Source: Halogranum rubrum (GTDB taxonomy: Archaea; Halobacteriota; Halobacteria; Halobacteriales; Haloferacaceae). From it: 64,000 bases of DNA. The stretch lies in the NCBI RefSeq assembly GCF_900114455.1, contig NZ_FOTC01000001.1, positions 707,058 through 771,057 of the forward strand. The letters run 5' to 3'. The notes beneath the pieces are model-generated. The model saw only the letters and a list, made by a program, of their open reading frames with translations, was not told the DNA's origin and ran no database searches. Of this stretch, positions 1 through 64,000 are shown piece after piece; position 1 is the first letter of the stretch, and every line of letters begins with the position of its first letter. Made by a program: the position numbers and the translations under genes.

Positions 1-479
1 GGGAACGAAAGGAATCGAGCGGGTGACGCCGCTTCTACGCTCGTGCGACGCGTGTTCGCCCGGTCGAGCAACCACTGGGCGACTTCCGCGTTCTTCTCCG
101 AAGAGAACTCGTTTTGCATACGGAGTCGGACCAACGAGAGAGCGACACTCCCGGTGTTGAGCGTCGCATCCTCGTCGTACATGAGTTCCGTCCCGTCGGC
201 GTCGACGACGCGGAAGGCGTACTCCGTCTGCTCGGTGTCTCGGACTTCCGAGAACTTGTGCCACTTGATGACCGGCGCTGGTGTCACTGGTGCGAAGAGG
301 TTGACCACTAGGAGCAGCACAAAGAATCCCGCGAGGTACGTCGTACGTACCGTCCTGTTACGTGACAACACGATAGCCACGAGTGCGGCGAGGAAGAATC
401 CGACGACGAACACCGGAACGACGAGGTCAAATATGGGTCTGAGCTGAGAGATTATCTGCAGAGCTACCACGTCGGCCAC
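1..479 (-). CDS. Membrane protein of unknown function, N-terminal part, cut by window edge
   Basis: Reading leftwards from a GTG at 479 there is an open frame to the window edge (about 159 residues visible). Two hydrophobic stretches (about residues 19-40 and 48-66) are followed by a soluble part with the wording EYAFRVVDADGTELMYDED and then QWLLDRANT. A purine-rich GGGGAGGAG sequence lies about 10 bases upstream of the GTG and supports this start. The C-terminus is missing. I do not recognise the family. The opposite-strand frame at 43-447 is rejected because its composition is unlike a haloarchaeal protein. Confidence 0.6.
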   Translation of the reverse strand, partial: MADVVALQIISQLRPIFDLVVPVFVVGFFLAALVAIVLSRNRTVRTTYLAGFFVLLLVVNLFAPVTPAPVIKWHKFSEVRDTEQTEYAFRVVDADGTELMYDEDATLNTGSVALSLVRLRMQNEFSSEKNAEVAQWLLDRANTRRTSVEAASPARFLSF

Positions 480-928
480 AGTATTACGCTCCTCCCCACT
501 CGGAAGAATCTGGGTTCGACGCCGCTGTATGGCTGTGTGAGTTAGACACTGGGTCGACGTGTGCAACACGATAGGTTCGACACGAATTCATGTATTGGTC
601 TCGATATATGGATACATAGTTATCAATGGATTTCTCACACCACAATCTGGATTAATGCGACCCTTATTTCAAGAGTGTTGACATCTATCTACTGTCCGAT
701 ACTCAGAAAGGTCCGCGAGAAGGTGTCACGTCCCGGTTCTGTCTCGATTAGCAGTCTGACCGTCGTCCCGGTAGTTGTTCGAGATGTCGAGGGCACAACC
801 GCGACCGACGACTGTCGTCGTCACTCATTACCGAGGAGCACACACTGCATAACAAAGCCACTCTCTGCCCTTCTCACGATAAGGACGTGTTGCCGGACGA
901 TTGTCCGGCGAGACGGATACCACAGGCC
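480..928. other. Intergenic region, promoters of the left edge gene and of the glycan locus
   Basis: About 450 bases without a convincing gene. It is AT-richer around 590-690 than the neighbouring genes. The open frame at 561-932 has poor codon composition and I do not call it. The region contains the recurrent element ATAACAAAGCC at 849, listed separately. Confidence 0.5.
849..860 (+). promoter_or_regulatory. Recurrent glycan-locus element, copy 1
   Basis: ATAACAAAGCCA, 69-80 bases before the ATG at 929. It is the first of about eleven copies of a 12-bp element (consensus about ATAACRAWRSCC) found upstream of genes of this locus. A promoter or activator-site role is inferred from position only. 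Confidence 0.5.
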
Positions 929-2188
929 ATGATACAACTTCCTCCGATTACTGGCCGAGCAGCGTCGAACCTGTTTCGGTCGAAGAACGAGACGAACAGA
1001 CGCTCTCGCTACGGCGAACCGCCAAACGGCGACGACGAGTTGTCCGTCGGTCTCTTGACCGACACCCTCGCGTACGCACGGAACCGCAACTACACCGGCT
1101 ACGACTACTTCGACGGGATGAGCAGCCGGCTCCTCCGAGCACTGCCCGTCGAGAACAAGTGGCTCAATCTGGTCGTCCAAGAGGGCATCAAACGTGCGCC
1201 AATCAACGTCAGACCACTGTTTCTCGTCGAGAAGCGTCAGAACTTCAAGGGCACCGCTCTGTTCGCGATGGCGAACCTGACCGCCTACGAGTTCACCGGC
1301 GACGACCTCTATCTCGACGAGGCGAAGTATCTCGGCGACTGGCTCATCGAGAACCAGTGTGAGGGGTACAGCGGGTTCTGCGGCGGCCACCGCCACGCGA
1401 TGCAACAGTTAGACGAGCGTCGCCCGGCCGAGACGCCGAACATCATCCCGACGTCGTACGCCGTAAAGGCGTTGCTCCGACTCGCGCCGCACGACGAGCG
1501 GTACGCCGAAGTGGCACGGACGGCGGCGGACTTCCTCGTCGAGGACCTTCGGTACACCGAACTCGACGGCGGCGCACGAATCGTCTATCAGCCCCACTAC
1601 ACGGGTGAGTTCTACACCCTGAACGGCGGAGCCATCGGCGCACGGATGCTCGTAGACCTCTACGACTACTTCGGTGACGAAGAGTACCGAGAGAAGGCCG
1701 CTGCCCTGCTCGACTATCTGGCGACGAAACAGACCGACCTCGGCGGGTGGATGTACCGCGACCCGGCGTCGGCGTCACATCTCTCGATGGACAACCACCA
1801 CAACGGGTTCATCATCGAGTCGTACCTCCACTACGACGAGGTCACGGGCGAGAACCGCTACGAAGAGACGCTGTCGAAGGCAGTACCGTTCTACCGCGAC
1901 GTGCTCTTCGACGCGAACGGTGCGCCGAACTGGGACGAAGACAGTTCGTATCCGAAGGATATCCACGCCGTCGCGCAGGGTATCCTCGTGTTCACGAAGT
2001 CGGGTGACACCGCGTTCGCTCGGCGCATCATCGACTGGGCACTAGCAAACCTCTATGCCGGCAGCGGACAGTTCTATTACCAGAAACGCCGCCTCTACAC
2101 GAAGCAGTTCACGCTGATGCGCTGGTGTCAGGCGTGGATGGCGTACGCGGTTGCGGAGTATCTCGCGGCGACGACGGAGACACACTGA
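929..2188 (+). CDS. Toroid-type (alpha/alpha-barrel) glycan-locus protein, AglQ-like family
   Basis: 419 residues, no signal peptide or membrane segment. Repeated helical stretches (for example EFTGDDLYLDEAKYLGDWL, EEYREKAAALLDYL, RYEETLSKAVPFYRDVLF) carry the periodic short motifs seen in six-hairpin glycosidase and epimerase folds. Conserved-looking aromatic and acidic patches include CGGHRHAMQQ, GGWMYRDP, DNHHNGFIIESYLHY and YPKDIHAVAQG. Related haloarchaeal proteins sit in glycosylation clusters and are often misannotated as antibiotic transporter permeases. The AglQ comparison is from memory of family context, so substrate and activity are unknown. The ATG at 929 was chosen over 887 because it removes an atypical 14-residue extension. 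The next gene starts one base after its stop, so the two are probably co-translated. Confidence 0.75.
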   Translation: MIQLPPITGRAASNLFRSKNETNRRSRYGEPPNGDDELSVGLLTDTLAYARNRNYTGYDYFDGMSSRLLRALPVENKWLNLVVQEGIKRAPINVRPLFLVEKRQNFKGTALFAMANLTAYEFTGDDLYLDEAKYLGDWLIENQCEGYSGFCGGHRHAMQQLDERRPAETPNIIPTSYAVKALLRLAPHDERYAEVARTAADFLVEDLRYTELDGGARIVYQPHYTGEFYTLNGGAIGARMLVDLYDYFGDEEYREKAAALLDYLATKQTDLGGWMYRDPASASHLSMDNHHNGFIIESYLHYDEVTGENRYEETLSKAVPFYRDVLFDANGAPNWDEDSSYPKDIHAVAQGILVFTKSGDTAFARRIIDWALANLYAGSGQFYYQKRRLYTKQFTLMRWCQAWMAYAVAEYLAATTETH

Positions 2189-2189
2189 T

Positions 2190-3164
2190 ATGGATTTCTC
2201 GATACTGAAGACGAATCTGCAACGACACTGGAACGACACGTCGTGGTGGCGTGACATCGGTGTCCCCTACGCCGTGCGGACGGCGCTCGTCCAACCGTAC
2301 TTCCGCCACGTCGCCGACGACGAGGGTATCGCCGTCGTCGACGAGGACTGGGACAACCTGCTCATCCTCGACGCGTGTCGTTACGACATGTTCCGTGACC
2401 ACAACACTATCGAGGGCGAGTTGAGCACGCGAATCTCTCGGGGGTCGAACACCGAGGAGTTCCTCACGCGGAACTTCGCCGGCGGAACGTTCAACGACAT
2501 CGTCTACGTCACCGCGAACCCACAGGTCGACGTCCGTCTCGAAGCGCCGTTCCACGCCGTCGTCTCCGTCTGGAAAGACGCGTGGGACGACGAACTCAAC
2601 ACCGTCATGCCCGAGGCGATGGTCGAGGCGACGCTGCGCGCTCAAGAGGAGTACCCCGACAAGCGCATCATCTCGCACTTCGTCCAACCGCACTACCCGT
2701 TCGTCGGTGAGGCCGGACAGGCACTCTTCGAGAATCAAGCCGGTATCGAACTGTCACGACGGATGGCGACGGGCGACGCCGCGGCGAGCGACCACCTCAA
2801 CGTCTGGGACATGCTCCAGCGCGGTGAAGTCGCCGAACGAGACGTCTGGGACGCCTACTGTGAGAACCTGCAGGTCGTGCTTCCGTACGTCCAAGAACTC
2901 GTCGACGAACTGGAGGGCCGAACCGTGGTCACGTCCGACCACGGCAACCTCATCGGCGAGACGCCGTACCCGTGTCCGGTTCCCATCCGGATGTACGGTC
3001 ACCCGCCGGGCGTCTACGCGGAGAGTCTCGTCAAGGTGCCGTGGCTCGTCGTCGAAGGGAAGACCCGTCGTACCGTCGTCGCAGAGACCAGCACCACACA
3101 CGAGTCGGACCAATCCGTCGACGAGGCGACGGAGCGACTCCGCGATCTCGGCTACCTCGACTGA
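2190..3164 (+). CDS. Small alkaline-phosphatase/sulfatase-fold hydrolase
   Basis: 324 residues, soluble. The fold is indicated by the metal-binding signature order: LLILDACRYD (Asp about 61) near the N-terminus, HFVQPHYPFVG in the middle, then VVTSDHGNLIGE and MYGHPPG near the C-terminus. The usual sulfatase Cys/Ser-x-Pro-x-Arg motif is absent; SRGSNTEEF occupies the place where the nucleophile would be expected. A phosphatase, sulfatase or phosphoglycerol-transferase type activity on a glycan intermediate is therefore plausible but not shown. It starts one base after the toroid-protein stop, forming a two-gene unit. The product at 7957-8940 is a clear paralogue (shared DWDNLLILDACRYDMFRD). 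Confidence 0.8.
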   Translation: MDFSILKTNLQRHWNDTSWWRDIGVPYAVRTALVQPYFRHVADDEGIAVVDEDWDNLLILDACRYDMFRDHNTIEGELSTRISRGSNTEEFLTRNFAGGTFNDIVYVTANPQVDVRLEAPFHAVVSVWKDAWDDELNTVMPEAMVEATLRAQEEYPDKRIISHFVQPHYPFVGEAGQALFENQAGIELSRRMATGDAAASDHLNVWDMLQRGEVAERDVWDAYCENLQVVLPYVQELVDELEGRTVVTSDHGNLIGETPYPCPVPIRMYGHPPGVYAESLVKVPWLVVEGKTRRTVVAETSTTHESDQSVDEATERLRDLGYLD

Positions 3165-3235
3165 GACACCGTCACAAACCCCCGCTATGTACGCGAGAAC
3201 TGGTACGAACCCTCTACACGTGCGTTACAGACTCA

Positions 3236-3247
3236 ATAACGATAGTC
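3236..3247 (+). promoter_or_regulatory. Recurrent glycan-locus element, copy 2
   Basis: ATAACGATAGTC ends 15 bases before the ATG at 3263, in the window expected for a core promoter of a short-leader or leaderless transcript. Confidence 0.5.
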
Positions 3248-3262
3248 ATACAGAGAGTATCG

Positions 3263-4753
3263 ATGACTGAAATGAACCGTCGCCGGTATCTCAAACTGTT
3301 TGCTGCTACTGCGACGGTCGGTGTTCTCGCCGGGTGTTCACAGACACCGGAACGCCCGGAGACGGTCACGTCCACTCCCGAAGAAAAGCCAGTCACGCCG
3401 ACACCCGACGAGGGGCCAACTCCCGACGAGCCGGTCATCCGCTACGGTATCGAGTTCAAAACCGTGCTGAACGCCGTCGAGGACTTAGGCATGGACCCCA
3501 ACGGGAACGAGCCAATCGACGACGCCTTCCTCTCGTTTCTCGAGAACCGACGGAATACGTTGCTCGAATTTCCGCCGGGGACCTATCGGTTCGACGAGAG
3601 CCACGAAGTCGAGACGGTGAGTAGCCTCGGAATTCGTGGACTGGGACGCGACAGAGGCGCCGTCGTGTTCACCACACCCGCCAGAGAGGGACGTCGGTTC
3701 GTCAACATCCGGGAAGGTGGTGTCGGATTCCTGCTCGAAAACGTCACGTTCGACCACGGACCGGGGAACGGTTCCATCGGGAACGTTCTCCGTCTCGACG
3801 ACAAACTCCGCGTTCAGAACGTCGAACACATCGGCTTCAATCCGACCACCCAGAACGGTGCGCTGGACAACTTGAGCCCGCAGATTCTGTCGAAGGGTGG
3901 ACTCGCTGTCGTCGACAACTACGTTCGCACCGGCCCGACACACATCGTCTCGCACGGCCACCTCGACGGCACCTCCAACGCAGGCTGTATCTGGCTCGGT
4001 GAGGACCACGTCGGTACCCTCCGCATCCGAAACAGCCACTTCGCGAACACGGGGACGAACAGCATCTACTGTTCACGAGCGGTTGGACGCGTCGAGATTC
4101 GCAACTGCCGATTCGAGAACAACAACCAGGCGTCGTTACGCATCGGTGGTAAGGGGTCGCTCGTGAAGAACTGTACGTTCTTCCTCGACACCGACAACGC
4201 GCATCCGGACAACGTCGGCGAGTACATCAACCCGAACGCAATCGTCTGGGAGACGGGGAACAGAGGCTTGAGCGGCGGTGTCATCGACGGCTGTTCGTTC
4301 GTCTACAACTCCGCGCCCAACAAGACCATCGCGGCCATCTGGGCTGACGGCTCTGCGGGTGCGTTCACCGTGAAGAACTCGCGGTTCAGTATCAACGTCC
4401 CGGGAGTGCAGGCGATTCGCATCGACGACCCGGAGAACCCGCGACTCGGCAAGACCGCAGCGAAACCCTGGGGAGTGACGCTCACCAACTTGGTCATCGA
4501 GGGGAGTAACGCGGGCGTCGTCCCGATGATCGAGATCAACGGCCGACCGAACTCCGCGCTCGATGGCTGCTGTATCTCCGTCTCGGACGCGAAGAACGTG
4601 GTCAAACTCGTCCAGTCGCCGGGCAGTTCGCTCCAGAACATCAACGTCACCGGCACCGGAGAGTGGTTAGCCGCACAACAGGGCGAGTTCGTCGCGCAAG
4701 ACATCTCGTACGAACGGCTCTGTCAACTGGACCCCACGTCGATGAGTGAGTAG
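3263..4753 (+). CDS. Tat-exported lipoprotein with right-handed beta-helix (pectate-lyase-like)
   Basis: 496 residues. The N-terminus has a twin-arginine/lipobox signal: NRRRYLKLF, a hydrophobic stretch, then LAGC with the lipidated Cys about residue 25, and a Thr/Pro/Glu-rich linker to about residue 60. The remainder is a parallel beta-helix with repeating turns (RIRNSHFANTGTNSIYC, VEIRNCRFENNNQASLRIGG, VIDGCSFVYNSAPNKTIAA). This fold is common in polysaccharide lyases, hydrolases and epimerases, but no catalytic residues can be assigned with confidence. It is a paralogue of the N-terminal half of the next gene, with which it shares a 56-bp identical DNA block (3470-3525). An ATG at 3272 is an alternative start. 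It probably acts outside the cell on exported glycan. Confidence 0.8.
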   Translation: MTEMNRRRYLKLFAATATVGVLAGCSQTPERPETVTSTPEEKPVTPTPDEGPTPDEPVIRYGIEFKTVLNAVEDLGMDPNGNEPIDDAFLSFLENRRNTLLEFPPGTYRFDESHEVETVSSLGIRGLGRDRGAVVFTTPAREGRRFVNIREGGVGFLLENVTFDHGPGNGSIGNVLRLDDKLRVQNVEHIGFNPTTQNGALDNLSPQILSKGGLAVVDNYVRTGPTHIVSHGHLDGTSNAGCIWLGEDHVGTLRIRNSHFANTGTNSIYCSRAVGRVEIRNCRFENNNQASLRIGGKGSLVKNCTFFLDTDNAHPDNVGEYINPNAIVWETGNRGLSGGVIDGCSFVYNSAPNKTIAAIWADGSAGAFTVKNSRFSINVPGVQAIRIDDPENPRLGKTAAKPWGVTLTNLVIEGSNAGVVPMIEINGRPNSALDGCCISVSDAKNVVKLVQSPGSSLQNINVTGTGEWLAAQQGEFVAQDISYERLCQLDPTSMSE

Positions 4754-5087
4754 AGTACGACTTCGCTCCGATAGCAGATTCTCTCTGACACGATTTCGGT
4801 TCGGTGAATGACTGATCCGACAGCCTGTACTCGACGTGATGTCACCCCGCCTCCAGCCGTTCACGCGGGATACCGACACCAGCATCGACTTTTCTCTCTC
4901 ATCTATTCAGCACCCTCTACTCGTTTTCGACCTTGGAGATACCTTCGAATGGATTAATTCTGTTTGTACAGATACTCTATATTTCTAAACATTCTAATTT
5001 TATCTGGTAAAATTACAAGACGAACAGACAAAATAGACAGTCGAAATCGCAAGAGTTATAATTATCTTCTTCTTTCGCCTTTCCAGA
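4754..5087. other. AT-rich intergenic region before the large beta-helix gene
   Basis: No gene seen. From about 4915 to 5075 the DNA is strikingly AT-rich against the GC-rich surroundings, with runs such as AAACATTCTAATTTTATC and GTTATAATTATC about 25 bases before the ATG at 5088. It probably carries a strong TATA-type promoter for the downstream secreted protein. Confidence 0.5.
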
Positions 5088-7916
5088 ATGTCTGAGAATG
5101 TTGAACGGCACGATGACAGCGGAAACCAGGAGACTGCGGAGGCAGAATCGAACAGCGGCTCACTGCTGAACCGACGAGACGTCCTCGCGATGGGCGCTGC
5201 CGCGGCTGCAACGACTGGCCTTGGATCCGCTGGTCTGAGTGGGACCGTGTCCGCTGCATCGGCGGAACGCTACGGGATTCAGTTCGGTACGGTCGTCAAC
5301 GCCGTCGAGGACTTAGGCATGGACCCCAACGGGAACGAGCCAATCGACGACGCGCTCCAGCAGACGATGGACGACGAGGACACCCTCGTCGAGTTCCCGC
5401 CAGGGACCTACTTCTTGAAGAACGACCACGCCGAAGGAAGCCTCAACAACTGGGGTATCCGTGGTCTCGGTGACAAACCGTCGGACGTCCGGTTCGTCTC
5501 CGAGTCGGGAGCCTCGCAGTTCCTCATCCGCACGGGCGGCGGAAACGGCATCCTCGTCGAGAACCTCACCATCGACTACGGTGACGACAAGGAGGGAAGC
5601 CTCGGACTGTTACTGAAGGCCAACGACAACCTGCGCGTGCAGGACGTCGAGTTCGCGGGCTTCAACCCGACGAGCGGTAACGGTGCCGTCGACAACCTGA
5701 GCCCACAGATCATCGACGAGGGCGGAACGGCAATCGTCGACGGACTCGTGCGCACGGGACCGACCGACATCACCTCACACGGTCATCTCGGTAACGACTC
5801 CAACGATGGCTGCGTTTGGCTCGGTGAGAAGCACGTCGGCGAACTCATCATCCGGAACTCCCACATCGAGAACACCGGAACGAACGCCATCTACGCTCGC
5901 CGCTGTACGGGCGACGTAAAGGTCGAGAACTGCCTGTTCAAGAACAACAACCAGACCTCGCTCCGTATCGGCGGCAGCGGTTGTTACGTGAAAGGGTGTG
6001 ACTTCGTCGTCGACGCGACGGAGACACCCGACGAGAACGGCGGCGAACTCATCAACCCCCACGGCATCATCTGGGAGACTGGCCCCCGCGGCGACAAGGG
6101 CGGATACATCGAGAACTGTAACTTCGTCTACCGGAACGCGCCGTCGAAGACGGCGGCAGCCGTCTGGGTCGACGGCTCTGCCGGTGGAATGGCCATCCGA
6201 GACAGCCGGTTCGAGTTGGGAGCGGACGACATCGCCGCCGTCCGTATCGACGACCCGACCGACCCCCGTCTCGGCGACACCGGTGCGAGACCGTGGGGCG
6301 TCGAACTCGACGGCGTCAGCGTCACTGGCTCGTCTTCGGGCTCCGACCCCGCGATTCAGGTCTACAACCGCAACGGCTCTGTCGTCCGCAACTCCTGTCT
6401 TCAACTGACGGGCAACCGCGACGGCATCGCACTCCGTAACTCCGACAACTCCACGGTCGAAGACACGAACGTCAACGTCTCTGGACAGGCGACCATCTTC
6501 GGTGACTCGCAGGTGTCGACGTCGAACCTCACCAACGGTGACTCCTGTCCCGCGCCGAGTTTGAGCGGAGAGCCGACCAGTTCCTCCGGTTCCAGTTCGA
6601 CGGATTCGACGGATTCGGGGTCGACTGACTCCGCTGACTCTTCGGGTTCGTCGGACAGCACGGACTCCGCTGGTTCGACGGATTCGGCGTCCACTGACTC
6701 CGCGTCAACCGATTCGGCGTCCACTGACTCTGCGTCCGCCGACTCTTCGTCCACCGACTCTTCGTCCACCGAATCCGCGTCTACCGACTCTGGGTCGTCC
6801 GGCGACGAGAAGACGCCGAACACGGTGACGGTCTACGGGACGGGGACGCAGGCGCACTACAAGTTCTCCGCGACGGGTGCAATCGGCGGACGGAGCGACA
6901 ACGAACCGTGGGACAACATCGAATCGGGAACGGTCGACGCGAAGATTCGCAGCGACGGCGTGACGGACACCTACGAGTTCGCGGGCGGACTCAGTTCGTT
7001 TAGTTTCCCCCAGGGTATAGCAGAGGCCGAAGTCAACGGCACCCCCGTCGACGTCGAGACGCTCGCTGTGAGCGACGACTATCCGAACACGCTGCAGGTC
7101 GTCCCGAACGGCGAGTCGGCGAACTATCGCGTGAACGTCTCGGGCGACATCGCCGACCACCCGGCACTCGGCACGTCGCTGAGCAAGTACGACTCGCTCG
7201 ACGGCGGCGAACTCGAAGGCTGGGTGACGAACAACGTCGACGCCATCCAGTTCTCCGGCGACGTCACCGACTTCGAGTTCCTGGAAGGAAGCGCGACGCT
7301 CTACTACAACGGCGAACCGGTCGAACCGGACGCACTCGCCGCCGCCGGCGACGGCCCGAGCACGCGTACGCTCACGGTCCACGGTCCGAGTAAGGACATC
7401 GGTCGCGTCGACTACCGTATCACCTTCGACGGTAGTGCGGAAGCCGTCGAAGCCGCCTCGAACGAGGTCGGCGACGGCGTCCTCGAGGGCTCCGTCTGGT
7501 CGGGTTACGTCGACAGCTTCGAAATCGAGGGGACGCTCGGTACGGCCGAGAAACTCACCGAAGGCGGCACCATCACCGTCGACGGCGAGGAAGTCGACCC
7601 CGAGACGCTCGGGGCCGAGTCCGATGGTTCCGACGAGACCGACGACTCGGAACTGCCGAACACCATCACCGTCGACGGCCGGAACACGAAGGGTGTCACC
7701 AACTACACGATTGCCGTCTCGGGCGAACTGAAGAAGGAGACGTCCACCAACGACGTCGACGCTGGCGAGGGCGTGGACGCGCGCGAAGACCGCATTTCCA
7801 GCGGGAACCGCGTCGTCGGCATCGTCGATGAGGGTGTCGACATCTACCGGTTCTCCGGCGACATCACTACCTCCGACGTCGACGGCAACGCGTCGGTCAA
7901 CTTCGACGAGAAGTAA
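5088..7916 (+). CDS. Large Tat-secreted beta-helix protein with Ser/Asp linker and four C-terminal repeats
   Basis: 942 residues. A Tat signal (NRRDVLAMG with an Ala-rich hydrophobic stretch, residues 28-58) is followed by a beta-helix domain to about residue 490, a clear paralogue of the 3263-4753 product. A low-complexity Ser/Thr/Asp linker (about 495-570, STDSASTDSA units) leads to four related modules of about 90-98 residues. They begin near residues 575 (TPNTVTVYGTG), 665 (YPNTLQVVPNG), 757 (STRTLTVHGPS) and 855 (LPNTITVDGRN), and each has a YxFxxxG-like strand and a phrase resembling DxYxFSGDIT. The first two also have a xVNGxPVD-like turn. There is no transmembrane tail. It is probably a secreted or S-layer/glycan-associated protein, and the repeats may bind glycan or cell wall. 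The function is inferred from layout only. Confidence 0.8.
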   Translation: MSENVERHDDSGNQETAEAESNSGSLLNRRDVLAMGAAAAATTGLGSAGLSGTVSAASAERYGIQFGTVVNAVEDLGMDPNGNEPIDDALQQTMDDEDTLVEFPPGTYFLKNDHAEGSLNNWGIRGLGDKPSDVRFVSESGASQFLIRTGGGNGILVENLTIDYGDDKEGSLGLLLKANDNLRVQDVEFAGFNPTSGNGAVDNLSPQIIDEGGTAIVDGLVRTGPTDITSHGHLGNDSNDGCVWLGEKHVGELIIRNSHIENTGTNAIYARRCTGDVKVENCLFKNNNQTSLRIGGSGCYVKGCDFVVDATETPDENGGELINPHGIIWETGPRGDKGGYIENCNFVYRNAPSKTAAAVWVDGSAGGMAIRDSRFELGADDIAAVRIDDPTDPRLGDTGARPWGVELDGVSVTGSSSGSDPAIQVYNRNGSVVRNSCLQLTGNRDGIALRNSDNSTVEDTNVNVSGQATIFGDSQVSTSNLTNGDSCPAPSLSGEPTSSSGSSSTDSTDSGSTDSADSSGSSDSTDSAGSTDSASTDSASTDSASTDSASADSSSTDSSSTESASTDSGSSGDEKTPNTVTVYGTGTQAHYKFSATGAIGGRSDNEPWDNIESGTVDAKIRSDGVTDTYEFAGGLSSFSFPQGIAEAEVNGTPVDVETLAVSDDYPNTLQVVPNGESANYRVNVSGDIADHPALGTSLSKYDSLDGGELEGWVTNNVDAIQFSGDVTDFEFLEGSATLYYNGEPVEPDALAAAGDGPSTRTLTVHGPSKDIGRVDYRITFDGSAEAVEAASNEVGDGVLEGSVWSGYVDSFEIEGTLGTAEKLTEGGTITVDGEEVDPETLGAESDGSDETDDSELPNTITVDGRNTKGVTNYTIAVSGELKKETSTNDVDAGEGVDAREDRISSGNRVVGIVDEGVDIYRFSGDITTSDVDGNASVNFDEK
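6594..6800 (+). repeat. Imperfect tandem repeats coding the Ser/Thr/Asp linker
   Basis: Degenerate 12-15-bp units coding STDSA, STDSS and similar, within the large beta-helix gene. Such repeats are prone to copy-number change and explain the long antisense open frames seen here. Confidence 0.7.
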
Positions 7917-7956
7917 CACGAGAAAGAGAGCGTCGGACGGTAGCGACCGGTCCGAC

Positions 7957-8940
7957 TCAGAGATAGCCGAGACTTTCGAGTCGGTCTTTGACCAGGTCCT
8001 CGTCGTCGGCGTCGCCATCGTCGGGTTCCGACGCCGGCATCACGTCGACGGGCGACTCTGTCGTCTCGTCGTCTTCGGCCGTGTGGTCTGACTGCACTCC
8101 CTTGGACTCGCCGTGTCGAATCTCTTTTCGCTGGCCGTTTTCGAACACCAACCACGGGACCTTGGTCAGTTGTTTCGTGTACGTGCCCGGCGGGTGACCG
8201 TACTCTTTGCTCGGGAGGGGCCGAGAGCGCTCACCGATCATCTGTCCGTGGTCGGCGGAGACGACGGTCCGACCGGGGAGGGCGTGCATGAGTTCTTCGA
8301 CGTGAGGGAGGGCGACGTCGAGGTTCTCACAGAAGGCCTGCCAGAGGAGTTCGTCGGAGAACGCGAAGTCGTCTTCGAACGCACCGTCCCACTCGAAGGC
8401 GAGGTCGTCGAGGTCGAAATGTTCGACGCCGGTCGGGCCGACGAACGGGTAGTGTGGCTGGAGGAAGTGGACGATGAGACGTTTGTCGGGGTATCGCTCG
8501 GCAGCGGCTTCGGCGAACTCGACCATCGTCTCGGGCATCACAGTCCGATACGACCCGTGCCAGCCACCCTCTTTCCACACCTCGACGACGTCGTGGAACC
8601 GTGCGTTCAGGTCGTCTTTGTTGCGGTAGTACATCGGACTGGCCGTCACGTACACGGTGTCACGCAGGTCTCTCCCGGCGAAGTTCGACTTCAGGAACTC
8701 ACTCGTGTGTGACGCTTGCGAGATGCGTGATTCGAGGCGACCGGGGAGGGTGTGTTGGTCACGGAACATGTCGTAGCGACACGCGTCGAGGATGAGCAGG
8801 TTGTCCCAGTCCTCGGCGAAGATGTCGATTCCGTTCCGGTTGTAGCTGCTGTTCGCTCGCGTGTGGTAGAGACGGTTCACTTCTCGAAAGAGGAGGTTCG
8901 GCGTCTCTACCGCTCGCTTCAGCTGCGAGAGAGTGTACAT
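7957..8940 (-). CDS. Small alkaline-phosphatase/sulfatase-fold hydrolase, second copy
   Basis: 327 residues, soluble, paralogue of the 2190-3164 product. It keeps the same ordered motifs: EDWDNLLILDACRYDMFRDQ, SQASHTSEFL, HFLQPHYPFVG, VVSADHGQMIGE and YGHPPGTY. The C-terminus has an added acidic tail (EPDDGDADDEDLVKDRLESLGYL). The ending LESLGYL resembles the LRDLGYLD and LKDLGYL ends of the other two phosphatase-fold proteins here, suggesting a shared C-terminal feature. It is transcribed away from the asparagine-synthase-like gene, and a copy of the recurrent element lies 29-40 bases before its ATG. Substrate unknown. Confidence 0.8.
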   Translation of the reverse strand: MYTLSQLKRAVETPNLLFREVNRLYHTRANSSYNRNGIDIFAEDWDNLLILDACRYDMFRDQHTLPGRLESRISQASHTSEFLKSNFAGRDLRDTVYVTASPMYYRNKDDLNARFHDVVEVWKEGGWHGSYRTVMPETMVEFAEAAAERYPDKRLIVHFLQPHYPFVGPTGVEHFDLDDLAFEWDGAFEDDFAFSDELLWQAFCENLDVALPHVEELMHALPGRTVVSADHGQMIGERSRPLPSKEYGHPPGTYTKQLTKVPWLVFENGQRKEIRHGESKGVQSDHTAEDDETTESPVDVMPASEPDDGDADDEDLVKDRLESLGYL

Positions 8941-8968
8941 ATGTGTTGACTCAGGGTTCGTCCGTAGA

Positions 8969-8980
8969 GGGCATTGTTAT
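8969..8980 (-). promoter_or_regulatory. Recurrent glycan-locus element, copy 3
   Basis: On the minus strand ATAACAATGCCC, 29-40 bases upstream of the ATG at 8940. It is divergently paired with the copy at 9107. Confidence 0.5.
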
Positions 8981-9106
8981 AACACAGTTAACGCGATGGA
9001 AAGCACTGCGAGCCACCATTGTCCCGATTCGGTTCGTTCGGCCAAACCTTCACGAAACCGAACGGTTACCCGGGCATACAGACAGTCCGTCGGGCGTAGT
9101 CGACGT

Positions 9107-9118
9107 ATAACAAATAGC
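9107..9118 (+). promoter_or_regulatory. Recurrent glycan-locus element, copy 4
   Basis: ATAACAAATAGC, 69 bases before the first minicistron ATG (9176) and 103 bases before the asparagine-synthase-like ATG (9210). Confidence 0.45.
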
Positions 9119-9165
9119 TCTGCAAGCGAAGGATACGATCAACCACACACTCGTGTCGTGAATCT

Positions 9166-9216
9166 CTATACCGCAATGACAGCTATACCACAATGACAGC
9201 TATACCGCAATGACAG
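9166..9216 (+). repeat. Three tandem 17-bp repeats spanning the start codon, with two 6-codon minicistrons
   Basis: Three exact 17-bp units (9166-9182, 9183-9199, 9200-9216; one G/A difference in the middle unit). Each contains CAATGACAG. The first two ATGs (9176, 9193) open minicistrons that read MTAIPQ and stop at a TGA overlapping the next ATG as ATGA. The third ATG (9210) is the start of the amidotransferase-like gene. The geometry would allow translation to be passed from one unit to the next. Confidence 0.85.
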
Positions 9217-10964
9217 GACTTATCGGCGGGACACTTCCCGAATCGACAGTTTCAGAACTTCTCGAACGAACACCATCACGGAGTGAGTCGAACACGCTCA
9301 CGTTCTCCCGTGGTGACATCGCCCTCGGCATCTCACACCTCGGGGAGAAAGACCCCGGTGGATGGCTGACGTGGGACGAAGACGGCCTGACGGGCGTCCT
9401 CTACGGCGCCGTCACGAACCTCGACGACCTCGAATTCGACGTCGGCGAACTGTTCGAACGGGTCTTCGAGAACCCCGTCGACATCCTCCCGAACGTCGAC
9501 GGCCCGTTCGTCCTCGCGTGCACCGACGGCGACCGAGTCGTCGTCGCCACCGACAAACTGGGGACGCGCTCGTGTTACTACTCGGTCGACGACGGTTTCG
9601 TCTTCGGCTCGAACCTCAACGAACTCGCCGACACCGTCGACGACCCCACGGTGAACGAACGGGCCATCGGCGACTTGGTGATGATCGGGCACGTCTGGGG
9701 CGATAAGACGCTCTTAGAAGAGGTCACGTACCTCGACTCCGGATCCGTCCTCGAATACGAGGGCGGTGACGTCGAGAAGACGCGCTACTGGAAGTTCAAC
9801 TTCGACACGCGGGCACGTTCGTCGTTCATGCCGAACCTCGTCGACGCCTACCGGACCTGCATCCGCGACTCGGCGGCGACGATGGACGGCTCCGTCGGTC
9901 TGTGGCTCTCCGGTGGACTCGACAGTCGGGCGATGGCGGGCGAACTGAGCCAACACACCGACCTCTTGACCTACACCTACGACGCCAACCCCGCCGGGGG
10001 CGGCAACATCGAACTGGCACAGGAAGTCGCGGCCTGTCTCGGCCTCGGAAACGAGGAGGTCGAACTCACGCCCGGTCCGTTCGTCGACAACTTCGCGGAC
10101 GCCGTGACGCTGACCGACGGGATGCTCGGCTGGAATACGTTCTTGAACCTCACCGCCACGTTCAACATCCCCGAACCGACCGACATCCTACTCGAAGCCT
10201 GCGGTCAGGGCGGGATGATGGGCGACGGTCTCAGCCGTGCCGCTATCGAACTGAGCGACTCCCCCGAAGACGCGCTCTACAACGCGAAACATCAGACCTC
10301 GAAGGACCTCGTGAACCGTATCCTCGCGGGCGACGTCGACCTCGACCAGACCTACCGCGAGGAGGTCGGAAAGAGCCAGCAGAACGGCTACGTCGAGACG
10401 GTGATGGACTGCTACTACCGCAACTACTTCCCACGCGGTGACTTCGCCAGCAACAAACTCGTCCGCAGTCGCGCGGGGACGCGTGTTCCGTTCGCCCACG
10501 GCGAGTTCCTCCGTGCGGTGACGAAGATGCCGCTCGACCAGCGCGTCGGCTGGGTTCCGGCGACGAGAGGGAAGATTCCGTTCGGCACCGCCGAGGCGAA
10601 ACTCGAACTCACGCGCCAACTCGGGTACGGACTGGAGAAGATTCCGTACGAGCGGACCAAAGTGGCTCCCGAACGACCGCTCTGGATGCACGCCGCCGGA
10701 TTCGTCGTCGGGACGTCGCTGCAGCGCGTCCGCGGGAAGACGGCCTACGGCGGCCGCCGGATGCAGAGTCTGTGGTCTATCAAGGACGAGGGGCTCAAGT
10801 CGAAACTGACCGACCTCATGGAGGGCGCTGCCGACCGAGAGTTCTTCGACAGCGACCAGATCACCCAGCTCTCCGAGGAACACTTCAGCGGCGACGTCGA
10901 CCACATCGGTGCCATCTCGGGTATCACGACGGTCGAACAGTGGCTCCAGTCGAACTACGACTGA
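9210..10964 (+). CDS. Asparagine-synthase-like amidotransferase/adenylating enzyme lacking the glutaminase Cys
   Basis: 584 residues with the two-domain layout of asparagine synthase B: an N-terminal class-II glutamine-amidotransferase-like domain (about 1-190) and a C-terminal ATP-pyrophosphatase domain with LSGGLDSR (Ser 234 to Ser 239). The mature N-terminus begins MTGLIGG where active AsnB has MCG, so the nucleophilic Cys is replaced by Thr and glutaminase activity should be absent. Similar enzymes in glycan loci are thought to amidate uronic acids or other carboxylates, possibly using free ammonia. That would fit with the uronic-acid genes nearby, but it is inference. The start is set by the third of three tandem repeats upstream. 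Confidence 0.85.
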   Translation: MTGLIGGTLPESTVSELLERTPSRSESNTLTFSRGDIALGISHLGEKDPGGWLTWDEDGLTGVLYGAVTNLDDLEFDVGELFERVFENPVDILPNVDGPFVLACTDGDRVVVATDKLGTRSCYYSVDDGFVFGSNLNELADTVDDPTVNERAIGDLVMIGHVWGDKTLLEEVTYLDSGSVLEYEGGDVEKTRYWKFNFDTRARSSFMPNLVDAYRTCIRDSAATMDGSVGLWLSGGLDSRAMAGELSQHTDLLTYTYDANPAGGGNIELAQEVAACLGLGNEEVELTPGPFVDNFADAVTLTDGMLGWNTFLNLTATFNIPEPTDILLEACGQGGMMGDGLSRAAIELSDSPEDALYNAKHQTSKDLVNRILAGDVDLDQTYREEVGKSQQNGYVETVMDCYYRNYFPRGDFASNKLVRSRAGTRVPFAHGEFLRAVTKMPLDQRVGWVPATRGKIPFGTAEAKLELTRQLGYGLEKIPYERTKVAPERPLWMHAAGFVVGTSLQRVRGKTAYGGRRMQSLWSIKDEGLKSKLTDLMEGAADREFFDSDQITQLSEEHFSGDVDHIGAISGITTVEQWLQSNYD

Positions 10965-11413
10965 CCACTCGACGCTGCGTCGGCATCGGTGAACTGCGGT
11001 CACGACTCTTTCTCTCTCGACTGCTGTTTCTACGCGTCTCTGGACGAGAGTAGCGACACCGTAGACGAATCACCGTCGACCACGAGACGGTCCCGTACTC
11101 GACGAGTCGCACGGTGTGAGAACACACGGACGTCACCACCCCGGTCGACCCACAGCCACGTTCTACGGCGGTGCGTCGACTCGACGTCGACAGGAGAGAC
11201 ACAGACGCCTTGGAGGTCTATCGTCCCGTCGAGCAGCGCGAGCAGCTCCCTCCGAGCACGTCGCGAACGCTCGCCGAGGTGGTGACGACGAGGCTCAACC
11301 GAGGAACTACGGACTGTTTCACGCCACATCGTGACATACAAGAAACACGTAATGACTGGTTAGCAACCGAAAGAAGCCGAAAAAGTCGAGAGGAGACGAC
11401 CGACGACAGTCCG
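10965..11413. other. Intergenic stretch between convergent genes, with one doubtful small ORF
   Basis: About 450 bases between the amidotransferase-like gene (+) and the GT2 gene (-). The only candidate is the minus-strand frame described in the next entry; no repeat or RNA gene is visible. Confidence 0.4.
11030..11329 (-). CDS. Possible small hypothetical protein
   Basis: 99 residues from ATG 11329 (a TTG at 11341 is the alternative). The sequence is Arg-rich but the middle reads like a folded protein (GTIDLQGVCVSPVDVE, RTWLWVDRGGDVRVFSH). Third-position GC is only moderately high, lower than neighbouring genes. No family recognised; it may be a chance frame. Confidence 0.3.
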   Translation of the reverse strand: MWRETVRSSSVEPRRHHLGERSRRARRELLALLDGTIDLQGVCVSPVDVESTHRRRTWLWVDRGGDVRVFSHRATRRVRDRLVVDGDSSTVSLLSSRDA

Positions 11414-12382
11414 CTACACGGACAGCGACGGTGTTCGCCCCGAGAGCCACTGCTTGATGCGTCGAGCAGGCGGGTAGCTGATGGGACCGGTCACCGCGAG
11501 CGCCAGATAGCCGTAGGTCGAGCGTCGCTTCGGGTCGTAGCGGACGGCCCGGAGGAGGTGGACGACGGCATCACGGTAGTAGCCGTTTCTGAGCGCCGAG
11601 AAGCCGAGCGTGGTGTTCAGGTGGCCGATGAACTGCTGGTAGCACTCGGGACCGTAGGACGCCGCCAGCGTCGAGTGTTTCTCGACGAGGAGTTCGTAGG
11701 AGACGTCGCGCTTCTTCTCGAAGTCGTCGGTGATCTGGCCGTGGCCGGTTATCCGCCGAACGACGAGCGGTTCGGAGACCGAGGCGTACTTGCAGTGTTG
11801 TGAGAGACGGATATGCCACTCTTTGTCCTGCCAACTCGGGAAGCGCTCGTCGGGGTAGCCGGCGGCGTCGATGACCGAGCGTCGAACCGCGAACCGCGAG
11901 AAGGTGGCTGCCTGCAGTTCGCCGCGGAGGATTCGCTCCGTGATGTTGCCGACGTAGTCCGGAATCATCTCACCGATTTGCTCGCCCGCTCCGTCGACGA
12001 TACGGACACCGACGGCGACGGCACCGACGTCGGGACCGCCCGAGTCGAACGCGTCGACGAGTCGTTCGACGAGCGTCGACTCCCAGTAGTCGTCGTCGTC
12101 GAGGAAGGCGACGATGTCGCTCTCGGTCGCTTCGATACCTGTTCGTCTCGCAGCGTTCGCACCTTTGTTCTCCGCGTGTCGGATGCACTGCCAGTCGAGT
12201 GTGCCGAGATCGACGTCTGCGAGGACCGGTTCGACCGGTTCGGGTGAGTGGTCGTCAACGACGACGAGTTGGACGTTCGAGTAGGTCTGTTCGGCGACGC
12301 TCTCGACGGCGTCTGGGAGGAATTCGGGTCGTCCGTACGTCGGGATGACGACGCTGACGAGCGGAGCGTTCTGACGTTCCAT
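11414..12382 (-). CDS. Glycosyltransferase family 2
   Basis: 322 residues. Residues 1-220 are a GT-A fold: VSVVIPTYGRPEFLPDAVES at the nucleotide-binding end, QLVVVDDHS, then the metal-binding DxD-type patch VAFLDDDDYW, and FPSWQDKEWHIRLSQ as the acceptor-side ED-like motif. There are no transmembrane helices, so it is a cytoplasmic or membrane-peripheral enzyme adding one sugar to the lipid-linked glycan. Donor and acceptor cannot be told from sequence. It is transcribed divergently from the DUF1616 gene, and the intergenic region carries paired copies of the recurrent element. Confidence 0.9.
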   Translation of the reverse strand: MERQNAPLVSVVIPTYGRPEFLPDAVESVAEQTYSNVQLVVVDDHSPEPVEPVLADVDLGTLDWQCIRHAENKGANAARRTGIEATESDIVAFLDDDDYWESTLVERLVDAFDSGGPDVGAVAVGVRIVDGAGEQIGEMIPDYVGNITERILRGELQAATFSRFAVRRSVIDAAGYPDERFPSWQDKEWHIRLSQHCKYASVSEPLVVRRITGHGQITDDFEKKRDVSYELLVEKHSTLAASYGPECYQQFIGHLNTTLGFSALRNGYYRDAVVHLLRAVRYDPKRRSTYGYLALAVTGPISYPPARRIKQWLSGRTPSLSV

Positions 12383-12405
12383 TAGTAGGCTAGATACGTA
12401 TAGAG

Positions 12406-12417
12406 GGGCTTTGTTAT
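12406..12417 (-). promoter_or_regulatory. Recurrent glycan-locus element, copy 5
   Basis: Minus strand ATAACAAAGCCC, 24-35 bases upstream of the GT2 start at 12382. Confidence 0.5.
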
Positions 12418-12547
12418 GCAGAACGTTCCACCTGCGACGAACTGCGCTCTTCGCTCGTATACACGCCGAACACAGTATTTACCCACTGAATCGAGCAACT
12501 CGTCCCGACGCGCGTGGTAAGCACTCGTGTCCACCGTTACCGGAGCT

Positions 12548-12559
12548 ATAACAAAGCGG
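12548..12559 (+). promoter_or_regulatory. Recurrent glycan-locus element, copy 6
   Basis: ATAACAAAGCGG, about 90 bases before the GTG at 12647. Divergent partner of the copy at 12406. Confidence 0.5.
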
Positions 12560-12646
12560 ATTCCGCCCCGACTGTGTTCCAAGTGATATCTACTAGTCCC
12601 CCCGGCACCTGCCGCCGGTTCACAGTGTCCACCAGGAGGGTCGACG

Positions 12647-13657
12647 GTGCGTAACCGTGCTCTCGCCGCCGACGTCGTCCTGACGTTGGTCGCTATCGCC
12701 GTCCCCACCGCAGCCGTCGCCAGCGGTATCGTGGGACCGATTCGTGCCGTCCTCGGAGGGTTCCTCCTCCTCTTCTTGCCGGGATACGCGCTGACGACGC
12801 TCGTCTTCCCCGCAACGGAGACTGTATCGGCCGAAGAAGCCTCGCAATCGCCGATGGCCGGTACCGACGGCCCACGACGAGCGAGTCTCCCGCTTCTCGA
12901 ACGCCTCGCGCTCGGCTTCGGGCTGAGTATCGCGCTAGTGCCAGTGTTCGCGTGGGGGCTCAGCAGCGTGAACGCCGACATCGCCTTCGAGACGACGTCT
13001 ATCCTCGGTGTGTCGGCCGCGACGGCCGTCATCGGGACGCTCTCTGGCGCGGTCCGCCGGTTCCGAGTGCCGTCCGAGAGCCGATACGTCATCCCGTTCG
13101 GTGGCCTCCGCTCACTTCGCTCGATGTGGGCGACTTCGAACGTCGACCGAGCGCTGAACGTCGCGCTGACCCTCTCTATCGTCGTCGCCGCAGTCGTCGT
13201 GACTGCCGGTATCGTCGTACCGAACGAGGGCGAGTCGTTCACGCAGGTAGCGATTCTCACCGAAAGCGACGACGGTGACCTCGTCGCCGGCAACTACCCG
13301 GAGCGAATCGCTCCCGGCGGGTCGGCGGAGATGGTCCTCCAAGTCGAGAACTACGAACAGCAGGCCACGACGTACACCGTCGTCGTCCAACTCCAACGCG
13401 TGGACGACGACGGCCGTGTCGTAGAGCAGGCAGAACTCAACCAGTTCTCACAGACACTCGCCGACCGCCAGACGTGGCAGGCGACGCACGTCGTCCAACC
13501 GACGTTCGAAGGGAAGAACCTCCGAATCGCGTACCTCGTCTACAAGGGCGATGCCCCTGCACAGGCCAGTCTCGACTCGGCGTACCGGTCGGTGACACTG
13601 TGGACCGACGTGACCCCGACGCCGGTTGAGGAGACCGAGGAGACGAACGATGAGTGA
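12647..13657 (+). CDS. DUF1616-type membrane protein
   Basis: 336 residues, starting GTG. Four hydrophobic segments lie in the first 200 residues (about 8-30, 33-52, 88-108, 118-137), with another near 165-190. A large C-terminal extracytoplasmic domain begins with VPNEGESFTQVAILTESDDGDLVAGNYP and contains GGSAEMVLQVENYEQQATTYTVVVQLQ. This architecture is typical of the DUF1616 family, which recurs in haloarchaeal glycosylation and surface-polymer loci; its biochemical role is not established. It overlaps the next gene by 8 bases, so the two are probably translationally coupled. Confidence 0.8.
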   Translation: MRNRALAADVVLTLVAIAVPTAAVASGIVGPIRAVLGGFLLLFLPGYALTTLVFPATETVSAEEASQSPMAGTDGPRRASLPLLERLALGFGLSIALVPVFAWGLSSVNADIAFETTSILGVSAATAVIGTLSGAVRRFRVPSESRYVIPFGGLRSLRSMWATSNVDRALNVALTLSIVVAAVVVTAGIVVPNEGESFTQVAILTESDDGDLVAGNYPERIAPGGSAEMVLQVENYEQQATTYTVVVQLQRVDDDGRVVEQAELNQFSQTLADRQTWQATHVVQPTFEGKNLRIAYLVYKGDAPAQASLDSAYRSVTLWTDVTPTPVEETEETNDE

Positions 13658-14813
13658 GACGACAGAAATGACCGAGATAACGGAGATGACCGACATGAGT
13701 GAGATACCAGAGACGACGGACATGGAGCACCGACCCCGCCTGACTGCCGAGGAAGTAGCGCGGATGACCGACGTGTGGGTCGACCTCGCGAGTCCGTGTC
13801 ATCCGTTCTTTTTCAAGTCCCTCACGGACTCGTTGACGAACGTGCGGACGATGGTCACGGTTCGTGAGAAGACCGAGACGGTGCCGCTCGCTCGCGACGT
13901 CGGATTCGACTTCCGAACAATCGGGAAGGACTACGAGCACAAGACGCTCCGGAAGTTCGGCATCCCGCTTCGGACTGCCCAACTCGCACTGCAGATGCCG
14001 AAAGCGGACGTCGCGCTGTCCTCGCGGAACGCGATGTGTGTCCTCGCAGCGAAAGCGCGAGGTGTCCCCTCGATTCACTACACGGACAACGACATCTGTG
14101 CGTACGTCGACGGACTGCGATCCGAAGAACTGTACCACCGTCTCGAAGCGCAGGCGACCCACAACATCGTTCCGGAGGCGTTCCGCACGGAGGTGCTCAC
14201 CGACCGCGGTGCAGACCCCGACTCCGTCCACACCTACGACGGCTACAAAGAGGACGTGTACGTCGCTACCTTCGAGGCAGACCCGACGTTCCCCGACCGT
14301 CTTCCGTTCGACGGCGAGGAGTTCATCGTCGTCCGCCCCGAAGCGCTGTCTGCGACGTACGTCGACGCCGAGGCGAGTATCGTCCCCGAGATTCTGGCCG
14401 ACGCGACGGACCGCGGTATCAACGTCGTCTACCTTCCCCGGGACAGCGGCGACCACGCGTTCGCCGACGGTATCGACGAGTCGCGTCTCTACGTTCCCGA
14501 CGAGGCGCTCTCCGGTCTCGAACTGGCGTGGCACGCACGCTGTATCCTCACGGGGTCGGGGACGATGGCACGCGAAGCGGCACGGATGCAGACGCCTGCA
14601 GTGTCGTTCTTCCCGAGTACGCGAATCTCCGTCGACCAAGCACTCATCGACGAGGGCGAGATTTACCACTCGCGTGACCCCGAGGCAATCGTCGACTACG
14701 TCGACTCGCTGACTGCGAGCGACGCTCGGTCGGACCTCACGACGGCGAAGCGGGTCCACCGTGAAGTCGCCGAACTCACGGCGGACCTCATCAACGAGGA
14801 AGTGAGCGACTGA
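13650..14813 (+). CDS. DUF354-family glycan-biosynthesis protein (GT-B-like)
   Basis: 387 residues. After a repetitive N-terminus (ETTEMTEITEMTDMSEI) the body reads VWVDLASPCHPFFFKSLTDS, then VALSSRNAMCVLAAKARGVP and RCILTGSGTMAREAARMQTP. These are features of DUF354 proteins, related in fold to UDP-GlcNAc 2-epimerases and GT-B enzymes. The family is common in archaeal polysaccharide loci without an assigned reaction. The ATG at 13650 lies within the end of the upstream gene (8-base overlap). A later start at the Met before EHRPRLTAEE (13722) would remove the repetitive segment and cannot be excluded. Confidence 0.75.
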   Translation: MSETTEMTEITEMTDMSEIPETTDMEHRPRLTAEEVARMTDVWVDLASPCHPFFFKSLTDSLTNVRTMVTVREKTETVPLARDVGFDFRTIGKDYEHKTLRKFGIPLRTAQLALQMPKADVALSSRNAMCVLAAKARGVPSIHYTDNDICAYVDGLRSEELYHRLEAQATHNIVPEAFRTEVLTDRGADPDSVHTYDGYKEDVYVATFEADPTFPDRLPFDGEEFIVVRPEALSATYVDAEASIVPEILADATDRGINVVYLPRDSGDHAFADGIDESRLYVPDEALSGLELAWHARCILTGSGTMAREAARMQTPAVSFFPSTRISVDQALIDEGEIYHSRDPEAIVDYVDSLTASDARSDLTTAKRVHREVAELTADLINEEVSD

Positions 14814-14961
14814 GATGAGTACCGTCACTTCCTCGACCACCACGCGATCGAATCCCGCTCGACTCGGGGAGACGCGTGCAGCGCGTCTAGAGCGTCCAGA
14901 ACGCTCGGGTACGCTGTCCCGACAGAACGGTAATGTGTACGGACAGTTCGTTACATCGCGT

Positions 14962-14973
14962 ATAACGATAGTC
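14962..14973 (+). promoter_or_regulatory. Recurrent glycan-locus element, copy 7
   Basis: ATAACGATAGTC, about 110 bases upstream of ATG 15082. The first eleven bases match the copy at 18318, and all twelve match the copy at 3236. Confidence 0.5.
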
Positions 14974-15081
14974 TCTATCTTCGTACACTCTCGTGTGAAA
15001 TACGTTCGAAACGAGAGCTGTCGCCGCGTGGCTAACACCACTCGGTGGAGTACACGGCCGGTCCACGGAGGGTGAGCATCG

Positions 15082-16992
15082 ATGGCTACGACTACAAAGA
15101 CGCGCACACTCACGCACACGAACAAGGAGACGAACACGACGAGCAGTCGCGCCGTTCGACTCGGACTGACCGCCGGCTATCTCTCGCTCGCCGTAGGCGT
15201 CCTCGCTGCACGGGCCGTCCCCGCGACGAGTTACGAGCCGTCGCCGTACACGGCGACGCCGATTCTGTTCTGGGTCGGTCTCGTCGTCGCGGTGACGCTC
15301 GGCCTCGCCAGCAGCGCAGTCGGGAGTCGACTCGGGCGGTACGGCGGACTCGGTCTCGCCGGACTCGCGACAGTCGCGTTCCTCGCGTTACCGTTCATCC
15401 GTAGTTACTACTTCTACGGCTCCGGCGACGCACTGACACATCTCGGGTGGGCGCAGGGGATGCTCGAACCCGGCTTCGGGTTCTTCGACCTCATCTACCC
15501 GGGAGGGCACTCGCTGAGCCTCTATCTCTCGCAGATGATGGGCGTGCCCGTCCGCCACGGACTGATGTACGCGATGCTCGCGGTTTCCGTCGTGACGTTG
15601 CTGTTCGTCCCGCTGTCGGTGTGGGTCGTCCTCCGCGACAAGCGAGTGTTGGCGTTCGCCGCCGTCACGGCGATGCTGATGCTCCCGATGAACAACATCA
15701 GCACGCACCCCGGTTTCCACACCTACACGCTCGGCACGCTGTACTTCCCGCTCGTGCTCTACATGACGTTCAAGCACATCACTCGCGGGGCCGACGACGA
15801 GACGCTCCCGTCGTGGCTCTCGGCGGTGAGTCTCCTCTCGCCGATTCCGCTCGCCGCGATGGTGTTCTACCACCCACAGGTGGCTATCGACGTCGTCATC
15901 CTCCTCGCGACGGTGCTCACCGTCGGCTACATCTACCGCCGCCGCGCGAGCGGTGACCTCGACAGCGCACAGTTCAGACACCGGTTGCTCGTCGGACAGG
16001 TCGTCGTCATCACGGCTATCTTCGTCTACTGGACGCTGCGGTACGAGAAGACCTACTCGTTCGCAGAGAACACGACGAACTCACTGCTCTCGTTCCTCGA
16101 GACGGGAGAGGGCGTCGGCAGCATCACACAGGACAGAGCGAATTCGGGCCAGCAGCTCGGAGAGAACGTTCTCTTGGAGCTGTTCCTCAAACTGTTCCTC
16201 GTCAAGGTGGCGTACATCGGTGTCGCCACCGCGCTCGTCGCGGCGAAGCTGTTCGGTCGCGTGAACAACAAAAGCGAGAGCGACAGTGGGATGGTCATCA
16301 CCTACCTCGGGTTCTCGGGACTCACTCTCGGCCCGTTCTTCGCCGTGCAGTACCTCGGCAACGTGTCGAGCTACTTCTTCCGGCATCTCGGGTTCGCGAT
16401 GGTCCTCGTCGGCGTCCTCGCTGCCGTCGGGTTGTTCTACTTCGCGAGGCACGTCTCGCCACACGTCGGCCAACGGGGTCGAGCGCTGTTCACCGTCTTC
16501 GGTGTACTCGTCCTCTGTCTGTCGCTCGTAGCGTACTATCCCTCGCCGTACGTCTACCTCCCGTCGTCGCACACGCCGGAGACACAGTTCGTCGGCTACC
16601 AGACGACGTTCGACACGCTTCCCGAGGAGACACCGCTGGCGAAGGTCCGTATCGGCCCCAGTCGGTTCTCCGACGCACTGGGTGCAGAGGTTCCGGGCAG
16701 ACTGCTGTGGGGGGTGCCCGGGCCACAAATGGATAGCCTCGGGAACATCACCGAGTTCCGTGAGAACAATGGAACCGATGTTCCCGCCTACTACCTCGTC
16801 GTCTCCGAACGCGACCGAGGACGTGAGGTCGACGGCTTCCACGGAATTCGCTACCAGAACGACGACTTCGAACGCGTCCAGACCGCAACCGACTCACGCA
16901 TCTCGCGGGTCCAGACGAACGGGGACTACGAGGTGTACTACATCGACCAACGCGGTCTGCCGCTCGAAGCGACACCCGACGTTACCGGCTAA
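15082..16992 (+). CDS. Multispan membrane protein, GT-C-like or polymerase-like
   Basis: 636 residues with roughly twelve hydrophobic helices between about residues 25 and 500. An extracytoplasmic C-terminal domain (about 500-636) follows, starting PSPYVYLPSSHTPETQFVGY. The loop after the third helix contains YFYGSGDALTHLGWAQGMLE, an acidic loop in the place where GT-C glycosyltransferases and some oligosaccharide polymerases have their active site. I infer an integral-membrane glycosyltransferase or Wzy-type polymerase; neither is proved. The 5' region (14814-15081) contains a short frame from ATG 14815 that I do not call. Confidence 0.7.
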   Translation: MATTTKTRTLTHTNKETNTTSSRAVRLGLTAGYLSLAVGVLAARAVPATSYEPSPYTATPILFWVGLVVAVTLGLASSAVGSRLGRYGGLGLAGLATVAFLALPFIRSYYFYGSGDALTHLGWAQGMLEPGFGFFDLIYPGGHSLSLYLSQMMGVPVRHGLMYAMLAVSVVTLLFVPLSVWVVLRDKRVLAFAAVTAMLMLPMNNISTHPGFHTYTLGTLYFPLVLYMTFKHITRGADDETLPSWLSAVSLLSPIPLAAMVFYHPQVAIDVVILLATVLTVGYIYRRRASGDLDSAQFRHRLLVGQVVVITAIFVYWTLRYEKTYSFAENTTNSLLSFLETGEGVGSITQDRANSGQQLGENVLLELFLKLFLVKVAYIGVATALVAAKLFGRVNNKSESDSGMVITYLGFSGLTLGPFFAVQYLGNVSSYFFRHLGFAMVLVGVLAAVGLFYFARHVSPHVGQRGRALFTVFGVLVLCLSLVAYYPSPYVYLPSSHTPETQFVGYQTTFDTLPEETPLAKVRIGPSRFSDALGAEVPGRLLWGVPGPQMDSLGNITEFRENNGTDVPAYYLVVSERDRGREVDGFHGIRYQNDDFERVQTATDSRISRVQTNGDYEVYYIDQRGLPLEATPDVTG

Positions 16993-17065
16993 ATAACTCG
17001 TTACTTCCCTTCTGTGGCCGTCTGTCGGCCCGCTAATTTCGGCACTTCGACCCCGTAGTCTCTGC

Positions 17066-17077
17066 ATTACTAACCCC
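17066..17077 (+). promoter_or_regulatory. Recurrent glycan-locus element, divergent copy 8
   Basis: ATTACTAACCCC, 24-35 bases before ATG 17101. It is a weaker match to the consensus but at the same spacing as the better copies on the minus strand. Confidence 0.3.
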
Positions 17078-17100
17078 ATCACAGTCCCAGTGGAGTGTAT

Positions 17101-18165
17101 ATGCGGGCGACAGAGATTCTGTTAATCGGTCCGGCTGGAAAGCCGACCGGCGGTATCGCACAGTACATCCACGAACAACGACGGCGACTTGGGGGTGACG
17201 TAGCCGCTCGCATCTACGACGTTGCCGTCCCGGACAGCGAGACGCACTGGGAGTTCCTCAGGTCGATGGCCCTCGCACTCCTCCAGATGCTTCGCTTCCC
17301 GTTCCAAGCAAAGCCCGACGTCGTCCACGTCCACACCAGCCACTGGTTCTCGTTCTTCCAGTCGAGCGTCTACGTGCTCTACGCGTCGCTCGTCTGGCGA
17401 GTCCCCGTCGTCTTGCACATCCACGGCTCCTCGTTCGATAGCTTCGTCGACACCGATTCGAAACTCCTCCGGGCCTTCCAATCGCTCGTCTTCGACCACT
17501 GTACGACCGTCGTCGTGCTCTCGGACTACTGGTTCGACGTCGTCGGCGTCTACGTCGACCGGGCGAAACTGTTCGTCCTGCCGAACGCTGTCGACCCGAA
17601 CGACTACGAACCCCAGTACGACGCCACCCCGCCACACGTCGTCTTCGTCTCGAACCACATCGAGCGAAAGGGTATCGAGGAGTTCGTCACTGCCGTCGAC
17701 GACGTTCTCGACGAGGGCTCACAGCTTCAGGTGACTATCGCTGGGTCCGGCCCGCTCTCGCATCTCTCGGAGTCGCTGGCGGCCCGAAGAGACGAGGTGA
17801 CGTACGAGGGCTACGTCTCCGAGGAACGAAAACGCGAGATTCTGAACGAGGGCTCGGTGTTCGTGCTCCCGACGCACGCCGAGAACCTCCCGATTGCACT
17901 CCTCGAAGCGATGGCCGGCGGGAACGCACTCGTCTCGACGACGGTCGGTGCGATTCCGAGCCTCATCGACGACGAGAACGGCGTCCTCGTGGAAGCCGGC
18001 GACGAAGCAGGGTTACAGGCTGCACTCTCCGCCCTGGTCGCCGACCCCGACCGAGTCGAGTCGATGGCTCGAACGAGTCGCACACGCGCGGAACACGAGT
18101 ACTCGTGGAGCACCGCCGTCGACTCGCTCGAAGGACTCTACGACGAACTCACCGTCGCGCGCTGA
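17101..18165 (+). CDS. Glycosyltransferase family 4 (group 1)
   Basis: 354 residues, GT-B fold. The N-terminal Rossmann domain starts ILLIGPAGKPTGGIAQYI and includes PDVVHVHTSHW and PVVLHIHGSSFD. The C-terminal nucleotide-sugar domain contains VVFVSNHIERKGIEEFV, IAGSGPL, and the retaining-GT signature EGSVFVLPTHAENLPIALLE (the E-x7-E motif). There is no membrane helix. It probably adds a sugar to the lipid-linked precursor. A GTG two codons upstream (17095) is possible. Confidence 0.9.
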   Translation: MRATEILLIGPAGKPTGGIAQYIHEQRRRLGGDVAARIYDVAVPDSETHWEFLRSMALALLQMLRFPFQAKPDVVHVHTSHWFSFFQSSVYVLYASLVWRVPVVLHIHGSSFDSFVDTDSKLLRAFQSLVFDHCTTVVVLSDYWFDVVGVYVDRAKLFVLPNAVDPNDYEPQYDATPPHVVFVSNHIERKGIEEFVTAVDDVLDEGSQLQVTIAGSGPLSHLSESLAARRDEVTYEGYVSEERKREILNEGSVFVLPTHAENLPIALLEAMAGGNALVSTTVGAIPSLIDDENGVLVEAGDEAGLQAALSALVADPDRVESMARTSRTRAEHEYSWSTAVDSLEGLYDELTVAR

Positions 18166-18317
18166 CCCAGTTGGGGCCGATGAAGGAACCGTTTTCTACA
18201 GTTGTCGCGTCTAACAGTGCATTTCAGCCGGAACATTGTCACGATTGCTCACGGTGGAGTCGGCCGAAAACGGGTGAACGAACGGCAAGCAAGACGTACC
18301 GAACCATTATCCGATTC

Positions 18318-18329
18318 ATAACGATAGCC
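18318..18329 (+). promoter_or_regulatory. Recurrent glycan-locus element, copy 9
   Basis: ATAACGATAGCC, 22 bases before the short reading frame that starts at ATG 18351 and about 54 bases before the flippase GTG. Confidence 0.5.
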
Positions 18330-18350
18330 TCCCGGAATACTCATGAGAGT

Positions 18351-18386
18351 ATGAACGTAGCTGTCGCTGGAGAGGTCCAACCGTGA
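18351..18386 (+). other. Possible 11-residue leader ORF overlapping the flippase start
   Basis: ATG 18351 opens a frame reading MNVAVAGEVQP and stopping at TGA 18384-18386, which overlaps the GTG (18383) of the flippase gene as GTGA. It is too short for a call on composition. Overlap with a weak GTG start suggests translational coupling. Confidence 0.35.
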
Positions 18387-19882
18387 AAAAGCCCAGTTCC
18401 CTCCTTGGTCGCCTCGTCCCGACGGGTGGAACCGCCGAACGCGTCGTCAAGGGCGCGTTCTGGGCGATGAGTCAGAACACCTTCGGTCGCGTGCTACAGT
18501 TGGCGATGCTCGTCATCCTCGCACGACTCATCGGCCCCGCAGAGATCGGGCTGGTCGGTATCGCGCTGCTCTCGGTGAGTGCGATTCAAAAGTTCACGAA
18601 CTTCGGTCTCAACGCCGCGCTCGTCCAGCGTGAAGAAGAGAACGTCGACGAACATCTGAATACGATGTGGATTCTCGAAATCCTTCGTGGGAGCCTCATC
18701 TTCGTCGTGCTGTTCTTCTTGGCCCCGTTCATCGGCCAGTTGTTCAGCGAACCGCGAGCGACGGACCTCATCCGCGTCATCGGGCTCTCGCCGCTCCTGT
18801 TCGGACTGACGAACCCGGGCGTGATGTACTTCCAGAAGAAACTCGAGTTCCACAAGCAGTTCGTCCTCCGCGTCGGCGGAGAGATCGCACAGTTCATTGT
18901 CGCGGTGGCGGTTGCGATGGTCGAACCGACCGCGTGGGCCTTCGTCGCCGGCTACGTCGCCGCCGACGTCGTCCGTCTCGTGGCGTCGTATCTGATGCAC
19001 AGTTACCGTCCGAGCATCCAGTTCGACCGCGAGTCCGCCGGTGAACTCATCGGCTACGGCAAGTGGATCACCGGGTCCTCCATCCTCTACTTCCTCTACA
19101 GTGAGGGTGACGACGCCTTCGTCGGCTGGTTCATCAACCCGGCCGCTCTCGCGTTCTACCAGTACGGCTACCGCTTCTCGAACGCACCGGCGACCGAACT
19201 GACGAGCGTCATCTCGTCGGTGATGTTCCCGGCGTTCTCGAAGATTCAAGCCGACGCCTCGCTACTGCGTGAGACGTTCCGCAAGACGCTTCGCGTGAAC
19301 GCGTTCATCTCGGCACCCGTCGCCTTCGGTATCGCCGTCGTCGCACCGGACTTCGTCATGACCTTCTTCGGTTCCGAGTGGGAGAGCATGATCGTCCCGA
19401 TGCAGATTCTCGCCGCGTACGGCTTCCTCCGCGCACTCGGTCAGACGTTCGGTCCGGTGTGGAAAGCCCTCGACCGCCCGGACATCATCACGAAGCTCTC
19501 GGCGATCCGAGTCGTCCTCATGGCGATTCTCATCTGGCCGCTGACCGACGCCTACGGCATCGCCGGCACGGCCGCGACGGTGACGCTCATCTCCATCTTC
19601 CCGATGGTCCCGCTCGACATCTACGTGACCGTCAAGATGCTCGGCCTGCGGACGGTCGAGGTGTACCGCGAGATCGCCTTCCCGACCTGTGCGAGCATCC
19701 TGATGGCGGCCATCGTCTGGTTCGTCAACCAGAGCCTCACCCTCCCGGCAGTCGCCGAGTTGGTCATCTCCATCGTCGTCGGTGCCGTGTCGTATCTCGC
19801 ACTCGTCCTCGTCTTCGAGCGACAGTTCCAGTGGGGTATTGGTCGCAACATTCGGAGTATCGTCTCGGCGGCCCGACGCTAA
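18383..19882 (+). CDS. Wzx-type polysaccharide flippase
   Basis: 499 residues. It shows the layout of the oligosaccharide-lipid flippase (MATE/MVF superfamily, RfbX/Wzx): about 12-14 hydrophobic helices. It begins with the family-like AERVVKGAFWAMSQNTFGRV and GPAEIGLVGIALLSVSAIQKFTNFG, and continues with LGQTFGPVWKALDRPDIITK between later helices. It is predicted to flip the lipid-linked glycan from the cytoplasmic to the outer face of the membrane. The start is a GTG overlapping the stop of a short leader ORF; the first convincing in-frame ATG is far inside the protein. Confidence 0.88.
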   Translation: MKKPSSLLGRLVPTGGTAERVVKGAFWAMSQNTFGRVLQLAMLVILARLIGPAEIGLVGIALLSVSAIQKFTNFGLNAALVQREEENVDEHLNTMWILEILRGSLIFVVLFFLAPFIGQLFSEPRATDLIRVIGLSPLLFGLTNPGVMYFQKKLEFHKQFVLRVGGEIAQFIVAVAVAMVEPTAWAFVAGYVAADVVRLVASYLMHSYRPSIQFDRESAGELIGYGKWITGSSILYFLYSEGDDAFVGWFINPAALAFYQYGYRFSNAPATELTSVISSVMFPAFSKIQADASLLRETFRKTLRVNAFISAPVAFGIAVVAPDFVMTFFGSEWESMIVPMQILAAYGFLRALGQTFGPVWKALDRPDIITKLSAIRVVLMAILIWPLTDAYGIAGTAATVTLISIFPMVPLDIYVTVKMLGLRTVEVYREIAFPTCASILMAAIVWFVNQSLTLPAVAELVISIVVGAVSYLALVLVFERQFQWGIGRNIRSIVSAARR

Positions 19883-19993
19883 CCCGAACCGTTGGCTGAG
19901 CGTACCGGCTTAGTAATCATACCCATCGACTGTCTCTTTTGCTGTTAGGTTGTCTATACTAATCGACTATCCCCGAGTGTATTCTCGTATTCA

Positions 19994-20752
19994 ATGCCCG
20001 ACGTAAGCGTGATAATTGCAACCCTGAAGCCCCGAGACGAGATTGAGTGTATCCCATATCTCGAACGGGGGACGTTCGACGACTACGAAGTCATCGTTCG
20101 CAACGACGACCGCGTGACGACCGCGCGAAACGAAGGGATTCGACAGGCGAAGGCGGACAAACTGGTCTTCCTCGACGACGACTCGCACCCGTGCGCTGAC
20201 TACCTCGAACACGCCGCCGAGGTGCTCGAACGCGAGGCGGCCTACGCCGGCAAAGTCGTCCACCCGCGAGACGACATCTTCGCCAAGCACTTCACCCCGC
20301 ACTACAGCTTCGGCGAGACACCGCGGTACGTGACTCGCTTCTGGGGCTGCAACATGGGTATCCACAGAGACGTGTTCGACGACGTCGGTCTCTGGGACGA
20401 GAACATCACGTGGGGACACGAGGAGAAGGAACTCGCAGAGCGCGTCATCGCGTCGTACGACATCTACTACGACCCGGAGCTCCTCGTCCACCACTGCTAC
20501 ACCGACTCCATCATGAACTACTGGAAGAAGCAGTACCGTCTCGAACGGCAGACACCGTACTACTGGGACACGCAAGGGAAGACCACCCGCTGGCAGTGGC
20601 TCCGAATCGCACACGACGTCTTCCACCCGATGCACTATCTCGGCTGGTCGGCGAAGCACGCCATCGTCCGCTCCGGCGGCAACCTCGCACGGACGGCCGG
20701 TCGGGTCCGCGGGATGCTCGTCAAGCGTCGCTCCGACGCAACGCACTCCTGA
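19994..20752 (+). CDS. Glycosyltransferase family 2, short form
   Basis: 252 residues. GT-A features are DVSVIIATLKPRDEIECIPY at the N-terminus, ARNEGIRQAKADKLVFLDDD (DxD-type metal site), WGCNMGIHRDVFDDVGLWDE, and WGHEEKELAERV as the ED-type catalytic patch. It is soluble. It lies between the flippase and a Gfo/Idh oxidoreductase in the same orientation, with its own 110-base upstream gap. Sugar specificity unknown. Confidence 0.88.
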   Translation: MPDVSVIIATLKPRDEIECIPYLERGTFDDYEVIVRNDDRVTTARNEGIRQAKADKLVFLDDDSHPCADYLEHAAEVLEREAAYAGKVVHPRDDIFAKHFTPHYSFGETPRYVTRFWGCNMGIHRDVFDDVGLWDENITWGHEEKELAERVIASYDIYYDPELLVHHCYTDSIMNYWKKQYRLERQTPYYWDTQGKTTRWQWLRIAHDVFHPMHYLGWSAKHAIVRSGGNLARTAGRVRGMLVKRRSDATHS

Positions 20753-20860
20753 CTACAGTAGCCGGCCACCTGCGTGGTGGTAGGCAGCCACTTTTCGACA
20801 CCGTTTCTCGGTTATTGAACGATTACTCAACTCACCCCCAGTCGTAGGTGAGATACGAGA

Positions 20861-22015
20861 ATGACCTACACAGTCGCAATCGTCGGAACCGGGGCCAACC
20901 CGGACAACCCGAACGCAGATGGATTCGCGATGGCGTACCGACACGCCCGCGCCTACGAACGACTCGACAACTGCCGCATCGTCGCCTGCGCGGATATCAT
21001 CACGGAGAACGCCCGCGAGTTCGCAGACGTCTTCGACATCCCCGCCGGAAACGTCTACGAAGACTACGAACAGATGCTCAAAGACGTCGAACCCGACATC
21101 GTGAGCGTCTGCGTGCCGCCCGTCGTCCACGCCGACATCGTCATCGGCTGTGCCCGCAGCGACGTCGTCCAGGCGATTCACTGCGAGAAACCGATGGCCA
21201 AGACGTGGGAAGAGTGCCGCGAGATGGTCCGCGTCTGTGACGAACACGGCGTCCAACTGACCTTCAACCACCAGCGTCGCTTCGGCGGCCCGTTCCGAAA
21301 GGCCAAGCAACTGCTCGACAGCGGCGAAATCGGCGACCTACAGCGCATCGACGTCGGCGGGCCGAACCTCTACGACTACGGCTCTCACCTGTTCGACATG
21401 TGTGGCTACTTCACCGACCAGACGCCCGCCGAGTGGGTGATGGCCCAGATCGACTACTCCGAAGAGAACCTCCAGTTCGGCGTCCACAACGAGAACAACG
21501 CTATCGCCCAGTGGCGCTACGAAGACGGCGTCTTCGGCACCGCCTCCACCGGCGACGACAGCACGATGAACTGCGAGATGCGTCTCGTCGGCAGCGAGGG
21601 AACGATCGAAATCGGCGTCGGCGACGGCACCGCACTCCGGATGCGCACCGACGGTGGCTGGAAGACGCAAGACACGAACGGCGACAGCATCCACGGACCG
21701 AAACCCGGTCTCGTCGGCAGCGCCGTCAAGCTCGCGGGTGAGCGCCTCTCGTTCCTCCCGACAGACCGACTGCTCCCGAGTGCACCCTCGTTCATCGACC
21801 GCGCCATCGAGGACGTCGTGGCCGCCCTCGACGAGGACCGCAAACCAGAACTCGCCGCCGAGAACGCCCTCCAAGGCACCGAACTCATCTTCGCGTGCTG
21901 GGAGTCCGCACGCCGCCGCGGCCGTGTCGACCTCCCGCTCGACATCGACTCGAACCCGCTCGAAGAGATGGTGAACGCGGGCGAGATTCTCACCGCACCG
22001 CCGACGGCCGAGTAG
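20861..22015 (+). CDS. Gfo/Idh/MocA-family NAD(P)-dependent oxidoreductase
   Basis: 384 residues. The N-terminal Rossmann fold begins YTVAIVGTGANPDNPNADGF, with a long insertion after the glycine motif. VQAIHCEKPMAKTWEE is the conserved EKP motif holding the catalytic Lys. The C-terminal alpha/beta domain contains GGPNLYDYGSHLFDMCGYF with the His of the active site. The enzyme probably oxidises or reduces a (nucleotide-)sugar for the glycan of this locus. The C-terminal region includes a poorly ordered loop around GDSIHGPKPGLVGSAV. Confidence 0.88.
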   Translation: MTYTVAIVGTGANPDNPNADGFAMAYRHARAYERLDNCRIVACADIITENAREFADVFDIPAGNVYEDYEQMLKDVEPDIVSVCVPPVVHADIVIGCARSDVVQAIHCEKPMAKTWEECREMVRVCDEHGVQLTFNHQRRFGGPFRKAKQLLDSGEIGDLQRIDVGGPNLYDYGSHLFDMCGYFTDQTPAEWVMAQIDYSEENLQFGVHNENNAIAQWRYEDGVFGTASTGDDSTMNCEMRLVGSEGTIEIGVGDGTALRMRTDGGWKTQDTNGDSIHGPKPGLVGSAVKLAGERLSFLPTDRLLPSAPSFIDRAIEDVVAALDEDRKPELAAENALQGTELIFACWESARRRGRVDLPLDIDSNPLEEMVNAGEILTAPPTAE

Positions 22016-22094
22016 AGACTACGAGTTCCGTCGCCTGTGAGAACAGTCGCCGGGCGAACCGACCACCGTGGCTGATGCGGTTTCGAACCGCTGG

Positions 22095-23312
22095 CTACGA
22101 CACGTCAGAACTGTTTTGAGAGGTGAGGCTGGCGAATACGCGCGACAGGTGGTCTGCGTTGCGCATCAGTATCGTCCCGAGAACACTGGTGAGAAGCACG
22201 TAGCCGACGGTAAACGCTGGAATCGTCTCGCGAAGCGTCGGCGACGTCCCGGCCGTGACGAGGAACGCGGCGATGACCAGCGAGAACTCCCCGCGCGGCG
22301 TCAGCGCACAGCCGACACGGACGGCCCGTTGACGGTCTAACCCGTAGGCACGCCCCGCTAGCGTCCCACTCACGAGTTGTCCTCCCGTGGTGACGACGAC
22401 TGCGACGACCACGAACCCGAGCGACGCGGTCAGGAGCGCCGGGTTCGTCTGGAGACCGATCACGACGAAGAACATCGCGGCGAAGAGATCACGGCTGGGG
22501 GCGACGAGTCGCTCGATGCGGTCGGTGTGACGCGTCCGGCCGAAGGCGGTCCCGACGAGGAACGCAGCGATGGCTTCGCTCACGCCGACGAGGAGACCGG
22601 TCCCGGCGACGACGGCGGCGACGCCGAGCACACCGAGCAGAAAGAGTTCCGACGACTCGATGTCGAACGCGCGTTCGAGCAGTCCACTTCCGTAGTACGC
22701 CGCCCCGAGGAGCACGACAAGAAAGAGCACCGACCACGCGATAGAGAGCGCGACTGTGGACACGTCGGTGCCACTCACCAGAAACACCGAGAGGACGGCG
22801 AATCCGAGCGCTGTGATGACGTCTTCGATGACGATGACGCCGAGAATCGCTTGACTCTCGGTGTCGGCGATCCAGCCGAGGTCGATGAGCGACTTCGCGA
22901 TGATGACTGTCGAGGAGTTGAACACGATGAGTGCGACGAACGCCGCCTCCAGCAGTGTGAACCCGAACGCCAGACCCAACCCGATGCCCAGGGGGAGACT
23001 GACTCCGATGTCGACGGCTCCGGCACGGGCGAACCGGGTTCGGTTCGAGAACAACTGTTCCAAGCTCAGTTCGAGGCCGACGAAGAACAGGAGCAACACC
23101 ACTCCTAGGTCCGATAGCAGCCTGATCACCTCGGGACTCTCGACGAGCGTCAGCGAGACGCCACCGACCGACGGCGCGTACGGGCCGACGAATATCCCGA
23201 CGAGGATGTAGGCGGCGATGACAGATTGGTCGAGACGGAGTGCGACCCGTCCAGCCAGGACGAGCAGCAGGAGGAGCATACCGGCGGTGAAGAGGAGGTT
23301 GAGCGTTGCCAC
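22095..23312 (-). CDS. Cation:proton antiporter, CPA2 family (KhtU/KefB-like)
   Basis: 405 residues with about 12 membrane helices. It reads MATLNLLFTAGMLLLLLVLA, then GVVLLLFFVGLELSLEQLFSN, FNSSTVIIAKSLIDLGWIAD and AMFFVVIGLQTNPALL, all hallmarks of CPA2 antiporters. There is no C-terminal TrkA-N domain; instead the separate upstream gene encodes a TrkA-C protein, the arrangement of the Bacillus KhtTU K+/H+ system. It is predicted to exchange K+ (or Na+) for protons. It is set among glycan genes but functionally separate from them as far as I can see. Confidence 0.85.
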   Translation of the reverse strand: MATLNLLFTAGMLLLLLVLAGRVALRLDQSVIAAYILVGIFVGPYAPSVGGVSLTLVESPEVIRLLSDLGVVLLLFFVGLELSLEQLFSNRTRFARAGAVDIGVSLPLGIGLGLAFGFTLLEAAFVALIVFNSSTVIIAKSLIDLGWIADTESQAILGVIVIEDVITALGFAVLSVFLVSGTDVSTVALSIAWSVLFLVVLLGAAYYGSGLLERAFDIESSELFLLGVLGVAAVVAGTGLLVGVSEAIAAFLVGTAFGRTRHTDRIERLVAPSRDLFAAMFFVVIGLQTNPALLTASLGFVVVAVVVTTGGQLVSGTLAGRAYGLDRQRAVRVGCALTPRGEFSLVIAAFLVTAGTSPTLRETIPAFTVGYVLLTSVLGTILMRNADHLSRVFASLTSQNSSDVS

Positions 23313-23365
23313 AGTATCCTATCCTCGCAGTTGAACGTTAGTCGTTTTCGGGGGACGTCGGACGG

Positions 23366-23842
23366 TCACGCGTCGAGGAGCTCGTCGAGTGCGTCGTAGG
23401 CCTCGTCGCTCCCGACGACGACGAGGGTGTCGCCGACTCGGAGTTCGGTATCGGAGTCCGGGTTCGACAGCGTCTCCGAGTCTCGCTGTATCGCGAGAAT
23501 CGAGACTCCGGTACGGCTCCGAAGTCCAGTCTCGCGTATCCGTTGGTCAGCTATCGGCGACGTCGCGGTCACTTCCACCCATCTGATGCGGGCGTCCTCG
23601 AAGGCGTCGTCCAGCCCTTCCTCGGCCGGGTGGAAGTACGTGCCGTCGAATATTTCGGCAATCTTGCGCGCCTGGGACTCCGTCACTTCGAACAGTTCGT
23701 CACCGTCGGCGTCGGCGTCCGCCCGCCAGTAGGTCTGTCGCCGCCCGTCGTTGTGCAACAGGACGACGAACTCGCCACCGGTCGGAAACCGCAGCGTGTA
23801 GCGCTGTCCGACCCCGGGTATCTGACTCTCGAAGACTTTCAT
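23366..23842 (-). CDS. TrkA-C domain regulator of antiporter (KhtT-like)
   Basis: 158 residues. The N-terminus MKVFESQIPGVGQRYTLRFP resembles KhtT N-terminal domains. The C-terminal half (about 75-158) is a TrkA-C/RCK-C module: WVEVTATSPIADQRIRETGL, RTGVSILAIQRD, LRVGDTLVVVGSDEAYDALD. Such modules gate the antiporter in response to a bound nucleotide or second messenger. It lies 53 bases upstream of the antiporter on the same strand. The ATG at 23842 was chosen because the 40-residue extension of the longer frame is Pro/Thr/Arg-rich and atypical. Confidence 0.85.
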   Translation of the reverse strand: MKVFESQIPGVGQRYTLRFPTGGEFVVLLHNDGRRQTYWRADADADGDELFEVTESQARKIAEIFDGTYFHPAEEGLDDAFEDARIRWVEVTATSPIADQRIRETGLRSRTGVSILAIQRDSETLSNPDSDTELRVGDTLVVVGSDEAYDALDELLDA

Positions 23843-24048
23843 CGGGGGGTATTCGCCGGGGGCCCATATCCGTGTTCGGGTGGGCGAGACGGGAACGCGG
23901 TTGCCACCCGTAGAACCACGCACTGTCGGGGGCCAAGTCGGGTAGCAGTTCGAGAAAATCAAAGACCGCGTTTGTGGGGTTCGTCAGGTTCGTCGGCGGT
24001 ACTCTGCCGGGGGCCGTCGTCGACAACCGACCACGGGCGTGCTGCCCG

Positions 24049-25224
24049 TCAGCCTTCGTTGTACCAGACGTCGATGTGGTGGTTCGGGCCGTAGGACTTC
24101 CCGACGATGTCACGCTTGCCGTTGCCGGTCAAGTCTGCGACTTTGCCCTCGTGGGTCGCGATACCCGACTCGACGAGGTGCTCTTCGAACTGGCCGTCGC
24201 CGAGGTTCTCGAAGATGAGGTGTTTCGGCTCCTTGTTGTCTGTGAGCGCCATCTCGCCGACGTAGATGTCGAGGCGGCCGCTACCGGTGAAGTCCGCCAG
24301 TTGGAGCGTGTGCGGGCAGAACATCTCCTCGCGAAGAATCGTCGGCGTCCAGTCGGGGCCGTCGACCCACGCCACGCGGCCGGGGCGGCCGCCGTACTCC
24401 GGGGAGTCGCCCTCCGAGTAGACGATTTCGAGTTCGCCGTCGTCGTCTAAGTCGCCGACGGCGAGACGCACGTCGTCCCAGTCGGTGACGACGTCTTCGC
24501 GGTCCCAGGACCCGTCGTCGTTTCGGTGGTAGATGTGAGTTCCGGCGAGTATCTCGGTCTTCCCATCGCCGTCGATATCGACGATTTCGACCCCTTCGAC
24601 GCGCACGTCGTCGTCGACGATGTGGCAGTGGGAGTCGGGCCACGGGGCCTGATACGGGTCTTCCGGAATGTCGTAGTAGAAGATGGTACGACTCTCCTGA
24701 GAGAGACCGACGACTTCGAGTTCGCCGTCGTCATCGACGTCGCGGACGATGACGTCGTGGTACTTCTCGAAGGCAGTAGTGATGGTGTGGCGCTTCCAGA
24801 GCTTCCGCGGGTTCTTGGGTTGCTCGAACCAGTAGACGGCGTTGTGGTTGATACCCTGTCCGGCCACGACGTCGAGGCGGCCGTCACCGTTGATGTCGCC
24901 GAGGGCACCGCCGACGTCGAGGTGGGGGGCGATGGCCATCTTGTGGCGTTTCCAGCCCGGGTTCTCGTACCAGAAGAGGTGCATCTCCTCGAGGCCGAGG
25001 CGCGTGCGGAGGCGGTCGAACGTCGGGAAGTTGCTCTCTTTCGCTTTCAGGACGAAGTTCTTCCCCGGATACGGCTTGCCCGCGCCGCCGATGATGATGT
25101 CGTCACGGCCGTTGCCGGTCAGGTCGGTGGTGAGACAGAATCCGAGTCGAGAACAGGGAGGTTCGGGGTCGATACACTCGTGTCGGAACGTCAGACCCGC
25201 ATTCTGCTGCTGTCGTGTCGCCAT
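24049..25224 (-). CDS. FG-GAP/VCBS beta-propeller protein without export signal
   Basis: 391 residues. At least six blades carry the acidic calcium-loop pattern of FG-GAP/VCBS repeats: DLTGNGRDDIIIGG, DINGDGRLDVVAGQ, DVDDDGELEVVGLS, DIDGDGKTEILAGT, DLDDDGELEIVYSE, DFTGSGRLDIYVGE, DLTGNGKRDIVGKS. The protein is predicted to be a calcium-binding propeller. The N-terminus (MATRQQQNAGLTFRHE) has no Tat or Sec signal, which is odd for a fold usually found outside cells. ATG 25224 was chosen because a recurrent element sits 26-37 bases before it. Its role in the glycan locus is unknown. Confidence 0.8.
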   Translation of the reverse strand: MATRQQQNAGLTFRHECIDPEPPCSRLGFCLTTDLTGNGRDDIIIGGAGKPYPGKNFVLKAKESNFPTFDRLRTRLGLEEMHLFWYENPGWKRHKMAIAPHLDVGGALGDINGDGRLDVVAGQGINHNAVYWFEQPKNPRKLWKRHTITTAFEKYHDVIVRDVDDDGELEVVGLSQESRTIFYYDIPEDPYQAPWPDSHCHIVDDDVRVEGVEIVDIDGDGKTEILAGTHIYHRNDDGSWDREDVVTDWDDVRLAVGDLDDDGELEIVYSEGDSPEYGGRPGRVAWVDGPDWTPTILREEMFCPHTLQLADFTGSGRLDIYVGEMALTDNKEPKHLIFENLGDGQFEEHLVESGIATHEGKVADLTGNGKRDIVGKSYGPNHHIDVWYNEG

Positions 25225-25249
25225 TGATGACTGTGAAGACGGCTCGTTA

Positions 25250-25261
25250 GGGCATTGTAAT
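25250..25261 (-). promoter_or_regulatory. Recurrent glycan-locus element, copy 10
   Basis: Minus strand ATTACAATGCCC, 26-37 bases before ATG 25224. It differs from the copy at 8969 at one position. Confidence 0.45.
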
Positions 25262-25568
25262 AGAGCGGTTAATCGCGACTCACTGTCTCGTTGATAGACA
25301 CGATCAGACGGGACGGTCACAGTTCGGTGGCCCTCGACAGCGTACGCCGACATGGTCCGATGAGGCGGATTTTTCCCCTCGACTCTGTACTCGTAGCCGA
25401 TGGTAAGGGGCCCTTACATCGAGCCGAAACTGGCGAGTACGACCCTCTCTGACCCGCTCACTGGGCACTGTGTCTCTCGACAGTCCCTGCACGCGTACCG
25501 GAGGAGAACGACGCCGCGACCCGACAGAACCGAGCGGCCGAGAGTGACGTTCGACCGACAGGCGCTCC

Positions 25569-25580
25569 ATAACAAAGCGC
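25569..25580 (+). promoter_or_regulatory. Recurrent glycan-locus element, copy 11
   Basis: ATAACAAAGCGC, about 90 bases before wecB ATG 25667. Nearly identical to the copies at 849, 12406 and 12548. Confidence 0.5.
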
Positions 25581-25666
25581 ATCCCCCTCATCAATACGAG
25601 TCAGTGAGCCGGCCATATGATACACCAACGTGAACCGACAGCGAGAGACGACCGTGTGGGGGAGCG

Positions 25667-26803
25667 ATGAGTACCCAATCGACGCCGACGAACGTCGTCA
25701 TCGTCCTCGGCACGCGCCCCGAGATAATCAAGTTCGCACCGGTGATTCGCGAGTGCATCGACCGAGAGGTCCCCTTCACGCTCGTTCACACGGGCCAGCA
25801 CTACTCGCCGGACTTGGACGAAGTGTTCTTCGACCAACTAGAGCTGCCCGCACCGGACGTCCATCTCGGCGTCGGGTCGGACTCTCACGGCAAACAGACC
25901 GCCGCGATGCTCGAAGGCGTCGAAGAAGTGCTGTTCGACGTCGAACCCGACGTGGTCCTCGTCCAGGGTGACACGAACTCGACGCTCGCCGGTGCGCTGG
26001 CGGCCGCGAAACTCAACATCGAAGTCGGCCACATCGAGGCTGGCCTCCGAAGTTTCGACCGCGAGATGCCCGAGGAGACGAACCGTGTCGTCGTCGACCA
26101 CATCGCCGACTACCTGTTTACACCCACCTCCGAGACGCGCGAGTATCTGGAACGTGAAGGACTCTCCGACCGCATCTTCGTCACCGGGAACACCGTCGTC
26201 GACGCCGCCCACCAGTACGCCGACGTCGCCGCCGAGAAGAGCACCGTCCTCGACGAACTCGGCCTCGAACCGGGCGAGTTCTACCTCCTGACGGCACACC
26301 GCGCGGAGAACGTCGACCAACTCGACCGATTCAGCTCGCTGCTCGACGGCGTCGCACAGTTCGCCGACGAGACAGGGTGGGACGTCGTCTACCCGATTCA
26401 CCCGCGCGCGCAGAATCGCATCGACGCCTTCGACCTAGAGGTCCCCGACGCGATTCGACTCGTCGAACCGCTCGACTTCCTCGACTTCCTCCGACTGGAG
26501 TCGACGGCGGCGCTCGCGTTCACGGACTCCGGCGGCGTCCAAGAAGAGACCTGTATCCTCGGTACGCCCTGCGTGACGCTGCGGTACACGACCGAACGAC
26601 CCGAGACAGTGTACGTCGGTGCGAACTGTCTCGCGGGACTCGACCCCGTCGACATCGTCGACGCGGGCAGACAGATGCTCGGCAAACGCCCCGACTGGGA
26701 CGTTCCGTTCGGCGACGGACGGGCCGCCGAACGCATCCTGGACCTACTGACTGCACCCACCTCACCAACGGCCGGAACGATACCGGCGGAGACACCTCAA
26801 TGA
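25667..26803 (+). CDS. wecB: UDP-N-acetylglucosamine 2-epimerase (non-hydrolysing)
   Basis: 378 residues, full length for WecB/MnaA. Conserved features in order: VVIVLGTRPEIIKFAPVIRE at the N-terminus, VHTGQHYSPDLDEVFFDQL, VQGDTNSTLAGALAAAKLNI, HIEAGLRSFDREMPEETNR (the catalytic Asp/Glu region), LLTAHRAENVD, and FTDSGGVQEETCILGTPCVT in the C-terminal UDP-binding domain. It converts UDP-GlcNAc to UDP-ManNAc. Its stop overlaps the start of wecC (ATGA), so the pair makes UDP-ManNAcA for the surface glycan. Confidence 0.95.
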   Translation: MSTQSTPTNVVIVLGTRPEIIKFAPVIRECIDREVPFTLVHTGQHYSPDLDEVFFDQLELPAPDVHLGVGSDSHGKQTAAMLEGVEEVLFDVEPDVVLVQGDTNSTLAGALAAAKLNIEVGHIEAGLRSFDREMPEETNRVVVDHIADYLFTPTSETREYLEREGLSDRIFVTGNTVVDAAHQYADVAAEKSTVLDELGLEPGEFYLLTAHRAENVDQLDRFSSLLDGVAQFADETGWDVVYPIHPRAQNRIDAFDLEVPDAIRLVEPLDFLDFLRLESTAALAFTDSGGVQEETCILGTPCVTLRYTTERPETVYVGANCLAGLDPVDIVDAGRQMLGKRPDWDVPFGDGRAAERILDLLTAPTSPTAGTIPAETPQ

Positions 26804-28113
26804 AAATCTGCGTACACGGAATCGGTTATATCGGACTAGCAACGGCAGCGCTCTTCGCGAACGCTGGACACGACGTCGTCGGCTACGACCCGAACGAACG
26901 CCTCGTCTCGGAGCTTCGAGCGGGCAACCCCCGAACGACGGAAGAAGAACTCCGAACGTTCGTCCTCGACGCTCTCGACAACGGCTTCGAGCCGGCGGAC
27001 GAACCCGTCGAGGCGGACTGCCATCTCGTCTGCGTTCCCACGCCGTACGACGAAGAGTCACAGATGGCAGACCTCGCCTACGTCGAGGCCGCCGGGCGAA
27101 CGGTCGCAGAGTACCTCCGCCCCGGTGACCTCGTCATCCTCGAATCGACCGTCCCGCCGGGAACGACCGAGGACGCGTTCGCCTCGGTTCTCGAAAACTC
27201 CGGACTGACGGCGGGCGAGGACTTCGCGCTCGCACACTGTCCCGAGATGGTTCTCCCGGGGAACATCACGTACGAAATCGTCCACAACGACCGTATCATC
27301 GGCGGTATCGACACTGCATCGACCGACCGTGCGGTTGCACTCTACGAACCGCTCGTCGAGGGTGCCATCCACCGCGCGCCGGACGCGACGACCGCAGAGT
27401 TCGTCAAGCTCACACAGAACGCCTACCGCGACGTGAACATCGCCTTCGCGAACGAGTTGGCGCGCGTCGCCCACGACTACGGCATCCGGTCGCGTGACGC
27501 CATCGCACTGGCGAACGTCCACCCGCGCGTCGACGTGCTCCAACCCGGCCCCGGCGTCGGCGGCCACTGTCTCCCCATCGACCCGTGGTTCCTCGGGCAG
27601 TCCTCGGACTCGCTCGACATCATCGAGAGCGCGCGCCGCATCAACGAGGGGATGGTCGACTTCGTCGCCGAACTCCTCGAAGGCGAAGTCGGACCGCTGG
27701 CCGGAACGAGCGTCGCCGTCCTCGGCGTCGCCTACAAGGGGAACGTCGACGACAGCCGCCACAGTCCCGGACTGCGCTTCGCCGACCTCCTCCGAGCGGT
27801 GCCCGCTGCCTCCGGAACCGAAGCCGAAGCGACGGCGACGGACGGCGGACAGACCGGCCACGACACCGGCGTCGACGTCCGACTCCACGACCCTTACGTC
27901 GACGACCACGACGGCTCACTCGGCCTCGTCGACCTCGAAGACGCGCTCCGCGACGCCGACGCTGTCGTTGTCACCGCCGCACACGACGCCTACCGCGACA
28001 TCGACCCCAAGATGGTTCGAGAACTCGTCTCGCGACCGCTCGTCGTCGACACGCTCTCGTGTCTCGACGCCAACGCGTGGCGGGACGCCGGGTTCGACTA
28101 CGTCGAAGTGTAG
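26800..28113 (+). CDS. wecC: UDP-N-acetyl-D-mannosaminuronate dehydrogenase
   Basis: 437 residues, UDP-glucose/GDP-mannose dehydrogenase superfamily. The N-terminal NAD domain is MKICVHGIGYIGLATAALFA. Then come VILESTVPPGTTED, HCPEMVLPGN (WecC-type rather than Ugd-type), KLTQNAYRDVNIAFANELAR with the catalytic Lys, and GPGVGGHCLPIDPWF with the catalytic Cys. The C-terminal UDP-binding domain has VAVLGVAYKGNVDDSRHSP, followed by a low-complexity insertion (EAEATATDGGQTGHDTG). It oxidises UDP-ManNAc twice to UDP-ManNAcA. The 4-base overlap with wecB implies coupled translation. Confidence 0.93.
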   Translation: MKICVHGIGYIGLATAALFANAGHDVVGYDPNERLVSELRAGNPRTTEEELRTFVLDALDNGFEPADEPVEADCHLVCVPTPYDEESQMADLAYVEAAGRTVAEYLRPGDLVILESTVPPGTTEDAFASVLENSGLTAGEDFALAHCPEMVLPGNITYEIVHNDRIIGGIDTASTDRAVALYEPLVEGAIHRAPDATTAEFVKLTQNAYRDVNIAFANELARVAHDYGIRSRDAIALANVHPRVDVLQPGPGVGGHCLPIDPWFLGQSSDSLDIIESARRINEGMVDFVAELLEGEVGPLAGTSVAVLGVAYKGNVDDSRHSPGLRFADLLRAVPAASGTEAEATATDGGQTGHDTGVDVRLHDPYVDDHDGSLGLVDLEDALRDADAVVVTAAHDAYRDIDPKMVRELVSRPLVVDTLSCLDANAWRDAGFDYVEV

Positions 28114-28215
28114 GCTCGATACGGCTGGATTGCGACGCGCTCTTTCTTCCCCCGCTACTGCCTTCCGCTCGCACCGTCGTTACGAGGCGAGACTGTCGCC
28201 GTAGCGACTCGCTAG

Positions 28216-28608
28216 TCAGTTGGATACACCACGTGCCGATTCGACACGCCGTTCGCTCGTCTCGCTCGTCTCACGTCCGATTCGTACGCTGACCAGCATC
28301 GCCGCCCAGCCGACGCCGAGGACGAGACACCAGAGTGCGACGGTCAAATCCTCGGTGAGAGGGAGGTTCATGCTGACCCCGTACATCGCACTACCGACGA
28401 CGAGGAGGACGTGGAGGGTCGACCACCGGGTCCGAGACGCCCGAAGCACCGACATCTCGGTGACGAGGAGCCAGCCGACGAGCGTCCACGAGAGCCAGAC
28501 GAAGCAGAAATAGAGGGCGTTCAACTCGGCCCCACTGTCCGTACTGAGTGTGACCACCGGAATCAGCCCGGCGACCAGACCGGCGAGGAGGGCTTTGAAG
28601 TCAGGCAT
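28216..28608 (-). CDS. Small four-helix membrane protein, unknown
   Basis: 130 residues from ATG 28608. Four hydrophobic segments (about 6-20, 31-48, 65-80, 88-105), and a charged C-terminal tail rich in Arg/Glu/Ser. The N-terminal FKALLAGLVAGLIPVVTLST and the small size suggest a haloarchaeal DUF-type membrane protein, but I do not recognise the family. It lies at the end of the wecBC segment on the opposite strand. The longer frame to 28836 is Arg/Pro/Ser-rich and rejected. Confidence 0.7.
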   Translation of the reverse strand: MPDFKALLAGLVAGLIPVVTLSTDSGAELNALYFCFVWLSWTLVGWLLVTEMSVLRASRTRWSTLHVLLVVGSAMYGVSMNLPLTEDLTVALWCLVLGVGWAAMLVSVRIGRETSETSERRVESARGVSN

Positions 28609-28736
28609 AGATATTGGTCGAGACCCTCCGAGAAAATTTCTTTCGATTGTCACGTATCCGCGGGCGATTCGAGTGATTCGAGAGACGAAGAGAGAACAAG
28701 AGAGACCGGTTCCAGAGAGCGCAGTGTGCGGTGCGC

Positions 28737-30135
28737 TCAGAGATACCCGAGGTCTTTCAGATGGGCCGTCATCGAGTCGTCGAACTCGGAGTGCTCTTCC
28801 TGTTGAGAGCGCGGGAGGCCGAACGCCGTGAGCCACGACTCACACATCGCGGCGAGTTCGTTGCAGAGGAGCGACTCCGCGTCGCTCACGTCGTACGTCT
28901 CGTCGGGGATTCTGAACAGTTCTATCTCGCTCTCGCTCTGCACGTAGCGGTACTCGGGCGTCCGGATGCTCGTCAGGTCACCGGAGTGGTACTGCGAGGC
29001 GTCGAACGCGTCGTCGTATTCGCTAATCTTCGCTAACTTGCTCGCCGAGCGAGCGCCACCGCGTTGGGTTACGGCGAACTCGCGTTCGCCGTCGCGGAGG
29101 TCGATGCCGACGGGGACGTCGGCGTCGACGCCAACCTCGTTGAGGACGGTCCGCATCGCGTCGGCGTGCTGGACGAGTTCGTCGTGCGTGCCGGAGAGAC
29201 CGGAGACACCCGCGACGACGAGCGGCACGTGCGAGACGGCGTCGTTCACGACGATCATGTGGGCGAGTAACCCGTGTTCACCGAGTAGTTCGCCGTGGTC
29301 GGAGGTGACGACGACGATGGGGTCGTCGAGGCGAGACTCGGCGTACTCGACGATTTTCCGAGCGGTGTCGTCGACGTGGCAGATGCCCGCGTCGTACATC
29401 GCGTGGATGGCGCTCCACTCGTCGTCGGCGAACGGGACGCCCCGAGCGATGTGTCCGTGGAGGTCCGACGACATGTCCATCGAGACGTCGAGCGCCTCGT
29501 CGGTAGACATCTCGTAGCCGTCGGCGAAGCGGTTCTGGTACGGTTTCGGCGGGTGGTAGGGGTGGTGGCTGTCGCCGAGGTGGACGTACAGGAACAACGG
29601 TTGGTGCTCGGCGGCGGCGGCGTCGACGTTGTCGCTTCGCGAGTGCGACGTTGAGGTAGCCGATAGAGTGTTTCGGCGTGTCGCGGGTGAACCCCGCCGA
29701 GTGGTGGTTGATACCGGCGAGGTAGCGAACCATCGTCGGGAGGCCCGCCTCCTTCAAGAGCGTCTCCTTCCCGAGGTAGTGGAAGTGGTCGAACCCGCGG
29801 GCGAGTCCCGTCACCTCGCTCAGTTGGGGGTTCGGCGAGATGCAAGCCGTCCGGTAGCCAGCGTCACGGAGCGCCTCGGGAATCGTCGGGATGTCGCGGG
29901 ACAACCGGGCGTCTTCGGACCACGTCCGGTGTGCCGACGGCGTCAACCCGGTCAGGATGGACGCACTGGACGAGCGTGTCCAAATGTCGTGCGAGAAACA
30001 GTTCGTGAACGCGGCACCATCGGGGCGAGCGGCGAGTTCGCTGAGAAACGGCGTCGTGTCCCGGTCGTATCCACCCAGCGTCGTGTGGTCTTGCCGAACG
30101 CTTTCGAGGGTAATCCAAACAATATCTCTGCTCAT
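28737..30135 (-). pseudogene. Sulfatase-like hydrolase gene with an internal frameshift
   Basis: Two frames together make one sulfatase-family protein of about 465 residues. The N-terminal part starts at ATG 30135 with VWITLESVRQDHTTLGGYDR (metal-binding end) and SSSASILTGLTPSAH where the nucleophile lies. The C-terminal part has FLYVHLGDSHHPYHPPKPYQ, VVVTSDHGELLGEHG and the family tail HLKDLGYL. The frame changes near 29632, after NVALAKR and before NVDAAAAEHQ, and is consistent with one extra base or two missing bases. No long homopolymer is present at the site, although GCC triplets follow. It could be a sequencing error or a true inactivation. The two halves otherwise show no decay, which favours error or a very recent mutation. 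Confidence 0.75.
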
Positions 30136-30329
30136 ACGCTATTACCCGTACGCTGGTAAGAGCGATAAGTCGGAACTTGCTAACCACTCTCTCCCACGAC
30201 TCCGTCACGCAGTAGGCTGTGGCTACTGATGAACGTGGGCGCGAACGGTCGATGGTTCTCACGGAGAACAGGAGGGTGAGACGTCTCAGTACGTTCAGAA
30301 CAGCGCGAGTCGAGGGTATCGGTGCAGCG

Positions 30330-31478
30330 TTACCGCGACGGCGTCGCTTCGAGCGGTGGGTTCAGTTCGGAGAGGCTGGACCGCAGGTCGTCTGCAATCC
30401 CCGTCTCGACCCAGTCTCGGGTTCGCGGGACGAACGCACGGTACGTCGGGACGGTGCTGAAGAGGTCGGCGAAGATGCGACGCTCGGCTTCGAGCACCGA
30501 CTCGAACTCGGTGGTCTTGTCGAACTCGGGGAACAGCGTGTCGAAGGCGTAGAAGTACTCACGGAGGAGGCCGTTCCACTCGTAGTCGCTGATGGTCACC
30601 GTCTCTGTCAGTGCGTCGTCCGAGGTGATCTCGTCGATAGAGATGGTGTCTTGCGTGGGTGCTGCACGCAGTACGACGACGCCGTCGGCGTCTGCGCTGT
30701 CGACGAACTTCGACCCGGGCAGTACCTCGCTCAGACTCGTGAACGTCCGACCGCTTTCGGTGAGGAACCGCTTCGTGAGGAAGATAGCCCCCTCGTCGAG
30801 CGTCGAGCGGGTCTGGTCGGCGTGTTTGTCGACGAACCCCGCGACGCGCTGTTTGAACGTCTGTTTCTCGTCCTCGTCGCGTTCGGTGACGTGGCCGAAC
30901 GATTCGAGGTTGTGTGGCTGCATGTTCACTCCGAGTGGGTAGCCCCGAACCGAACCGTCGGCGTTGACCCAGAGGCGGTCGTCCGCGAGGTAGTCGCCGC
31001 CCGACCCGAGCAGCGAGAGGAGCGTGTTCGTCTTGCCGGCGCTTCGCCACGCGGGGAAGATGAACGTGCTTCCGTTCCACTGTACGCCGGAGGCGTGCAC
31101 CAGCGCGTAGCCGTCGTCGACGAACCGCTTTCTGAGTTCGTACTCGAGCGGGTAGACGACGTTGAACGGCTCCCAGTTGGGCGAGACCCACATGTGGCTC
31201 CAGTCGGCGTTGACGCTCATGTAGTTCGAGCCTTTCCGGACGACGAACCGATCTCCCTCACGCCCGTAGTAGGACTTCGGGGTCCCGAGTACCGTGTCGG
31301 GGTCGGGTTTTTGCGTCGTCATCTCGATGACGAGGTCGGGTTCGCGGTCGGGAGACGTTTCGAGGAAGTGGTCGTACATCCGGTGATGCTGGTTGACCGA
31401 CCGACCTTCGTCTCCTCGAACCTCCACCAGATACGTGTCGAAGAAGTTGTAGTAACTCATCAGTTTGTGCTCCACCAT
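30330..31478 (-). CDS. HprK-related P-loop protein
   Basis: 382 residues. The central region reads ALVHASGVQWNGSTFIFPAW then RSAGKTNTLLSLLGSGGDYLADDRLWV. This is the Walker-A and following strand-turn pattern of the HPr-kinase-like (HprK-C) proteins found as orphans in glycan and peptide-modification loci. The N-terminal about 110 residues (YYNFFDTYLVEVRGDEGRSV) and the C-terminal 200 are unassigned. It is predicted to bind a nucleotide and perhaps phosphorylate a small molecule or protein, but there is no HPr or PTS gene in the window. It is transcribed towards the frameshifted sulfatase gene. Confidence 0.7.
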   Translation of the reverse strand: MVEHKLMSYYNFFDTYLVEVRGDEGRSVNQHHRMYDHFLETSPDREPDLVIEMTTQKPDPDTVLGTPKSYYGREGDRFVVRKGSNYMSVNADWSHMWVSPNWEPFNVVYPLEYELRKRFVDDGYALVHASGVQWNGSTFIFPAWRSAGKTNTLLSLLGSGGDYLADDRLWVNADGSVRGYPLGVNMQPHNLESFGHVTERDEDEKQTFKQRVAGFVDKHADQTRSTLDEGAIFLTKRFLTESGRTFTSLSEVLPGSKFVDSADADGVVVLRAAPTQDTISIDEITSDDALTETVTISDYEWNGLLREYFYAFDTLFPEFDKTTEFESVLEAERRIFADLFSTVPTYRAFVPRTRDWVETGIADDLRSSLSELNPPLEATPSR

Positions 31479-31985
31479 CTATCGATGATTCCAGATTGTA
31501 CCGGCTGTCGAGATAAGCGATAGCGTAGGTATCGCAGTAGTCGTACAGACACTTTCATAGTCATCATCTGACAACGGAGTCTATTGACTTAGTAAGTATC
31601 TGGATACCACTTCTCTCTCCTCTCGGTTAGTAAGCTACAAACCGGCGTGTGTCGCGTAGTGTGGAGCTACTGATCGTTGCAGAACGTTCCACCGTCTGGC
31701 GTTTTTACCTCAATAATAGTCTTGTTTCGGCGGAATTTTGCACCGCCGTCGAACGCGCTCTCTGCCTCTGGCCACATCGGCAAAATCAGTTACTAACCGA
31801 ATCGAAAGTGCTGAATTAATCTCCCCGTGACGGCCCCGTCGTTCGTTACTCGAATCATAACTTTTGCACTATCTATCGATAGAAATTAGTGAGAATTGAT
31901 AATATGACCCACGATTATTCGTTACCAGCAACGCCCACGACGGACGAGCGCACGCACCAAGCGCGAATACGACGCGTTTCACGAT
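31479..31985. other. AT-richer intergenic region before the dockerin/cohesin pair
   Basis: About 500 bases with no convincing gene. AT content rises near 31550-31650 and 31840-31905. A 30-codon frame (ATG 31904 to TGA 31996) overlaps the start of the metallophosphoesterase gene, but its codon use is poor and it is only a possible leader ORF. Confidence 0.45.
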
Positions 31986-33266
31986 ATGCGAGATGAAGCG
32001 AGTGTCGTTCGTCGACGAACCGTTCTGAAAGCACTCGGTATCGGTGCGACTGCACCGTTCCTGACGAGGGCTGGCACGTCTGTCGCAACCGCCGTGACTG
32101 GTTCGGAACCGTGGACGGTTGCCGTCCTCCCCGACACACAGAAGTACGCGGAGTCGTCGTCGCTCATCGAGTACGCCTACGCCCAGACGGAGTGGATTGC
32201 CGACAACGCTGGCTCGGAGAACATCGAGTTCGTCACGCACGTGGGCGACCTCGTAGAGACTGCCGAGAACGTAGACGAGTGGGAGCGAATCGACGACGTG
32301 ATGGGACGGTTGGACGACGTCAACCTCCCGTACTCGACGGTTCCCGGCAACCACGATTGGGTTCGTGAAGGAACGTGGGGAGTGAGAAGCATCGAGAACT
32401 ACCGGCAGTACTTCGGTCCGGACCGGTACGCAGGACAGAGTTGGTACGGCGGGAGCGGTCCCGACGGGTTGAGTCACTACCAGTTCTTCTCGGCCGGTGG
32501 TTACGAGTTCCTCCACCTCGCCCTCGAGTGGGAAGTTCCCGGCAGCATCAACGACGCAGAGACACCGTTTGGCTGGGCGCACGAGATACTTCAGCAGTAC
32601 CCCGACCATCCAACTATCATCACGACCCACTCGTACCTCAAAGACACCGGCGTCCGGATGGCGGGAATCGATGGTGAGTGGGGTGAAACGACTATCGGCG
32701 GCGAACCCGACGACAATCGCCCGAACGGGAATTCCGGCGGCAGGACGTGGAAGGAACTCATCCGGTCGAACAGCCAGGTGTTCATGATCTTCAACGGTCA
32801 CTTCACCGACATCGACGGTGAAGCTCACCAAATCTCAGAGAACGACGACGGCCTCGATGTTTACGAGATGGTGGCCGATTATCAGGACCGTTCACACGGT
32901 GGCGACGGCTGGATGCGACTGCTCACCTTCCAACCCGGCGGCGGGTCCGACGACAACGACCGGATTCTCGTCCAAACGTACTCGCCGTCGCTCGACGAGT
33001 TCGAGGACGACAGCGACAGCGAGTTCAGTTTCGACCTCGACTTCGCAGAGCGCTTCGGCGCGAGCGAAGAACCAGAACCGGAGACGCCCATAACCGGCGA
33101 CGTCGACGATGACGGCGACGTCGACGACGACGACGTCAGAGAGGTCCAACAGTACATCGCGAAGAAGAACGACGACATCGACGTCGAGGCGGCGGACGTC
33201 GACGACGACGGTGACGTCGACATCGCGGATGCAGTACGCATTCGGAACCTGATAGGTGACCAATGA
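31986..33266 (+). CDS. Tat-exported metallophosphoesterase with C-terminal dockerin module
   Basis: 426 residues. The Tat signal has VVRRRTVLKALGIGATAPFL (residues 7-26). The calcineurin-type phosphoesterase domain (about 40-345) shows AVLPDTQKY, THVGDLVE, VPGNHDW, ITTHSYL and FNGHFTDIDGEAHQ in the expected order of metal ligands. After an acidic Pro/Glu linker (EEPEPETPITG) the last 55 residues form two F-hand calcium loops, DVDDDGDVDDDD and DVDDDGDVDIADAVRIRNL, each followed by a helix. That is the layout of a type-I dockerin. The stop overlaps the ATG of the cohesin gene (ATGA). Inference: an exported enzyme docks to the adjacent membrane-anchored scaffold. Confidence 0.88.
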   Translation: MRDEASVVRRRTVLKALGIGATAPFLTRAGTSVATAVTGSEPWTVAVLPDTQKYAESSSLIEYAYAQTEWIADNAGSENIEFVTHVGDLVETAENVDEWERIDDVMGRLDDVNLPYSTVPGNHDWVREGTWGVRSIENYRQYFGPDRYAGQSWYGGSGPDGLSHYQFFSAGGYEFLHLALEWEVPGSINDAETPFGWAHEILQQYPDHPTIITTHSYLKDTGVRMAGIDGEWGETTIGGEPDDNRPNGNSGGRTWKELIRSNSQVFMIFNGHFTDIDGEAHQISENDDGLDVYEMVADYQDRSHGGDGWMRLLTFQPGGGSDDNDRILVQTYSPSLDEFEDDSDSEFSFDLDFAERFGASEEPEPETPITGDVDDDGDVDDDDVREVQQYIAKKNDDIDVEAADVDDDGDVDIADAVRIRNLIGDQ

Positions 33267-34828
33267 CGACGCGTTCACCACTGACGCGACTCCTCTCGGT
33301 GCTGCTCGTCCTCGCGGTGACGCTCGGGACGATACAAGGTTTCGCCGTCGTGAGTGCAGCGACTCCGACGGTCGGAATCAGCGAGACTGCGGGGTCGACA
33401 GATGGCGGTCCAATCGAACGGACAGCCGGTGAGACGGCGACGCTCGTCGTCTGGTCGGACGCCGAGTCCGTCGGCGGCTATCAGACGACTGTCGAGTTCG
33501 ACCCGGACGTCGTGCAAGTTACCGCTGTCTCGGGGACTGACGATTTCGACGGTCCCGTCCACGAGACAGACAACGACGAGGGGTGGGTCACGCTCAACCA
33601 ACTCCACGATTCGAGCGCCGATAGCCCGGCGCTCGCGCACATCACCTTCGAGTTCGTGGGGTCCGCAGAGGCGCAGTCGCCCATCTCACTCGTCGAAGAC
33701 GAGACGAAACTCTCGGACGCCGAGGGGAACGAAATCGGTGTCGAAGACTACCAGGATACCTCGGCTTCTGTCGTCTCACCGACGCCGGACCCGACCGAGA
33801 CACCGACGCAGACGCCGGACCCAACCGAAACGCCGACACAGACGCCGGACCCAACCGAGACGCCGACGCAGACGCCGGACCCAACCGAGACGCCGACGCA
33901 GACACCGACGCAGACGCCCGAACCGACCGAGACACCGACGCAGACACCGGACCCAACCGAGACGCCGACGCAGACGCCCGAACCGACCGAGACACCGACG
34001 CAGACACCGACTGAGACGCCGGAGGCGACTCCGTCGCAGCCATCGGGTGGAAGCGGTGGTAGTGGCGGGAGTGGCGGTAGCGGCGGTAGTGGTAGCTCCG
34101 GTGGAAGCAGTGGAGACGACGACGACACACCCGAACTACCAGAAGTCACCGTCTCACAGCGACAGACCAGTACGCTCGTCTCCGTGAAACACGGCACGTC
34201 GGGCACGTCGCTGTCGGCGCAGTTCACCGACCTGCAGCAGGTCGACGGGTCGAATCGAGTCAGCGTGAGTCAACTCGACTGGCGGACCACCTCCGAGAAG
34301 CGCCGATACTCCGTCGAACTGTCCGCGCCGAACTCGTCGGCAGGGAACGTTCCGGAACTGGCCACCGAAGAGGCGCACGCGCTCTCTTACTTCACGGTGA
34401 CCACCGACGGCATCGAGAACACGACTATCGACACGGCGACGATTCGGTTCACCGTCGCGAACGTGACGGAGTCCGAGGACTCGGCAGCCGTGGCGCTGTG
34501 GCACTACAACGGGACGGCGTGGGAACGACTGAACACCACGTCGCTCGGTAACGGTTCGTTCGCCGCAGAGACGCCAGGATTCTCGACGTTCGCGGTGACG
34601 GAGCCACCGACGTCGACACCGACTCCGTCGCCGACTCCTGATCCGACGCCCGTAGCGGCGACGACGCCGGCGCAGACGACGTCCGCAGAGACGACGGCGA
34701 CGGCGACGACAACACCGCCAGTAACTACTGACGTCTCGAGTGACACGGGCCTGTCCGTCGTCCTGTTCGTGGTTCTCGTCTCACTCGTCCTCGTCGGGGT
34801 GAGATCCCGAACACTCCGACGCGACTGA
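33263..34828 (+). CDS. Membrane-anchored cohesin-domain scaffold with PGF-pre-PGF-like module
   Basis: 521 residues. A Sec-type signal peptide (RLLSVLLVLAVTLGTIQGFA, about 9-33) is followed by a cohesin-like module (about 35-172): PTVGISETAGSTDGG, AGETATLVVWSDAESVGGYQ, TTVEFDPDVVQVTAV, SPALAHITFEFVG. Next are a Pro/Thr repeat stalk with 10-residue TPDPTETPTQ units (to about 255), a Gly/Ser linker, and a PGF-pre-PGF-like domain (about 290-450) ending GSFAAETPGFSTFAVTEPP. A second Pro/Thr linker leads to one transmembrane helix (LSVVLFVVLVSLVLVGV) and the basic tail RSRTLRRD. It is predicted to stand on the cell surface and hold dockerin-bearing partners. No PGF-CTERM motif is seen at the very end. 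Confidence 0.85.
   Translation: MTTRSPLTRLLSVLLVLAVTLGTIQGFAVVSAATPTVGISETAGSTDGGPIERTAGETATLVVWSDAESVGGYQTTVEFDPDVVQVTAVSGTDDFDGPVHETDNDEGWVTLNQLHDSSADSPALAHITFEFVGSAEAQSPISLVEDETKLSDAEGNEIGVEDYQDTSASVVSPTPDPTETPTQTPDPTETPTQTPDPTETPTQTPDPTETPTQTPTQTPEPTETPTQTPDPTETPTQTPEPTETPTQTPTETPEATPSQPSGGSGGSGGSGGSGGSGSSGGSSGDDDDTPELPEVTVSQRQTSTLVSVKHGTSGTSLSAQFTDLQQVDGSNRVSVSQLDWRTTSEKRRYSVELSAPNSSAGNVPELATEEAHALSYFTVTTDGIENTTIDTATIRFTVANVTESEDSAAVALWHYNGTAWERLNTTSLGNGSFAAETPGFSTFAVTEPPTSTPTPSPTPDPTPVAATTPAQTTSAETTATATTTPPVTTDVSSDTGLSVVLFVVLVSLVLVGVRSRTLRRD
33781..34030 (+). repeat. 30-bp tandem repeats coding TPDPTETPTQ units
   Basis: About eight units of a 30-bp repeat (variants with Glu for Asp and a shorter TPTQ unit) inside the cohesin gene, giving the Pro/Thr stalk. 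The codons are close to identical between units, suggesting recent expansion. It is not a CRISPR array because there are no unique spacers. Confidence 0.85.
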
Positions 34829-34850
34829 GCACGAGGCGAACGACTCCCGC

Positions 34851-34856
34851 TTTTTT
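34851..34856 (+). terminator. T-run after the cohesin gene
   Basis: TTTTTT 23 bases after the stop of the cohesin gene, in otherwise GC-rich DNA. A typical archaeal intrinsic termination signal. Confidence 0.5.
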
Positions 34857-35402
34857 CGACCACGCAACTCGAGCGCACAGACGTAGGGCCACGAACGCGA
34901 GTCGTGACGCCGTCGCTCGAACTCAGCTAGAGACCACGACGATAGTTTCTCACCCGCCCGCTGAGAGAGAGAGAACTCTTCGGTCTAAAGGAGTATGAAA
35001 ATGTTCCGGGTCGCAATGCGGTCGTTTTGGCACGCGAACCGGTGTATTGCGGGGCCCGGAACACTTGAGAGTAGTAGCGCGTGTAGTATAAATTCTGTTA
35101 TATTAGTTGAAAAAGTGACTGTACGTCGGGCTAAAATCGCGAGCCGTCGGTCGGATGTCATCACGGCCAGATGGGAGACACAGATTGTTCAATAACTCAG
35201 GCAGTTTTGTCTTCTCTACGGACATTCTGCTATCCTTTGACTCCTCTTTGGCAACTTTCGTAGTTCTCGAATCTTCGCGCTGCGGGGTGTACACGGGAGG
35301 GTTACCGCTACCGGAGTCGTGCTCGCGCGTCGCCACCATTCCGTATCGACCTCTGTTGGACGAAAAATAGGTGGACGGAGAGATGGCCGTGTCTCGTCCG
35401 CT
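34857..35402. other. Intergenic region without recognised genes
   Basis: About 550 bases, AT-rich around 35085-35270. Several short frames on both strands have mixed composition and no recognisable motifs, and I do not call any of them. Confidence 0.4.
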
Positions 35403-35741
35403 TCAGCAGTTCTCGACTCCGTTCGAGTTCTCGTACTCTGGAACGGTGAGCGCTATCGACCCGTCGCCACAGACAGTGACGAGACATCCCGCGTAGTTGA
35501 ACCGAAGGGACCGGGTCGCCATCGTCCTGACGGGGGTGCCGAACAACGTCTCTAATGCGTCCGTCTCGATGCACTCTCCGAGCGGCGTCAAAACCGCTGG
35601 TTCGATACCCGTCACGGCAGCCACTGCCCGGACGACTGCCATCGATACCGGTTCGTCACCGGTGAACTCCGTGTAGTACGTCGACGTCGCTACTGCGCCG
35701 TCGGAAACGCTACCACTCCACTCGTCTCTATCTCGTTGCAT
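35403..35741 (-). CDS. HalOD1 output-domain protein
   Basis: 112 residues from ATG 35741. After an N-terminal charged stretch it reads DEPVSMAVVRAVAAVTGIEP, TPLGECIETDALETLF, and RFNYAGCLVTVCGDGSIALT. These are the strand-helix-strand features of the HalOD1 domain, a small haloarchaeal output domain found alone or at the end of signalling proteins. Cytoplasmic; its target is not known. It is monocistronic as far as the sequence shows. Confidence 0.85.
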   Translation of the reverse strand: MQRDRDEWSGSVSDGAVATSTYYTEFTGDEPVSMAVVRAVAAVTGIEPAVLTPLGECIETDALETLFGTPVRTMATRSLRFNYAGCLVTVCGDGSIALTVPEYENSNGVENC

Positions 35742-36044
35742 CTTCGCCTCTGACTCTGTCAAATTTTTGTCCTATCTATGCTTCGGCTGTGATTCGTAGA
35801 CAATCGTCCATCAGTACGGACATCGGTGATATAATTCTACACCGCCTATCGGACGGAACTGTTGCACACGAAAGTGTTCACTTGACGTATATCCAGACAC
35901 TCTCTCGTCACAATGTGATGGCGAAAACCGATAGACTGAGGCGCATTCGAGAAGGATATGCACCGAATTACTTCGGGAAACAGTAGACTGTACCGTGGAA
36001 CAATCGGCAGGGTGTATACGTCTCGAAATCCATCAGATAGAGTG

Positions 36045-36191
36045 ATGAATATTCGTAGTCGTAGCCCGCGGCAGAACCACGCTCTCTCGACGGTCGTTCC
36101 CGGCCTCGCACCGGCAGCACCGAAGCGGAACGTCCTCGTCGTCCTCGCGTACTGCTTCGTACTGCTCTTCTTGTTCGCACTCGTCTTCTAG
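36045..36191 (+). CDS. Small single-helix membrane protein
   Basis: 48 residues from ATG 36045: a basic N-terminus (MNIRSRSPRQNHALSTVVPG) then RNVLVVLAYCFVLLFLFALV, a single hydrophobic helix at the C-terminus. The basic-to-hydrophobic order is plausible for a small tail-anchored protein. No family is recognised. A T-run follows the stop at 36205. The 250 bases before it are AT-rich. Confidence 0.5.
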   Translation: MNIRSRSPRQNHALSTVVPGLAPAAPKRNVLVVLAYCFVLLFLFALVF

Positions 36192-36204
36192 CGCGCTGCG
36201 TCGA

Positions 36205-36213
36205 TTTTTGTTT
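36205..36213 (+). terminator. T-run between convergent genes
   Basis: TTTTTGTTT immediately after the small membrane-protein gene and before the stop of UDP-glucose dehydrogenase. A likely terminator for the plus-strand transcript. Confidence 0.45.
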
Positions 36214-37504
36214 ACCAGGTGAGTCCTTCGTAGGTCAACCCCTCACGACGCTCGACGATGCGCCGTCCGTCCACGACTATCGGACGAGCCATCGCGTCGA
36301 ACTCGTCGTCGAGCGCCGCGAACTCGTCCCAGTCGGTGACGACGACGGCGGCGTGTGCGTCACGAAGCGCGTCTGCCGCGCTGTCGGCGTACTCGACGTC
36401 GGGGAACCGTTCGCGCATCCGGTCTGTCGCGACGGGGTCGTAGCCGACGACGTCCGCGCCACGGTCCAGCAGTCCCTCGATGACGGGAATGGCACGTGAC
36501 TCACGGATGTCGTCGGTGCCGGGCTTGAAGGCGAGTCCGAGCACGGCCACGCGCTTGTCCGAGACGTCCACGTGGTCGTCGAGGAGCGCGAGTAGGCGTT
36601 TCGGCTGGCGGTCGTTGACACCGACGGCGGCTTTCAGGAGCTCTGCATCGTAGCCCGCCGTGTCGGCAGCGGCGATGAGTGCGGCGACGTCTTTCGGGAA
36701 GCACGACCCACCCCATCCGACACCGGAGGCGAGGAACTGCGACCCGATGCGCTCGTCGAGACCGATAGCGTCTGCGACTTCGTAGGCGTCGACGCCGTAC
36801 TCCTTGCAGATGTTGCCCAACTCGTTCATCAGGCTGATCTTGGTCGCGAGGAAGGCGTTGTTGGCGTACTTGATCATCTCGGCCTCGCGGAGTCCCGTCT
36901 CGACGACGGGGATATCTGTTCCGTCTGTGAGCGGCCGATAGAGTTCGCGGAGCGTCGCCAGTGCCTCGTCGTTCTCCGCGCCCAACACGACCTTGTCGGG
37001 GTCAAGGAAATCGAGGACGGCGTGACCCTCGCGTAGGAACTCGGGGTTCATGGCGACGTCGATTCCGTCGCCGAGTGTCTTTCCGGTGGTCTCTTCGAGA
37101 ATCGGGCCGACGCGCTCTGCTGTCGTGCCGGGGACGACCGTACTCTTGACGACGACGAGGTGGGGGCTCGACTTCTCACGGAGCGCCTCACCGAGCGACT
37201 CCGTCCCCTTCTCGACGAGACTGGTGTCGATACTCCCGTCGTCGCGTGAGGGTGTCGGGAGGGCGATGAAGGTGACGTCCGTGTCGCGGACGGCGTCGTA
37301 GGAGGTGGTGGCGGTGAGTCGCGTGCCGGCGTGTTCTGCGAGGAGGTCCGCGAGGCCGGGTTCGTGGATGGGCGCTTCGCCCGCGTTGAGTCGTTCGACG
37401 ATGGACTCGTCGATGTCGATCGCGGTGACCGTGTGGCCGAGGTCCGCCAGACACGCCGCGAGGGTCGTGCCGACGTACCCACTGCCGATGATACTGACGT
37501 TCAC
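36212..37504 (-). CDS. aglM: UDP-glucose 6-dehydrogenase
   Basis: 430 residues, GTG start. NAD domain [36 protein letters not shown], then [20 protein letters not shown] (Ugd-type), [20 protein letters not shown] with the catalytic Lys, [20 protein letters not shown] with the nucleophilic Cys (about residue 267), and [20 protein letters not shown] in the UDP-binding domain. It makes UDP-glucuronate. The Haloferax homologue AglM supplies GlcA for N-glycosylation; the gene symbol is given by that resemblance. Together with wecBC it gives two different uronic acids to the surface glycan. Confidence 0.92.
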
Positions 37505-37663
37505 TGTCGAGAGAGACTCGGTCGAGCAGGTTGAACGTTTCGTCAGTTGACGGGTTCGTATTTACAGGATACCACCAGTAGCGACAGACTAACCATGGGG
37601 TTTCTTGTCGTGGGCGTCGACTAACCGAAGTGACTCACGTCGTTCGTTCGGCACGAGAAATCA

Positions 37664-37831
37664 ATGGGATTCGTCGACCGCTATCCGGTGTTCACCCTTA
37701 CTGTCCTCGCCGGGGCACTGTACGCTCTCGGTCGACTCGCCACCTCCCGTCTCGGCGTCGACCCACTGGTCGTCGGCGTTCTCGTCGCCGGAGTGCTCGT
37801 CGTCGCGTGGCGACTGAGTCGTCTCTCGTGA
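37664..37831 (+). CDS. Small two-helix membrane protein
   Basis: 55 residues, ATG 37664 to TGA 37831. It reads GFVDRYPVFTLTVLAGALYA then ALGRLATSRLGVDP, followed by LVVGVLVAGVLVVAWRLSRL. Two hydrophobic segments are separated by a short basic loop, with strong haloarchaeal codon bias (GTC, CTC, GGC). This composition supports a real gene despite the length. Function unknown. Confidence 0.6.
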   Translation: MGFVDRYPVFTLTVLAGALYALGRLATSRLGVDPLVVGVLVAGVLVVAWRLSRLS

Positions 37832-38080
37832 ACTCACGGGAGATTCGAAGCTCTCCATCTTCTGGACGCCATCTCCCAGAGTCAGCAGAAAACGAGTCGG
37901 GATAAACATATCTTCGATAAGTAACACGTAGAACCCGTGATTTTCGAACTTTTGATAGCCAAAAGTCCTTTTAGGCTCAAGAGTGTAGTAAAATTCCATG
38001 CCGGAATGCCAACTTCGAGCAGTACGCAGTGACGGGTCTCGGTTCGCAGCACAGGTTCGACGAACGGGTGAGCGACGGTA

Positions 38081-39058
38081 GTGAGTCAACCGACAGCTCA
38101 GCGCTCGTCCCGACACCGGTCAGAGCGACACGGCCGGTCGACGGACACGAACGAAGAATCACCCGAACAGCGAGCAGAAGACATCGACGAGTCGGAACTC
38201 GTTCGCACCGACGACGGCGACCTCATCCACGAAGAGACGGGTCTCGTCGTCGAAGAGGACAACATCGACCACGGTCCCGAGTGGCGGGCGTTCGACCAGT
38301 CGGAGCGCGACCAGAAGTCGCGGGTCGGTGCGCCGACGACGCCCGCAATGCACGACAAGGGGTTGACGACCGAAATCGGCTGGCGCGACAAAGACGCCAA
38401 CGGACACAACCTCTCGAACGAGAAGCGCAAGCAGATGAACCGCCTCCGGACGTGGCAACAGCGCATCCGGACGAACGACGCCGGCGAGCGGAACCTCCAG
38501 TTCGCTCTGAGCGAAATCGACCGGATGGTCTCTGCGCTGGGAGCGCCGGACAACGTCCAGGAGATGGCGTCGGTCATCTACCGCCGCGCACTCGACGAAG
38601 ACCTCATCCGCGGGCGCTCTATCGAGGGTGTCGCGACGGGGGCGCTCCACGCGGCGATGCGCTGTGAGGCCATCCCGCGAACGCTCGAAGAGGTGTCGGA
38701 CGTCGCCCGAGTCGACCACAACCGCGTCGGCCGAGCGTATCGACATCTCTCGCAGGAACTCGGCTTGGAAGTCAGTCCCGCCGAACCGAGTCAGTACGTC
38801 CCGCGCTACTGTTCGGCGCTCGGCGTCTCGTCGCTCGTCGAACAGAAGGCTACAGAAATCGTCGCCGACACGACCGAAGAGGGTCTCCACGCCGGGAAGT
38901 CGCCCTCGGGGTTCGCCGCGTCGGCGGTCTATCTCGCCTCGATGCTCTGCGGTGAGAAGGAGACGCAGGCGGACGTCGCCGACGTCGCCGACGTCACCGA
39001 AGTTACCATCCGAACGCGGTATCAAGAGCAGATGGAAGCGTTAGGTCTGGTCGGCTAA
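38081..39058 (+). CDS. Transcription initiation factor TFB paralogue lacking zinc-ribbon cysteines
   Basis: 325 residues, GTG start with an in-frame stop (TGA 38069) just upstream. After an acidic N-terminus comes LVRTDDGDLIHEETGLVVEE, then IDHGPEWRAFDQSERDQKSR (the B-reader/linker motif of TFB). Two cyclin repeats follow (about 120-225 and 230-325), with RGRSIEGVATGALHAAMRCE and KSPSGFAASAVYLASMLCGE. In normal TFB the ribbon has two Cys-x2-Cys pairs around the GLVVEE segment; here all are missing although the flanking residues are kept. The cyclin domains should still bind TBP and BRE DNA. Recruitment of RNA polymerase through the ribbon may be altered, so a specialised or regulatory TFB is likely. 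Confidence 0.9.
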   Translation: MSQPTAQRSSRHRSERHGRSTDTNEESPEQRAEDIDESELVRTDDGDLIHEETGLVVEEDNIDHGPEWRAFDQSERDQKSRVGAPTTPAMHDKGLTTEIGWRDKDANGHNLSNEKRKQMNRLRTWQQRIRTNDAGERNLQFALSEIDRMVSALGAPDNVQEMASVIYRRALDEDLIRGRSIEGVATGALHAAMRCEAIPRTLEEVSDVARVDHNRVGRAYRHLSQELGLEVSPAEPSQYVPRYCSALGVSSLVEQKATEIVADTTEEGLHAGKSPSGFAASAVYLASMLCGEKETQADVADVADVTEVTIRTRYQEQMEALGLVG

Positions 39059-39059
39059 C

Positions 39060-39860
39060 TCAGCCGGTGACGTCTTTTCTCTCGAACAGTTCGGCGCTCA
39101 CGACGACGAGGACGATAGCGACGACGACGAGATAAGCCACTCCGGGCCAGTCGACGTCGCCCGCGACGAGGATCGCGCCTGCATCGAAGTACCGCGAGAG
39201 TGCGAGGTCACCGACCCACTCGTAGTCGGTGTCCAGTGTCAGGCTGTCGACGAGATAGAGTGCGAAGTGTACCGCGATGGCGATACCCTGTGCGACACGA
39301 ACTCGGTCGACGAGCACCGACGCGAGGAGTCCGATGGTGGCCGACGACGCGTGGTAGACGACGAACAGCGCGTGGAGGACGAGCAGGTCCAGCGGGTCGA
39401 TATCTTCACCGACGAACGCGACGGCGGCGAGCACCGCCATCCACGCGACGCCGTTGACGACGACGATAGTCGGCAGCAGTGAGAAGCACTTCGCGACGAC
39501 GATGCGTGACCGCGAGACGGGGTTGACCAACAGGAGGTCGATGGAGTTGCCCTCTATCTCTCCGGCGATTGCCCCCGCGGCGACGTAACCGAAGTAGATG
39601 CCGAGGAGGAGCACCCAGACGAACTGGTAGAGTTCGGTGACGAGAAACCCTTCGACGGTGCCGATGTTCTCGACGCTGCCGAGGAAGGCGTTCTGCACCT
39701 CCGGGGGAAACGACTCGACGTAGGCTTCGAAGTCGACACCGGAGGCAGCAATCGACGGATAGAGGCCGACGACGAGTCCGATAGTGGCGACGAGCAGGAC
39801 GGTCAAGAGGAGCGTCTGTCGCCCACGGCGACGGACTTCGAAGGCGTACAGTTCAAGCAT
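39060..39860 (-). CDS. ABC-2 type transporter permease
   Basis: 266 residues with six hydrophobic segments. The N-terminus LELYAFEVRRRGRQTLLLTV is typical for ABC-2 permeases of the NosY/Nat class. IDLLLVNPVSRSRIVVAKC is the coupling-type cytoplasmic loop between helices two and three. It pairs with the upstream ATPase, whose stop overlaps its start by 8 bases. Substrate unknown. It ends right beside the TFB gene (convergent, one base apart). Confidence 0.85.
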   Translation of the reverse strand: MLELYAFEVRRRGRQTLLLTVLLVATIGLVVGLYPSIAASGVDFEAYVESFPPEVQNAFLGSVENIGTVEGFLVTELYQFVWVLLLGIYFGYVAAGAIAGEIEGNSIDLLLVNPVSRSRIVVAKCFSLLPTIVVVNGVAWMAVLAAVAFVGEDIDPLDLLVLHALFVVYHASSATIGLLASVLVDRVRVAQGIAIAVHFALYLVDSLTLDTDYEWVGDLALSRYFDAGAILVAGDVDWPGVAYLVVVAIVLVVVSAELFERKDVTG

Positions 39861-40836
39861 CGGTCGACTCCGCAGGAAGGGCGTCGTCGCCGTCGCGTTC
39901 GCGTCTCTCGGTGTCGCCTTCACTCCGTTCGTTCTCTGTCACCCCGTCGTCTCGGTCGGTGTAGAAGTGCATGAACACGTCTTCGAGCGACGCCTCTCGA
40001 ATCTCGATATCTTCGACTGTGTAACTCGACAGGCGGTCCAACAGTTCGTCGTACCCGCCGTTGACGATGAGTTTGAGAACACCCTTCGACTCGTACTCGC
40101 CGCGGACGACACCCGGGAGGTCGAACGTCTCGATAGGTGGGTGTTCGGTGAGCGTCGCACGGACGACTTTCCCGCTCTTTCGAAGGAGTGTGTCGATGTC
40201 CTCGACGGCGACGAGTCTCCCGTTTCGGATGACCGCGACGCGGTCACAGACGCGCCGGACCTCGCTGAGGATGTGTGAGGAGAACAGCACCGTCACACCT
40301 CGCTCGCGCTCCGCTTCGAGGAACTCGTAGAAGGTACGCTGGACCAACGGGTCGAGGCCGGAGGTGGGTTCGTCCATGACGACGAGCGTCGGGTCGTGCA
40401 TGAACGCCTGCACGATGGCGAGTTTCTGTCGGTTCCCACGCGAGTACGTCCCGACCTTTCGGTCGAACGGGGCAGGAAACAGGGCCTCCAACTCGGCGCG
40501 TCGCTCGCCCCCGCGCAGTGACTCGTAGTAGTCGAGATGCCGACGGCCACTGAGCGAGTCGTAGAACGCGAAGTCACCGGGGATGTGGCCGAGTTCGTGT
40601 TTGACCTCGACGAGTTCGTGTCGGTCGGCGACGCGCTTTCCGAGAAGCGTCACTTCGCCCGACGTCGGACGGAGGAAGCCGAGGAGGGCCCGAATCGCCG
40701 TCGACTTCCCGGCACCGTTGGGACCGAGAAAGCCGAACACTTCGCCGCGTTCGACGGTCAGCGTCAGGTCTTCGATGCCGCGCACGTCGCCGTAGTACTT
40801 CGTGAGGCCCGACAGTTCGATAGCCGGGGACACCAT
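39853..40836 (-). CDS. ABC transporter ATP-binding protein
   Basis: 327 residues from ATG 40836. Walker A is FLGPNGAGKSTAIRALLGFL; the signature is YSRGNRQKLAIVQAF (where LSGGQ would be); Walker B is PTLVVMDEPTSGLDPLVQRT; the switch His is SSHILSEV. The C-terminal about 100 residues form the accessory domain found in exporters of the DrrA/CcmA type. It powers the ABC-2 permease encoded next. The longer frame to 41046 overlaps the divergent gene and is rejected. Confidence 0.92.
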   Translation of the reverse strand: MVSPAIELSGLTKYYGDVRGIEDLTLTVERGEVFGFLGPNGAGKSTAIRALLGFLRPTSGEVTLLGKRVADRHELVEVKHELGHIPGDFAFYDSLSGRRHLDYYESLRGGERRAELEALFPAPFDRKVGTYSRGNRQKLAIVQAFMHDPTLVVMDEPTSGLDPLVQRTFYEFLEAERERGVTVLFSSHILSEVRRVCDRVAVIRNGRLVAVEDIDTLLRKSGKVVRATLTEHPPIETFDLPGVVRGEYESKGVLKLIVNGGYDELLDRLSSYTVEDIEIREASLEDVFMHFYTDRDDGVTENERSEGDTERRERDGDDALPAESTDA

Positions 40837-40894
40837 ATCGTAGAGAGAGGTGCCGAGACAACATATATCGTCGTAAGTGACCTCTCTAGAGGGT
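40837..40894. promoter_or_regulatory. Shared divergent promoter region
   Basis: Only 58 bases separate the ABC-transporter ATPase gene (-) and the COG1361-like gene (+). ACATATATCG near 40861 lies about 30 bases from both starts and may serve as TATA element in one or both directions. Confidence 0.4.
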
Positions 40895-42499
40895 ATGCGG
40901 ACCGCCCTCCGCGTCCTCCTCGTCGGTCTCGTCGTGTGTTCGCTCGCTCTCCCCGCCTTCGGACAGGAAGACCAGAGCGTCGTCGGCGAACCCGTCCTCT
41001 CGGTGTTCGCGCCGAACGACCTGCTCGTCCCCGGCGAAGAGACCACGCTCGACGTCTACGTCGCCAACACGGGCACTATCGACCGCGGCGGCCCTGCCTC
41101 CTATCTCGAACGCGTGACGACGGCGCGTGCGACGACGCTCGAACTCAGACCCGGGTCGGCACCCATCGAAATCGACACCGGACGCTACCCCGTCGGGACG
41201 GTTCCCATCGGCACCCAGGGCCCCTATCAGTTCACCGTCACCGTCGACGACGACGCCGAACCGGGCGTCTACGAACTACCGGTCGTCGTGACCTACACTT
41301 ACACGCACATCGTCCGCTACGAGACCGACAACCCAGAGCGCGAACCCCGGTTCAGCGACTGGGACGTCTCGAAACGAGTCGAACTCGTCGTCCGCGTCGA
41401 AGACCGACCCCGGTTCTCGGTGACAGACGTCGACAGCGACGTGCAGGTCGGCAGTCGCGGGACGGTCACCGTCGCGGTCACGAACGACGGCGTCAACACT
41501 GCCCGAGACGCCGTCATCACCCTCACTACGGGTGACCCCGAGATCCGCTTCGCCGAGAATGCGACGGTCGCCGAGACGTTCGTCGGGTCGTGGGAACCCG
41601 GTGAGACGCGTCGTGCGTCCTACGTCGTCGACGTCGTCCCCGACGCTGCCCGTCGAGCGTACCCGCTCCGTGCCGTCGTCGACTACCGCGACTCCGAAGG
41701 AATTGCCCACACCTCACCTCCCTTGACCGTGAGTCTCCGCCCGGACGCCGAACAGACCTTCGACCTCCAGTCGCCGAACGACACGCTCCGCGTCGGCGCG
41801 ACGGGCCGTGTCGGTGGCGAGGTGGTCAACACGGGGACCCGACCGGTGACTGACGCCGCCTTGGTAGTCGAGACGCTACCGGAGGCGTTCACCGTCGTCG
41901 AACGGACGTATCCACTCGGTGACCTCGAACCCGGCGACCGGGTCCCCTTCGAGTTCACCGTCGCCGTTCCCGACGACGCGGACCCCGGCCCACGGCGGTT
42001 CGGGTTCGTCGTGGAGTACGAGACGGCAGCAGGCTACGACGCGGTCAGCGACCGTCTCGACCGCTCGCGTGTGGTGGGTGCGCGTCGAGACGTCTTCGCC
42101 ATCGACACGGCCGAGTCGACTGTCGAAGTCGACTCGGACAACCGACTCGAACTCGTCGTCACGAACACGGGTTCGGAGACGGTGTCGGACGTTCGGGTGG
42201 CTATCGACGCCGTCGACCCGCTATCGAGTGACGTCCCCGCAGCGTACGTCGGCACGCTCGCCCCTGGCGAGTCGGCCCGTGTCGCGGTACAAGTGACCGT
42301 CGACGACGACGCCGTCGCGACGAGCTATCCAGTCGCCGTGACGCTCACCTACGAGGACGAGCGTGGCGTCGTTCGAACCGCCACATCCGTCGTCGGACTC
42401 GACATCGTCGAACCGGCGTCGAGCGTTCCCGTCGTCGCACTCGTCGCCGTCGTCGCAGCAGTCGTGCTCGGGTCCGGATGGTGGTGGTTCCGGCGATAG
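40895..42499 (+). CDS. COG1361-type secreted, membrane-anchored protein with CARDB/NEW3-like repeats
   Basis: 534 residues. A signal peptide (RVLLVGLVVCSLALPAFGQE) is followed by four or five beta-sandwich modules of about 90-110 residues. Each has wording such as VGSRGTVTVAVTNDGVNTAR, VGATGRVGGEVVNTGTRPVT and VDSDNRLELVVTNTGSETVS, the pattern of NEW3/CARDB domains. A C-terminal transmembrane helix (VPVVALVAVVAAVVLGSGWW) and RR end the protein. It lies 58 bases from the divergent ABC transporter, an arrangement often seen for surface proteins that assist an exporter. Function not established. Confidence 0.8.
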   Translation: MRTALRVLLVGLVVCSLALPAFGQEDQSVVGEPVLSVFAPNDLLVPGEETTLDVYVANTGTIDRGGPASYLERVTTARATTLELRPGSAPIEIDTGRYPVGTVPIGTQGPYQFTVTVDDDAEPGVYELPVVVTYTYTHIVRYETDNPEREPRFSDWDVSKRVELVVRVEDRPRFSVTDVDSDVQVGSRGTVTVAVTNDGVNTARDAVITLTTGDPEIRFAENATVAETFVGSWEPGETRRASYVVDVVPDAARRAYPLRAVVDYRDSEGIAHTSPPLTVSLRPDAEQTFDLQSPNDTLRVGATGRVGGEVVNTGTRPVTDAALVVETLPEAFTVVERTYPLGDLEPGDRVPFEFTVAVPDDADPGPRRFGFVVEYETAAGYDAVSDRLDRSRVVGARRDVFAIDTAESTVEVDSDNRLELVVTNTGSETVSDVRVAIDAVDPLSSDVPAAYVGTLAPGESARVAVQVTVDDDAVATSYPVAVTLTYEDERGVVRTATSVVGLDIVEPASSVPVVALVAVVAAVVLGSGWWWFRR

Positions 42500-42524
42500 C
42501 AGGGAGCGAGAAAGAGACAGAGCG

Positions 42525-42785
42525 TCAGTCGCCGCCGACGGGGTAGTCCTGTGTCGGTTCGAGCATACGACTCCCGCAGTCTGGGCACGTTCCGTGGTGG
42601 CCGTCGAGTGTCGTTCCACAGGTCCGACAGAAGTACCGCTGTCTCTGCGTAGTGGGAGTCCCCCCAGCACTGCTTGCTGTGGCTCGTTGTGTGTCTGCGT
42701 CCGCGGCGTCACCCGTCTCCGCGACGTCACTCGTGAGCAGGTCGCGGAGCGAACTGATCCAGCGGTCCTGCGAGCGGTCACTCAT
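42525..42785 (-). CDS. Small zinc-ribbon protein
   Basis: 86 residues. The C-terminal part RYFCRTCGTTLDGHHGTCPD plus CGSRM is a two-Cys-pair zinc ribbon; the N-terminal 50 residues are polar. The start ATG overlaps the stop of the upstream HTH gene (ATGA), so the two are co-translated. It probably acts in regulation together with that HTH protein; inference only. Confidence 0.75.
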   Translation of the reverse strand: MSDRSQDRWISSLRDLLTSDVAETGDAADADTQRATASSAGGTPTTQRQRYFCRTCGTTLDGHHGTCPDCGSRMLEPTQDYPVGGD

Positions 42786-43114
42786 CGCGTGTGCTCCAGT
42801 GCCTCGCTCGCGAGTGCGAGCACGTCCGCCACTCGACACGTGTGATGGGTGATGGTTCGGTGTTTCGCGTCGTACGTGATGACTCCCAAATCGGCCAGTT
42901 TCGGGAGGTGGATGTGGTGGAGGTCACTCGCGAGTCGCTCGCGGTCGGTCGGTGCTGTCTGTGCAACGCGATCGGCGAGTGTCTCGAAGTCCACCTGTTC
43001 GGTAGGGAGGTCTGCAAGTTCTCGCAAGACGCGGCGGCGGCGCGGGTCGCCGAGAACGTCCTGCACGCGCTGGACTCGGTTCCGGTTCGTACCCGAATGC
43101 CCTTGTGCGGCCAT
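42782..43114 (-). CDS. DUF7344-type winged-helix regulator
   Basis: 110 residues. VQDVLGDPRRRRVLRELADL is the first helix of a haloarchaeal winged-helix domain. DLHHIHLPKLADLGVITYDA is the recognition/wing part, followed by ITHHTCRVADVLALASEA. It matches the small haloarchaeal DUF7344 HTH proteins. Upstream, three 10-bp-phased CGAAAC repeats (minus strand, 43157-43182) may be its own or a global regulatory site. Confidence 0.8.
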   Translation of the reverse strand: MAAQGHSGTNRNRVQRVQDVLGDPRRRRVLRELADLPTEQVDFETLADRVAQTAPTDRERLASDLHHIHLPKLADLGVITYDAKHRTITHHTCRVADVLALASEALEHTR

Positions 43115-43368
43115 TAGCAGTAACGACGGCCCGTGTCACTAAAGGACATACTGAACGTTTCGAGTAGTTTCGTACTGTTTCGGGGGTTTAGGAGGTTCTA
43201 TTCGGCATCTCACGATTTCTCCGTTCTGCCTCTCGTGGAGTGGTTCGTGGTCGTCGTCGAGGCCACTGGCTCTCACACGACGGGACGATATGCCGCTGAA
43301 AATGAAAATCGTCGAGACCCGAATGGGTTCTCGGAGGGGGCGACTGTGCTACGTCGCGCTGTGTCACG
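43115..43368. promoter_or_regulatory. Regulatory region with phased GTTTCG repeats and a 13-bp direct repeat
   Basis: GTTTCG occurs at 43157, 43167 and 43177, exactly 10 bases apart, upstream of the DUF7344 gene. GCTACGTCGCGCT occurs at 43348 and 43368, the second copy overlapping the end of the HTH gene. Confidence 0.45.
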
Positions 43369-43824
43369 CTACGTCGCGCTTCGGTCGTCCGCCTCGGGGC
43401 GCATCGCCTTCGCAGGGTTGCTCGGTTCGCATCCCGACAAGTAGACGATGTTCTCGCGGCCGACGCGGCGACGAGTGATCTCTCCCGCAGACTCCATCGA
43501 CGAGAGAGTCCGGCTCACCGTCGCCTTCGAGAGATTCGTCGCCTCGACGAGCTGTTTCTGGCGGAGCCATCCGCCGTTCGTCTCGATGAGTTCGACGAAC
43601 CGCTCTTTCGGGGTCACGCCGTCTTCGAGGAGCAAATCTGCTTCGCTCCACGTCGTTTCCGACTGCCGCGTCCCCACAGCGTCGGACGTCTCGGCGACGT
43701 CGGCCGCGTCGTCTCCGTGCCCGTTCGTTCGTGTCTCCACGCTTCGCTTCGACTCCGGCGGCCGACCCAAGAAGTGGCCGTACGTCCGACGAAGCTGCTG
43801 ATGGAGCCGATACAGTACTCTCAT
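43369..43824 (-). CDS. MarR-type winged-helix regulator
   Basis: 151 residues. The N-terminal tail LYRLHQQLRRTYGHFLGRPP is followed by a polar linker and a winged helix (about 68-128): VTPKERFVELIETNGGWLRQ, KQLVEATNLSKATVSRTLSS (recognition helix) and MESAGEITRRRVGRENIVYL (wing). It is similar to haloarchaeal MarR/IclR-type regulators. Target genes are not evident; the nearest divergent gene is the double UspA protein at 43975. Confidence 0.75.
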   Translation of the reverse strand: MRVLYRLHQQLRRTYGHFLGRPPESKRSVETRTNGHGDDAADVAETSDAVGTRQSETTWSEADLLLEDGVTPKERFVELIETNGGWLRQKQLVEATNLSKATVSRTLSSMESAGEITRRRVGRENIVYLSGCEPSNPAKAMRPEADDRSAT

Positions 43825-43974
43825 CCTACACCGTCCGCTCTCGGCGGCGGCGTTCGATTGTGAAGTGGCATTCCGGCCTATTGATAAAGGTACGTCTCGT
43901 GCAAATAGTTCTTCCTTGCAGGTGCAAGTCCTCGCACGTGAGCGGTAAAGTGGGTTGCGCGCGTATCACACGGT

Positions 43975-44913
43975 ATGTACGACCGAATCTTACTCCCGAC
44001 CGATGGAAGCGAGTGGTCGGTCGCCGCGGCCAGACACGCGTTCGCACTCGCTCGCCTCGACGGAGGAACGATACACGTCCTCTCGGTCGTCGACGTCCGC
44101 CACTTCGAGGAGGAACTCGTCGGAACCGACCGTCGAGAAGGGATGTCGATTGCCGAACAGAGCGCCCACGCCGCCGTCGACCACGTCCAGACGCTCGCCG
44201 AGGAGGCCGGATGTCGCGTCCGAACGAGCGTCCGACAGGGGATGCCGCACACGACCATCGTCGACTACGCCGCCAGTCACGACGTCGACCTCGTCGTGAT
44301 GGGGACACACGGGAGGACGGGGCTCCAACGGTTCCTCCTCGGGAGCGTCGCCGAACGCGTCCTCCGGGCGGCGTCTGCCCCGGTCTTGACGGTCCACCTC
44401 GACGGGGAGACCGAGACGCCGTCGTACGACGACGTGCTCGTCCCGACTGACGGGAGTGAAGGGTCGACGGCGGCGCTGGAACACGCACTCGTACTCGCTG
44501 CTGCGACCGGTGGGCGAGTTCACGTGGTCTCGGTGGTCGACTCGCGAGCACTCTCCGGTGGGTTCGAATCTGGTCCTGCACTGCCGAGTATCCGAACGCA
44601 TCTCGAAGCGTACGCGAGAGAGAGCGTCGAGACGTTCCGAAACCGGGCCACCGACGTGGGTGTCGACTCGACCGGCACGGTCGCTGTCGGCCTCCCCGCC
44701 GACGAGATTCGGGCGTTCGCCGAGGACAACGCCGACATCGTCGTGATGGGTACGCACGGTCGAACCGGTCTCGAACGGGTGATATTCGGAAGCGTCACCG
44801 AACGCGTCGTCCGGACTACGGCGGTGCCTGTCCTGACGGTTCGCCCGTCGGCGTCGCTCACGACGCTGGCGGGTTCGGGACGAGGAGAGCACGCGGAGGT
44901 TACGACGGAGTAG
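43975..44913 (+). CDS. Universal stress protein with two tandem UspA domains
   Basis: 312 residues. Two UspA domains (about 1-140 and 150-295) each begin with an ATP-site-type strand (YDRILLPTDGSEWSVAAARH; YDDVLVPTDGSEGSTAALEH) and end with the G-x2-G-x9-G(S/T) motif (VMGTHGRTGLQRFLLGSVAE; VMGTHGRTGLERVIFGSVTE). It probably binds ATP. It overlaps the convergent P-type ATPase gene by 14 bases at its end. Confidence 0.93.
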   Translation: MYDRILLPTDGSEWSVAAARHAFALARLDGGTIHVLSVVDVRHFEEELVGTDRREGMSIAEQSAHAAVDHVQTLAEEAGCRVRTSVRQGMPHTTIVDYAASHDVDLVVMGTHGRTGLQRFLLGSVAERVLRAASAPVLTVHLDGETETPSYDDVLVPTDGSEGSTAALEHALVLAAATGGRVHVVSVVDSRALSGGFESGPALPSIRTHLEAYARESVETFRNRATDVGVDSTGTVAVGLPADEIRAFAEDNADIVVMGTHGRTGLERVIFGSVTERVVRTTAVPVLTVRPSASLTTLAGSGRGEHAEVTTE

Positions 44914-47644
44914 CGGGGGCGACTCTGTCGATACCGGCCGAAAGCACGACGCTCGATAGAACGAACACGGCGACGGCGACGGCGAGTGACCCCCACGCCG
45001 ACAGCGACAAGGCGACGACGTGGAACACGGCCGACAGCGGCGAGTAGAGAACGACGAGTTGGAGACCGAACGACGCCAGCACCGCCACGAGGAGCCACGG
45101 GTTCGACCCGACGGTGAGACCGTAGTGTCGCCGGACGAGATACGCACGCGTGAGTTCGGCGACGACGAGAAAGGTAAAGAGGAGCGTCTGTGCGAGGGCC
45201 AACTCGTCGGTCACGTCCAGAGTCGTGAAGAAGAGCGCCAACCCGACGACAGTCATGAGGACGCCCGTCCCGAGCACCGACCCCACCATCTGTCCGTCGA
45301 TGACGGGGGTGTCGCGACTCCGGGGCGGCCGAGCCATCACGTCGGCCGTCTTCGGGTCGACGCCGAGTGCGAGCGCCGGCAACCCGTCGGTGACGAGGTT
45401 CATCCAGAGAATCATCGCGGGCGTGAGCACGAGCGCTTCCGCTCCGTCGCCGAACACGTCCGGAAAGTAGAACGCACCGAGGAGGACGCCGACGAAGACG
45501 ACGAGCACCTCGCCTGCATTCGCCGAGAGGAGGAAGTTCACGAACTTGCGGATGTTGTCGAAGATACCTCGGCCCTCGGCGACGGCGTCTCGAATCGTCG
45601 CGAAGTTGTCGTCGCGGAGCACCATGTCGGAGGCCTGCTGGGCGACTTGCGTCCCTCGGACGCCCATCGACACGCCGACGTCGGCGTTCCGGAGCGCAGG
45701 GGCATCGTTGACGCCGTCGCCCGTCATCGCGACGGTCCGCCCCGTCGATTGGAGCGCCTGCAAGACGGCCACCTTGTGGGAGGGGTCGACACGAGCGAAG
45801 ATTTCAGCGGACTCCACTAGGTCGGTCAGTTCTTCGTCTGTCGCGTCGTCGATGTCGGCGCCGGTCACGGCCGTCGTCGCGTCGAACCCCAACTGTCGAC
45901 CGACGGCTTTGGCCGTCTCGACGTTGTCACCGGTCGCCATCAGCACCCGGATACCCGCCCGTCGACAGTCCGCGATGGCTCCTTCGACTTCCGGGCGCGG
46001 TGGGTCCATCATCCCCTGTAGACCGAGAAACACCAACTCGCGTTCGACCGAATCGGCCGAGTCGGTCGAGTCGACCGAGGCGTCGGCGGTGACGCCCTCT
46101 CGTCGGGCGAACCCGAGTACGCGGAGCGCGTCGCCGGCGAAGGCATCGGTCGTCGCTACCACCGCATCCCGGCGCTCGGGCGTCAGCGGGACGACGTCTC
46201 CGTCGAGCAGGATGCGGTCGCAGCGGTCCAACACGACTCGCGGTGCGCCCTTCGTGTACGCCGCCGTCTCCCCGTCCGAGTGGCCGACGACGACGGTCAT
46301 CCGCTTTCGTTCCGAATCGAAGGGGAACTCGCGGAGGCGTTCGCCATCCGGTTCGACACCGGCGTCTCGGGCCGCACGCAAGAGCGCGACTTCAGTCGGG
46401 TCGCCGCGGACGGTCTCCGCACCGTCGAGTTCGGCGTTGTTACACAGCGCTCCACAGACTAGGAGTGCCCGGAGTGCCTCGTGTTCGGGCGCCCCCTCGC
46501 CGTCCGTCAGCATCGTCTCGCCGCGTGCGACGATGCGAGGCGTAACCGTCTCTTCGGGAGCCACCTCACCGTCGGAGAGGTCGGCGACGACGCCACCGGC
46601 GAGGACGCGACTGACGACCATCCGACTCTCCGTGAGCGTCCCCGTCTTGTCGGTGACGATGGTGTCGACCGACCCGAGACTCTCGACGACGGGGAGGGAA
46701 CGGACCAGCGCGTCGCGTGCGAGCAGTCGCTGTGACCCGAGTGCGAGGGTGAGCGTCACTACCGCCGGGAGTCCTTCGGGGACGGCGGCGACGGCCAACG
46801 TGATGGCGACGAGGACGACGAGCGTCGGCGGCGTCTGTGTGACCACCAGTTGCGTGAGCGCGATGAGGACGATGAGGACGACGACGCCCGCACCGAGTCG
46901 CTTGCCGAGGCTATCGACTTCGCGCTGAAACGGCGTCTCGCGGTCCTCGGCTTCCTCCAACTGCGTCGCGATAGCGCCGACTTCGGTGTCCATCCCCGTC
47001 TCGACGACGATAGCCTGTCCCCGGCCTCGGACGACGGCCGTGTTCATGAACAGGAGATTTCGCCGCTCTGCAAGCGGCGTCGCCTCGTCGAGGACGCCTA
47101 TCTCTTTGACGACGCTCGCACTCTCGCCAGTGAGCGCGGATTCGTCGGTTTCGAGCGTCGTCACGTCGACGAGACGAGCGTCGGCGGGGATGGCGTCACC
47201 CGCTTCGAGGAGGAGCAGGTCGCCGGGAACGACGTCCGTCGCGGGAACGTCGACGGTCCGTCCGTCGCGCCGGACCGTCGCCGTCGGCGTCGACAGCGAC
47301 TGGAGTGCCTCTAGTGAGCGCTCGGCGCGGTAATCTTGGACGAAACCGAAGACGCCGTTGGCGAGGAGGATGGCGACGATGAGCGCCGCGTCGACGTAGC
47401 CAGGGTCCTCGCCGGGGAGAAAGCCGACCGCCAGCGAGAGCAGCGCCGCGAGAACGAGGAGGTAGACGAGGGCGTCTCGAAACTGCGAGGCGAACAGCAC
47501 GAGCGGTGAGACGCGGTCACGCTTCCGGAGTTCGTTCGGGCCGTGTTCCTGTAGACGGGTGGCGACAGTCTCGTTGGACAGCCCCGCGAGGTCGGTGTCG
47601 AGCGTTTCGACGACCGACTCGACGGACTGACTGTGCCACTCCAT
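44900..47644 (-). CDS. P-type calcium-transporting ATPase (P2A/SERCA-like)
   Basis: 914 residues from ATG 47644. Motifs: LEAGDAIPADARLVDV (actuator), TGES, the fourth membrane helix with VPEGLPAVVTLTLALG, the phosphorylation site DKTGTLTES (about residue 330), KGAP in the nucleotide domain, MATGDNVETAKAVGRQLG, and TGDGVNDAPALRNADVGVSM. The late helices contain LLSANAGEVL and ILWMNLVTDGLPALALGVDP, the Asn/Asp ligands of the calcium sites. The protein should pump Ca2+ out of the cytoplasm. It lies between two UspA genes. The upstream 95-residue extension of the frame runs into the divergent UspA gene and is rejected. Confidence 0.93.
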   Translation of the reverse strand: MEWHSQSVESVVETLDTDLAGLSNETVATRLQEHGPNELRKRDRVSPLVLFASQFRDALVYLLVLAALLSLAVGFLPGEDPGYVDAALIVAILLANGVFGFVQDYRAERSLEALQSLSTPTATVRRDGRTVDVPATDVVPGDLLLLEAGDAIPADARLVDVTTLETDESALTGESASVVKEIGVLDEATPLAERRNLLFMNTAVVRGRGQAIVVETGMDTEVGAIATQLEEAEDRETPFQREVDSLGKRLGAGVVVLIVLIALTQLVVTQTPPTLVVLVAITLAVAAVPEGLPAVVTLTLALGSQRLLARDALVRSLPVVESLGSVDTIVTDKTGTLTESRMVVSRVLAGGVVADLSDGEVAPEETVTPRIVARGETMLTDGEGAPEHEALRALLVCGALCNNAELDGAETVRGDPTEVALLRAARDAGVEPDGERLREFPFDSERKRMTVVVGHSDGETAAYTKGAPRVVLDRCDRILLDGDVVPLTPERRDAVVATTDAFAGDALRVLGFARREGVTADASVDSTDSADSVERELVFLGLQGMMDPPRPEVEGAIADCRRAGIRVLMATGDNVETAKAVGRQLGFDATTAVTGADIDDATDEELTDLVESAEIFARVDPSHKVAVLQALQSTGRTVAMTGDGVNDAPALRNADVGVSMGVRGTQVAQQASDMVLRDDNFATIRDAVAEGRGIFDNIRKFVNFLLSANAGEVLVVFVGVLLGAFYFPDVFGDGAEALVLTPAMILWMNLVTDGLPALALGVDPKTADVMARPPRSRDTPVIDGQMVGSVLGTGVLMTVVGLALFFTTLDVTDELALAQTLLFTFLVVAELTRAYLVRRHYGLTVGSNPWLLVAVLASFGLQLVVLYSPLSAVFHVVALSLSAWGSLAVAVAVFVLSSVVLSAGIDRVAPATPS

Positions 47645-47749
47645 GGTAGCGGTGGATACGGCAGGGAGGGTATTATGCTCTCGCCGCGTCTCATCTCCTG
47701 AGACTCGTACTCGCAGTTCATGCTGTTTGCCGACGTACTCTCTCTCGTG

Positions 47750-48169
47750 ATGTTCAGAGAGATCCTCGTCCCAACGGACGGAAGTGAGGGCGCACGTCGC
47801 GGCGTCGAACACGCACTCGACATCGGCGAGAAGTACGGTGCGCGAATCCACACGCTGTACGTCGTCGACGAAGACGTCTACGCGACGCCAGCGCTGAGTG
47901 GTGGCGAACTGTTCCTCGAAGAACTCCAAGACAGTGGAGAAATCGCGTGTGAGGAGATCGTCAGCGCGGCAGTAGACCGCGGTCTCGACGCCGTGTCACA
48001 CTGTGTCCGCGGGAAGCCCCACCGAGAAATCGTCGACTACGCCGACGAACACGACATCGACCTCATCGTCATCGGAAAACACGGGGTGGCAGGCCACCGT
48101 CACCAACACATCGGTAGCTGTACCGACCGGGTCGTTCGCACGGCAGGCGTGCCGGTGCTTCCGGTCTGA
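47750..48169 (+). CDS. Universal stress protein, single UspA domain
   Basis: 139 residues. MFREILVPTDGSEGARRGVE is the beta-1/ATP-loop part, DIDLIVIGKHGVAGHRHQHI then GSCTDRVVRTAGVPVLPV the C-terminal ATP-binding part. In it the usual G-x2-G-x9-G pattern reads KHGVAGHRHQHIGS, a slightly altered form. Divergent from the Ca2+-ATPase gene. ATG 47750 was chosen over 47720. Confidence 0.9.
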   Translation: MFREILVPTDGSEGARRGVEHALDIGEKYGARIHTLYVVDEDVYATPALSGGELFLEELQDSGEIACEEIVSAAVDRGLDAVSHCVRGKPHREIVDYADEHDIDLIVIGKHGVAGHRHQHIGSCTDRVVRTAGVPVLPV

Positions 48170-48188
48170 CCGTCTGCCCCCGACTACT

Positions 48189-48932
48189 TTACCACTCCAT
48201 GCCGCCGTTGACGCCGAGGATTTGCCCCGTCATGTAAGAGGACTCCTCGCTGGCGACGAACCGGACGATACCGGAGATGTCTTCGACGGTGGCGAAGCGG
48301 TCGAGCGGAATCCGAGCGAGAATCTTCTCTTGGACGCGTTCGGGGACCTTTTCGAGCATGTCCGTCTGGACGAACCCCGGCGAGACACAGTTAGCCGTCG
48401 TGTTGTGGCGAGCGAGTTCGAGTGCGACGGTCCGCGTGAAGCCGAAGAGACCACTCTTGGTCGTCGCGTAGTTGGCTTGGCCGTAGTTACCCTGCTGACC
48501 GACGACGCTGGAGATGTTGATGAGGCGGCCGTTGTCCGCGTCTTTCAGGTCGTCGAAGAAGGAGTGCGTACAGTTGAACACACCGCCGAGGTTGACGTCC
48601 ATCACCGCATCCCAGTCGTCTCTCGTCATCTCTTCGAACTTCTTGTCGACGGTGATGCCGGCGTTGTTGACAAGGACGTCTGCGCCGCCGAAGACGTCCC
48701 GGACACGGTCGGCCATCGCCTCGACCTCGTCTTTGTTGCAGACGTCGGCTTGGACGGCGATGGCGGTGCCGCCGTCGGCCTCGATAGCGTCGACGACGTC
48801 GTGGGCCTCTCCCTCCGACGAACGGTAGTTTACGACGACGTTCGCACCGTGTGCACCGAGGTCCTCGGCGATACCGCGGCCGATTCCTCGTGACGATCCT
48901 GTGACGACGCAGGTCCGGTTGTCGAGATTCAT
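48189..48932 (-). CDS. phaB: Acetoacetyl-CoA reductase/3-oxoacyl reductase (SDR), first PhaB-type copy
   Basis: 247 residues. SDR features: CVVTGSSRGIGRGIAEDLGA (NADP site), VLVNNAGITVDKKFEEMTRD, Ser in NISSVVGQQGNYGQANYATT with YATTK (Tyr and Lys of the catalytic set), and YMTGQILGVNGGMEW at the C-terminus. The family reduces 3-ketoacyl-CoA to (R)-3-hydroxyacyl-CoA for PHA synthesis. It lies on the same strand and downstream of the phaRPEC operon. The second copy at 53183 is closely related. Confidence 0.85.
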   Translation of the reverse strand: MNLDNRTCVVTGSSRGIGRGIAEDLGAHGANVVVNYRSSEGEAHDVVDAIEADGGTAIAVQADVCNKDEVEAMADRVRDVFGGADVLVNNAGITVDKKFEEMTRDDWDAVMDVNLGGVFNCTHSFFDDLKDADNGRLINISSVVGQQGNYGQANYATTKSGLFGFTRTVALELARHNTTANCVSPGFVQTDMLEKVPERVQEKILARIPLDRFATVEDISGIVRFVASEESSYMTGQILGVNGGMEW

Positions 48933-49093
48933 AGCTATGAGTGTGGATAGTTAGCAACCATCATAAACCGTACGCCGAGACGGAGTTCGGTCGTGACTAT
49001 CCAGTTACAACTACAACCCCGCGAGTGTGTAATGAAATTTTCGCCGAAAAGTTGGTATCGGTCTACGACGAACGTCGTCGCTTCGTCCTGGAG

Positions 49094-50548
49094 TTACCTG
49101 TCGAGCAAGTCGCGGGCTTGAGACACCCAGTCTTCGACGCGGTCGGGTGAGACGTCGATCTCTGCTGCGACGTAGTCGACGTCGGCGTCGACGAGGTCTT
49201 CGAGCGACTCGATGCCGCTCTCGCGGAGACGTTCGGCCCGCTTCGGGCCGATTCCGTTTATGGTCTCGATGGTGGGTTCAGGGTCTTCTTCGCCCTCTTC
49301 GGTCTCTTCGCTGTCTCCGACACCTTCGGAATCGTCGACGTCGACTTCGTCGGCGTCGTCTAGCTGTTCGGCCTCGGCAGCGTCGTCGACCGGGTCGTCG
49401 CTCTCAGTCTCGTCCGACGGCAGTTGTGACTGTTCGGGTTCGGCGGCGGCCTCGGTCTCGGCACCGTCGACGTCCGAGCGCTCCACGAACCACTCACAGA
49501 CCTGCGGCCAGAGTTCGGCGTGTGACTTCGAGGAGACGGAGAGACCGATGTGGCCGGTCGGGAACTCCATCGTCGTCACCTCGGTGTCGAGCACCTCGTT
49601 GAAGCCTTTCGAGGCCTCCGGCGGGATGAGGTGGTCGTACTCGCCGATGATCTGCAGGACGGGCATGTCGATTTCGGCGAGGTCGACGTGTTTCCCGTCG
49701 AGATGCAGTTCGTTCTTCATCAGGCTGTTCTTCTGGTAGATCTCTTCCAAGAACTGCTGGTAGGTCGTCCCGGCGACGTCGATACCGTCGCCGATCCACT
49801 GCTCCATGCGGGCGAAGTTCTCGACGAACTCCTCGCGCTCGATGTTGTCGTACAGTCGGAGATACTTCGTGACGAAGTTGTCGACCGGGTCCATCAGCGC
49901 GAAACCGATGTCGAGGAACTCCGCGGGAACGTTCCCGAAGGTGTCGGTGACGGCTCCCGGCGTGTAGTACTCGTCGTCGCCCCAGAGTTCGAGGACGCCG
50001 CTGTCGCCGCCGAAGCAGAGCCCCGCTGCCATCAGTCCGAGGTTCCGGACTTTGTCGGGGTGGTGCGCCGCGTACATGACGCTCATCGTCCCACCCATGC
50101 AGTAGCCGAGCACGTTGATGGAGTCTTGGCCGGAACGCTCGCGGACCACGTCGACGCAGTTGTCGACGTACCGGTTGACGTAGTCGTCGAGCGTGAGCGA
50201 GGAGTCGAGTTTCGACGGCTCGCCCCAGTCGATGAGGTAGACGTCGAACCCGTTGTCCAAGAGAGTCCGAACGACACTGCGGTCGGACTGCAGGTCCAAG
50301 ATGTACGGTCGGTTGATGAGCGCGTAGACGATGAGGATGGGAACGTCGTGTTGTTCCTCCGTAGTCGCCTCGTAGTGGAGGAGCTTCAGCTTGTTCTCCT
50401 CGTAGACGACCTCACTCGGGGTCTGGCCGACTTTGACCTCGGCCATCGTCTCGGCACCGCTCGGCGTCGACGACGCCTTCTCGATGAGTTCGGTCGACCG
50501 CTCCCACTGTTTGCGCTGCATGTCCAGCGCTCGGACGAACGGGTTCAT
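49094..50548 (-). CDS. phaC: Poly(3-hydroxyalkanoate) synthase class III subunit with C-terminal HhH domain
   Basis: 484 residues. The alpha/beta-hydrolase core (1-355) has [20 protein letters not shown] and [20 protein letters not shown], the nucleophile Cys150 in GYCMGG, Asp305 in [10 protein letters not shown] and His333 in TGHIGLS. It polymerises (R)-hydroxyacyl-CoA on the granule surface, with PhaE. After an acidic Glu/Asp linker (about 360-428) comes [20 protein letters not shown] plus [17 protein letters not shown], a helix-hairpin-helix-like module (about 431-484). The extension is not part of the catalytic family. The start overlaps the phaE stop (ATGA). Confidence 0.93.
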
Positions 50549-51102
50549 TCTTCCTCTTCGACTGCCTCTAAGACGCGGTCGAGTTTCTCTTCGACAGCGT
50601 GCTGGCGACGTTCGAGTTCGACGAGACGTTCGCCGACTTCGCTGATGTCTCCCTCAGTGGCGAAGCCGAGTTGGTGGAGCGTGTCCTGTGCCTGTTTGTC
50701 GACTTCCTGCTGGAATTCGAGGACGTCCTCGACGGTCTGGCCCGTCATCGCGGCGAACGCGGAGGTACTCATGACCTCTTTGAACGACTCGTTGGCAGCG
50801 TTGAGCCAGATGTCGCGGAACTCCTCGGCGGAGACGTCTTCGCCCTCGATGACGTCACTCGCACGCTCGAACTGGGTCTCGGCGGCGTTCATCCACACCT
50901 CGTAGGCGCGGGCGTACCCTTCGAGCCCTTCGGTCATGGTGTCGCTGTCAGCCGACTCGTCGACGGCGTCCATCCACGTCTCGACGAACTTCGCCTGGGC
51001 CTCGACGTTCTGTTCGAGTTGGTCGAGGAACGTCTCGTTCATGTTCTCCATGAACGCACTCCACTTCTCTGGGTCGTACATCTCTGAGTTCTGTTTTGAC
51101 AT
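50545..51102 (-). CDS. phaE: PHA synthase subunit PhaE
   Basis: 185 residues. [60 protein letters not shown] and [20 protein letters not shown] (a C-terminal coiled coil) match short haloarchaeal PhaE, shorter than bacterial ones. PhaE binds PhaC to make the active class III synthase. It is the third gene of the phaR-phaP-phaE-phaC run; 43 bases separate it from phaP. Confidence 0.9.
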
Positions 51103-51144
51103 AGCTAAATCCTCGCGCGAGGAGTACAAAAGGTTGTTCGGGGG

Positions 51145-51609
51145 TTATTCGTCGAAGTCGACCGTAACCGCCTCGGTCTGATCCTCGAACTGACCGAGGG
51201 CCTGCACGTAGGCGTCGACGGAGTCGTCGACGTACTCGGCGTACTGGTCGACGAACTCGTCGTAGGCGTCGCCGTTCTCGTCGAGGTTCTCCTGCAGGGC
51301 CGCCCAGGTCTCTTCGTTCACGTCGTGGAACGCCTCGAACTGGTCTGCGACGGCCTCGTGGAGGTTGTCGTAGACTTTCTCGTCGCCGGGAACGGAGGCT
51401 TCCAGCATGTCGAGGTAGGCCTCGACGGCGGTCTGCGAGACGTCCATGCCTTTCTGCTGGACGGACTTCTGGGACTGCATGCTGTCACGGAACAGCTTTG
51501 CAGCCTGTTTCTGGAAGTCGAGGCTCTGGTGGAAGAACTTCTGACTCTGTTCCATCGAACGGCGCTGCATCTCGAACATCTGACTGAAGGGGTTGGTAGT
51601 TTCACTCAT
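51145..51609 (-). CDS. phaP: Phasin, PHA granule-associated protein
   Basis: 154 residues from ATG 51609. Helical and amphipathic: NPFSQMFEMQRRSMEQSQKF, LDFQKQAAKLFRDSMQSQKS, then ETWAALQENLDENGDAYDEF. Phasins coat the granule and affect granule number and size. Its start overlaps the phaR stop by 8 bases. It is more acidic than bacterial phasins, as expected for a halophile. Confidence 0.88.
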   Translation of the reverse strand: MSETTNPFSQMFEMQRRSMEQSQKFFHQSLDFQKQAAKLFRDSMQSQKSVQQKGMDVSQTAVEAYLDMLEASVPGDEKVYDNLHEAVADQFEAFHDVNEETWAALQENLDENGDAYDEFVDQYAEYVDDSVDAYVQALGQFEDQTEAVTVDFDE

Positions 51610-52009
51610 TGGAATCACCACGGCTGCGTTTGATCGGGACGACGAACGTCTGCACGATGTCTCCCTCGTCGATATCGAGGGCTTCGCGCTCTGCGTCGGG
51701 GATGCTGATGCGCCCACCGCTCTGGACGCGCGTCTTGAACACGGCGGCACCCATCGGACCGAAGTTACCGAGGTTGCCGAAGTCACCGAAGTTCGGGAAG
51801 GCATCGAAGTTACCGGCCTTCATGAACTGACTGAACGGGTTCGACCCGTTCGACGACTCGTCCGTGTTCGCCCCGCGACTCGCCGACAGCATCTGGCTGA
51901 ATAGCTGCTTCTGCTTGTCGGAGAACTCTTCGCTCGCCTGCTGCATCTCTTGCATCTGCTCTGCGAAGTACGCAGGCGACCACGGCATCTCGTCGTGCTC
52001 GTTCGTCAT
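51602..52009 (-). CDS. phaR: AbrB-type regulator of PHA genes
   Basis: 135 residues from ATG 52009 (GTG at 52015 possible). The N-terminal half is helical and granule-associated-looking (PAYFAEQMQEMQQASEEFSD, SQFMKAGNFDAFPNF), and the last 50 residues form a SpoVT/AbrB swapped-hairpin fold: FKTRVQSGGRISIPDAEREA plus LDIDEGDIVQTFVVPIK. In Haloferax mediterranei an AbrB-like PhaR in the same place controls phaRP. The palindrome at 52056-52072 upstream is the likely operator. Confidence 0.85.
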   Translation of the reverse strand: MTNEHDEMPWSPAYFAEQMQEMQQASEEFSDKQKQLFSQMLSASRGANTDESSNGSNPFSQFMKAGNFDAFPNFGDFGNLGNFGPMGAAVFKTRVQSGGRISIPDAEREALDIDEGDIVQTFVVPIKRSRGDSNE

Positions 52010-52055
52010 CTTCACTTAGTCATAAGCGTCGGCACATACAAATATCTTCCCCTCA

Positions 52056-52072
52056 TTACCATCAGATGGTAA
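52056..52072. promoter_or_regulatory. Palindrome upstream of phaR, likely operator
   Basis: TTACCATC-A-GATGGTAA, a perfect 8-bp inverted repeat with a 1-base centre, followed by a further half site GATGGTA at 52075. It sits 47 bases from the phaR ATG and 134 bases from phaJ, between the divergent genes. Confidence 0.6.
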
Positions 52073-52205
52073 GAGATGGTACGAAATGGTTCGGAAGGGA
52101 TTCGAGTCCGCAAACAGACCGCTCGGCTAACTCATGAGACAAATATGTATCGAAAGCCATATTACCGGATGTTACCGAGGAACACGGGAGAGATAATTTA
52201 TAACA

Positions 52206-52829
52206 ATGAGTAATCGACAATCGAGCGCTACCGGAGGCGCGGGGTCCAACCTCGCGCACGCCTGGGTACGGGCATCGGGCCACTTCATGAACAGTGTCGT
52301 CGAGGCGAATCGCGCGACTCTCGCCGCCTTTGGACTGACAGACAGCGACGACGTCGAGGAGGGAACACAGTCCGTCGCTTACAACCGTGAGGACTGGGAG
52401 ACGGAGCGAACCGTCGACCACGCAGACCACATCAGCGTCGGTGACCACGTGACGTTCACCAAGACGATCTCCGAGGAGAACGTGTTGACGTTCGCCGACG
52501 CGAGCGGCGACACCAACCGTCTGCATCTCGACCCTGGGTTCGCCGCCCAGACACGGTTCGGCCGAAACATCGCACACGGCACCCTCGTCTCGGGACTTAT
52601 CAGTGCCGCGCTGGCACGGCTACCGGGACTGACTATCTACCTCTCGCAGGACGTCGAGTTCGTCGGTCCCGTCGACATCGGCGACCGACTCACGGCGACC
52701 GTCGAAGTGGCCGAGGATCTCGGCAACAACCGCTATCTCCTCTCGACGGACGTCCACGACAGCGACGGGACACAGATAATCGAGGGCGAAGCAGTCGTCC
52801 TCATCGACGACGCACCCGACTTCTCCTAA
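52206..52829 (+). CDS. phaJ: MaoC-like (R)-specific enoyl-CoA hydratase
   Basis: 207 residues. An N-terminal extension of about 65 residues is followed by a hot-dog fold: SVGDHVTFTKTISEENVLTF, ADASGDTNRLHLDPGFAAQT (the hydratase-2 motif with catalytic Asp and His), and FGRNIAHGTLVSGLISAALA. The enzyme converts enoyl-CoA to (R)-3-hydroxyacyl-CoA, linking fatty-acid oxidation with PHA synthesis. Divergent from phaR, with the palindrome between them. Confidence 0.9.
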   Translation: MSNRQSSATGGAGSNLAHAWVRASGHFMNSVVEANRATLAAFGLTDSDDVEEGTQSVAYNREDWETERTVDHADHISVGDHVTFTKTISEENVLTFADASGDTNRLHLDPGFAAQTRFGRNIAHGTLVSGLISAALARLPGLTIYLSQDVEFVGPVDIGDRLTATVEVAEDLGNNRYLLSTDVHDSDGTQIIEGEAVVLIDDAPDFS

Positions 52830-53182
52830 CGCCTCAACCCGTCGCCGCCATCACCCGTTTATTCCGACTCGTCGACGAACGACTACAGTCACTCGTGGGA
52901 CTTCGTCACTAGACCACATTCCGCTTCGGAACCAAATCTATATAGTTCATTCTCTAAATGTTCAGTTCCACTTTCTGCAGAACGAACGGAGACGCCTCTA
53001 AATCCGCATTGGCGCAATCATAATATGGCCTTATATCTGTAAGATGATATAATAGGCAATTTCTATATACGTGGCTGTGGACTCTGTGGGTGAAGGGTGA
53101 GAACCGCTACGAAGGCCTCCGTCGTGTGGGTCACCGACCCACTCCGCCGTGTTCCCGCTTCGGGTCTCACCAAGGCACAATC
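52830..53182. other. AT-rich intergenic region before the second reductase gene
   Basis: About 350 bases without a gene. From 52940 to 53065 the DNA is AT-rich (for example TATATAGTTC, GATGATATAATAGGC) and probably holds the promoter of the second reductase gene. No RNA gene is visible. Confidence 0.4.
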
Positions 53183-53923
53183 ATGAGCACAAACAGAACC
53201 TGCGTGGTAACCGGAGCCTCCCGAGGAATCGGTCGCGGCATCGCCGAAGAACTCGGTGGGGGCGACACGAACGTCGTGGTGAACTACCGCTCGTCGGAAG
53301 GTGAGGCCTACGAGGTCGTCGACACCATCGAGGAGCAGGGAGGAACCGCCATCGCCGTCCAAGGCGACGTGACGAATCTCGACGAGATGCACGCGATGGC
53401 CGACCGCGTCCGGGACGTCTTCGGCGGCGCAGACGTCCTCGTCAACAACGCCGGTATCACCGTCGACAAGACGTTCAAGAACATGACGAGAGACGACTGG
53501 GATGCGGTGATGGACGTCAACCTCGGCGGCGTCTTCAACGCCTCGAAGGCGTTCTACGACGACATCAAGGCGGCCGACGACGGCCGTCTCATCAATATCT
53601 CCAGCGTCGTCGGTCAGCAGGGTAACTACGGCCAAGCCAACTACGCGACGACCAAGAGCGGCCTCTTCGGGTTCACCCGAACGCTCGCGCTCGAACTGTC
53701 GAACTCCGGGTCGACCGTCAACTGTGTCGCTCCCGGGTTCACCGAGACCGACATGCTCGCGGAGGTCTCACCCGAAGTTCAAGAGAAGATCCAGAAACGC
53801 ATTCCGCTCGACCGCTTCGCCACCGTCGAAGACATCTCTGGCGTCGTGGAGTTCCTCGCCAGCGAGGAATCTTCCTACATGACCGGCCAGATTCTCGGTG
53901 TCAACGGCGGCATGGAGTGGTAG
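53183..53923 (+). CDS. phaB: Acetoacetyl-CoA reductase/3-oxoacyl reductase (SDR), second copy
   Basis: 246 residues. Same motifs as the copy at 48189: CVVTGASRGIGRGIAEELGG, NNAGITVDKTFKNMTRDDWD, INISSVVGQQGNYGQANYAT, VNGGMEW. Differences cluster in the N-terminal half and in the region around residue 170. It lies downstream of phaJ on the same strand, in a region with its own promoter. Two reductases around one pha operon may have different NAD(P)H preference or regulation. Confidence 0.88.
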   Translation: MSTNRTCVVTGASRGIGRGIAEELGGGDTNVVVNYRSSEGEAYEVVDTIEEQGGTAIAVQGDVTNLDEMHAMADRVRDVFGGADVLVNNAGITVDKTFKNMTRDDWDAVMDVNLGGVFNASKAFYDDIKAADDGRLINISSVVGQQGNYGQANYATTKSGLFGFTRTLALELSNSGSTVNCVAPGFTETDMLAEVSPEVQEKIQKRIPLDRFATVEDISGVVEFLASEESSYMTGQILGVNGGMEW

Positions 53924-53949
53924 CAGCTACCGTGGTACCGTCTCTCGCA

Positions 53950-53959
53950 AACGATTTAA
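53950..53959 (+). promoter_or_regulatory. TATA-like promoter of the small HTH gene
   Basis: AACGATTTAAG, about 30-37 bases before ATG 53987, matches the haloarchaeal TTTAWR type of promoter for a short-leader transcript. Confidence 0.4.
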
Positions 53960-53986
53960 GCCGTTCAAACACGACAATCCAATAAC

Positions 53987-54256
53987 ATGACCCAGCAAAC
54001 GCTCGAACACTCCGACCAGACTCGTACCGACTCGCCGACCACCATCCAGCCGACCAACCACACCGTCCCGGAGACGCTCGACTCGACCGGGTCGAAACTG
54101 GTCTACCTCTACCTCGACAGCATCGGCGGCGGCGACATCTCGGTGCTCCGTGAGTCGCTCGACATGAAGACCATCTCCATCTACCCAATCCTCCAGACGC
54201 TGTCGAAGAAAGGTCTCGTCGAGCGCGACGGAGACCACTACCACATCGTCGCGTAA
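53987..54256 (+). CDS. Small winged-helix protein
   Basis: 89 residues. After a polar N-terminal 28 residues it reads LDSTGSKLVYLYLDSIGGGD, ISVLRESLDMKTISIYPILQ, TLSKKGLVERDGDHYHIVA, a compact winged helix (HTH plus wing). Probable transcription regulator; neighbours the second PHA reductase gene. Target unknown. Confidence 0.8.
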   Translation: MTQQTLEHSDQTRTDSPTTIQPTNHTVPETLDSTGSKLVYLYLDSIGGGDISVLRESLDMKTISIYPILQTLSKKGLVERDGDHYHIVA

Positions 54257-54412
54257 TCGGATTCCATCTTTATAACACCGCATCTCACCCCGTAGAGCCA
54301 CCGGTTAGTGGACCGATTCGTGGCGGCCTCGCCCGGATTCGGCTGACCCCACCCGGTGGTCCGTCGCCAGTTTTGGGCGTACGGTAATGTGTCTCGCCGC
54401 CTACTGGACGGT

Positions 54413-55036
54413 ATGGACTCACAGTTTCTCTCACCACCGTCGGCGCTCGACACGGACGACTGGACGCAGTACGAGCAGTCGTCGGACGTGGTGTTTCGCC
54501 TGCCGACCGCCGAGATTCGAGAACACACGCTCGTCTACGAAGACACACGACTCCGGGATGCCATCCGTGAGCAGACCGGCAACGAACTCGACTACGTGTG
54601 GCGGTTCTTCTTCGTCACTCGACTCACTATCTCGCCGCCACCACCGCCGGGCGTCGGCACCGCCAGTTGGTACCCCACGATTGCCGCCGAGGCGCGCGAC
54701 GGGTTCGCCGACGACCTCCGTGAACGCGGGTTCGAGACCGTCGAGCGTCACCGCGGTCAGCGGATGCGTACGGAGTCGGGAAACCGCGCTCGACTGACGA
54801 AGTTCACCGCCGACTATCCGGTCGAACGTGGCGGCGACGGTGACGGCGACGTGTCGAGACTCCCGACGGAGGGATGGCTGGCCGTCTGGGCCGACGGCGG
54901 CGAGTTCCGACTGGCGGGTGGGGCGTACCCAACGGCGTTCGGCGGGGTACTGACCGACGACGAGCGGTCGGCGCTCGGCGTGAATCCGGCGGCCTACCGA
55001 AACGAGTTGTTAGACTTGATTCGTGCGGTGGAGTGA
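54413..55036 (+). CDS. Haloarchaeal hypothetical protein
   Basis: 207 residues, no signal or membrane segment. YVWRFFFVTRLTISPPPPPG, EARDGFADDLRERGFETVER, GWLAVWADGGEFRLAGGAYP are its most distinctive stretches. The strong haloarchaeal codon bias supports a real gene. No family or fold recognised. ATG 54413 chosen over the upstream 54356 start. Confidence 0.7.
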   Translation: MDSQFLSPPSALDTDDWTQYEQSSDVVFRLPTAEIREHTLVYEDTRLRDAIREQTGNELDYVWRFFFVTRLTISPPPPPGVGTASWYPTIAAEARDGFADDLRERGFETVERHRGQRMRTESGNRARLTKFTADYPVERGGDGDGDVSRLPTEGWLAVWADGGEFRLAGGAYPTAFGGVLTDDERSALGVNPAAYRNELLDLIRAVE

Positions 55037-55243
55037 GTCGCCGTAGCGGTCGAGTCGATGACGACTTTCGTCGAGCACCGCCGCCGACGCTCTCAGCCCC
55101 GTTCGGTTCGAGACGTGAGAACCGCTTTTCCCGTCGTACAATCCCCCAATTCAGCGACTTGTTTAGCTAGAGTGTCGGCTTATACGCACTGTCAGTCGAA
55201 TCGGCCGAAGACGGTTATGTCTCACAGTGCGTATCTCCTGAGT

Positions 55244-55474
55244 ATGGCTTTCAAAGCAATCCGTCGTGCAGGCCAGCGTGTTCTCAATGAGGGAGAGACA
55301 GAACAGGCTGACCGACAACGGACGTGGGACGACCCGAACCTCTGTCCGTTCTGCGGGGCAGCCATTCCGGATGGCGATCAGGCGCTTACGTACCACATCC
55401 AGGAGAACAGAGCGTGCGTAGACCGGTTCGCCGAGTTGCGGATGACTGTCGTCGAGGACATCGTCCAGAAGTGA
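55244..55474 (+). CDS. Small zinc-finger protein, DUF7501-like
   Basis: 76 residues. NLCPFCGAAIPDGDQALTYH and IQENRACVDRF hold Cys-x2-Cys, a His and a last Cys, consistent with one structural zinc. The N-terminal helix FKAIRRAGQRVLNEG is basic. A start at 55217 (MSHSAYLLSM) is an alternative. A T-run at 55484 follows. Confidence 0.7.
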   Translation: MAFKAIRRAGQRVLNEGETEQADRQRTWDDPNLCPFCGAAIPDGDQALTYHIQENRACVDRFAELRMTVVEDIVQK

Positions 55475-55483
55475 GCCGACTGG

Positions 55484-55489
55484 TTTTTT
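55484..55489 (+). terminator. T-run between convergent genes
   Basis: TTTTTT nine bases after the zinc-finger gene stop, seven bases before the thiolase stop. A likely terminator of the plus-strand transcript. Confidence 0.45.
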
Positions 55490-55495
55490 GCCTGC

Positions 55496-56677
55496 TCACC
55501 GGCGGAGCAACATCGCAATCCCGCCGCCACCGCCGATGCTCATGCCGACGACGCCGTAGGTTGCGCTCCGGTCGACCATTCGGTGGACGAGTGACGTCGT
55601 CAGCATCCCGCCGCTGGCTCCGATGGGGTGGCCGAGCGCGATTGCCCCGCCGTTCGGGTTGAGTTTCTCTGCGGGGATACCGCAGCGCTCGCGGACGTAC
55701 ACCATCTGTGCGGCGAACGCCTCGTTCAACTCGAAGGAGTCGACGTCGTCGACCGAGAGGTCGTTCGCTCTGAGTAACCCCTGTACTGCGTCGCCGACGG
55801 CCATCCCGAACCACTTCGGGTCGCGATAGCTGACGTGGTAGTCGACGACCCACGCCAGCGGGTCGAACCCGGCGTCGAACGTCGCCGCCTCCGACCCGAG
55901 GAGGACGACGCCCGCGCCGTCGCTCAGGTCCGAAGCGTTCCCCGCGGTGATGGTTCCGTCTGACTCGAACGCTGGCGAGAGTTTCGCCAGCCCGTCGAGC
56001 GTCGTGTCGGCGCGCGGTCCGTCGTCCTCGTCGAGAACCGTGTCGTCGATATCGACGGGGACGAGTTCGTTCTCGAACGATCCGCGCTCGATGGCGGCGA
56101 CGGCACGCTGGTGACTCTGGAGAGCATACTCGTCTTGTGCCTCTCGGCTGATGTCGACACGCTCGACCAGTGCCTCGGTCAACTCGCCCATGTGTGCGTC
56201 TTCGGTGACGTCCCACAGCGAGTCGTATATCATCGAGTCGACGAGCGTCGTGTCGCCGTAGCGTCTGCCCTGTCGCATCCCGTGGACGAGAAAGGGGGCG
56301 TTCGACATCGACTCCATCCCACCGGCGATAGCGAACTCGCGGCGACCGGCGAGCAGGCGGTCGACACCGAGCGTGATAGCGCGGAGGCCGGAGCCAGAGG
56401 CCTCGTTGATGGTCGTCGCCGGTGTCGACGGCGGCAGACCCGCGTTGAGTACGACCTGTCGGGCGGGAACCTGCCCGACGCCGGCACCGAGTGCGTGGCC
56501 GAGACCGACCCAGTCGACGAGGTCGGGGTCGACGTCGGTTCGCTCGAACAACCCTTCTAATGCGATTGTTCCGAGGTCGACCGACGAGTGGTCGGCCAAC
56601 GGCCCGAGGAACGTACCGTGGGGCGTCCGAACCGCGTCGATGAGAGCGATTTCACTGGAGTTTCTGGCTGTGGACAT
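55496..56677 (-). CDS. Thiolase-family protein with Ser in place of the nucleophilic Cys
   Basis: 393 residues from ATG 56677 (GTG 56683 possible). Thiolase fold: [20 protein letters not shown], then [20 protein letters not shown] where the usual Cys is Ser94, [37 protein letters not shown] (catalytic His) and [16 protein letters not shown], where the second active-site Cys is also Ser. Haloarchaeal PHA-type thiolases are known to use Ser-His-His with a separate OB-fold partner. No such partner gene is adjacent here. Candidate role: condensing acetyl-CoA for PHA or fatty-acid turnover; activity unproven. Confidence 0.85.
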
Positions 56678-56737
56678 AGACACAGTAGGGTCTCTGAGTG
56701 CAAGTACTGTTGGTGTGTTGTCTCGTCGTCCGCGGAG

Positions 56738-57763
56738 TCAGCGAATCGGCTCGCTCGCTTCCACCACCACCGTGCCGTCGGGTGAGTCGGTGCAGACCAA
56801 CTCACCGCCGAACGCCTCAACGACGTCGATGGTCGTCCGAACGTGTGGCGTCACCCGGGGAATCCGAATCCGTCCACCAGCGAGTGCGAGAAACACCAGC
56901 AGTTGGTCCGCGAGGTGGTCGTCGACGACGGCGGACGTGTCCTCGAACGTTCGGAACGACTTGACTGCCTCTTCGGCCACTGCCTCAGAGGACGTCCCGC
57001 GTTCGCCGAGCGCGTCGAACCCGGCGAGGCTCTCGCGGTACGTCGCTTCGAGCAAGAGCGCGGACCCCGGGGACGTCGAGGGGACGTACGCCGGTTCGGT
57101 GACGACGTGGTCGACGCCGTCGTCTGCCAGTGCTTCACTCGCCGCGTCGGCCTGCCGGGTCGCCACCGAGGCACTCTCCAGCGACGTACTCGCCTTCGAG
57201 TGGACGGTCACCCGTTCGAGCGGGCCGCGCTCGGTGCACTCGATGGGTGAGAGCGACGAGGGACCGAGTCGGAGCGTCGCTCGGCCGCCGCCCGCGGGGT
57301 AGAAGCCGCTCCGGTGTAGCGTCGTCTCGGCGTCGAGTCCGAACCGGGCGAGAAACGGGAGTTTCACCCGCTCGTAGTACGCTATCGGCGGCGACCACTT
57401 CACGTCTGTCCCACCCGTCGCTCGTAGCGACAGCGGTTCGTCGAGCGTCGTCGCGAGGGGAAGCAGCGTCTCGAACAGCAAGGTGACGCTTCCGGCGGTG
57501 CCGATGTCGTACTGGTAGTCGCCGCCCGAGACGGTGTCAGGAGCGAACGTGAGTTCCGTCGCGCCGACGTCGACACCCGAGACAGTCGCGTCGCTCACCG
57601 ACTCCGAGACACGGACGCCAGCGAGATGTTGTGGTCGAAGGCCGGGTGTCGGTCGTGACCCACGAACGTTCGTCAGCCGAATCGGCGTCTCGGTCACCAT
57701 CGACAACGCGAGTGCTGTACGGACCATCTGACCGCCGCCCGCACTGCCGTCGACGTCAAGCAT
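56738..57763 (-). CDS. rtcA: RNA 3'-terminal phosphate cyclase
   Basis: 341 residues. LDVDGSAGGGQMVRTALALS (the RTC N-terminal motif), TPIRLTNVRGSRPTPGLRPQ, YDIGTAGSVTLLFETLLPLA, RSGFYPAGGGRATLRLGPSS, and VDDHLADQLLVFLALAGGRI (the HxADQ motif containing the catalytic His region). It forms 2',3'-cyclic phosphate ends on RNA using ATP, for RNA repair or processing. Transcribed in line with the thiolase gene, about 60 bases away. ATG 57763 used. Confidence 0.93.
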   Translation of the reverse strand: MLDVDGSAGGGQMVRTALALSMVTETPIRLTNVRGSRPTPGLRPQHLAGVRVSESVSDATVSGVDVGATELTFAPDTVSGGDYQYDIGTAGSVTLLFETLLPLATTLDEPLSLRATGGTDVKWSPPIAYYERVKLPFLARFGLDAETTLHRSGFYPAGGGRATLRLGPSSLSPIECTERGPLERVTVHSKASTSLESASVATRQADAASEALADDGVDHVVTEPAYVPSTSPGSALLLEATYRESLAGFDALGERGTSSEAVAEEAVKSFRTFEDTSAVVDDHLADQLLVFLALAGGRIRIPRVTPHVRTTIDVVEAFGGELVCTDSPDGTVVVEASEPIR

Positions 57764-57854
57764 CGACTGGGTGCACACCCGTCGGCGACATGAGCGTTCC
57801 GACGGGCGTCGAAGGGAGATCGAGTGACGGTGAGAGAAACAGTGCGGACCCCGA

Positions 57855-58481
57855 CTACTCTACGCCGACGACGGGGGCCGCCTCGGCGACGTACTCCGTG
57901 AGGAAGTTACGGACCACGTCGTGGCCGACGGCAGTGAGGACGCTCTCGGGGTGGAACTGTACGCACTCGATGGGGTACTCGCAGTGGCGAACGCCCATCA
58001 CGAGTTCTTCGCCGAAGTGGTCTGTCGTCGCCGACACGTCGAAACAGTCGGGCACCTCGGTGGCGACGAGCGAGTGATAGCGCCCCGCCTGAAAGCCCTG
58101 TTCGAGGCCGGTGAAGACGCCCTTCTCGTCGTGGTCGACGGGAAACGCCTTGCCGTGAATCGGTTCGGGTGCGTGGCCGATGGAGCCACCGTACTCGTAG
58201 ACGGCGGCTTCGAGACCGAGACAGACGCCGAGCGTCGGAGTGGTGGGCGATAGCTCGCGGAGTACCTGTGCGGTGACGCCCACGTCGCGGTCGTTCGCCG
58301 GATGGCCGGGTCCGGGGCTGATGACCAGTGCGTCGGGGTTCGTGGCGCGCACTTCGTCGAGCGAGGCGGTGTTCTTCAACACCTCGATAGTGAGCGTCTC
58401 GCCGCCGAGTCGCTGCTCGGAGAGATACTCCACGAGGTTGTACGTGAACGAGTCGAAGTTGTCGATGACGGTCAGGTTCAT
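57855..58481 (-). CDS. trpG: Anthranilate synthase component II (glutamine amidotransferase)
   Basis: 208 residues. LTVIDNFDSFTYNLVEYLSE at the N-terminus, ALVISPGPGHPANDRD, TLGVCLGLEAAVYEYGG with the catalytic Cys, and CEYPIECVQFHPESVLT with the catalytic His/Glu. It supplies ammonia from glutamine to TrpE. Last gene of the trpD-trpF-trpE-trpG operon; its start overlaps the trpE stop (ATGA). Confidence 0.95.
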   Translation of the reverse strand: MNLTVIDNFDSFTYNLVEYLSEQRLGGETLTIEVLKNTASLDEVRATNPDALVISPGPGHPANDRDVGVTAQVLRELSPTTPTLGVCLGLEAAVYEYGGSIGHAPEPIHGKAFPVDHDEKGVFTGLEQGFQAGRYHSLVATEVPDCFDVSATTDHFGEELVMGVRHCEYPIECVQFHPESVLTAVGHDVVRNFLTEYVAEAAPVVGVE

Positions 58482-60139
58482 TGGTCTCTCTCGACCTCCT
58501 CGATGCGGTCGATAGCGGCGAGGACGCCGCCCATCTTCTTCTCTGTTTCCTCGTACTCCTTCGTCGGGTCGCTGTCGGCGACGATGCCCGCGCCCGCCTG
58601 GACCGTAATCCGGTCTTCGACACCGCGTGCCGTCTGGACGTCGTGGTCGATAGTCGCCGTGCGGATGACGATAGCGAAGTCGGCGTCGCCGGACCACGAG
58701 TAGTAGCCGACGCCGCCGCCGTAGACGCCTCTCGGACTTCGTTCCAACTCGTCGATAATCTCCATCGCTCGGACCTTCGGCGCACCCGAGAGCGTCCCGG
58801 CAGGAAACGCCGCCCGGGTCGCGTCGAAGGCGTCGTATGTCTCACCTAGTGTCCCGGTCACAGTGGACTCGATGTGCTGGACGTGTGAGTACTTCAGGAC
58901 GTTCATGAACTCCTCGACGCGGACACTTCCGGCCTCGGAGACCCGCCGGACGTCGTTTCGCGCGAGGTCGACGAGCATCGTGTGCTCCGAGCGCTCCTTG
59001 TCGTCGGCGAGCATCTCGCCCGCGAGTCGGCGGTCCTCGACGGGGCTGTTTCCTCGTGCGCACGTGCCCGCGATGGGGTTCGAGACGATTCGTCGCCCCT
59101 GCACGGAGACGAGCGTCTCGGGACTCGCGCCGACGATAGAACGGTCGCCGTGGCTGAGCAGGTACATGTACGGCGAAGGGTTGACCGCGCGCAGGGCTTC
59201 GTAGAACCCGAGTGTGTCGATGTCGCCCGTCAACTCGCGCTTTCGGGAGATGACGCCCTGATAGATGTCACCGTCGAGGACGTGCTGTTTCGCCTTTCTG
59301 ACTGCGTCTTCGTACTCGCCCTGTGGGCCTGCGGTCTCGCCGGTTCGGCGGAAGCCGCCGGTCTCCGGTTCGTCGGCATCGGTCAGGACGTCGGCGACAC
59401 GAGTCGCTTCGGCAGCGACGTCGTCGTAGACGGCTTCGGCGTCGTCGTCGGGGTGGACGATAGGTGTACAGACGAGCGAGAGCGTCCCCTCCGTCTCGTC
59501 GAAGACGAGCGTCTTCGTGGTGAGGACGAACTGGGCGTCGGGGAGCGAAGTGGGAGACGGCGACTCTCTGCTGTCGGTTTCCGGGTCACTCTCCGGACGC
59601 TCGACACCGACCTCGTCCAACCAGAGGTCGTAGACGGCGTCGTAGGCGAGAAAGCCGACGAGTCCGCCGTCGAGATGTTGACGGTCGGACTCGGGAAAGC
59701 CGAGACGCTCGACGTTCGGGAGCGTCCCGCGGAGTTTCGCGAGCACGTCGCCGTCGCCGGGGGTGAGCAGGTCGGCGATTCGGTCGTCGAGGGCGTCGAC
59801 CTCGGTGCCGTCGGAGGTGACGGTGACGACGGCCTCGGGGTCGTAGCCGACGAACGAGAAGCGGGCGTGTTTGTCCGCCGAGGCGGCGCTCTGGGTGTTC
59901 GGCGTGAACGCACCCGCGGGGTCGCTGGAGGCGACTTTCTCTGCGCTCTCCAAGAGGAAACTGTACTCGCTCTCGTCGGTGAGGGCGGCGTAGGCGGTCA
60001 GTGGAACGACGTCGACGTCGAGAGTGGCCGCGACGCGCGCGACGGCCGGCCCGTCGGCCGACTCGACCAGTTCGACGAACTCCTCCTTCGAGCGGTCGAG
60101 CGTCACTTCCGCACGCTGGTCTTCGAGGTTCGGCGTCAT
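58478..60139 (-). CDS. trpE: Anthranilate synthase component I
   Basis: 553 residues. Chorismate-binding domain motifs: HVLDGDIYQGVISRKRELTG, SPYMYLLSHGDRSIVGASPE, PIAGTCARGNSPVEDRRLAG, DLARNDVRRVSEAGSVRVEE, and FPAGTLSGAPKVRAMEIIDE. It converts chorismate and ammonia to anthranilate, the first step of tryptophan synthesis. It overlaps the trpF stop (ATGA) and the trpG start, so all four proteins can be translated in sequence. Confidence 0.95.
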   Translation of the reverse strand: MTPNLEDQRAEVTLDRSKEEFVELVESADGPAVARVAATLDVDVVPLTAYAALTDESEYSFLLESAEKVASSDPAGAFTPNTQSAASADKHARFSFVGYDPEAVVTVTSDGTEVDALDDRIADLLTPGDGDVLAKLRGTLPNVERLGFPESDRQHLDGGLVGFLAYDAVYDLWLDEVGVERPESDPETDSRESPSPTSLPDAQFVLTTKTLVFDETEGTLSLVCTPIVHPDDDAEAVYDDVAAEATRVADVLTDADEPETGGFRRTGETAGPQGEYEDAVRKAKQHVLDGDIYQGVISRKRELTGDIDTLGFYEALRAVNPSPYMYLLSHGDRSIVGASPETLVSVQGRRIVSNPIAGTCARGNSPVEDRRLAGEMLADDKERSEHTMLVDLARNDVRRVSEAGSVRVEEFMNVLKYSHVQHIESTVTGTLGETYDAFDATRAAFPAGTLSGAPKVRAMEIIDELERSPRGVYGGGVGYYSWSGDADFAIVIRTATIDHDVQTARGVEDRITVQAGAGIVADSDPTKEYEETEKKMGGVLAAIDRIEEVERDQ

Positions 60140-60786
60140 TGCGGCGGCACCTCCCGGTGCTGGACGGCGTTCTCGACGAACGCTCGGACAGCGCCGTGGT
60201 CTTTGACGCCCCCACCGCTTTCGACACCGCTGGCGACGTCGACGGCGAAGGGGTCGACGGTCGAGACGGCCTCGGCGACGTTCTCGGGCGTGAGTCCCCC
60301 CGCCAGAATCAGCGGCGACGAGAGTGACCGCGCGAGGTCACGTGTCTGCTCCCAATCGTGCGTCTCGCCGGTTCCACCCGCCCCGGAGTCCGACGTCGAG
60401 TCGACGAGGAGGGCGTCGGCCACGTCGTCGTACTCGTGGGCGCGTTCCTCGTCGTCGGCGTCGACGACGGGGACGACCTTACAGCCAGTCTCCGCGCGGA
60501 CGAACTGCAGTTCCTCGGTGTCGAACTCCGCGTGGAGTTGGACGACGTCCGGTTTGACGACGCGCGCGAGGTCGACGGCGCGAGCGGCCGAGTCCGGCAT
60601 CAACACGAGCGTCGTCGACACGAACGGCGGTGTCTCGGCGGCGAGGTCGGCCGCGACGCTCGGGTCGACGTCACGTGGGGTGTCGACCGGAACGTCACAG
60701 ATGAGACCGATGGCGTCCGCACCGACGTCGACGGCTGCTCGGAGGTCGGCACTACGAGTGATGCCGCAGATTTTCACCCGGACCAT
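60136..60786 (-). CDS. trpF: Phosphoribosylanthranilate isomerase
   Basis: 216 residues. VRVKICGITRSADLRAAVDV with the catalytic Cys, GADAIGLICDVPVDTPRDVD, KPDVVQLHAEFDTEELQFVR, ADALLVDSTSDSG, SSPLILAGGLTPENVAEAVS, and AVDVASGVESGGGVKDHGAV, the full set of TrpF motifs (the catalytic Asp lies in LLVDS). Overlaps the stop of trpD by one base. Confidence 0.93.
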   Translation of the reverse strand: MVRVKICGITRSADLRAAVDVGADAIGLICDVPVDTPRDVDPSVAADLAAETPPFVSTTLVLMPDSAARAVDLARVVKPDVVQLHAEFDTEELQFVRAETGCKVVPVVDADDEERAHEYDDVADALLVDSTSDSGAGGTGETHDWEQTRDLARSLSSPLILAGGLTPENVAEAVSTVDPFAVDVASGVESGGGVKDHGAVRAFVENAVQHREVPPQ

Positions 60787-61805
60787 CAGTCGCTCTGCGG
60801 GACTTCGATAGCGTCCCCGCGGAGGTCGTCCAGTTTCTCGGCGGCGTTCCCGCAGTCGATTGCCTCGCGAGCCTGGTCGACACCCGCTTCCAGCGAGTCG
60901 GCGAGGCCGGCGACGTAGATGGCCGCCCCCGCGTTGGCGAGGATGATGTCGCGTTTCGCGCCGGCCACGTCGCCCGTGACGATGCCTTCGAGGTCGGCGG
61001 CGTTGTCGTGCGGCGTCCCACCGGCGACGGCCTCGACGGGAGCCTGGTCGAGGCCGAGGTCGCTCGGTGTGAGCGTGTACTCGGTGATGTCTTCGCCGTC
61101 GACTTCGGCGACGACCGTCTCGTCGTGGATGCAGATTTCGTCCATACCGGAGCCGTGGACGACGAGTGCGTGTTCGACGGGCATGTGCGAGAGCGCCCGT
61201 GCGATGACCGGGACGAGATCCGGGTCGTAGACGCCGAGAACCTGTGCTTCTGCACCTGCGGGGTTCGTCAGCGGGCCGAGGATGTTGAACACGGTTCGAA
61301 TTCCGAGCTCCTTCCGTGGGCCGATGACTGCCTTCATCGCCGGGTGGAACACCGGCGCGAGCATGAAGCCGATACCGTCGCGCTCGATTGCCTTCTCGAC
61401 GGCCGGGGGTTCGGCTTCGACGTCGACGCCGGCGACCTCCAGCACGTCGGCACTCCCGGAAGAAGAAGAGACGGAGTAGTTACCGTGCTTGGCGACCGCC
61501 GCGCCTGCGCCCGCGGCGACGATGGCGCTCGTCGTCGAGACGTTGATCGTGTCGTAGTCGTCGCCGCCGGTGCCGCAGGTGTCGACGAGCGGTTTCCGGT
61601 TCGGTTCGATTGTTCGCGCGGCGTTGCGCATCCCCTGTGCGAATCCGGCGATTTCGGTCTCCGTCTCACCTTTGGCGCGCAGTGCGGTCAGCAGTGCGCC
61701 AATCTGTGCATCCGTCGCCTCCTCGAAGACGATACGTGCTGCCTCTCGTGCCTCGTCGAGGCAGAGGTCGTCTCCTTCCGTCACCCGCTCAATATACTCC
61801 TGCAT
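60786..61805 (-). CDS. trpD: Anthranilate phosphoribosyltransferase
   Basis: 339 residues from ATG 61805. DTCGTGGDDYDTINVSTTSA is the phosphoribosyl-pyrophosphate loop; VAKHGNYSVSSSSGSADVLE, MLAPVFHPAMKAVIGPRKEL, FNILGPLTNPAGAEAQVLGV and HGSGMDEI are typical. An upstream ATG (61817) is possible. First gene of the trpDFEG operon; the inverted repeat at 61836 lies in its promoter. Confidence 0.94.
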   Translation of the reverse strand: MQEYIERVTEGDDLCLDEAREAARIVFEEATDAQIGALLTALRAKGETETEIAGFAQGMRNAARTIEPNRKPLVDTCGTGGDDYDTINVSTTSAIVAAGAGAAVAKHGNYSVSSSSGSADVLEVAGVDVEAEPPAVEKAIERDGIGFMLAPVFHPAMKAVIGPRKELGIRTVFNILGPLTNPAGAEAQVLGVYDPDLVPVIARALSHMPVEHALVVHGSGMDEICIHDETVVAEVDGEDITEYTLTPSDLGLDQAPVEAVAGGTPHDNAADLEGIVTGDVAGAKRDIILANAGAAIYVAGLADSLEAGVDQAREAIDCGNAAEKLDDLRGDAIEVPQSD

Positions 61806-61835
61806 TGTAGTCACCATTGTACGAGTTCGTCTTAC

Positions 61836-61855
61836 GATGTACAAATTCGTACATC
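61836..61855. promoter_or_regulatory. Inverted repeat upstream of the trp operon
   Basis: GATGTACAAATTCGTACATC, a perfect 7-bp inverted repeat with a 6-base centre, 31 bases before the trpD ATG at 61805. A related TGTACGAGTTCGT segment lies nearer the gene (61818). The methanogen repressor TrpY recognises TGTACA boxes; here only the half TGTAC/GTACA is shared, so a trp-specific regulator is a guess. Confidence 0.45.
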
Positions 61856-62102
61856 AACTTAAGGTTGTCGTCGGGACAGGTTCCTGCGGGAGAATCCCGA
61901 GCGTCCGTCGTGTGTCGACACGAAACACGGAGTCAGCGCTGTTGGCAGTCGACCACGGACGAGTCGGACTCACCCGGACGGTTTCGCCGATATTCGCCGA
62001 TATTCGCCGAAATCGCGAGGAAGCGACGGATTCCGAAAGCTTCAACTAGCAATCGGCGGTAGAGTGGAGTGCGCTCAGACGGGGCGTGAATGCAAGCACA
62101 CC
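61856..62102. other. Intergenic region between the trp operon and tRNA genes
   Basis: No gene seen. Contains a short direct repeat CGATATTCGC (61984 and 61995). It is the region from which the tRNA-Val promoter must act. Confidence 0.4.
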
Positions 62103-62177
62103 GGGTTGGTGGTCTAGTCAGGTTATGACACCTCCTTGACATGGAGGAGGCCGGCAGTTCAAATCTGCCCCAACCCA
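62103..62177 (+). tRNA. tRNA-Val (anticodon GAC), copy 1
   Basis: 75 bases. Acceptor stem GGGTTGG pairs with CCAACCC; anticodon stem CCTCC/GGAGG encloses loop TTGACAT (anticodon GAC, Val); T-arm GGCAG-TTCAAAT-CTGCC. Discriminator A; the 3' CCA is not encoded. Confidence 0.95.
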
Positions 62178-62216
62178 CTGGCTTCTCTCCGAACCGTCGA
62201 GCGATGGACGCACATC

Positions 62217-62291
62217 GGGTTGGTGGTCTAGTCAGGTTATGACACCTCCTTGACATGGAGGAGGCCGGCAGTTCAAATCTGCCCCAACCCA
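62217..62291 (+). tRNA. tRNA-Val (anticodon GAC), copy 2
   Basis: Identical in all 75 bases to the copy at 62103, starting 114 bases downstream. The bases just before each copy are similar (AGCACACC and CGCACATC), pointing to a tandem duplication. Confidence 0.95.
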
Positions 62292-62377
62292 CTACATTTT
62301 CGCGACGAACTTCCCGGCGAGCACCTCGTGTGCTCGCCACTCGTGAGTCGCGTGAATTCGTCCCGTTGGGAAGGTTT

Positions 62378-62440
62378 GAGCTCGGGAGTGAAAGGAGCGC
62401 AGCAACTGGAACGACCACAGTTCAGATCTGCTCCAGCTCG
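62378..62440 (+). pseudogene. Possible degenerate tRNA remnant
   Basis: The stretch ends CCACAGTTCAGATCTGCTCC, differing from the tRNA-Val T-arm at only a few positions. GAGCTCG at its start can pair in part with the terminal AGCTC. The anticodon arm is not recognisable. It may be a decayed tRNA or the remnant of an integration site. Confidence 0.3.
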
Positions 62441-62627
62441 CTTCTAACGGACGCGACAGTGACGAGCGGTGCGCAAGTCGCTTGCGACCTCGACACTGAA
62501 GGAGATGGTCGAGGCTGACTGTAGAATCTACCATACCGGTTGTTCGGAATGTTCGTTCGAGGGGCATACGCGCCACATCTGGTCCGTCAGCAGCGTTAAT
62601 TGACTGTGACGCCTACTGTTGTAGGTT

Positions 62628-62855
62628 ATGATCAACCACATACGACGTACGAACAGAGTGACACGTGTCGAGTACGGCCTCATGCTCATCTTCGGGACGC
62701 TGTGTATCGCTGCCGCATTCGCGCCGCTCGAAGAGTCTATGCGTATCGCAACCGTCGGTACCCTCTTCGGGTTTACTGCTGGGCTGTGGGTGTCACACCT
62801 CGTGCAAGTACTCCAGCGCGCTGCTGAGACGGCGAAAGCGGACGTTGTGGGGTGA
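62628..62855 (+). CDS. Small two-helix membrane protein, unknown
   Basis: 75 residues. A basic N-terminus (INHIRRTNRVTRVEYG) is followed by two hydrophobic helices (LMLIFGTLCIAAAFAP; IATVGTLFGFTAGLWVSHLV) and a short polar tail. The next gene starts 4 bases after its stop, so they form a unit. No family recognised. Confidence 0.65.
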   Translation: MINHIRRTNRVTRVEYGLMLIFGTLCIAAAFAPLEESMRIATVGTLFGFTAGLWVSHLVQVLQRAAETAKADVVG

Positions 62856-62858
62856 CTG

Positions 62859-63812
62859 ATGAGCCAGCCAGAGCAACTCACAGACCAGCCTGAACGTACC
62901 GCCGACGTGGAGGCCAGAGCGACTTTCCTCGACCGTATCGAGTTCCTTACCGGGGAGGACCCCACCGTGGGGTCGTTCCTCCTCGTCGTCGGAATCGTGA
63001 CCTGCGTGTTCATCGCTCTGTTTCAATTCACGCTTCCGACCCCAGTTGCGTACCTGCTTACCGCCGGTGTACTCTTCGTCACCGTCCTCAGCGCGATCGT
63101 GGCATCGCTCCTCGATAGTTTCGGTTACTTCAGTCAGCCAATCACAACCGACACTGCGGAGTCAGACAGTCATAAGCCGAGAGGTAGACCGTGGGTTCCC
63201 ACAAAGAGAGTCTCAGCACCACTGCCGCCGTTGGTCAACTTCGACGCCGAACTCCGAGCGTACGCCGATATGTACGGGGGGAACCTCCCGAACGAGTTCG
63301 ATTCGTTCATCACCGACTACCTCCGGTTGAAGACGAATACGACGAACCGTGCCACCATCGCGAGCGACCTCCGAGCCGACCTGAACCCAATTGGGACTCT
63401 CTTCGAAGCAGGTTCCGAGGGAGAACGCCTCTACGAAGACATCTCTCAACGACTCTTCCGCTACATCAGTAACAAGAGTGGTCACATCACCGTAGACCGA
63501 GTCGCGTTCTACGACGAGGGTGGCATCGAAACCGACGTCAAGACCATCAGAAACGGCCTCGCTCGCGTAGAGCTCGCAGTCACCAACCAAGGTGAACCCG
63601 CCGAAGTCGAGATTACTGTCGAACTGTACGATAGAAACGGTGTCGCCATCTCTAGTCGTACCTGTGCTGCGGGTATCGTCAGCGCCGGTGCCACAAAGGT
63701 ACTCAACACTGAGGTCTTCGTCCCTTCGGATACCGAACGCGAGGGCACGACTATCCGTATCTCGGATCCACGGCAGGCTGCTACGGACGTCAAACTTCGC
63801 GGTGAGATGTGA
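62859..63812 (+). CDS. Two-helix membrane protein with large C-terminal domain, unknown
   Basis: 317 residues. Two adjacent hydrophobic helices (about 46-68 and 70-91) are flanked by an N-terminal cytoplasmic 40 residues and a C-terminal domain of about 220. That domain has NFDAELRAYADMYGGNLPNE, FIDYLRLKTNTTNRAT-like helical wording and then a beta-rich end (RVELAVTNQGEPAEVEITVE, YDRNGVAISSRTCAAGIVSA). It forms a pair with the small membrane protein upstream and lies close to tRNA genes, a common place for mobile or variable islands. Function not recognised. Confidence 0.65.
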   Translation: MSQPEQLTDQPERTADVEARATFLDRIEFLTGEDPTVGSFLLVVGIVTCVFIALFQFTLPTPVAYLLTAGVLFVTVLSAIVASLLDSFGYFSQPITTDTAESDSHKPRGRPWVPTKRVSAPLPPLVNFDAELRAYADMYGGNLPNEFDSFITDYLRLKTNTTNRATIASDLRADLNPIGTLFEAGSEGERLYEDISQRLFRYISNKSGHITVDRVAFYDEGGIETDVKTIRNGLARVELAVTNQGEPAEVEITVELYDRNGVAISSRTCAAGIVSAGATKVLNTEVFVPSDTEREGTTIRISDPRQAATDVKLRGEM

Positions 63813-64000
63813 GGATCGAAACGCAGTAACGATGGTCTTGCTCGACGGCGACTCGGAGTGAGCGCCACGTCGAGTACGGACGTTGGTCATCCGCCTTCAC
63901 TCCGAGGAGCGAGACAGACGACCACATCCGGCACGAAACGCCGACCGGACAGCCACACCCGGAGCGGGTGTGGCCGAATCGATGGTGGCATTCCGGTGCA
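63813..64000. other. Right edge, no gene seen
   Basis: 188 bases after the last gene with no convincing reading frame. Confidence 0.35.

Follow-up and report, generated by a model that had tools for sequence, protein, structure and literature searches.

How is a gene translated when its start codon stands at the end of a row of copies of itself? This question is raised by a locus of the archaeon Halogranum rubrum, contained in a 64,000-nucleotide stretch of DNA (the window), in which three tandem 17-bp units, each with an ATG, lie across the start of a gene for an asparagine-synthase-like protein. The original prediction for this locus was that the first two ATGs open six-codon frames (MTAIPQ) ending in an ATGA shared with the next start, that the third ATG begins the real gene, and that translation is controlled by reinitiation, with the number of repeats acting like a phase-variable switch. 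We analyzed the array, the cluster in which it lies, and the leaders of orthologous genes in the Haloferacaceae and the wider order.

Results

The array over the start codon

The three units lie in exact register at positions 9166-9216 (period 17, 3.0 copies, 94% matches, score 95), and the coordinates given originally for the array and the frames of its two MTAIPQ minicistrons were confirmed (Table 1). Both minicistrons have six codons and close in an ATGA overlap, the stop/start overlap of coupled gene pairs. Units 1 and 3 are identical in sequence, and unit 2 differs by a CCG to CCA change that keeps the same proline and is therefore silent in the minicistron. Because the main frame begins in the last unit, a change in unit number leaves the main protein intact, as was predicted. 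The phase-variable-like switch has no support; a unit more or less neither shifts the main frame nor turns the gene off, and would grade its expression.

A scan for arrays (period 12-30, at most one mismatch per neighbour pair, low-complexity units excluded) found one array of at least three copies in the window and none in 20 dinucleotide shuffles. In the whole genome (4.57 Mb, up to 3 mismatches) the 17-bp unit has three matches, all inside the array, and a reversed control pattern has five. Of the 64 tandem-duplication loci found within 464 kb of the genome, the array and one weak 10-bp pair are the only ones that touch a predicted start. Two other repeats were seen in passing: a 10-bp unit present three times in non-coding DNA at 61982-62011 of the window, and a 22-bp unit in two perfect copies in the cluster of Halogranum amylolyticum (L182:5029-5073).

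The array is not a chance product, and its coupling geometry is partly mechanical. Since 17 has the form 3n+2 and the gene begins with ATGA, every added ATG begins a frame of six codons that ends on the next start. When duplications of 8-40 nt were simulated over the same start, an ATGA-coupled minicistron resulted in 156 of 693 cases, all with a length of 3n+2. Coupling thus follows from the arithmetic of duplication and is by itself no proof of function. The predicted RNA structure of the leader of the array gene showed nothing beyond chance (z 0.02). No plasmid-borne copy of the array was found; five plasmid records match the gene only, at 71-80% identity.

Table 1. Positions of the array, its gene and the related features of the glycan cluster in the window.
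Feature	Positions	Strand	Size	Remarks
NATAACNA element, asparagine-synthase-like gene	9106..9114	+		TATAACAAA; also upstream in orthologs of G001 (H. amylolyticum), g15, g6, g9 and g19
17-bp unit 1	9166..9182	+	17 bp	contains ATG1 (9176)
17-bp unit 2	9183..9199	+	17 bp	contains ATG2 (9193); one mismatch
17-bp unit 3	9200..9216	+	17 bp	contains ATG3 (9210), the main gene start
Minicistron 1, MTAIPQ	9176..9196	+	6 codons	TGA overlaps ATG2
Minicistron 2, MTAIPQ	9193..9213	+	6 codons	TGA overlaps ATG3
Asparagine-synthase-like protein	9210..10964	+	584 aa	PF00733, E 2.1e-12; conserved start
NATAACNA element, flippase gene	18317..18325	+
Flippase minicistron, MNVAVAGEVQP	18351..18386	+	11 codons	GTGA overlap; kept in G001, g10 and g15
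MOP/Wzx-type flippase	18383..19882	+	499 aa	PF13440, E 7.8e-79
NATAACNA element, epimerase gene	25568..25576	+
Epimerase minicistron, MIHQREPTARDDRVGER	25617..25670	+	17 codons	ATGA overlap; coupled counterparts in 6 genera
UDP-GlcNAc 2-epimerase (WecB-like)	25667..26803	+	378 aa	TIGR00236 above cut-off; PF02350

The main gene and its cluster

The gene behind the array, described originally as amidotransferase-like, does encode an asparagine-synthase-like protein with a PF00733 match. That its true start is ATG3, another point on which the original prediction was right, is supported by the motif MTG[LF][IV]GG, which is kept at the start in relatives, and by the annotated starts of the orthologs in Haloferax gibbonsii and H. 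lucentense. Enzymes that hydrolyse glutamine carry a cysteine nucleophile at the residue after Met. In this protein and its relatives the residue after Met is Thr, Ser, Pro, Val or Asn (9210-9240 in the window), and the match of the protein to a glutaminase domain stayed below the cut-off. The surrounding genes form a surface-glycan cluster, with glycosyltransferases, a flippase, a UDP-GlcNAc 2-epimerase and a nucleotide-sugar dehydrogenase.

Coupled minicistrons in the orthologs

Minicistrons that end on the main start recur before the orthologs of three genes of the cluster. In Haloferax, all 11 distinct leaders of the asparagine-synthase-like gene have an unchanged upstream ATG exactly 59 nt before the gene, and the frame that it opens always has 20 codons and closes in an ATGA overlap. 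The coupling frame of these leaders has no stops, versus six and four in the other two frames. Over the upstream frame, four divergent leaders share no more than 44-67% of their sequence, and the peptide is not conserved. Codon differences in the coupling frame were 455 non-synonymous and 78 synonymous, against 477/79 and 438/98 in the other frames. A regulatory peptide or leader-peptide attenuator was considered and rejected, because synonymous changes are not in excess in the coupling frame, whether in Haloferax, g10 or g15. The minicistron is absent from the annotation in two Haloferax records. Before the epimerase gene the minicistrons have 17, 19, 22, 25 or 26 codons depending on the genus, always in the coupling frame, and before the flippase gene they have 11 or 12 codons in close orthologs.

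Coupled minicistrons were then counted over all three families, in 98 rows of orthologs. For the asparagine-synthase-like family, 34 of 170 genomes matched and 28 rows were used, after removal of L048 and L050 (match starting at residue 50 or 16) and of matches without a locus. For the two neighbour families, 76 and 55 of 167 genomes matched, and the 35 rows of each are the top rows plus some lower ones. The rows counted were those with the sequence element NATAACNA 45-150 nt upstream and an NTGA start. A coupled ATG minicistron was present in 38 of these 42 rows, against 5.9 expected from shuffled leaders (13/17 for the asparagine-synthase-like gene, 13/13 for the epimerase, 12/12 for the flippase). 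The remaining four rows, all of the asparagine-synthase-like gene, have NATAACNA in a long leader with no coupled minicistron and come from H. amylolyticum, g15 and g6. When rows were grouped by genus and family, every row was coupled in 13 of 16 groups (2.46 expected), and in 11 of 13 once the three groups of the window's own genus were set aside. The P values of 4e-9 and 1e-10 are too small, because the epimerase and flippase families were picked for their coupled copies in the window, NATAACNA was noticed in the same data, and rows within a genus share descent.

Rows without NATAACNA were coupled in 17 of 36 cases, against 6.25 expected, so the element is not required. Six flippase orthologs of g21 without NATAACNA (L138, L139, L141, L166, L167 and L168) all have a 24-codon coupled minicistron at -71. 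The 36 order-level loci (L054-L089; L063 is cut at a contig end) were kept outside these 98 rows; nine of them have an ATG minicistron ending on the start, although the main start of L068 is a doubtful CTG. Across the genome of Halogranum rubrum, an excess of coupled ATG minicistrons was not clear (11/72 versus 7.96 expected; 14% of shuffles reached the observed count).

A promoter-like element ahead of the minicistrons

NATAACNA is common to several cluster genes and conserved across genera. In 464 kb of the genome it has 21 matches at most 150 nt from a predicted start, 10 of them within the 64-kb window (848-52207), and it could serve as a promoter or regulator site specific to the cluster. 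A start-aligned profile of the same genome placed BRE and TATA at -34 to -26, and the TATA of leaderless genes at -29 to -26, so that a start about 34 nt after NATAACNA is where a leaderless transcript would be expected to begin. Taking the nearest coupled start in each row, minicistrons start 33-49 nt after NATAACNA, the window gene apart. In six rows of the asparagine-synthase-like gene it is the main ATG that follows the element at 34-38 nt, and there is no minicistron. This geometry suggests that the conserved minicistrons would be read from a near-leaderless start, and the main gene by termination-reinitiation. A promoter weight matrix built from the genome's own starts made no site in the leader stand out, and NATAACNA scores only 0.82 with it.

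GTG frames were also seen behind NATAACNA in the window. Before gene 12647 (12547-12670), a 23-codon GTG frame begins 36 nt after the element and overlaps the main start by 8 nt; frame and overlap are also found in H. amylolyticum, and in both species a purine-rich, SD-like stretch lies ahead of the main start. Before gene 15082 (14961-15082), a GTG frame begins 34 nt after the element and stops a few nucleotides short of the main start.

SD motifs

No SD motif was found at ATG2 or ATG3 of the array. An SD of at least 4 nt precedes the main start in 25 of the 34 coupled rows, the array excluded, and SD motifs occur in 32 of 50 genes directly adjoining the gene upstream versus 57 of 219 free-standing genes. 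The array is therefore not tuned like its coupled relatives and resembles the uncoupled orthologs. In Haloferax volcanii, SD motifs in 5'-UTRs are reported not to serve de novo initiation, and to contribute to reinitiation variably and not essentially (PMC6728339, available text), so that a missing SD does not bar the array from the class of coupled pairs.

Origin of the array

The original prediction named a lack of the repeats in close relatives as a result that would speak against it, and this is what was found. Halogranum amylolyticum CGMCC 1.10121, the closest relative in the collections (protein 86% identical), has just one stretch resembling the unit, with no ATG frame upstream of its start, and the orthologs that come next (two of genus g15, 72-74% identity) likewise have one start and lack a minicistron. 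The array would most simply be a gain of 34 bp in the Halogranum rubrum lineage. NATAACNA lies 70 nt before ATG1 in the window and 72 nt before the sole start in H. amylolyticum, so the duplication seems to have left the first start in place and moved the gene two units away. ATG1 and ATG2 (87 nt from the element) both lie outside the 33-49 nt range of the conserved minicistrons, and there are two frames, not one. By spacing and SD marks, the window gene appears to group with the uncoupled orthologs of its own genus, with a coupled relay grafted on by duplication. The array looks like an independent version of the putative ribosome-loading leader; if used it would work like one, but it does not belong to the conserved class by descent.

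Discussion

Judged from sequence, termination-reinitiation is the best reading of the window array. In the Halogranum rubrum lineage, 17 bp spanning the start codon would have been duplicated in tandem, which added two start codons upstream of the gene; all three starts would lie on a transcript from the putative NATAACNA promoter. Because ATG1 is near the ancestral distance from the element, ribosomes would begin at ATG1, from which the main start would be reached through two termination-reinitiation steps, or else ATG2 and ATG3 may be initiated directly. If the relay is used, every further unit would insert another reinitiation step and most likely lower the yield of the main protein. The array would then be a home-made variant of a wider Haloferacaceae arrangement, in which a short minicistron close to the expected leaderless start is conserved only in its start, its frame and its ATGA or GTGA overlap with the glycan gene behind it; such a minicistron would deliver ribosomes and encode no useful peptide. 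We give about even chances to the reading of the array as a duplicated-start relay and variant of these ribosome-loading minicistrons. The predicted control by reinitiation is plausible, with relatives and two cluster neighbours carrying conserved coupled minicistrons; the missing SD motifs at ATG2 and ATG3 and the 70-nt spacing of ATG1 count against it.

The array could also be a replication slip of little effect, in which ribosomes enter a leadered mRNA straight at ATG3, or use each of the three ATGs, and coupling is a by-product of unit length. The same coupling arose in the simulated duplications, ATG2 and ATG3 stand without SD motifs, orthologs in the same genus, g15 and g6 are uncoupled, and no clear genome-wide excess of coupled minicistrons was seen. 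We nevertheless find a neutral duplication rather unlikely, because upstream ATGs that are out of frame but set in the same context would be expected to draw off ribosomes, and because coupled minicistrons have been kept in other orthologs and before neighbour genes.

Duplication of a promoter is less probable again. Each unit holds a CTATAC, a possible TATA box for the ATG that follows some 27 nt downstream; new leaderless promoters would then have arisen, and the minicistrons would lie off the main mRNA. The CTATAC of units 1 and 2 does begin 27 nt before ATG2 and ATG3, close to the leaderless TATA position of this genome, and leaderless transcripts are reported to make up 72% of protein-coding transcripts in Haloferax volcanii (PMC4983044, available text). 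The weight-matrix scores of these two sites are weak, however (2.2 and 1.62, p ~0.01, against a best of 4.53 elsewhere in the leader region), and it is the upstream NATAACNA that is conserved across genera, despite its own low score. That units are gained and lost at a high rate, tuning expression between cells, would agree with their near purity and with a main protein spared by unit changes, but we consider such a copy-number switch very improbable: there are three copies only, one has diverged by a base, the nearest relative has a single unit, and one genome represents the species in the collections used. Against these alternatives we retain the duplicated-start relay.

Several elements of this relay have precedents, cited here from the available parts of the papers. 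The ATGA pairs of Haloferax volcanii (Huber et al. 2019, PMC6728339; 2023, PMC10666635) share the overlap and the organism group with the array. There, strict coupling was reported for nine of nine gene pairs (PMC6728339). It requires the stop and the start to be very close and depends strongly on their distance (PMC10666635), and shifting the stop by some 20 nt abolishes it (PMC6728339; PMC10666635). In E. coli the last 15 nt of the upstream gene, fused to a translated reporter, are enough for coupling (PMC10666635), so the overlap itself needs little sequence. The Haloferax volcanii pairs are full genes, whereas the frames of the array have six codons, stand in tandem from a duplicated start and lack an SD. 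A short frame is likewise translationally coupled to the next gene at iraD of E. coli, but that case is regulated by CsrA (PMC5574718), and the frame of the array is repeated and has no known regulator. Small frames also occur in haloarchaeal leaders as the upstream ORFs in long 5'-UTRs of Haloferax volcanii, one of the 16 listed preceding the glycan flippase gene agl15; unlike the six codons of the array, those 16 have 15-31 residues and leaders of 150-250 nt, and no overlapping of the main start is mentioned for them (PMC4983044). Delivery of ribosomes by a short upstream ORF, the function proposed here, is a general proposal in a review of coupling, where haloarchaeal glycan genes are not mentioned (PMC12548453). 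ATGA coupling, short upstream ORFs in haloarchaeal leaders and proposed ribosome delivery are thus already known. A literature search that took in few subscription papers and no supplementary tables returned no conserved coupled minicistrons before haloarchaeal glycan genes and no tandem array over a start codon.

Taken more broadly, and at a little under even confidence, the results would mean that translation of a group of surface-glycan genes in Haloferacaceae begins by a detour. A minicistron with a near-leaderless start, positioned by a promoter element common to these genes, would load ribosomes, which would go on to reinitiate at the gene proper; such frames could arise in one step by tandem duplication of a start, the array representing two such steps and a two-step relay. 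If so, some haloarchaeal genes with short leaders would be translated by way of a concealed first frame missing from annotation, and this would help to explain the SD motifs of leadered haloarchaeal genes, which are reported not to serve de novo initiation. Copying of the start codon would provide a simple origin for upstream frames, and the three-unit array would be a natural test piece, in which the removal of units sets the number of reinitiation steps.

Follow-up and report, generated by a model that had tools for sequence, protein, structure and literature searches.

Cohesin and dockerin modules that do not belong to cellulosomes are known from Archaeoglobus fulgidus (PDB 2xdh; Bayer 1999 and Voronov-Goldman 2011, as cited in PMC9012536 and PMC9705933), and the Archaeoglobus pair has been put to use in surface display in E. 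coli (PMC9705933). According to the account given in PMC9012536, archaeal cohesin-dockerin pairs have been reported as binding, and an earlier survey cited there found that archaea with such modules lack large multi-cohesin scaffoldins. In ANME archaea, dockerins and cohesins occur on surface proteins, some with several cohesins, and the cargo consists of ABC-transporter binding proteins and S-layer proteins (PMC9012536). Cellulosomes also include scaffoldins that are anchored by a C-terminal membrane helix, and in these a cell-anchored single cohesin tethers a dockerin-bearing enzyme (PMC11557425). For haloarchaea, the dockerins of the mannan-degrading enzymes of Natronoglomus mannanivorans have been presented as substrate-binding (PMC10963439), a reading repeated in PMC13260240, and a cohesin partner is mentioned in neither.

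The locus described here lies in a stretch of 64,000 nucleotides from Halogranum rubrum (the window), and consists of a phosphoesterase gene, a cohesin anchor gene and an HprK-like gene (Table 1). As in Archaeoglobus, the system is archaeal, non-cellulosomal and based on a single cohesin, but here the dockerin is part of an exported phosphoesterase and the cohesin part of a dedicated stalked membrane anchor, and the genes are coupled, conserved in 21 loci and accompanied by the HprK-like neighbour. It resembles the cellulosomal anchoring scaffoldins in the predicted tethering of a dockerin enzyme by one cell-anchored cohesin. In contrast to these, it is a single private pair, with no glycoside hydrolase, CBM3 or multi-cohesin primary scaffoldin, and with one cohesin per anchor and a phosphoesterase as cargo it does not qualify as a cellulosome, in which a multi-cohesin scaffoldin is combined with dockerin-bearing glycoside hydrolases. 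Unlike the ANME cargo, the phosphoesterase comes with its own coupled anchor. We consider it very probable that the pair serves to display the phosphoesterase on the surface, as a private cassette with translationally coupled genes. The coupled cassette, its HprK-like partner and its spread are new, whereas noncellulosomal pairs were already known from Archaeoglobus and ANME archaea; a coupled cassette with an HprK-like neighbour was not found in the cited literature on archaeal cohesins and dockerins (PMC10963439, PMC13260240, PMC9012536, PMC9705933).

Table 1. Features of the display locus, in window coordinates, and the multi-cohesin scaffold loci of genus g56.
Feature	Position	Strand	Basis
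HprK-like P-loop kinase homologue, 382 aa	30330..31478	-	NCBIfam HprK_rel_B; P-loop motif
Tat-exported calcineurin-like metallophosphoesterase with C-terminal dockerin, 426 aa	31986..33266	+	Pfam, AlphaFold2 model
Type I dockerin (PF00404), residues 371-423	33096..33254	+	Pfam; solved dockerins
F-hand calcium loop 1, DVDDDGDVDDDD, residues 372-383	33099..33134	+	sequence
F-hand calcium loop 2, DVDDDGDVDIAD, residues 404-415	33195..33230	+	sequence
ATGA start/stop overlap of phosphoesterase and cohesin genes	33263..33266	+	sequence; ATG 33263-33265, TGA 33264-33266
Surface-anchored single-cohesin protein, 521 aa	33263..34828	+	ORF, Pfam, NCBIfam
Cohesin module, about residues 35-170	33365..33772	+	sub-threshold Pfam Cohesin; orthologue L104 fold
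Thr/Pro-rich stalk	33773..34036	+	68% T+P
PGF-pre-PGF domain, residues 330-446	34250..34600	+	NCBIfam TIGR04213, 37.7 bits (cut-off 28)
C-terminal membrane helix, then basic tail VRSRTLRRD	34748..34801	+	sequence
g56 multi-cohesin scaffold loci	L096 162-6425 with L141/L142 (G264:C1:72000-114000); L095/L140 566-4342 (G087:C1:466000-496000)		

The phosphoesterase opens with a twin-arginine start, VVRRRTVLKALG, and matches Metallophos (PF00149) with 24.4 bits, against a Pfam cut-off of 21.5. Its tail matches Dockerin_1 with 27.6 bits (31.8 bits in the genome search; cut-off 22.9), and is also related to the solved dockerins of cellulosomal enzymes (E 1e-4). The two 12-residue calcium loops are both complete, with Asp or Asn at positions 1, 3 and 5 and Asp at position 12, lie about 30 residues apart as expected of a dockerin, and keep their ligand pattern in all compared pairs. 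The preliminary description of a Tat-exported metallophosphoesterase ending in two F-hand loops thus agrees with our results.

In the anchor protein a signal peptide is followed by the cohesin, the Thr/Pro stalk, a Gly/Ser linker, the PGF-pre-PGF domain and the membrane helix. This is the architecture initially described, except that the helix is a plain one: the PGF motif that a PGF-CTERM anchor would have before its C-terminal helix is absent from the window protein, with SDTGLS in its place, and a PGF-like motif at this end is found in 14/20 of the compared orthologues. Taken alone, the cohesin module is borderline, since its match to Cohesin (PF00963; residues 64-158, E 2e-4) reaches 21.9 bits (23.0 in the genome search), below the Pfam curated cut-off of 24.1; of the two Pfam assignments suggested at the outset, that of the dockerin therefore stands by score and that of the window cohesin does not. 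We identify the module as a cohesin because orthologues pass the cut-off, that of Halobellus inordinatus with 48.1 bits and that of Halogranum amylolyticum with 25.3, and because of the fold predicted for the H. amylolyticum orthologue (L104). This model has the nine-stranded jelly-roll of cohesins, and among solved structures it is closest to cohesins (Foldseek E 3.7e-12); its Z score is 16.2 with 4uyp and 15.8 with the Archaeoglobus cohesin 2xdh, the latter at an rmsd of 2.6 over 125 residues. The Halobaculum halobium orthologue of the anchor is named cohesin by NCBI PGAP. In a second pair of Halogeometricum pallidum, the anchor (L107 7291-8340) has a scrambled C-terminal end and no membrane helix; this end and a 177-aa HprK-like fragment in Halorubrum (L077 5318-5851) are probably due to frameshifts or draft errors.

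As the preliminary description had stated, the cohesin gene starts within the stop region of the phosphoesterase gene. The same 4-nt overlap is present in 15 of the 20 compared pairs and in a pair on a Halobaculum halobium plasmid, the remaining ones ranging from a 6-nt gap to a 1-nt overlap. In order to follow the two modules, 392 genomes of the order were searched for the enzyme and for PF00963, and named GTDB loci were added, which gave a base set of 20 non-duplicate dockerin-bearing enzyme genes; the H. halobium plasmid pair, found in a later independent search, is the 21st and fits the prediction in full. In 21/21 loci a cohesin gene lies directly behind the dockerin-bearing homologue, on the same strand and within 6 nt, so the modules are not confined to unlinked genes in relatives, whereas a dockerin is found in 0/20 of the homologues without a cohesin neighbour (10 archaeal, including the same-genome paralogue L092, and 10 bacterial). 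Uncorrected for relatedness, this co-segregation has a Fisher p of 1.5e-11 for 20/20 and of 3e-8 when only archaea are counted, and the enzyme identity is below 90% for 18 of the 20 compared pairs. With its recurrence in 21 loci, the gene arrangement is not due to chance. In five genomes (G248, G293, G364, G378 and G274) the pair comprises the sole dockerin and the sole cohesin detected by Pfam. The pairwise identities of dockerin, cohesin and enzyme are correlated (0.85-0.93), which we do not count as evidence of binding, since it is expected of co-inherited genes.

The gene arrangement in two relatives allows both modules to be considered within one reading frame. In the H. amylolyticum pair the stop codon TAG abuts the in-frame ATG of the cohesin gene, and in that of Halobellus inordinatus the two genes are in the same frame with six bases between them. 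We read the H. amylolyticum stop as a residue, obtaining a single chain of dockerin, leader and cohesin (26 aligned rows), as a device that joins both modules for folding and with no claim of natural read-through. The preliminary description had proposed a predicted complex, and AlphaFold2 returned this fused chain with a mean pLDDT of 90.3 and a pTM of 0.81, values that come with an artificial linker and no negative control. From the pTM formula we estimate that a folded cohesin with a freely placed dockerin would give about 0.55-0.6, and the higher value thus suggests that the two modules are confidently placed relative to each other in the fused orthologue model. The earlier proposal of a partnership between the two modules that holds the enzyme at the surface is strongly supported by the 21/21 against 0/20 distribution, the adjacency within 6 nt and the private pairs, and further backed by the predicted cohesin fold and the fused model. 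Binding itself remains a prediction, though a strongly supported one.

We propose that the phosphoesterase would be exported by Tat and that the dockerin at its C-terminus, which would hold two calcium ions in its fold, would dock onto the single cohesin of its partner. The latter, encoded by the next, overlapping gene, would presumably leave the cell by Sec and stand on its Thr/Pro stalk, fixed in the membrane. An enzyme that has no membrane anchor would in this way be kept at the cell surface. We infer this location, and also that the overlap serves to co-translate the two genes. Such a cassette would represent a minimal system, found in nature, for displaying enzymes at high salt, and a private cohesin-dockerin pair of use in protein engineering.

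The model of the phosphoesterase (pLDDT 86, pTM 0.88) has a calcineurin-like fold, whose nearest solved folds are those of Lmo2642, GpdQ, Rv0805 and purple acid phosphatases; profile searches of the PDB did not place the catalytic domain, which was placed by Foldseek. The window enzyme lacks the complete two-metal site (DxH, GD, GNH, H, GHxH). Throughout the family DTQ occupies the DxH position, while GD, GNHD, TTH and the first His of GHxH are retained, and the last residue of GHxH varies among relatives and is T in the window protein. The M1 metal site is thus altered, and catalytic activity is therefore not certain. In many orthologues a CBM96 lies between enzyme and dockerin. The paralogue L092 6145-7983 (G000:C6:1575762-1576847), encoded elsewhere in the same genome and 72-73% identical to the window phosphoesterase, has a CBM96 and no dockerin; it represents a natural counterpart of the anchored enzyme that is either free or bound to glycan.

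The third gene, overlooked in the preliminary description, encodes a protein that matches HprK_rel_B (TIGR04355) with 27.2 bits (E 2e-6), against an equivalog cut-off of 200 bits, which indicates a relation at the superfamily level only; it has no Pfam match, and profile searches of the PDB gave no placement. With the HprK-related kinases (TIGR04355, TIGR04352) it has in common a Walker A GKT and a later DD motif, and in the family of the window protein the P-loop GKTNTL and the motif DDRLWV are invariant. The protein scores far below the level set for these kinases (27 versus 200 bits), lacks a Pfam match and represents a new subfamily. A gene of this kind (about 380 aa) is found beside the pair in 17/20 loci, or 18/21 with the H. 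halobium plasmid, a count that includes the 177-aa Halorubrum fragment. It is present in 20 of the 392 genomes, among them 14 of the 16 that bear the pair (hypergeometric 2e-19, uncorrected for relatedness). The gene is not exclusive to the cassette, as a few genomes carry it without one, including one copy within a glycan locus. In L074/L106 it adjoins one phosphoesterase that has extra CBM96-like domains in place of the dockerin.

The substrate was previously suggested to be a phosphorylated surface polymer, from the position of the pair within a glycan locus, an idea for which we find partial support. Sulfatase, glycosyltransferase and sugar-nucleotide genes indeed flank about half of the pair loci, including that of the window, and the CBM96 of many orthologues and the conserved HprK-like gene point in the same direction; the Haloarcula loci, in contrast, have no glycan-gene neighbourhood in our comparison of neighbours, and the glycan context is thus not a universal feature of the cassette. 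These same Haloarcula loci are compatible with another role, in which external phosphoesters give the anchored enzyme a source of phosphate to scavenge and the cell's own glycan is not edited, as would also suit a Tat-exported calcineurin-like phosphoesterase with GpdQ and purple acid phosphatases among its nearest folds. We regard scavenging as a real possibility that falls somewhat short of an even chance, since it does not account for an HprK-like neighbour conserved in 18/21 loci, nor for the CBM96 modules and for the glycan-related genes beside about half of the loci. Taking into account the CBM96, these neighbours, the altered metal site and the Haloarcula loci, we consider phosphate editing of a surface glycan by the phosphoesterase no more than plausible. 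With lower confidence than for the display itself, the enzyme may act as a phosphate editor of a surface or exported glycan, and its HprK-like neighbour may be a cytoplasmic kinase acting in the same substrate pathway. A wider reading, which we offer tentatively and consider rather unlikely as a whole, is that this kinase adds phosphate to a sugar or polymer precursor and that the anchored phosphoesterase takes this phosphate off or trims it, the whole forming a cell-surface phosphate-editing module, and that the haloarchaeal pairs of dockerin enzyme and cohesin anchor are an interchangeable display kit that extends to the multi-cohesin scaffolds of proteases. The link between the surface phosphoesterase and the conserved HprK-like gene is testable.

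How private the pair is depends on the other modules that a cell encodes. A search for further dockerin proteins in the window genome, as the preliminary description had suggested, retrieved three more over the cut-off, which are possible competitors for the cohesin socket, and the C6:934-951 kb cluster of this genome has dockerins together with weakly cohesin-like modules; true multi-cohesin scaffolds are present in G087 and G264. The dockerin could accordingly bind other cohesins, or the anchor recruit other dockerins, the pair then being a node of a small multi-enzyme complex. We find this improbable, since five genomes have this dockerin and this cohesin only, the other dockerins of the window genome differ at the usual recognition positions (as read by eye), and PF00963 detects in that genome only the present cohesin and one weak match. 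The weak match (C12:53274, E 0.009) was judged spurious, as the region encodes a DUF58-type protein. The modules in the C6:934-951 kb cluster have no Pfam cohesin score and an hhalign probability of 60%. The proteins encoded in this cluster (L008, G000:C6:934000-953500) are secreted, acidic and very large, and carry PKD, CARDB-like and malectin domains; two of the proteins end in dockerins, and several have the modules weakly similar to cohesins.

That the dockerin is instead a tail stabilised by calcium, with a role in substrate binding or structure as published for the Natronoglomus enzymes, and the cohesin-fold module binds a glycan or another protein, with no binding between the two, is very improbable in view of the perfect co-segregation of dockerin and cohesin gene, of the cohesin-less homologues, which have no dockerin and often keep a CBM96 that already serves glycan binding, and of the confident predicted model of both modules together. 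Contrary to the published reading, co-segregation thus speaks for haloarchaeal dockerins that dock to a dedicated cohesin anchor.

The display scheme recurs with a different cargo, as genes for subtilase-cohesin-dockerin proteins followed by single-cohesin membrane anchors are present in at least 10 further haloarchaeal genomes. In L130-L134, L137, L139, L143, L145, L149 and L099, the proteins with cohesin and dockerin have about 1100-1460 aa, with a subtilase in 3/3 of those scanned, and the short single-cohesin membrane anchor is encoded about 60-180 bp downstream. One such cassette is located on a plasmid of Halomicrococcus gelatinilyticus. In L097 4220-6363 (G003), a beta-helix protein with cohesin and dockerin is followed 8 bp downstream by a 208-aa cohesin membrane anchor, and this pair adjoins glycosyltransferase- and asparagine-synthase-like genes. 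The scaffolds of genus g56 have 14 and 8 Pfam cohesins (E 1e-83 and 3e-49), are secreted and end in a C-terminal membrane anchor, which in the 14-cohesin protein is PGF-CTERM-like, slightly under the cut-off. They are found amid a cluster of secreted dockerin-ended proteins, of which one was scanned in each genome and proved to be a subtilase, and by analogy the cluster looks like an archaeal protease counterpart of the cellulosome.

Two other genes were noted beside the cassette in the window. A sulfatase gene on the minus strand (28737-30135) is split over two frames, being either a pseudogene or a sequencing error, and has an intact 470-aa homologue in Halogranum amylolyticum (L104). Directly downstream of the pair, also on the minus strand, lies a gene similar to HalOD1-domain regulators (35403-35762).
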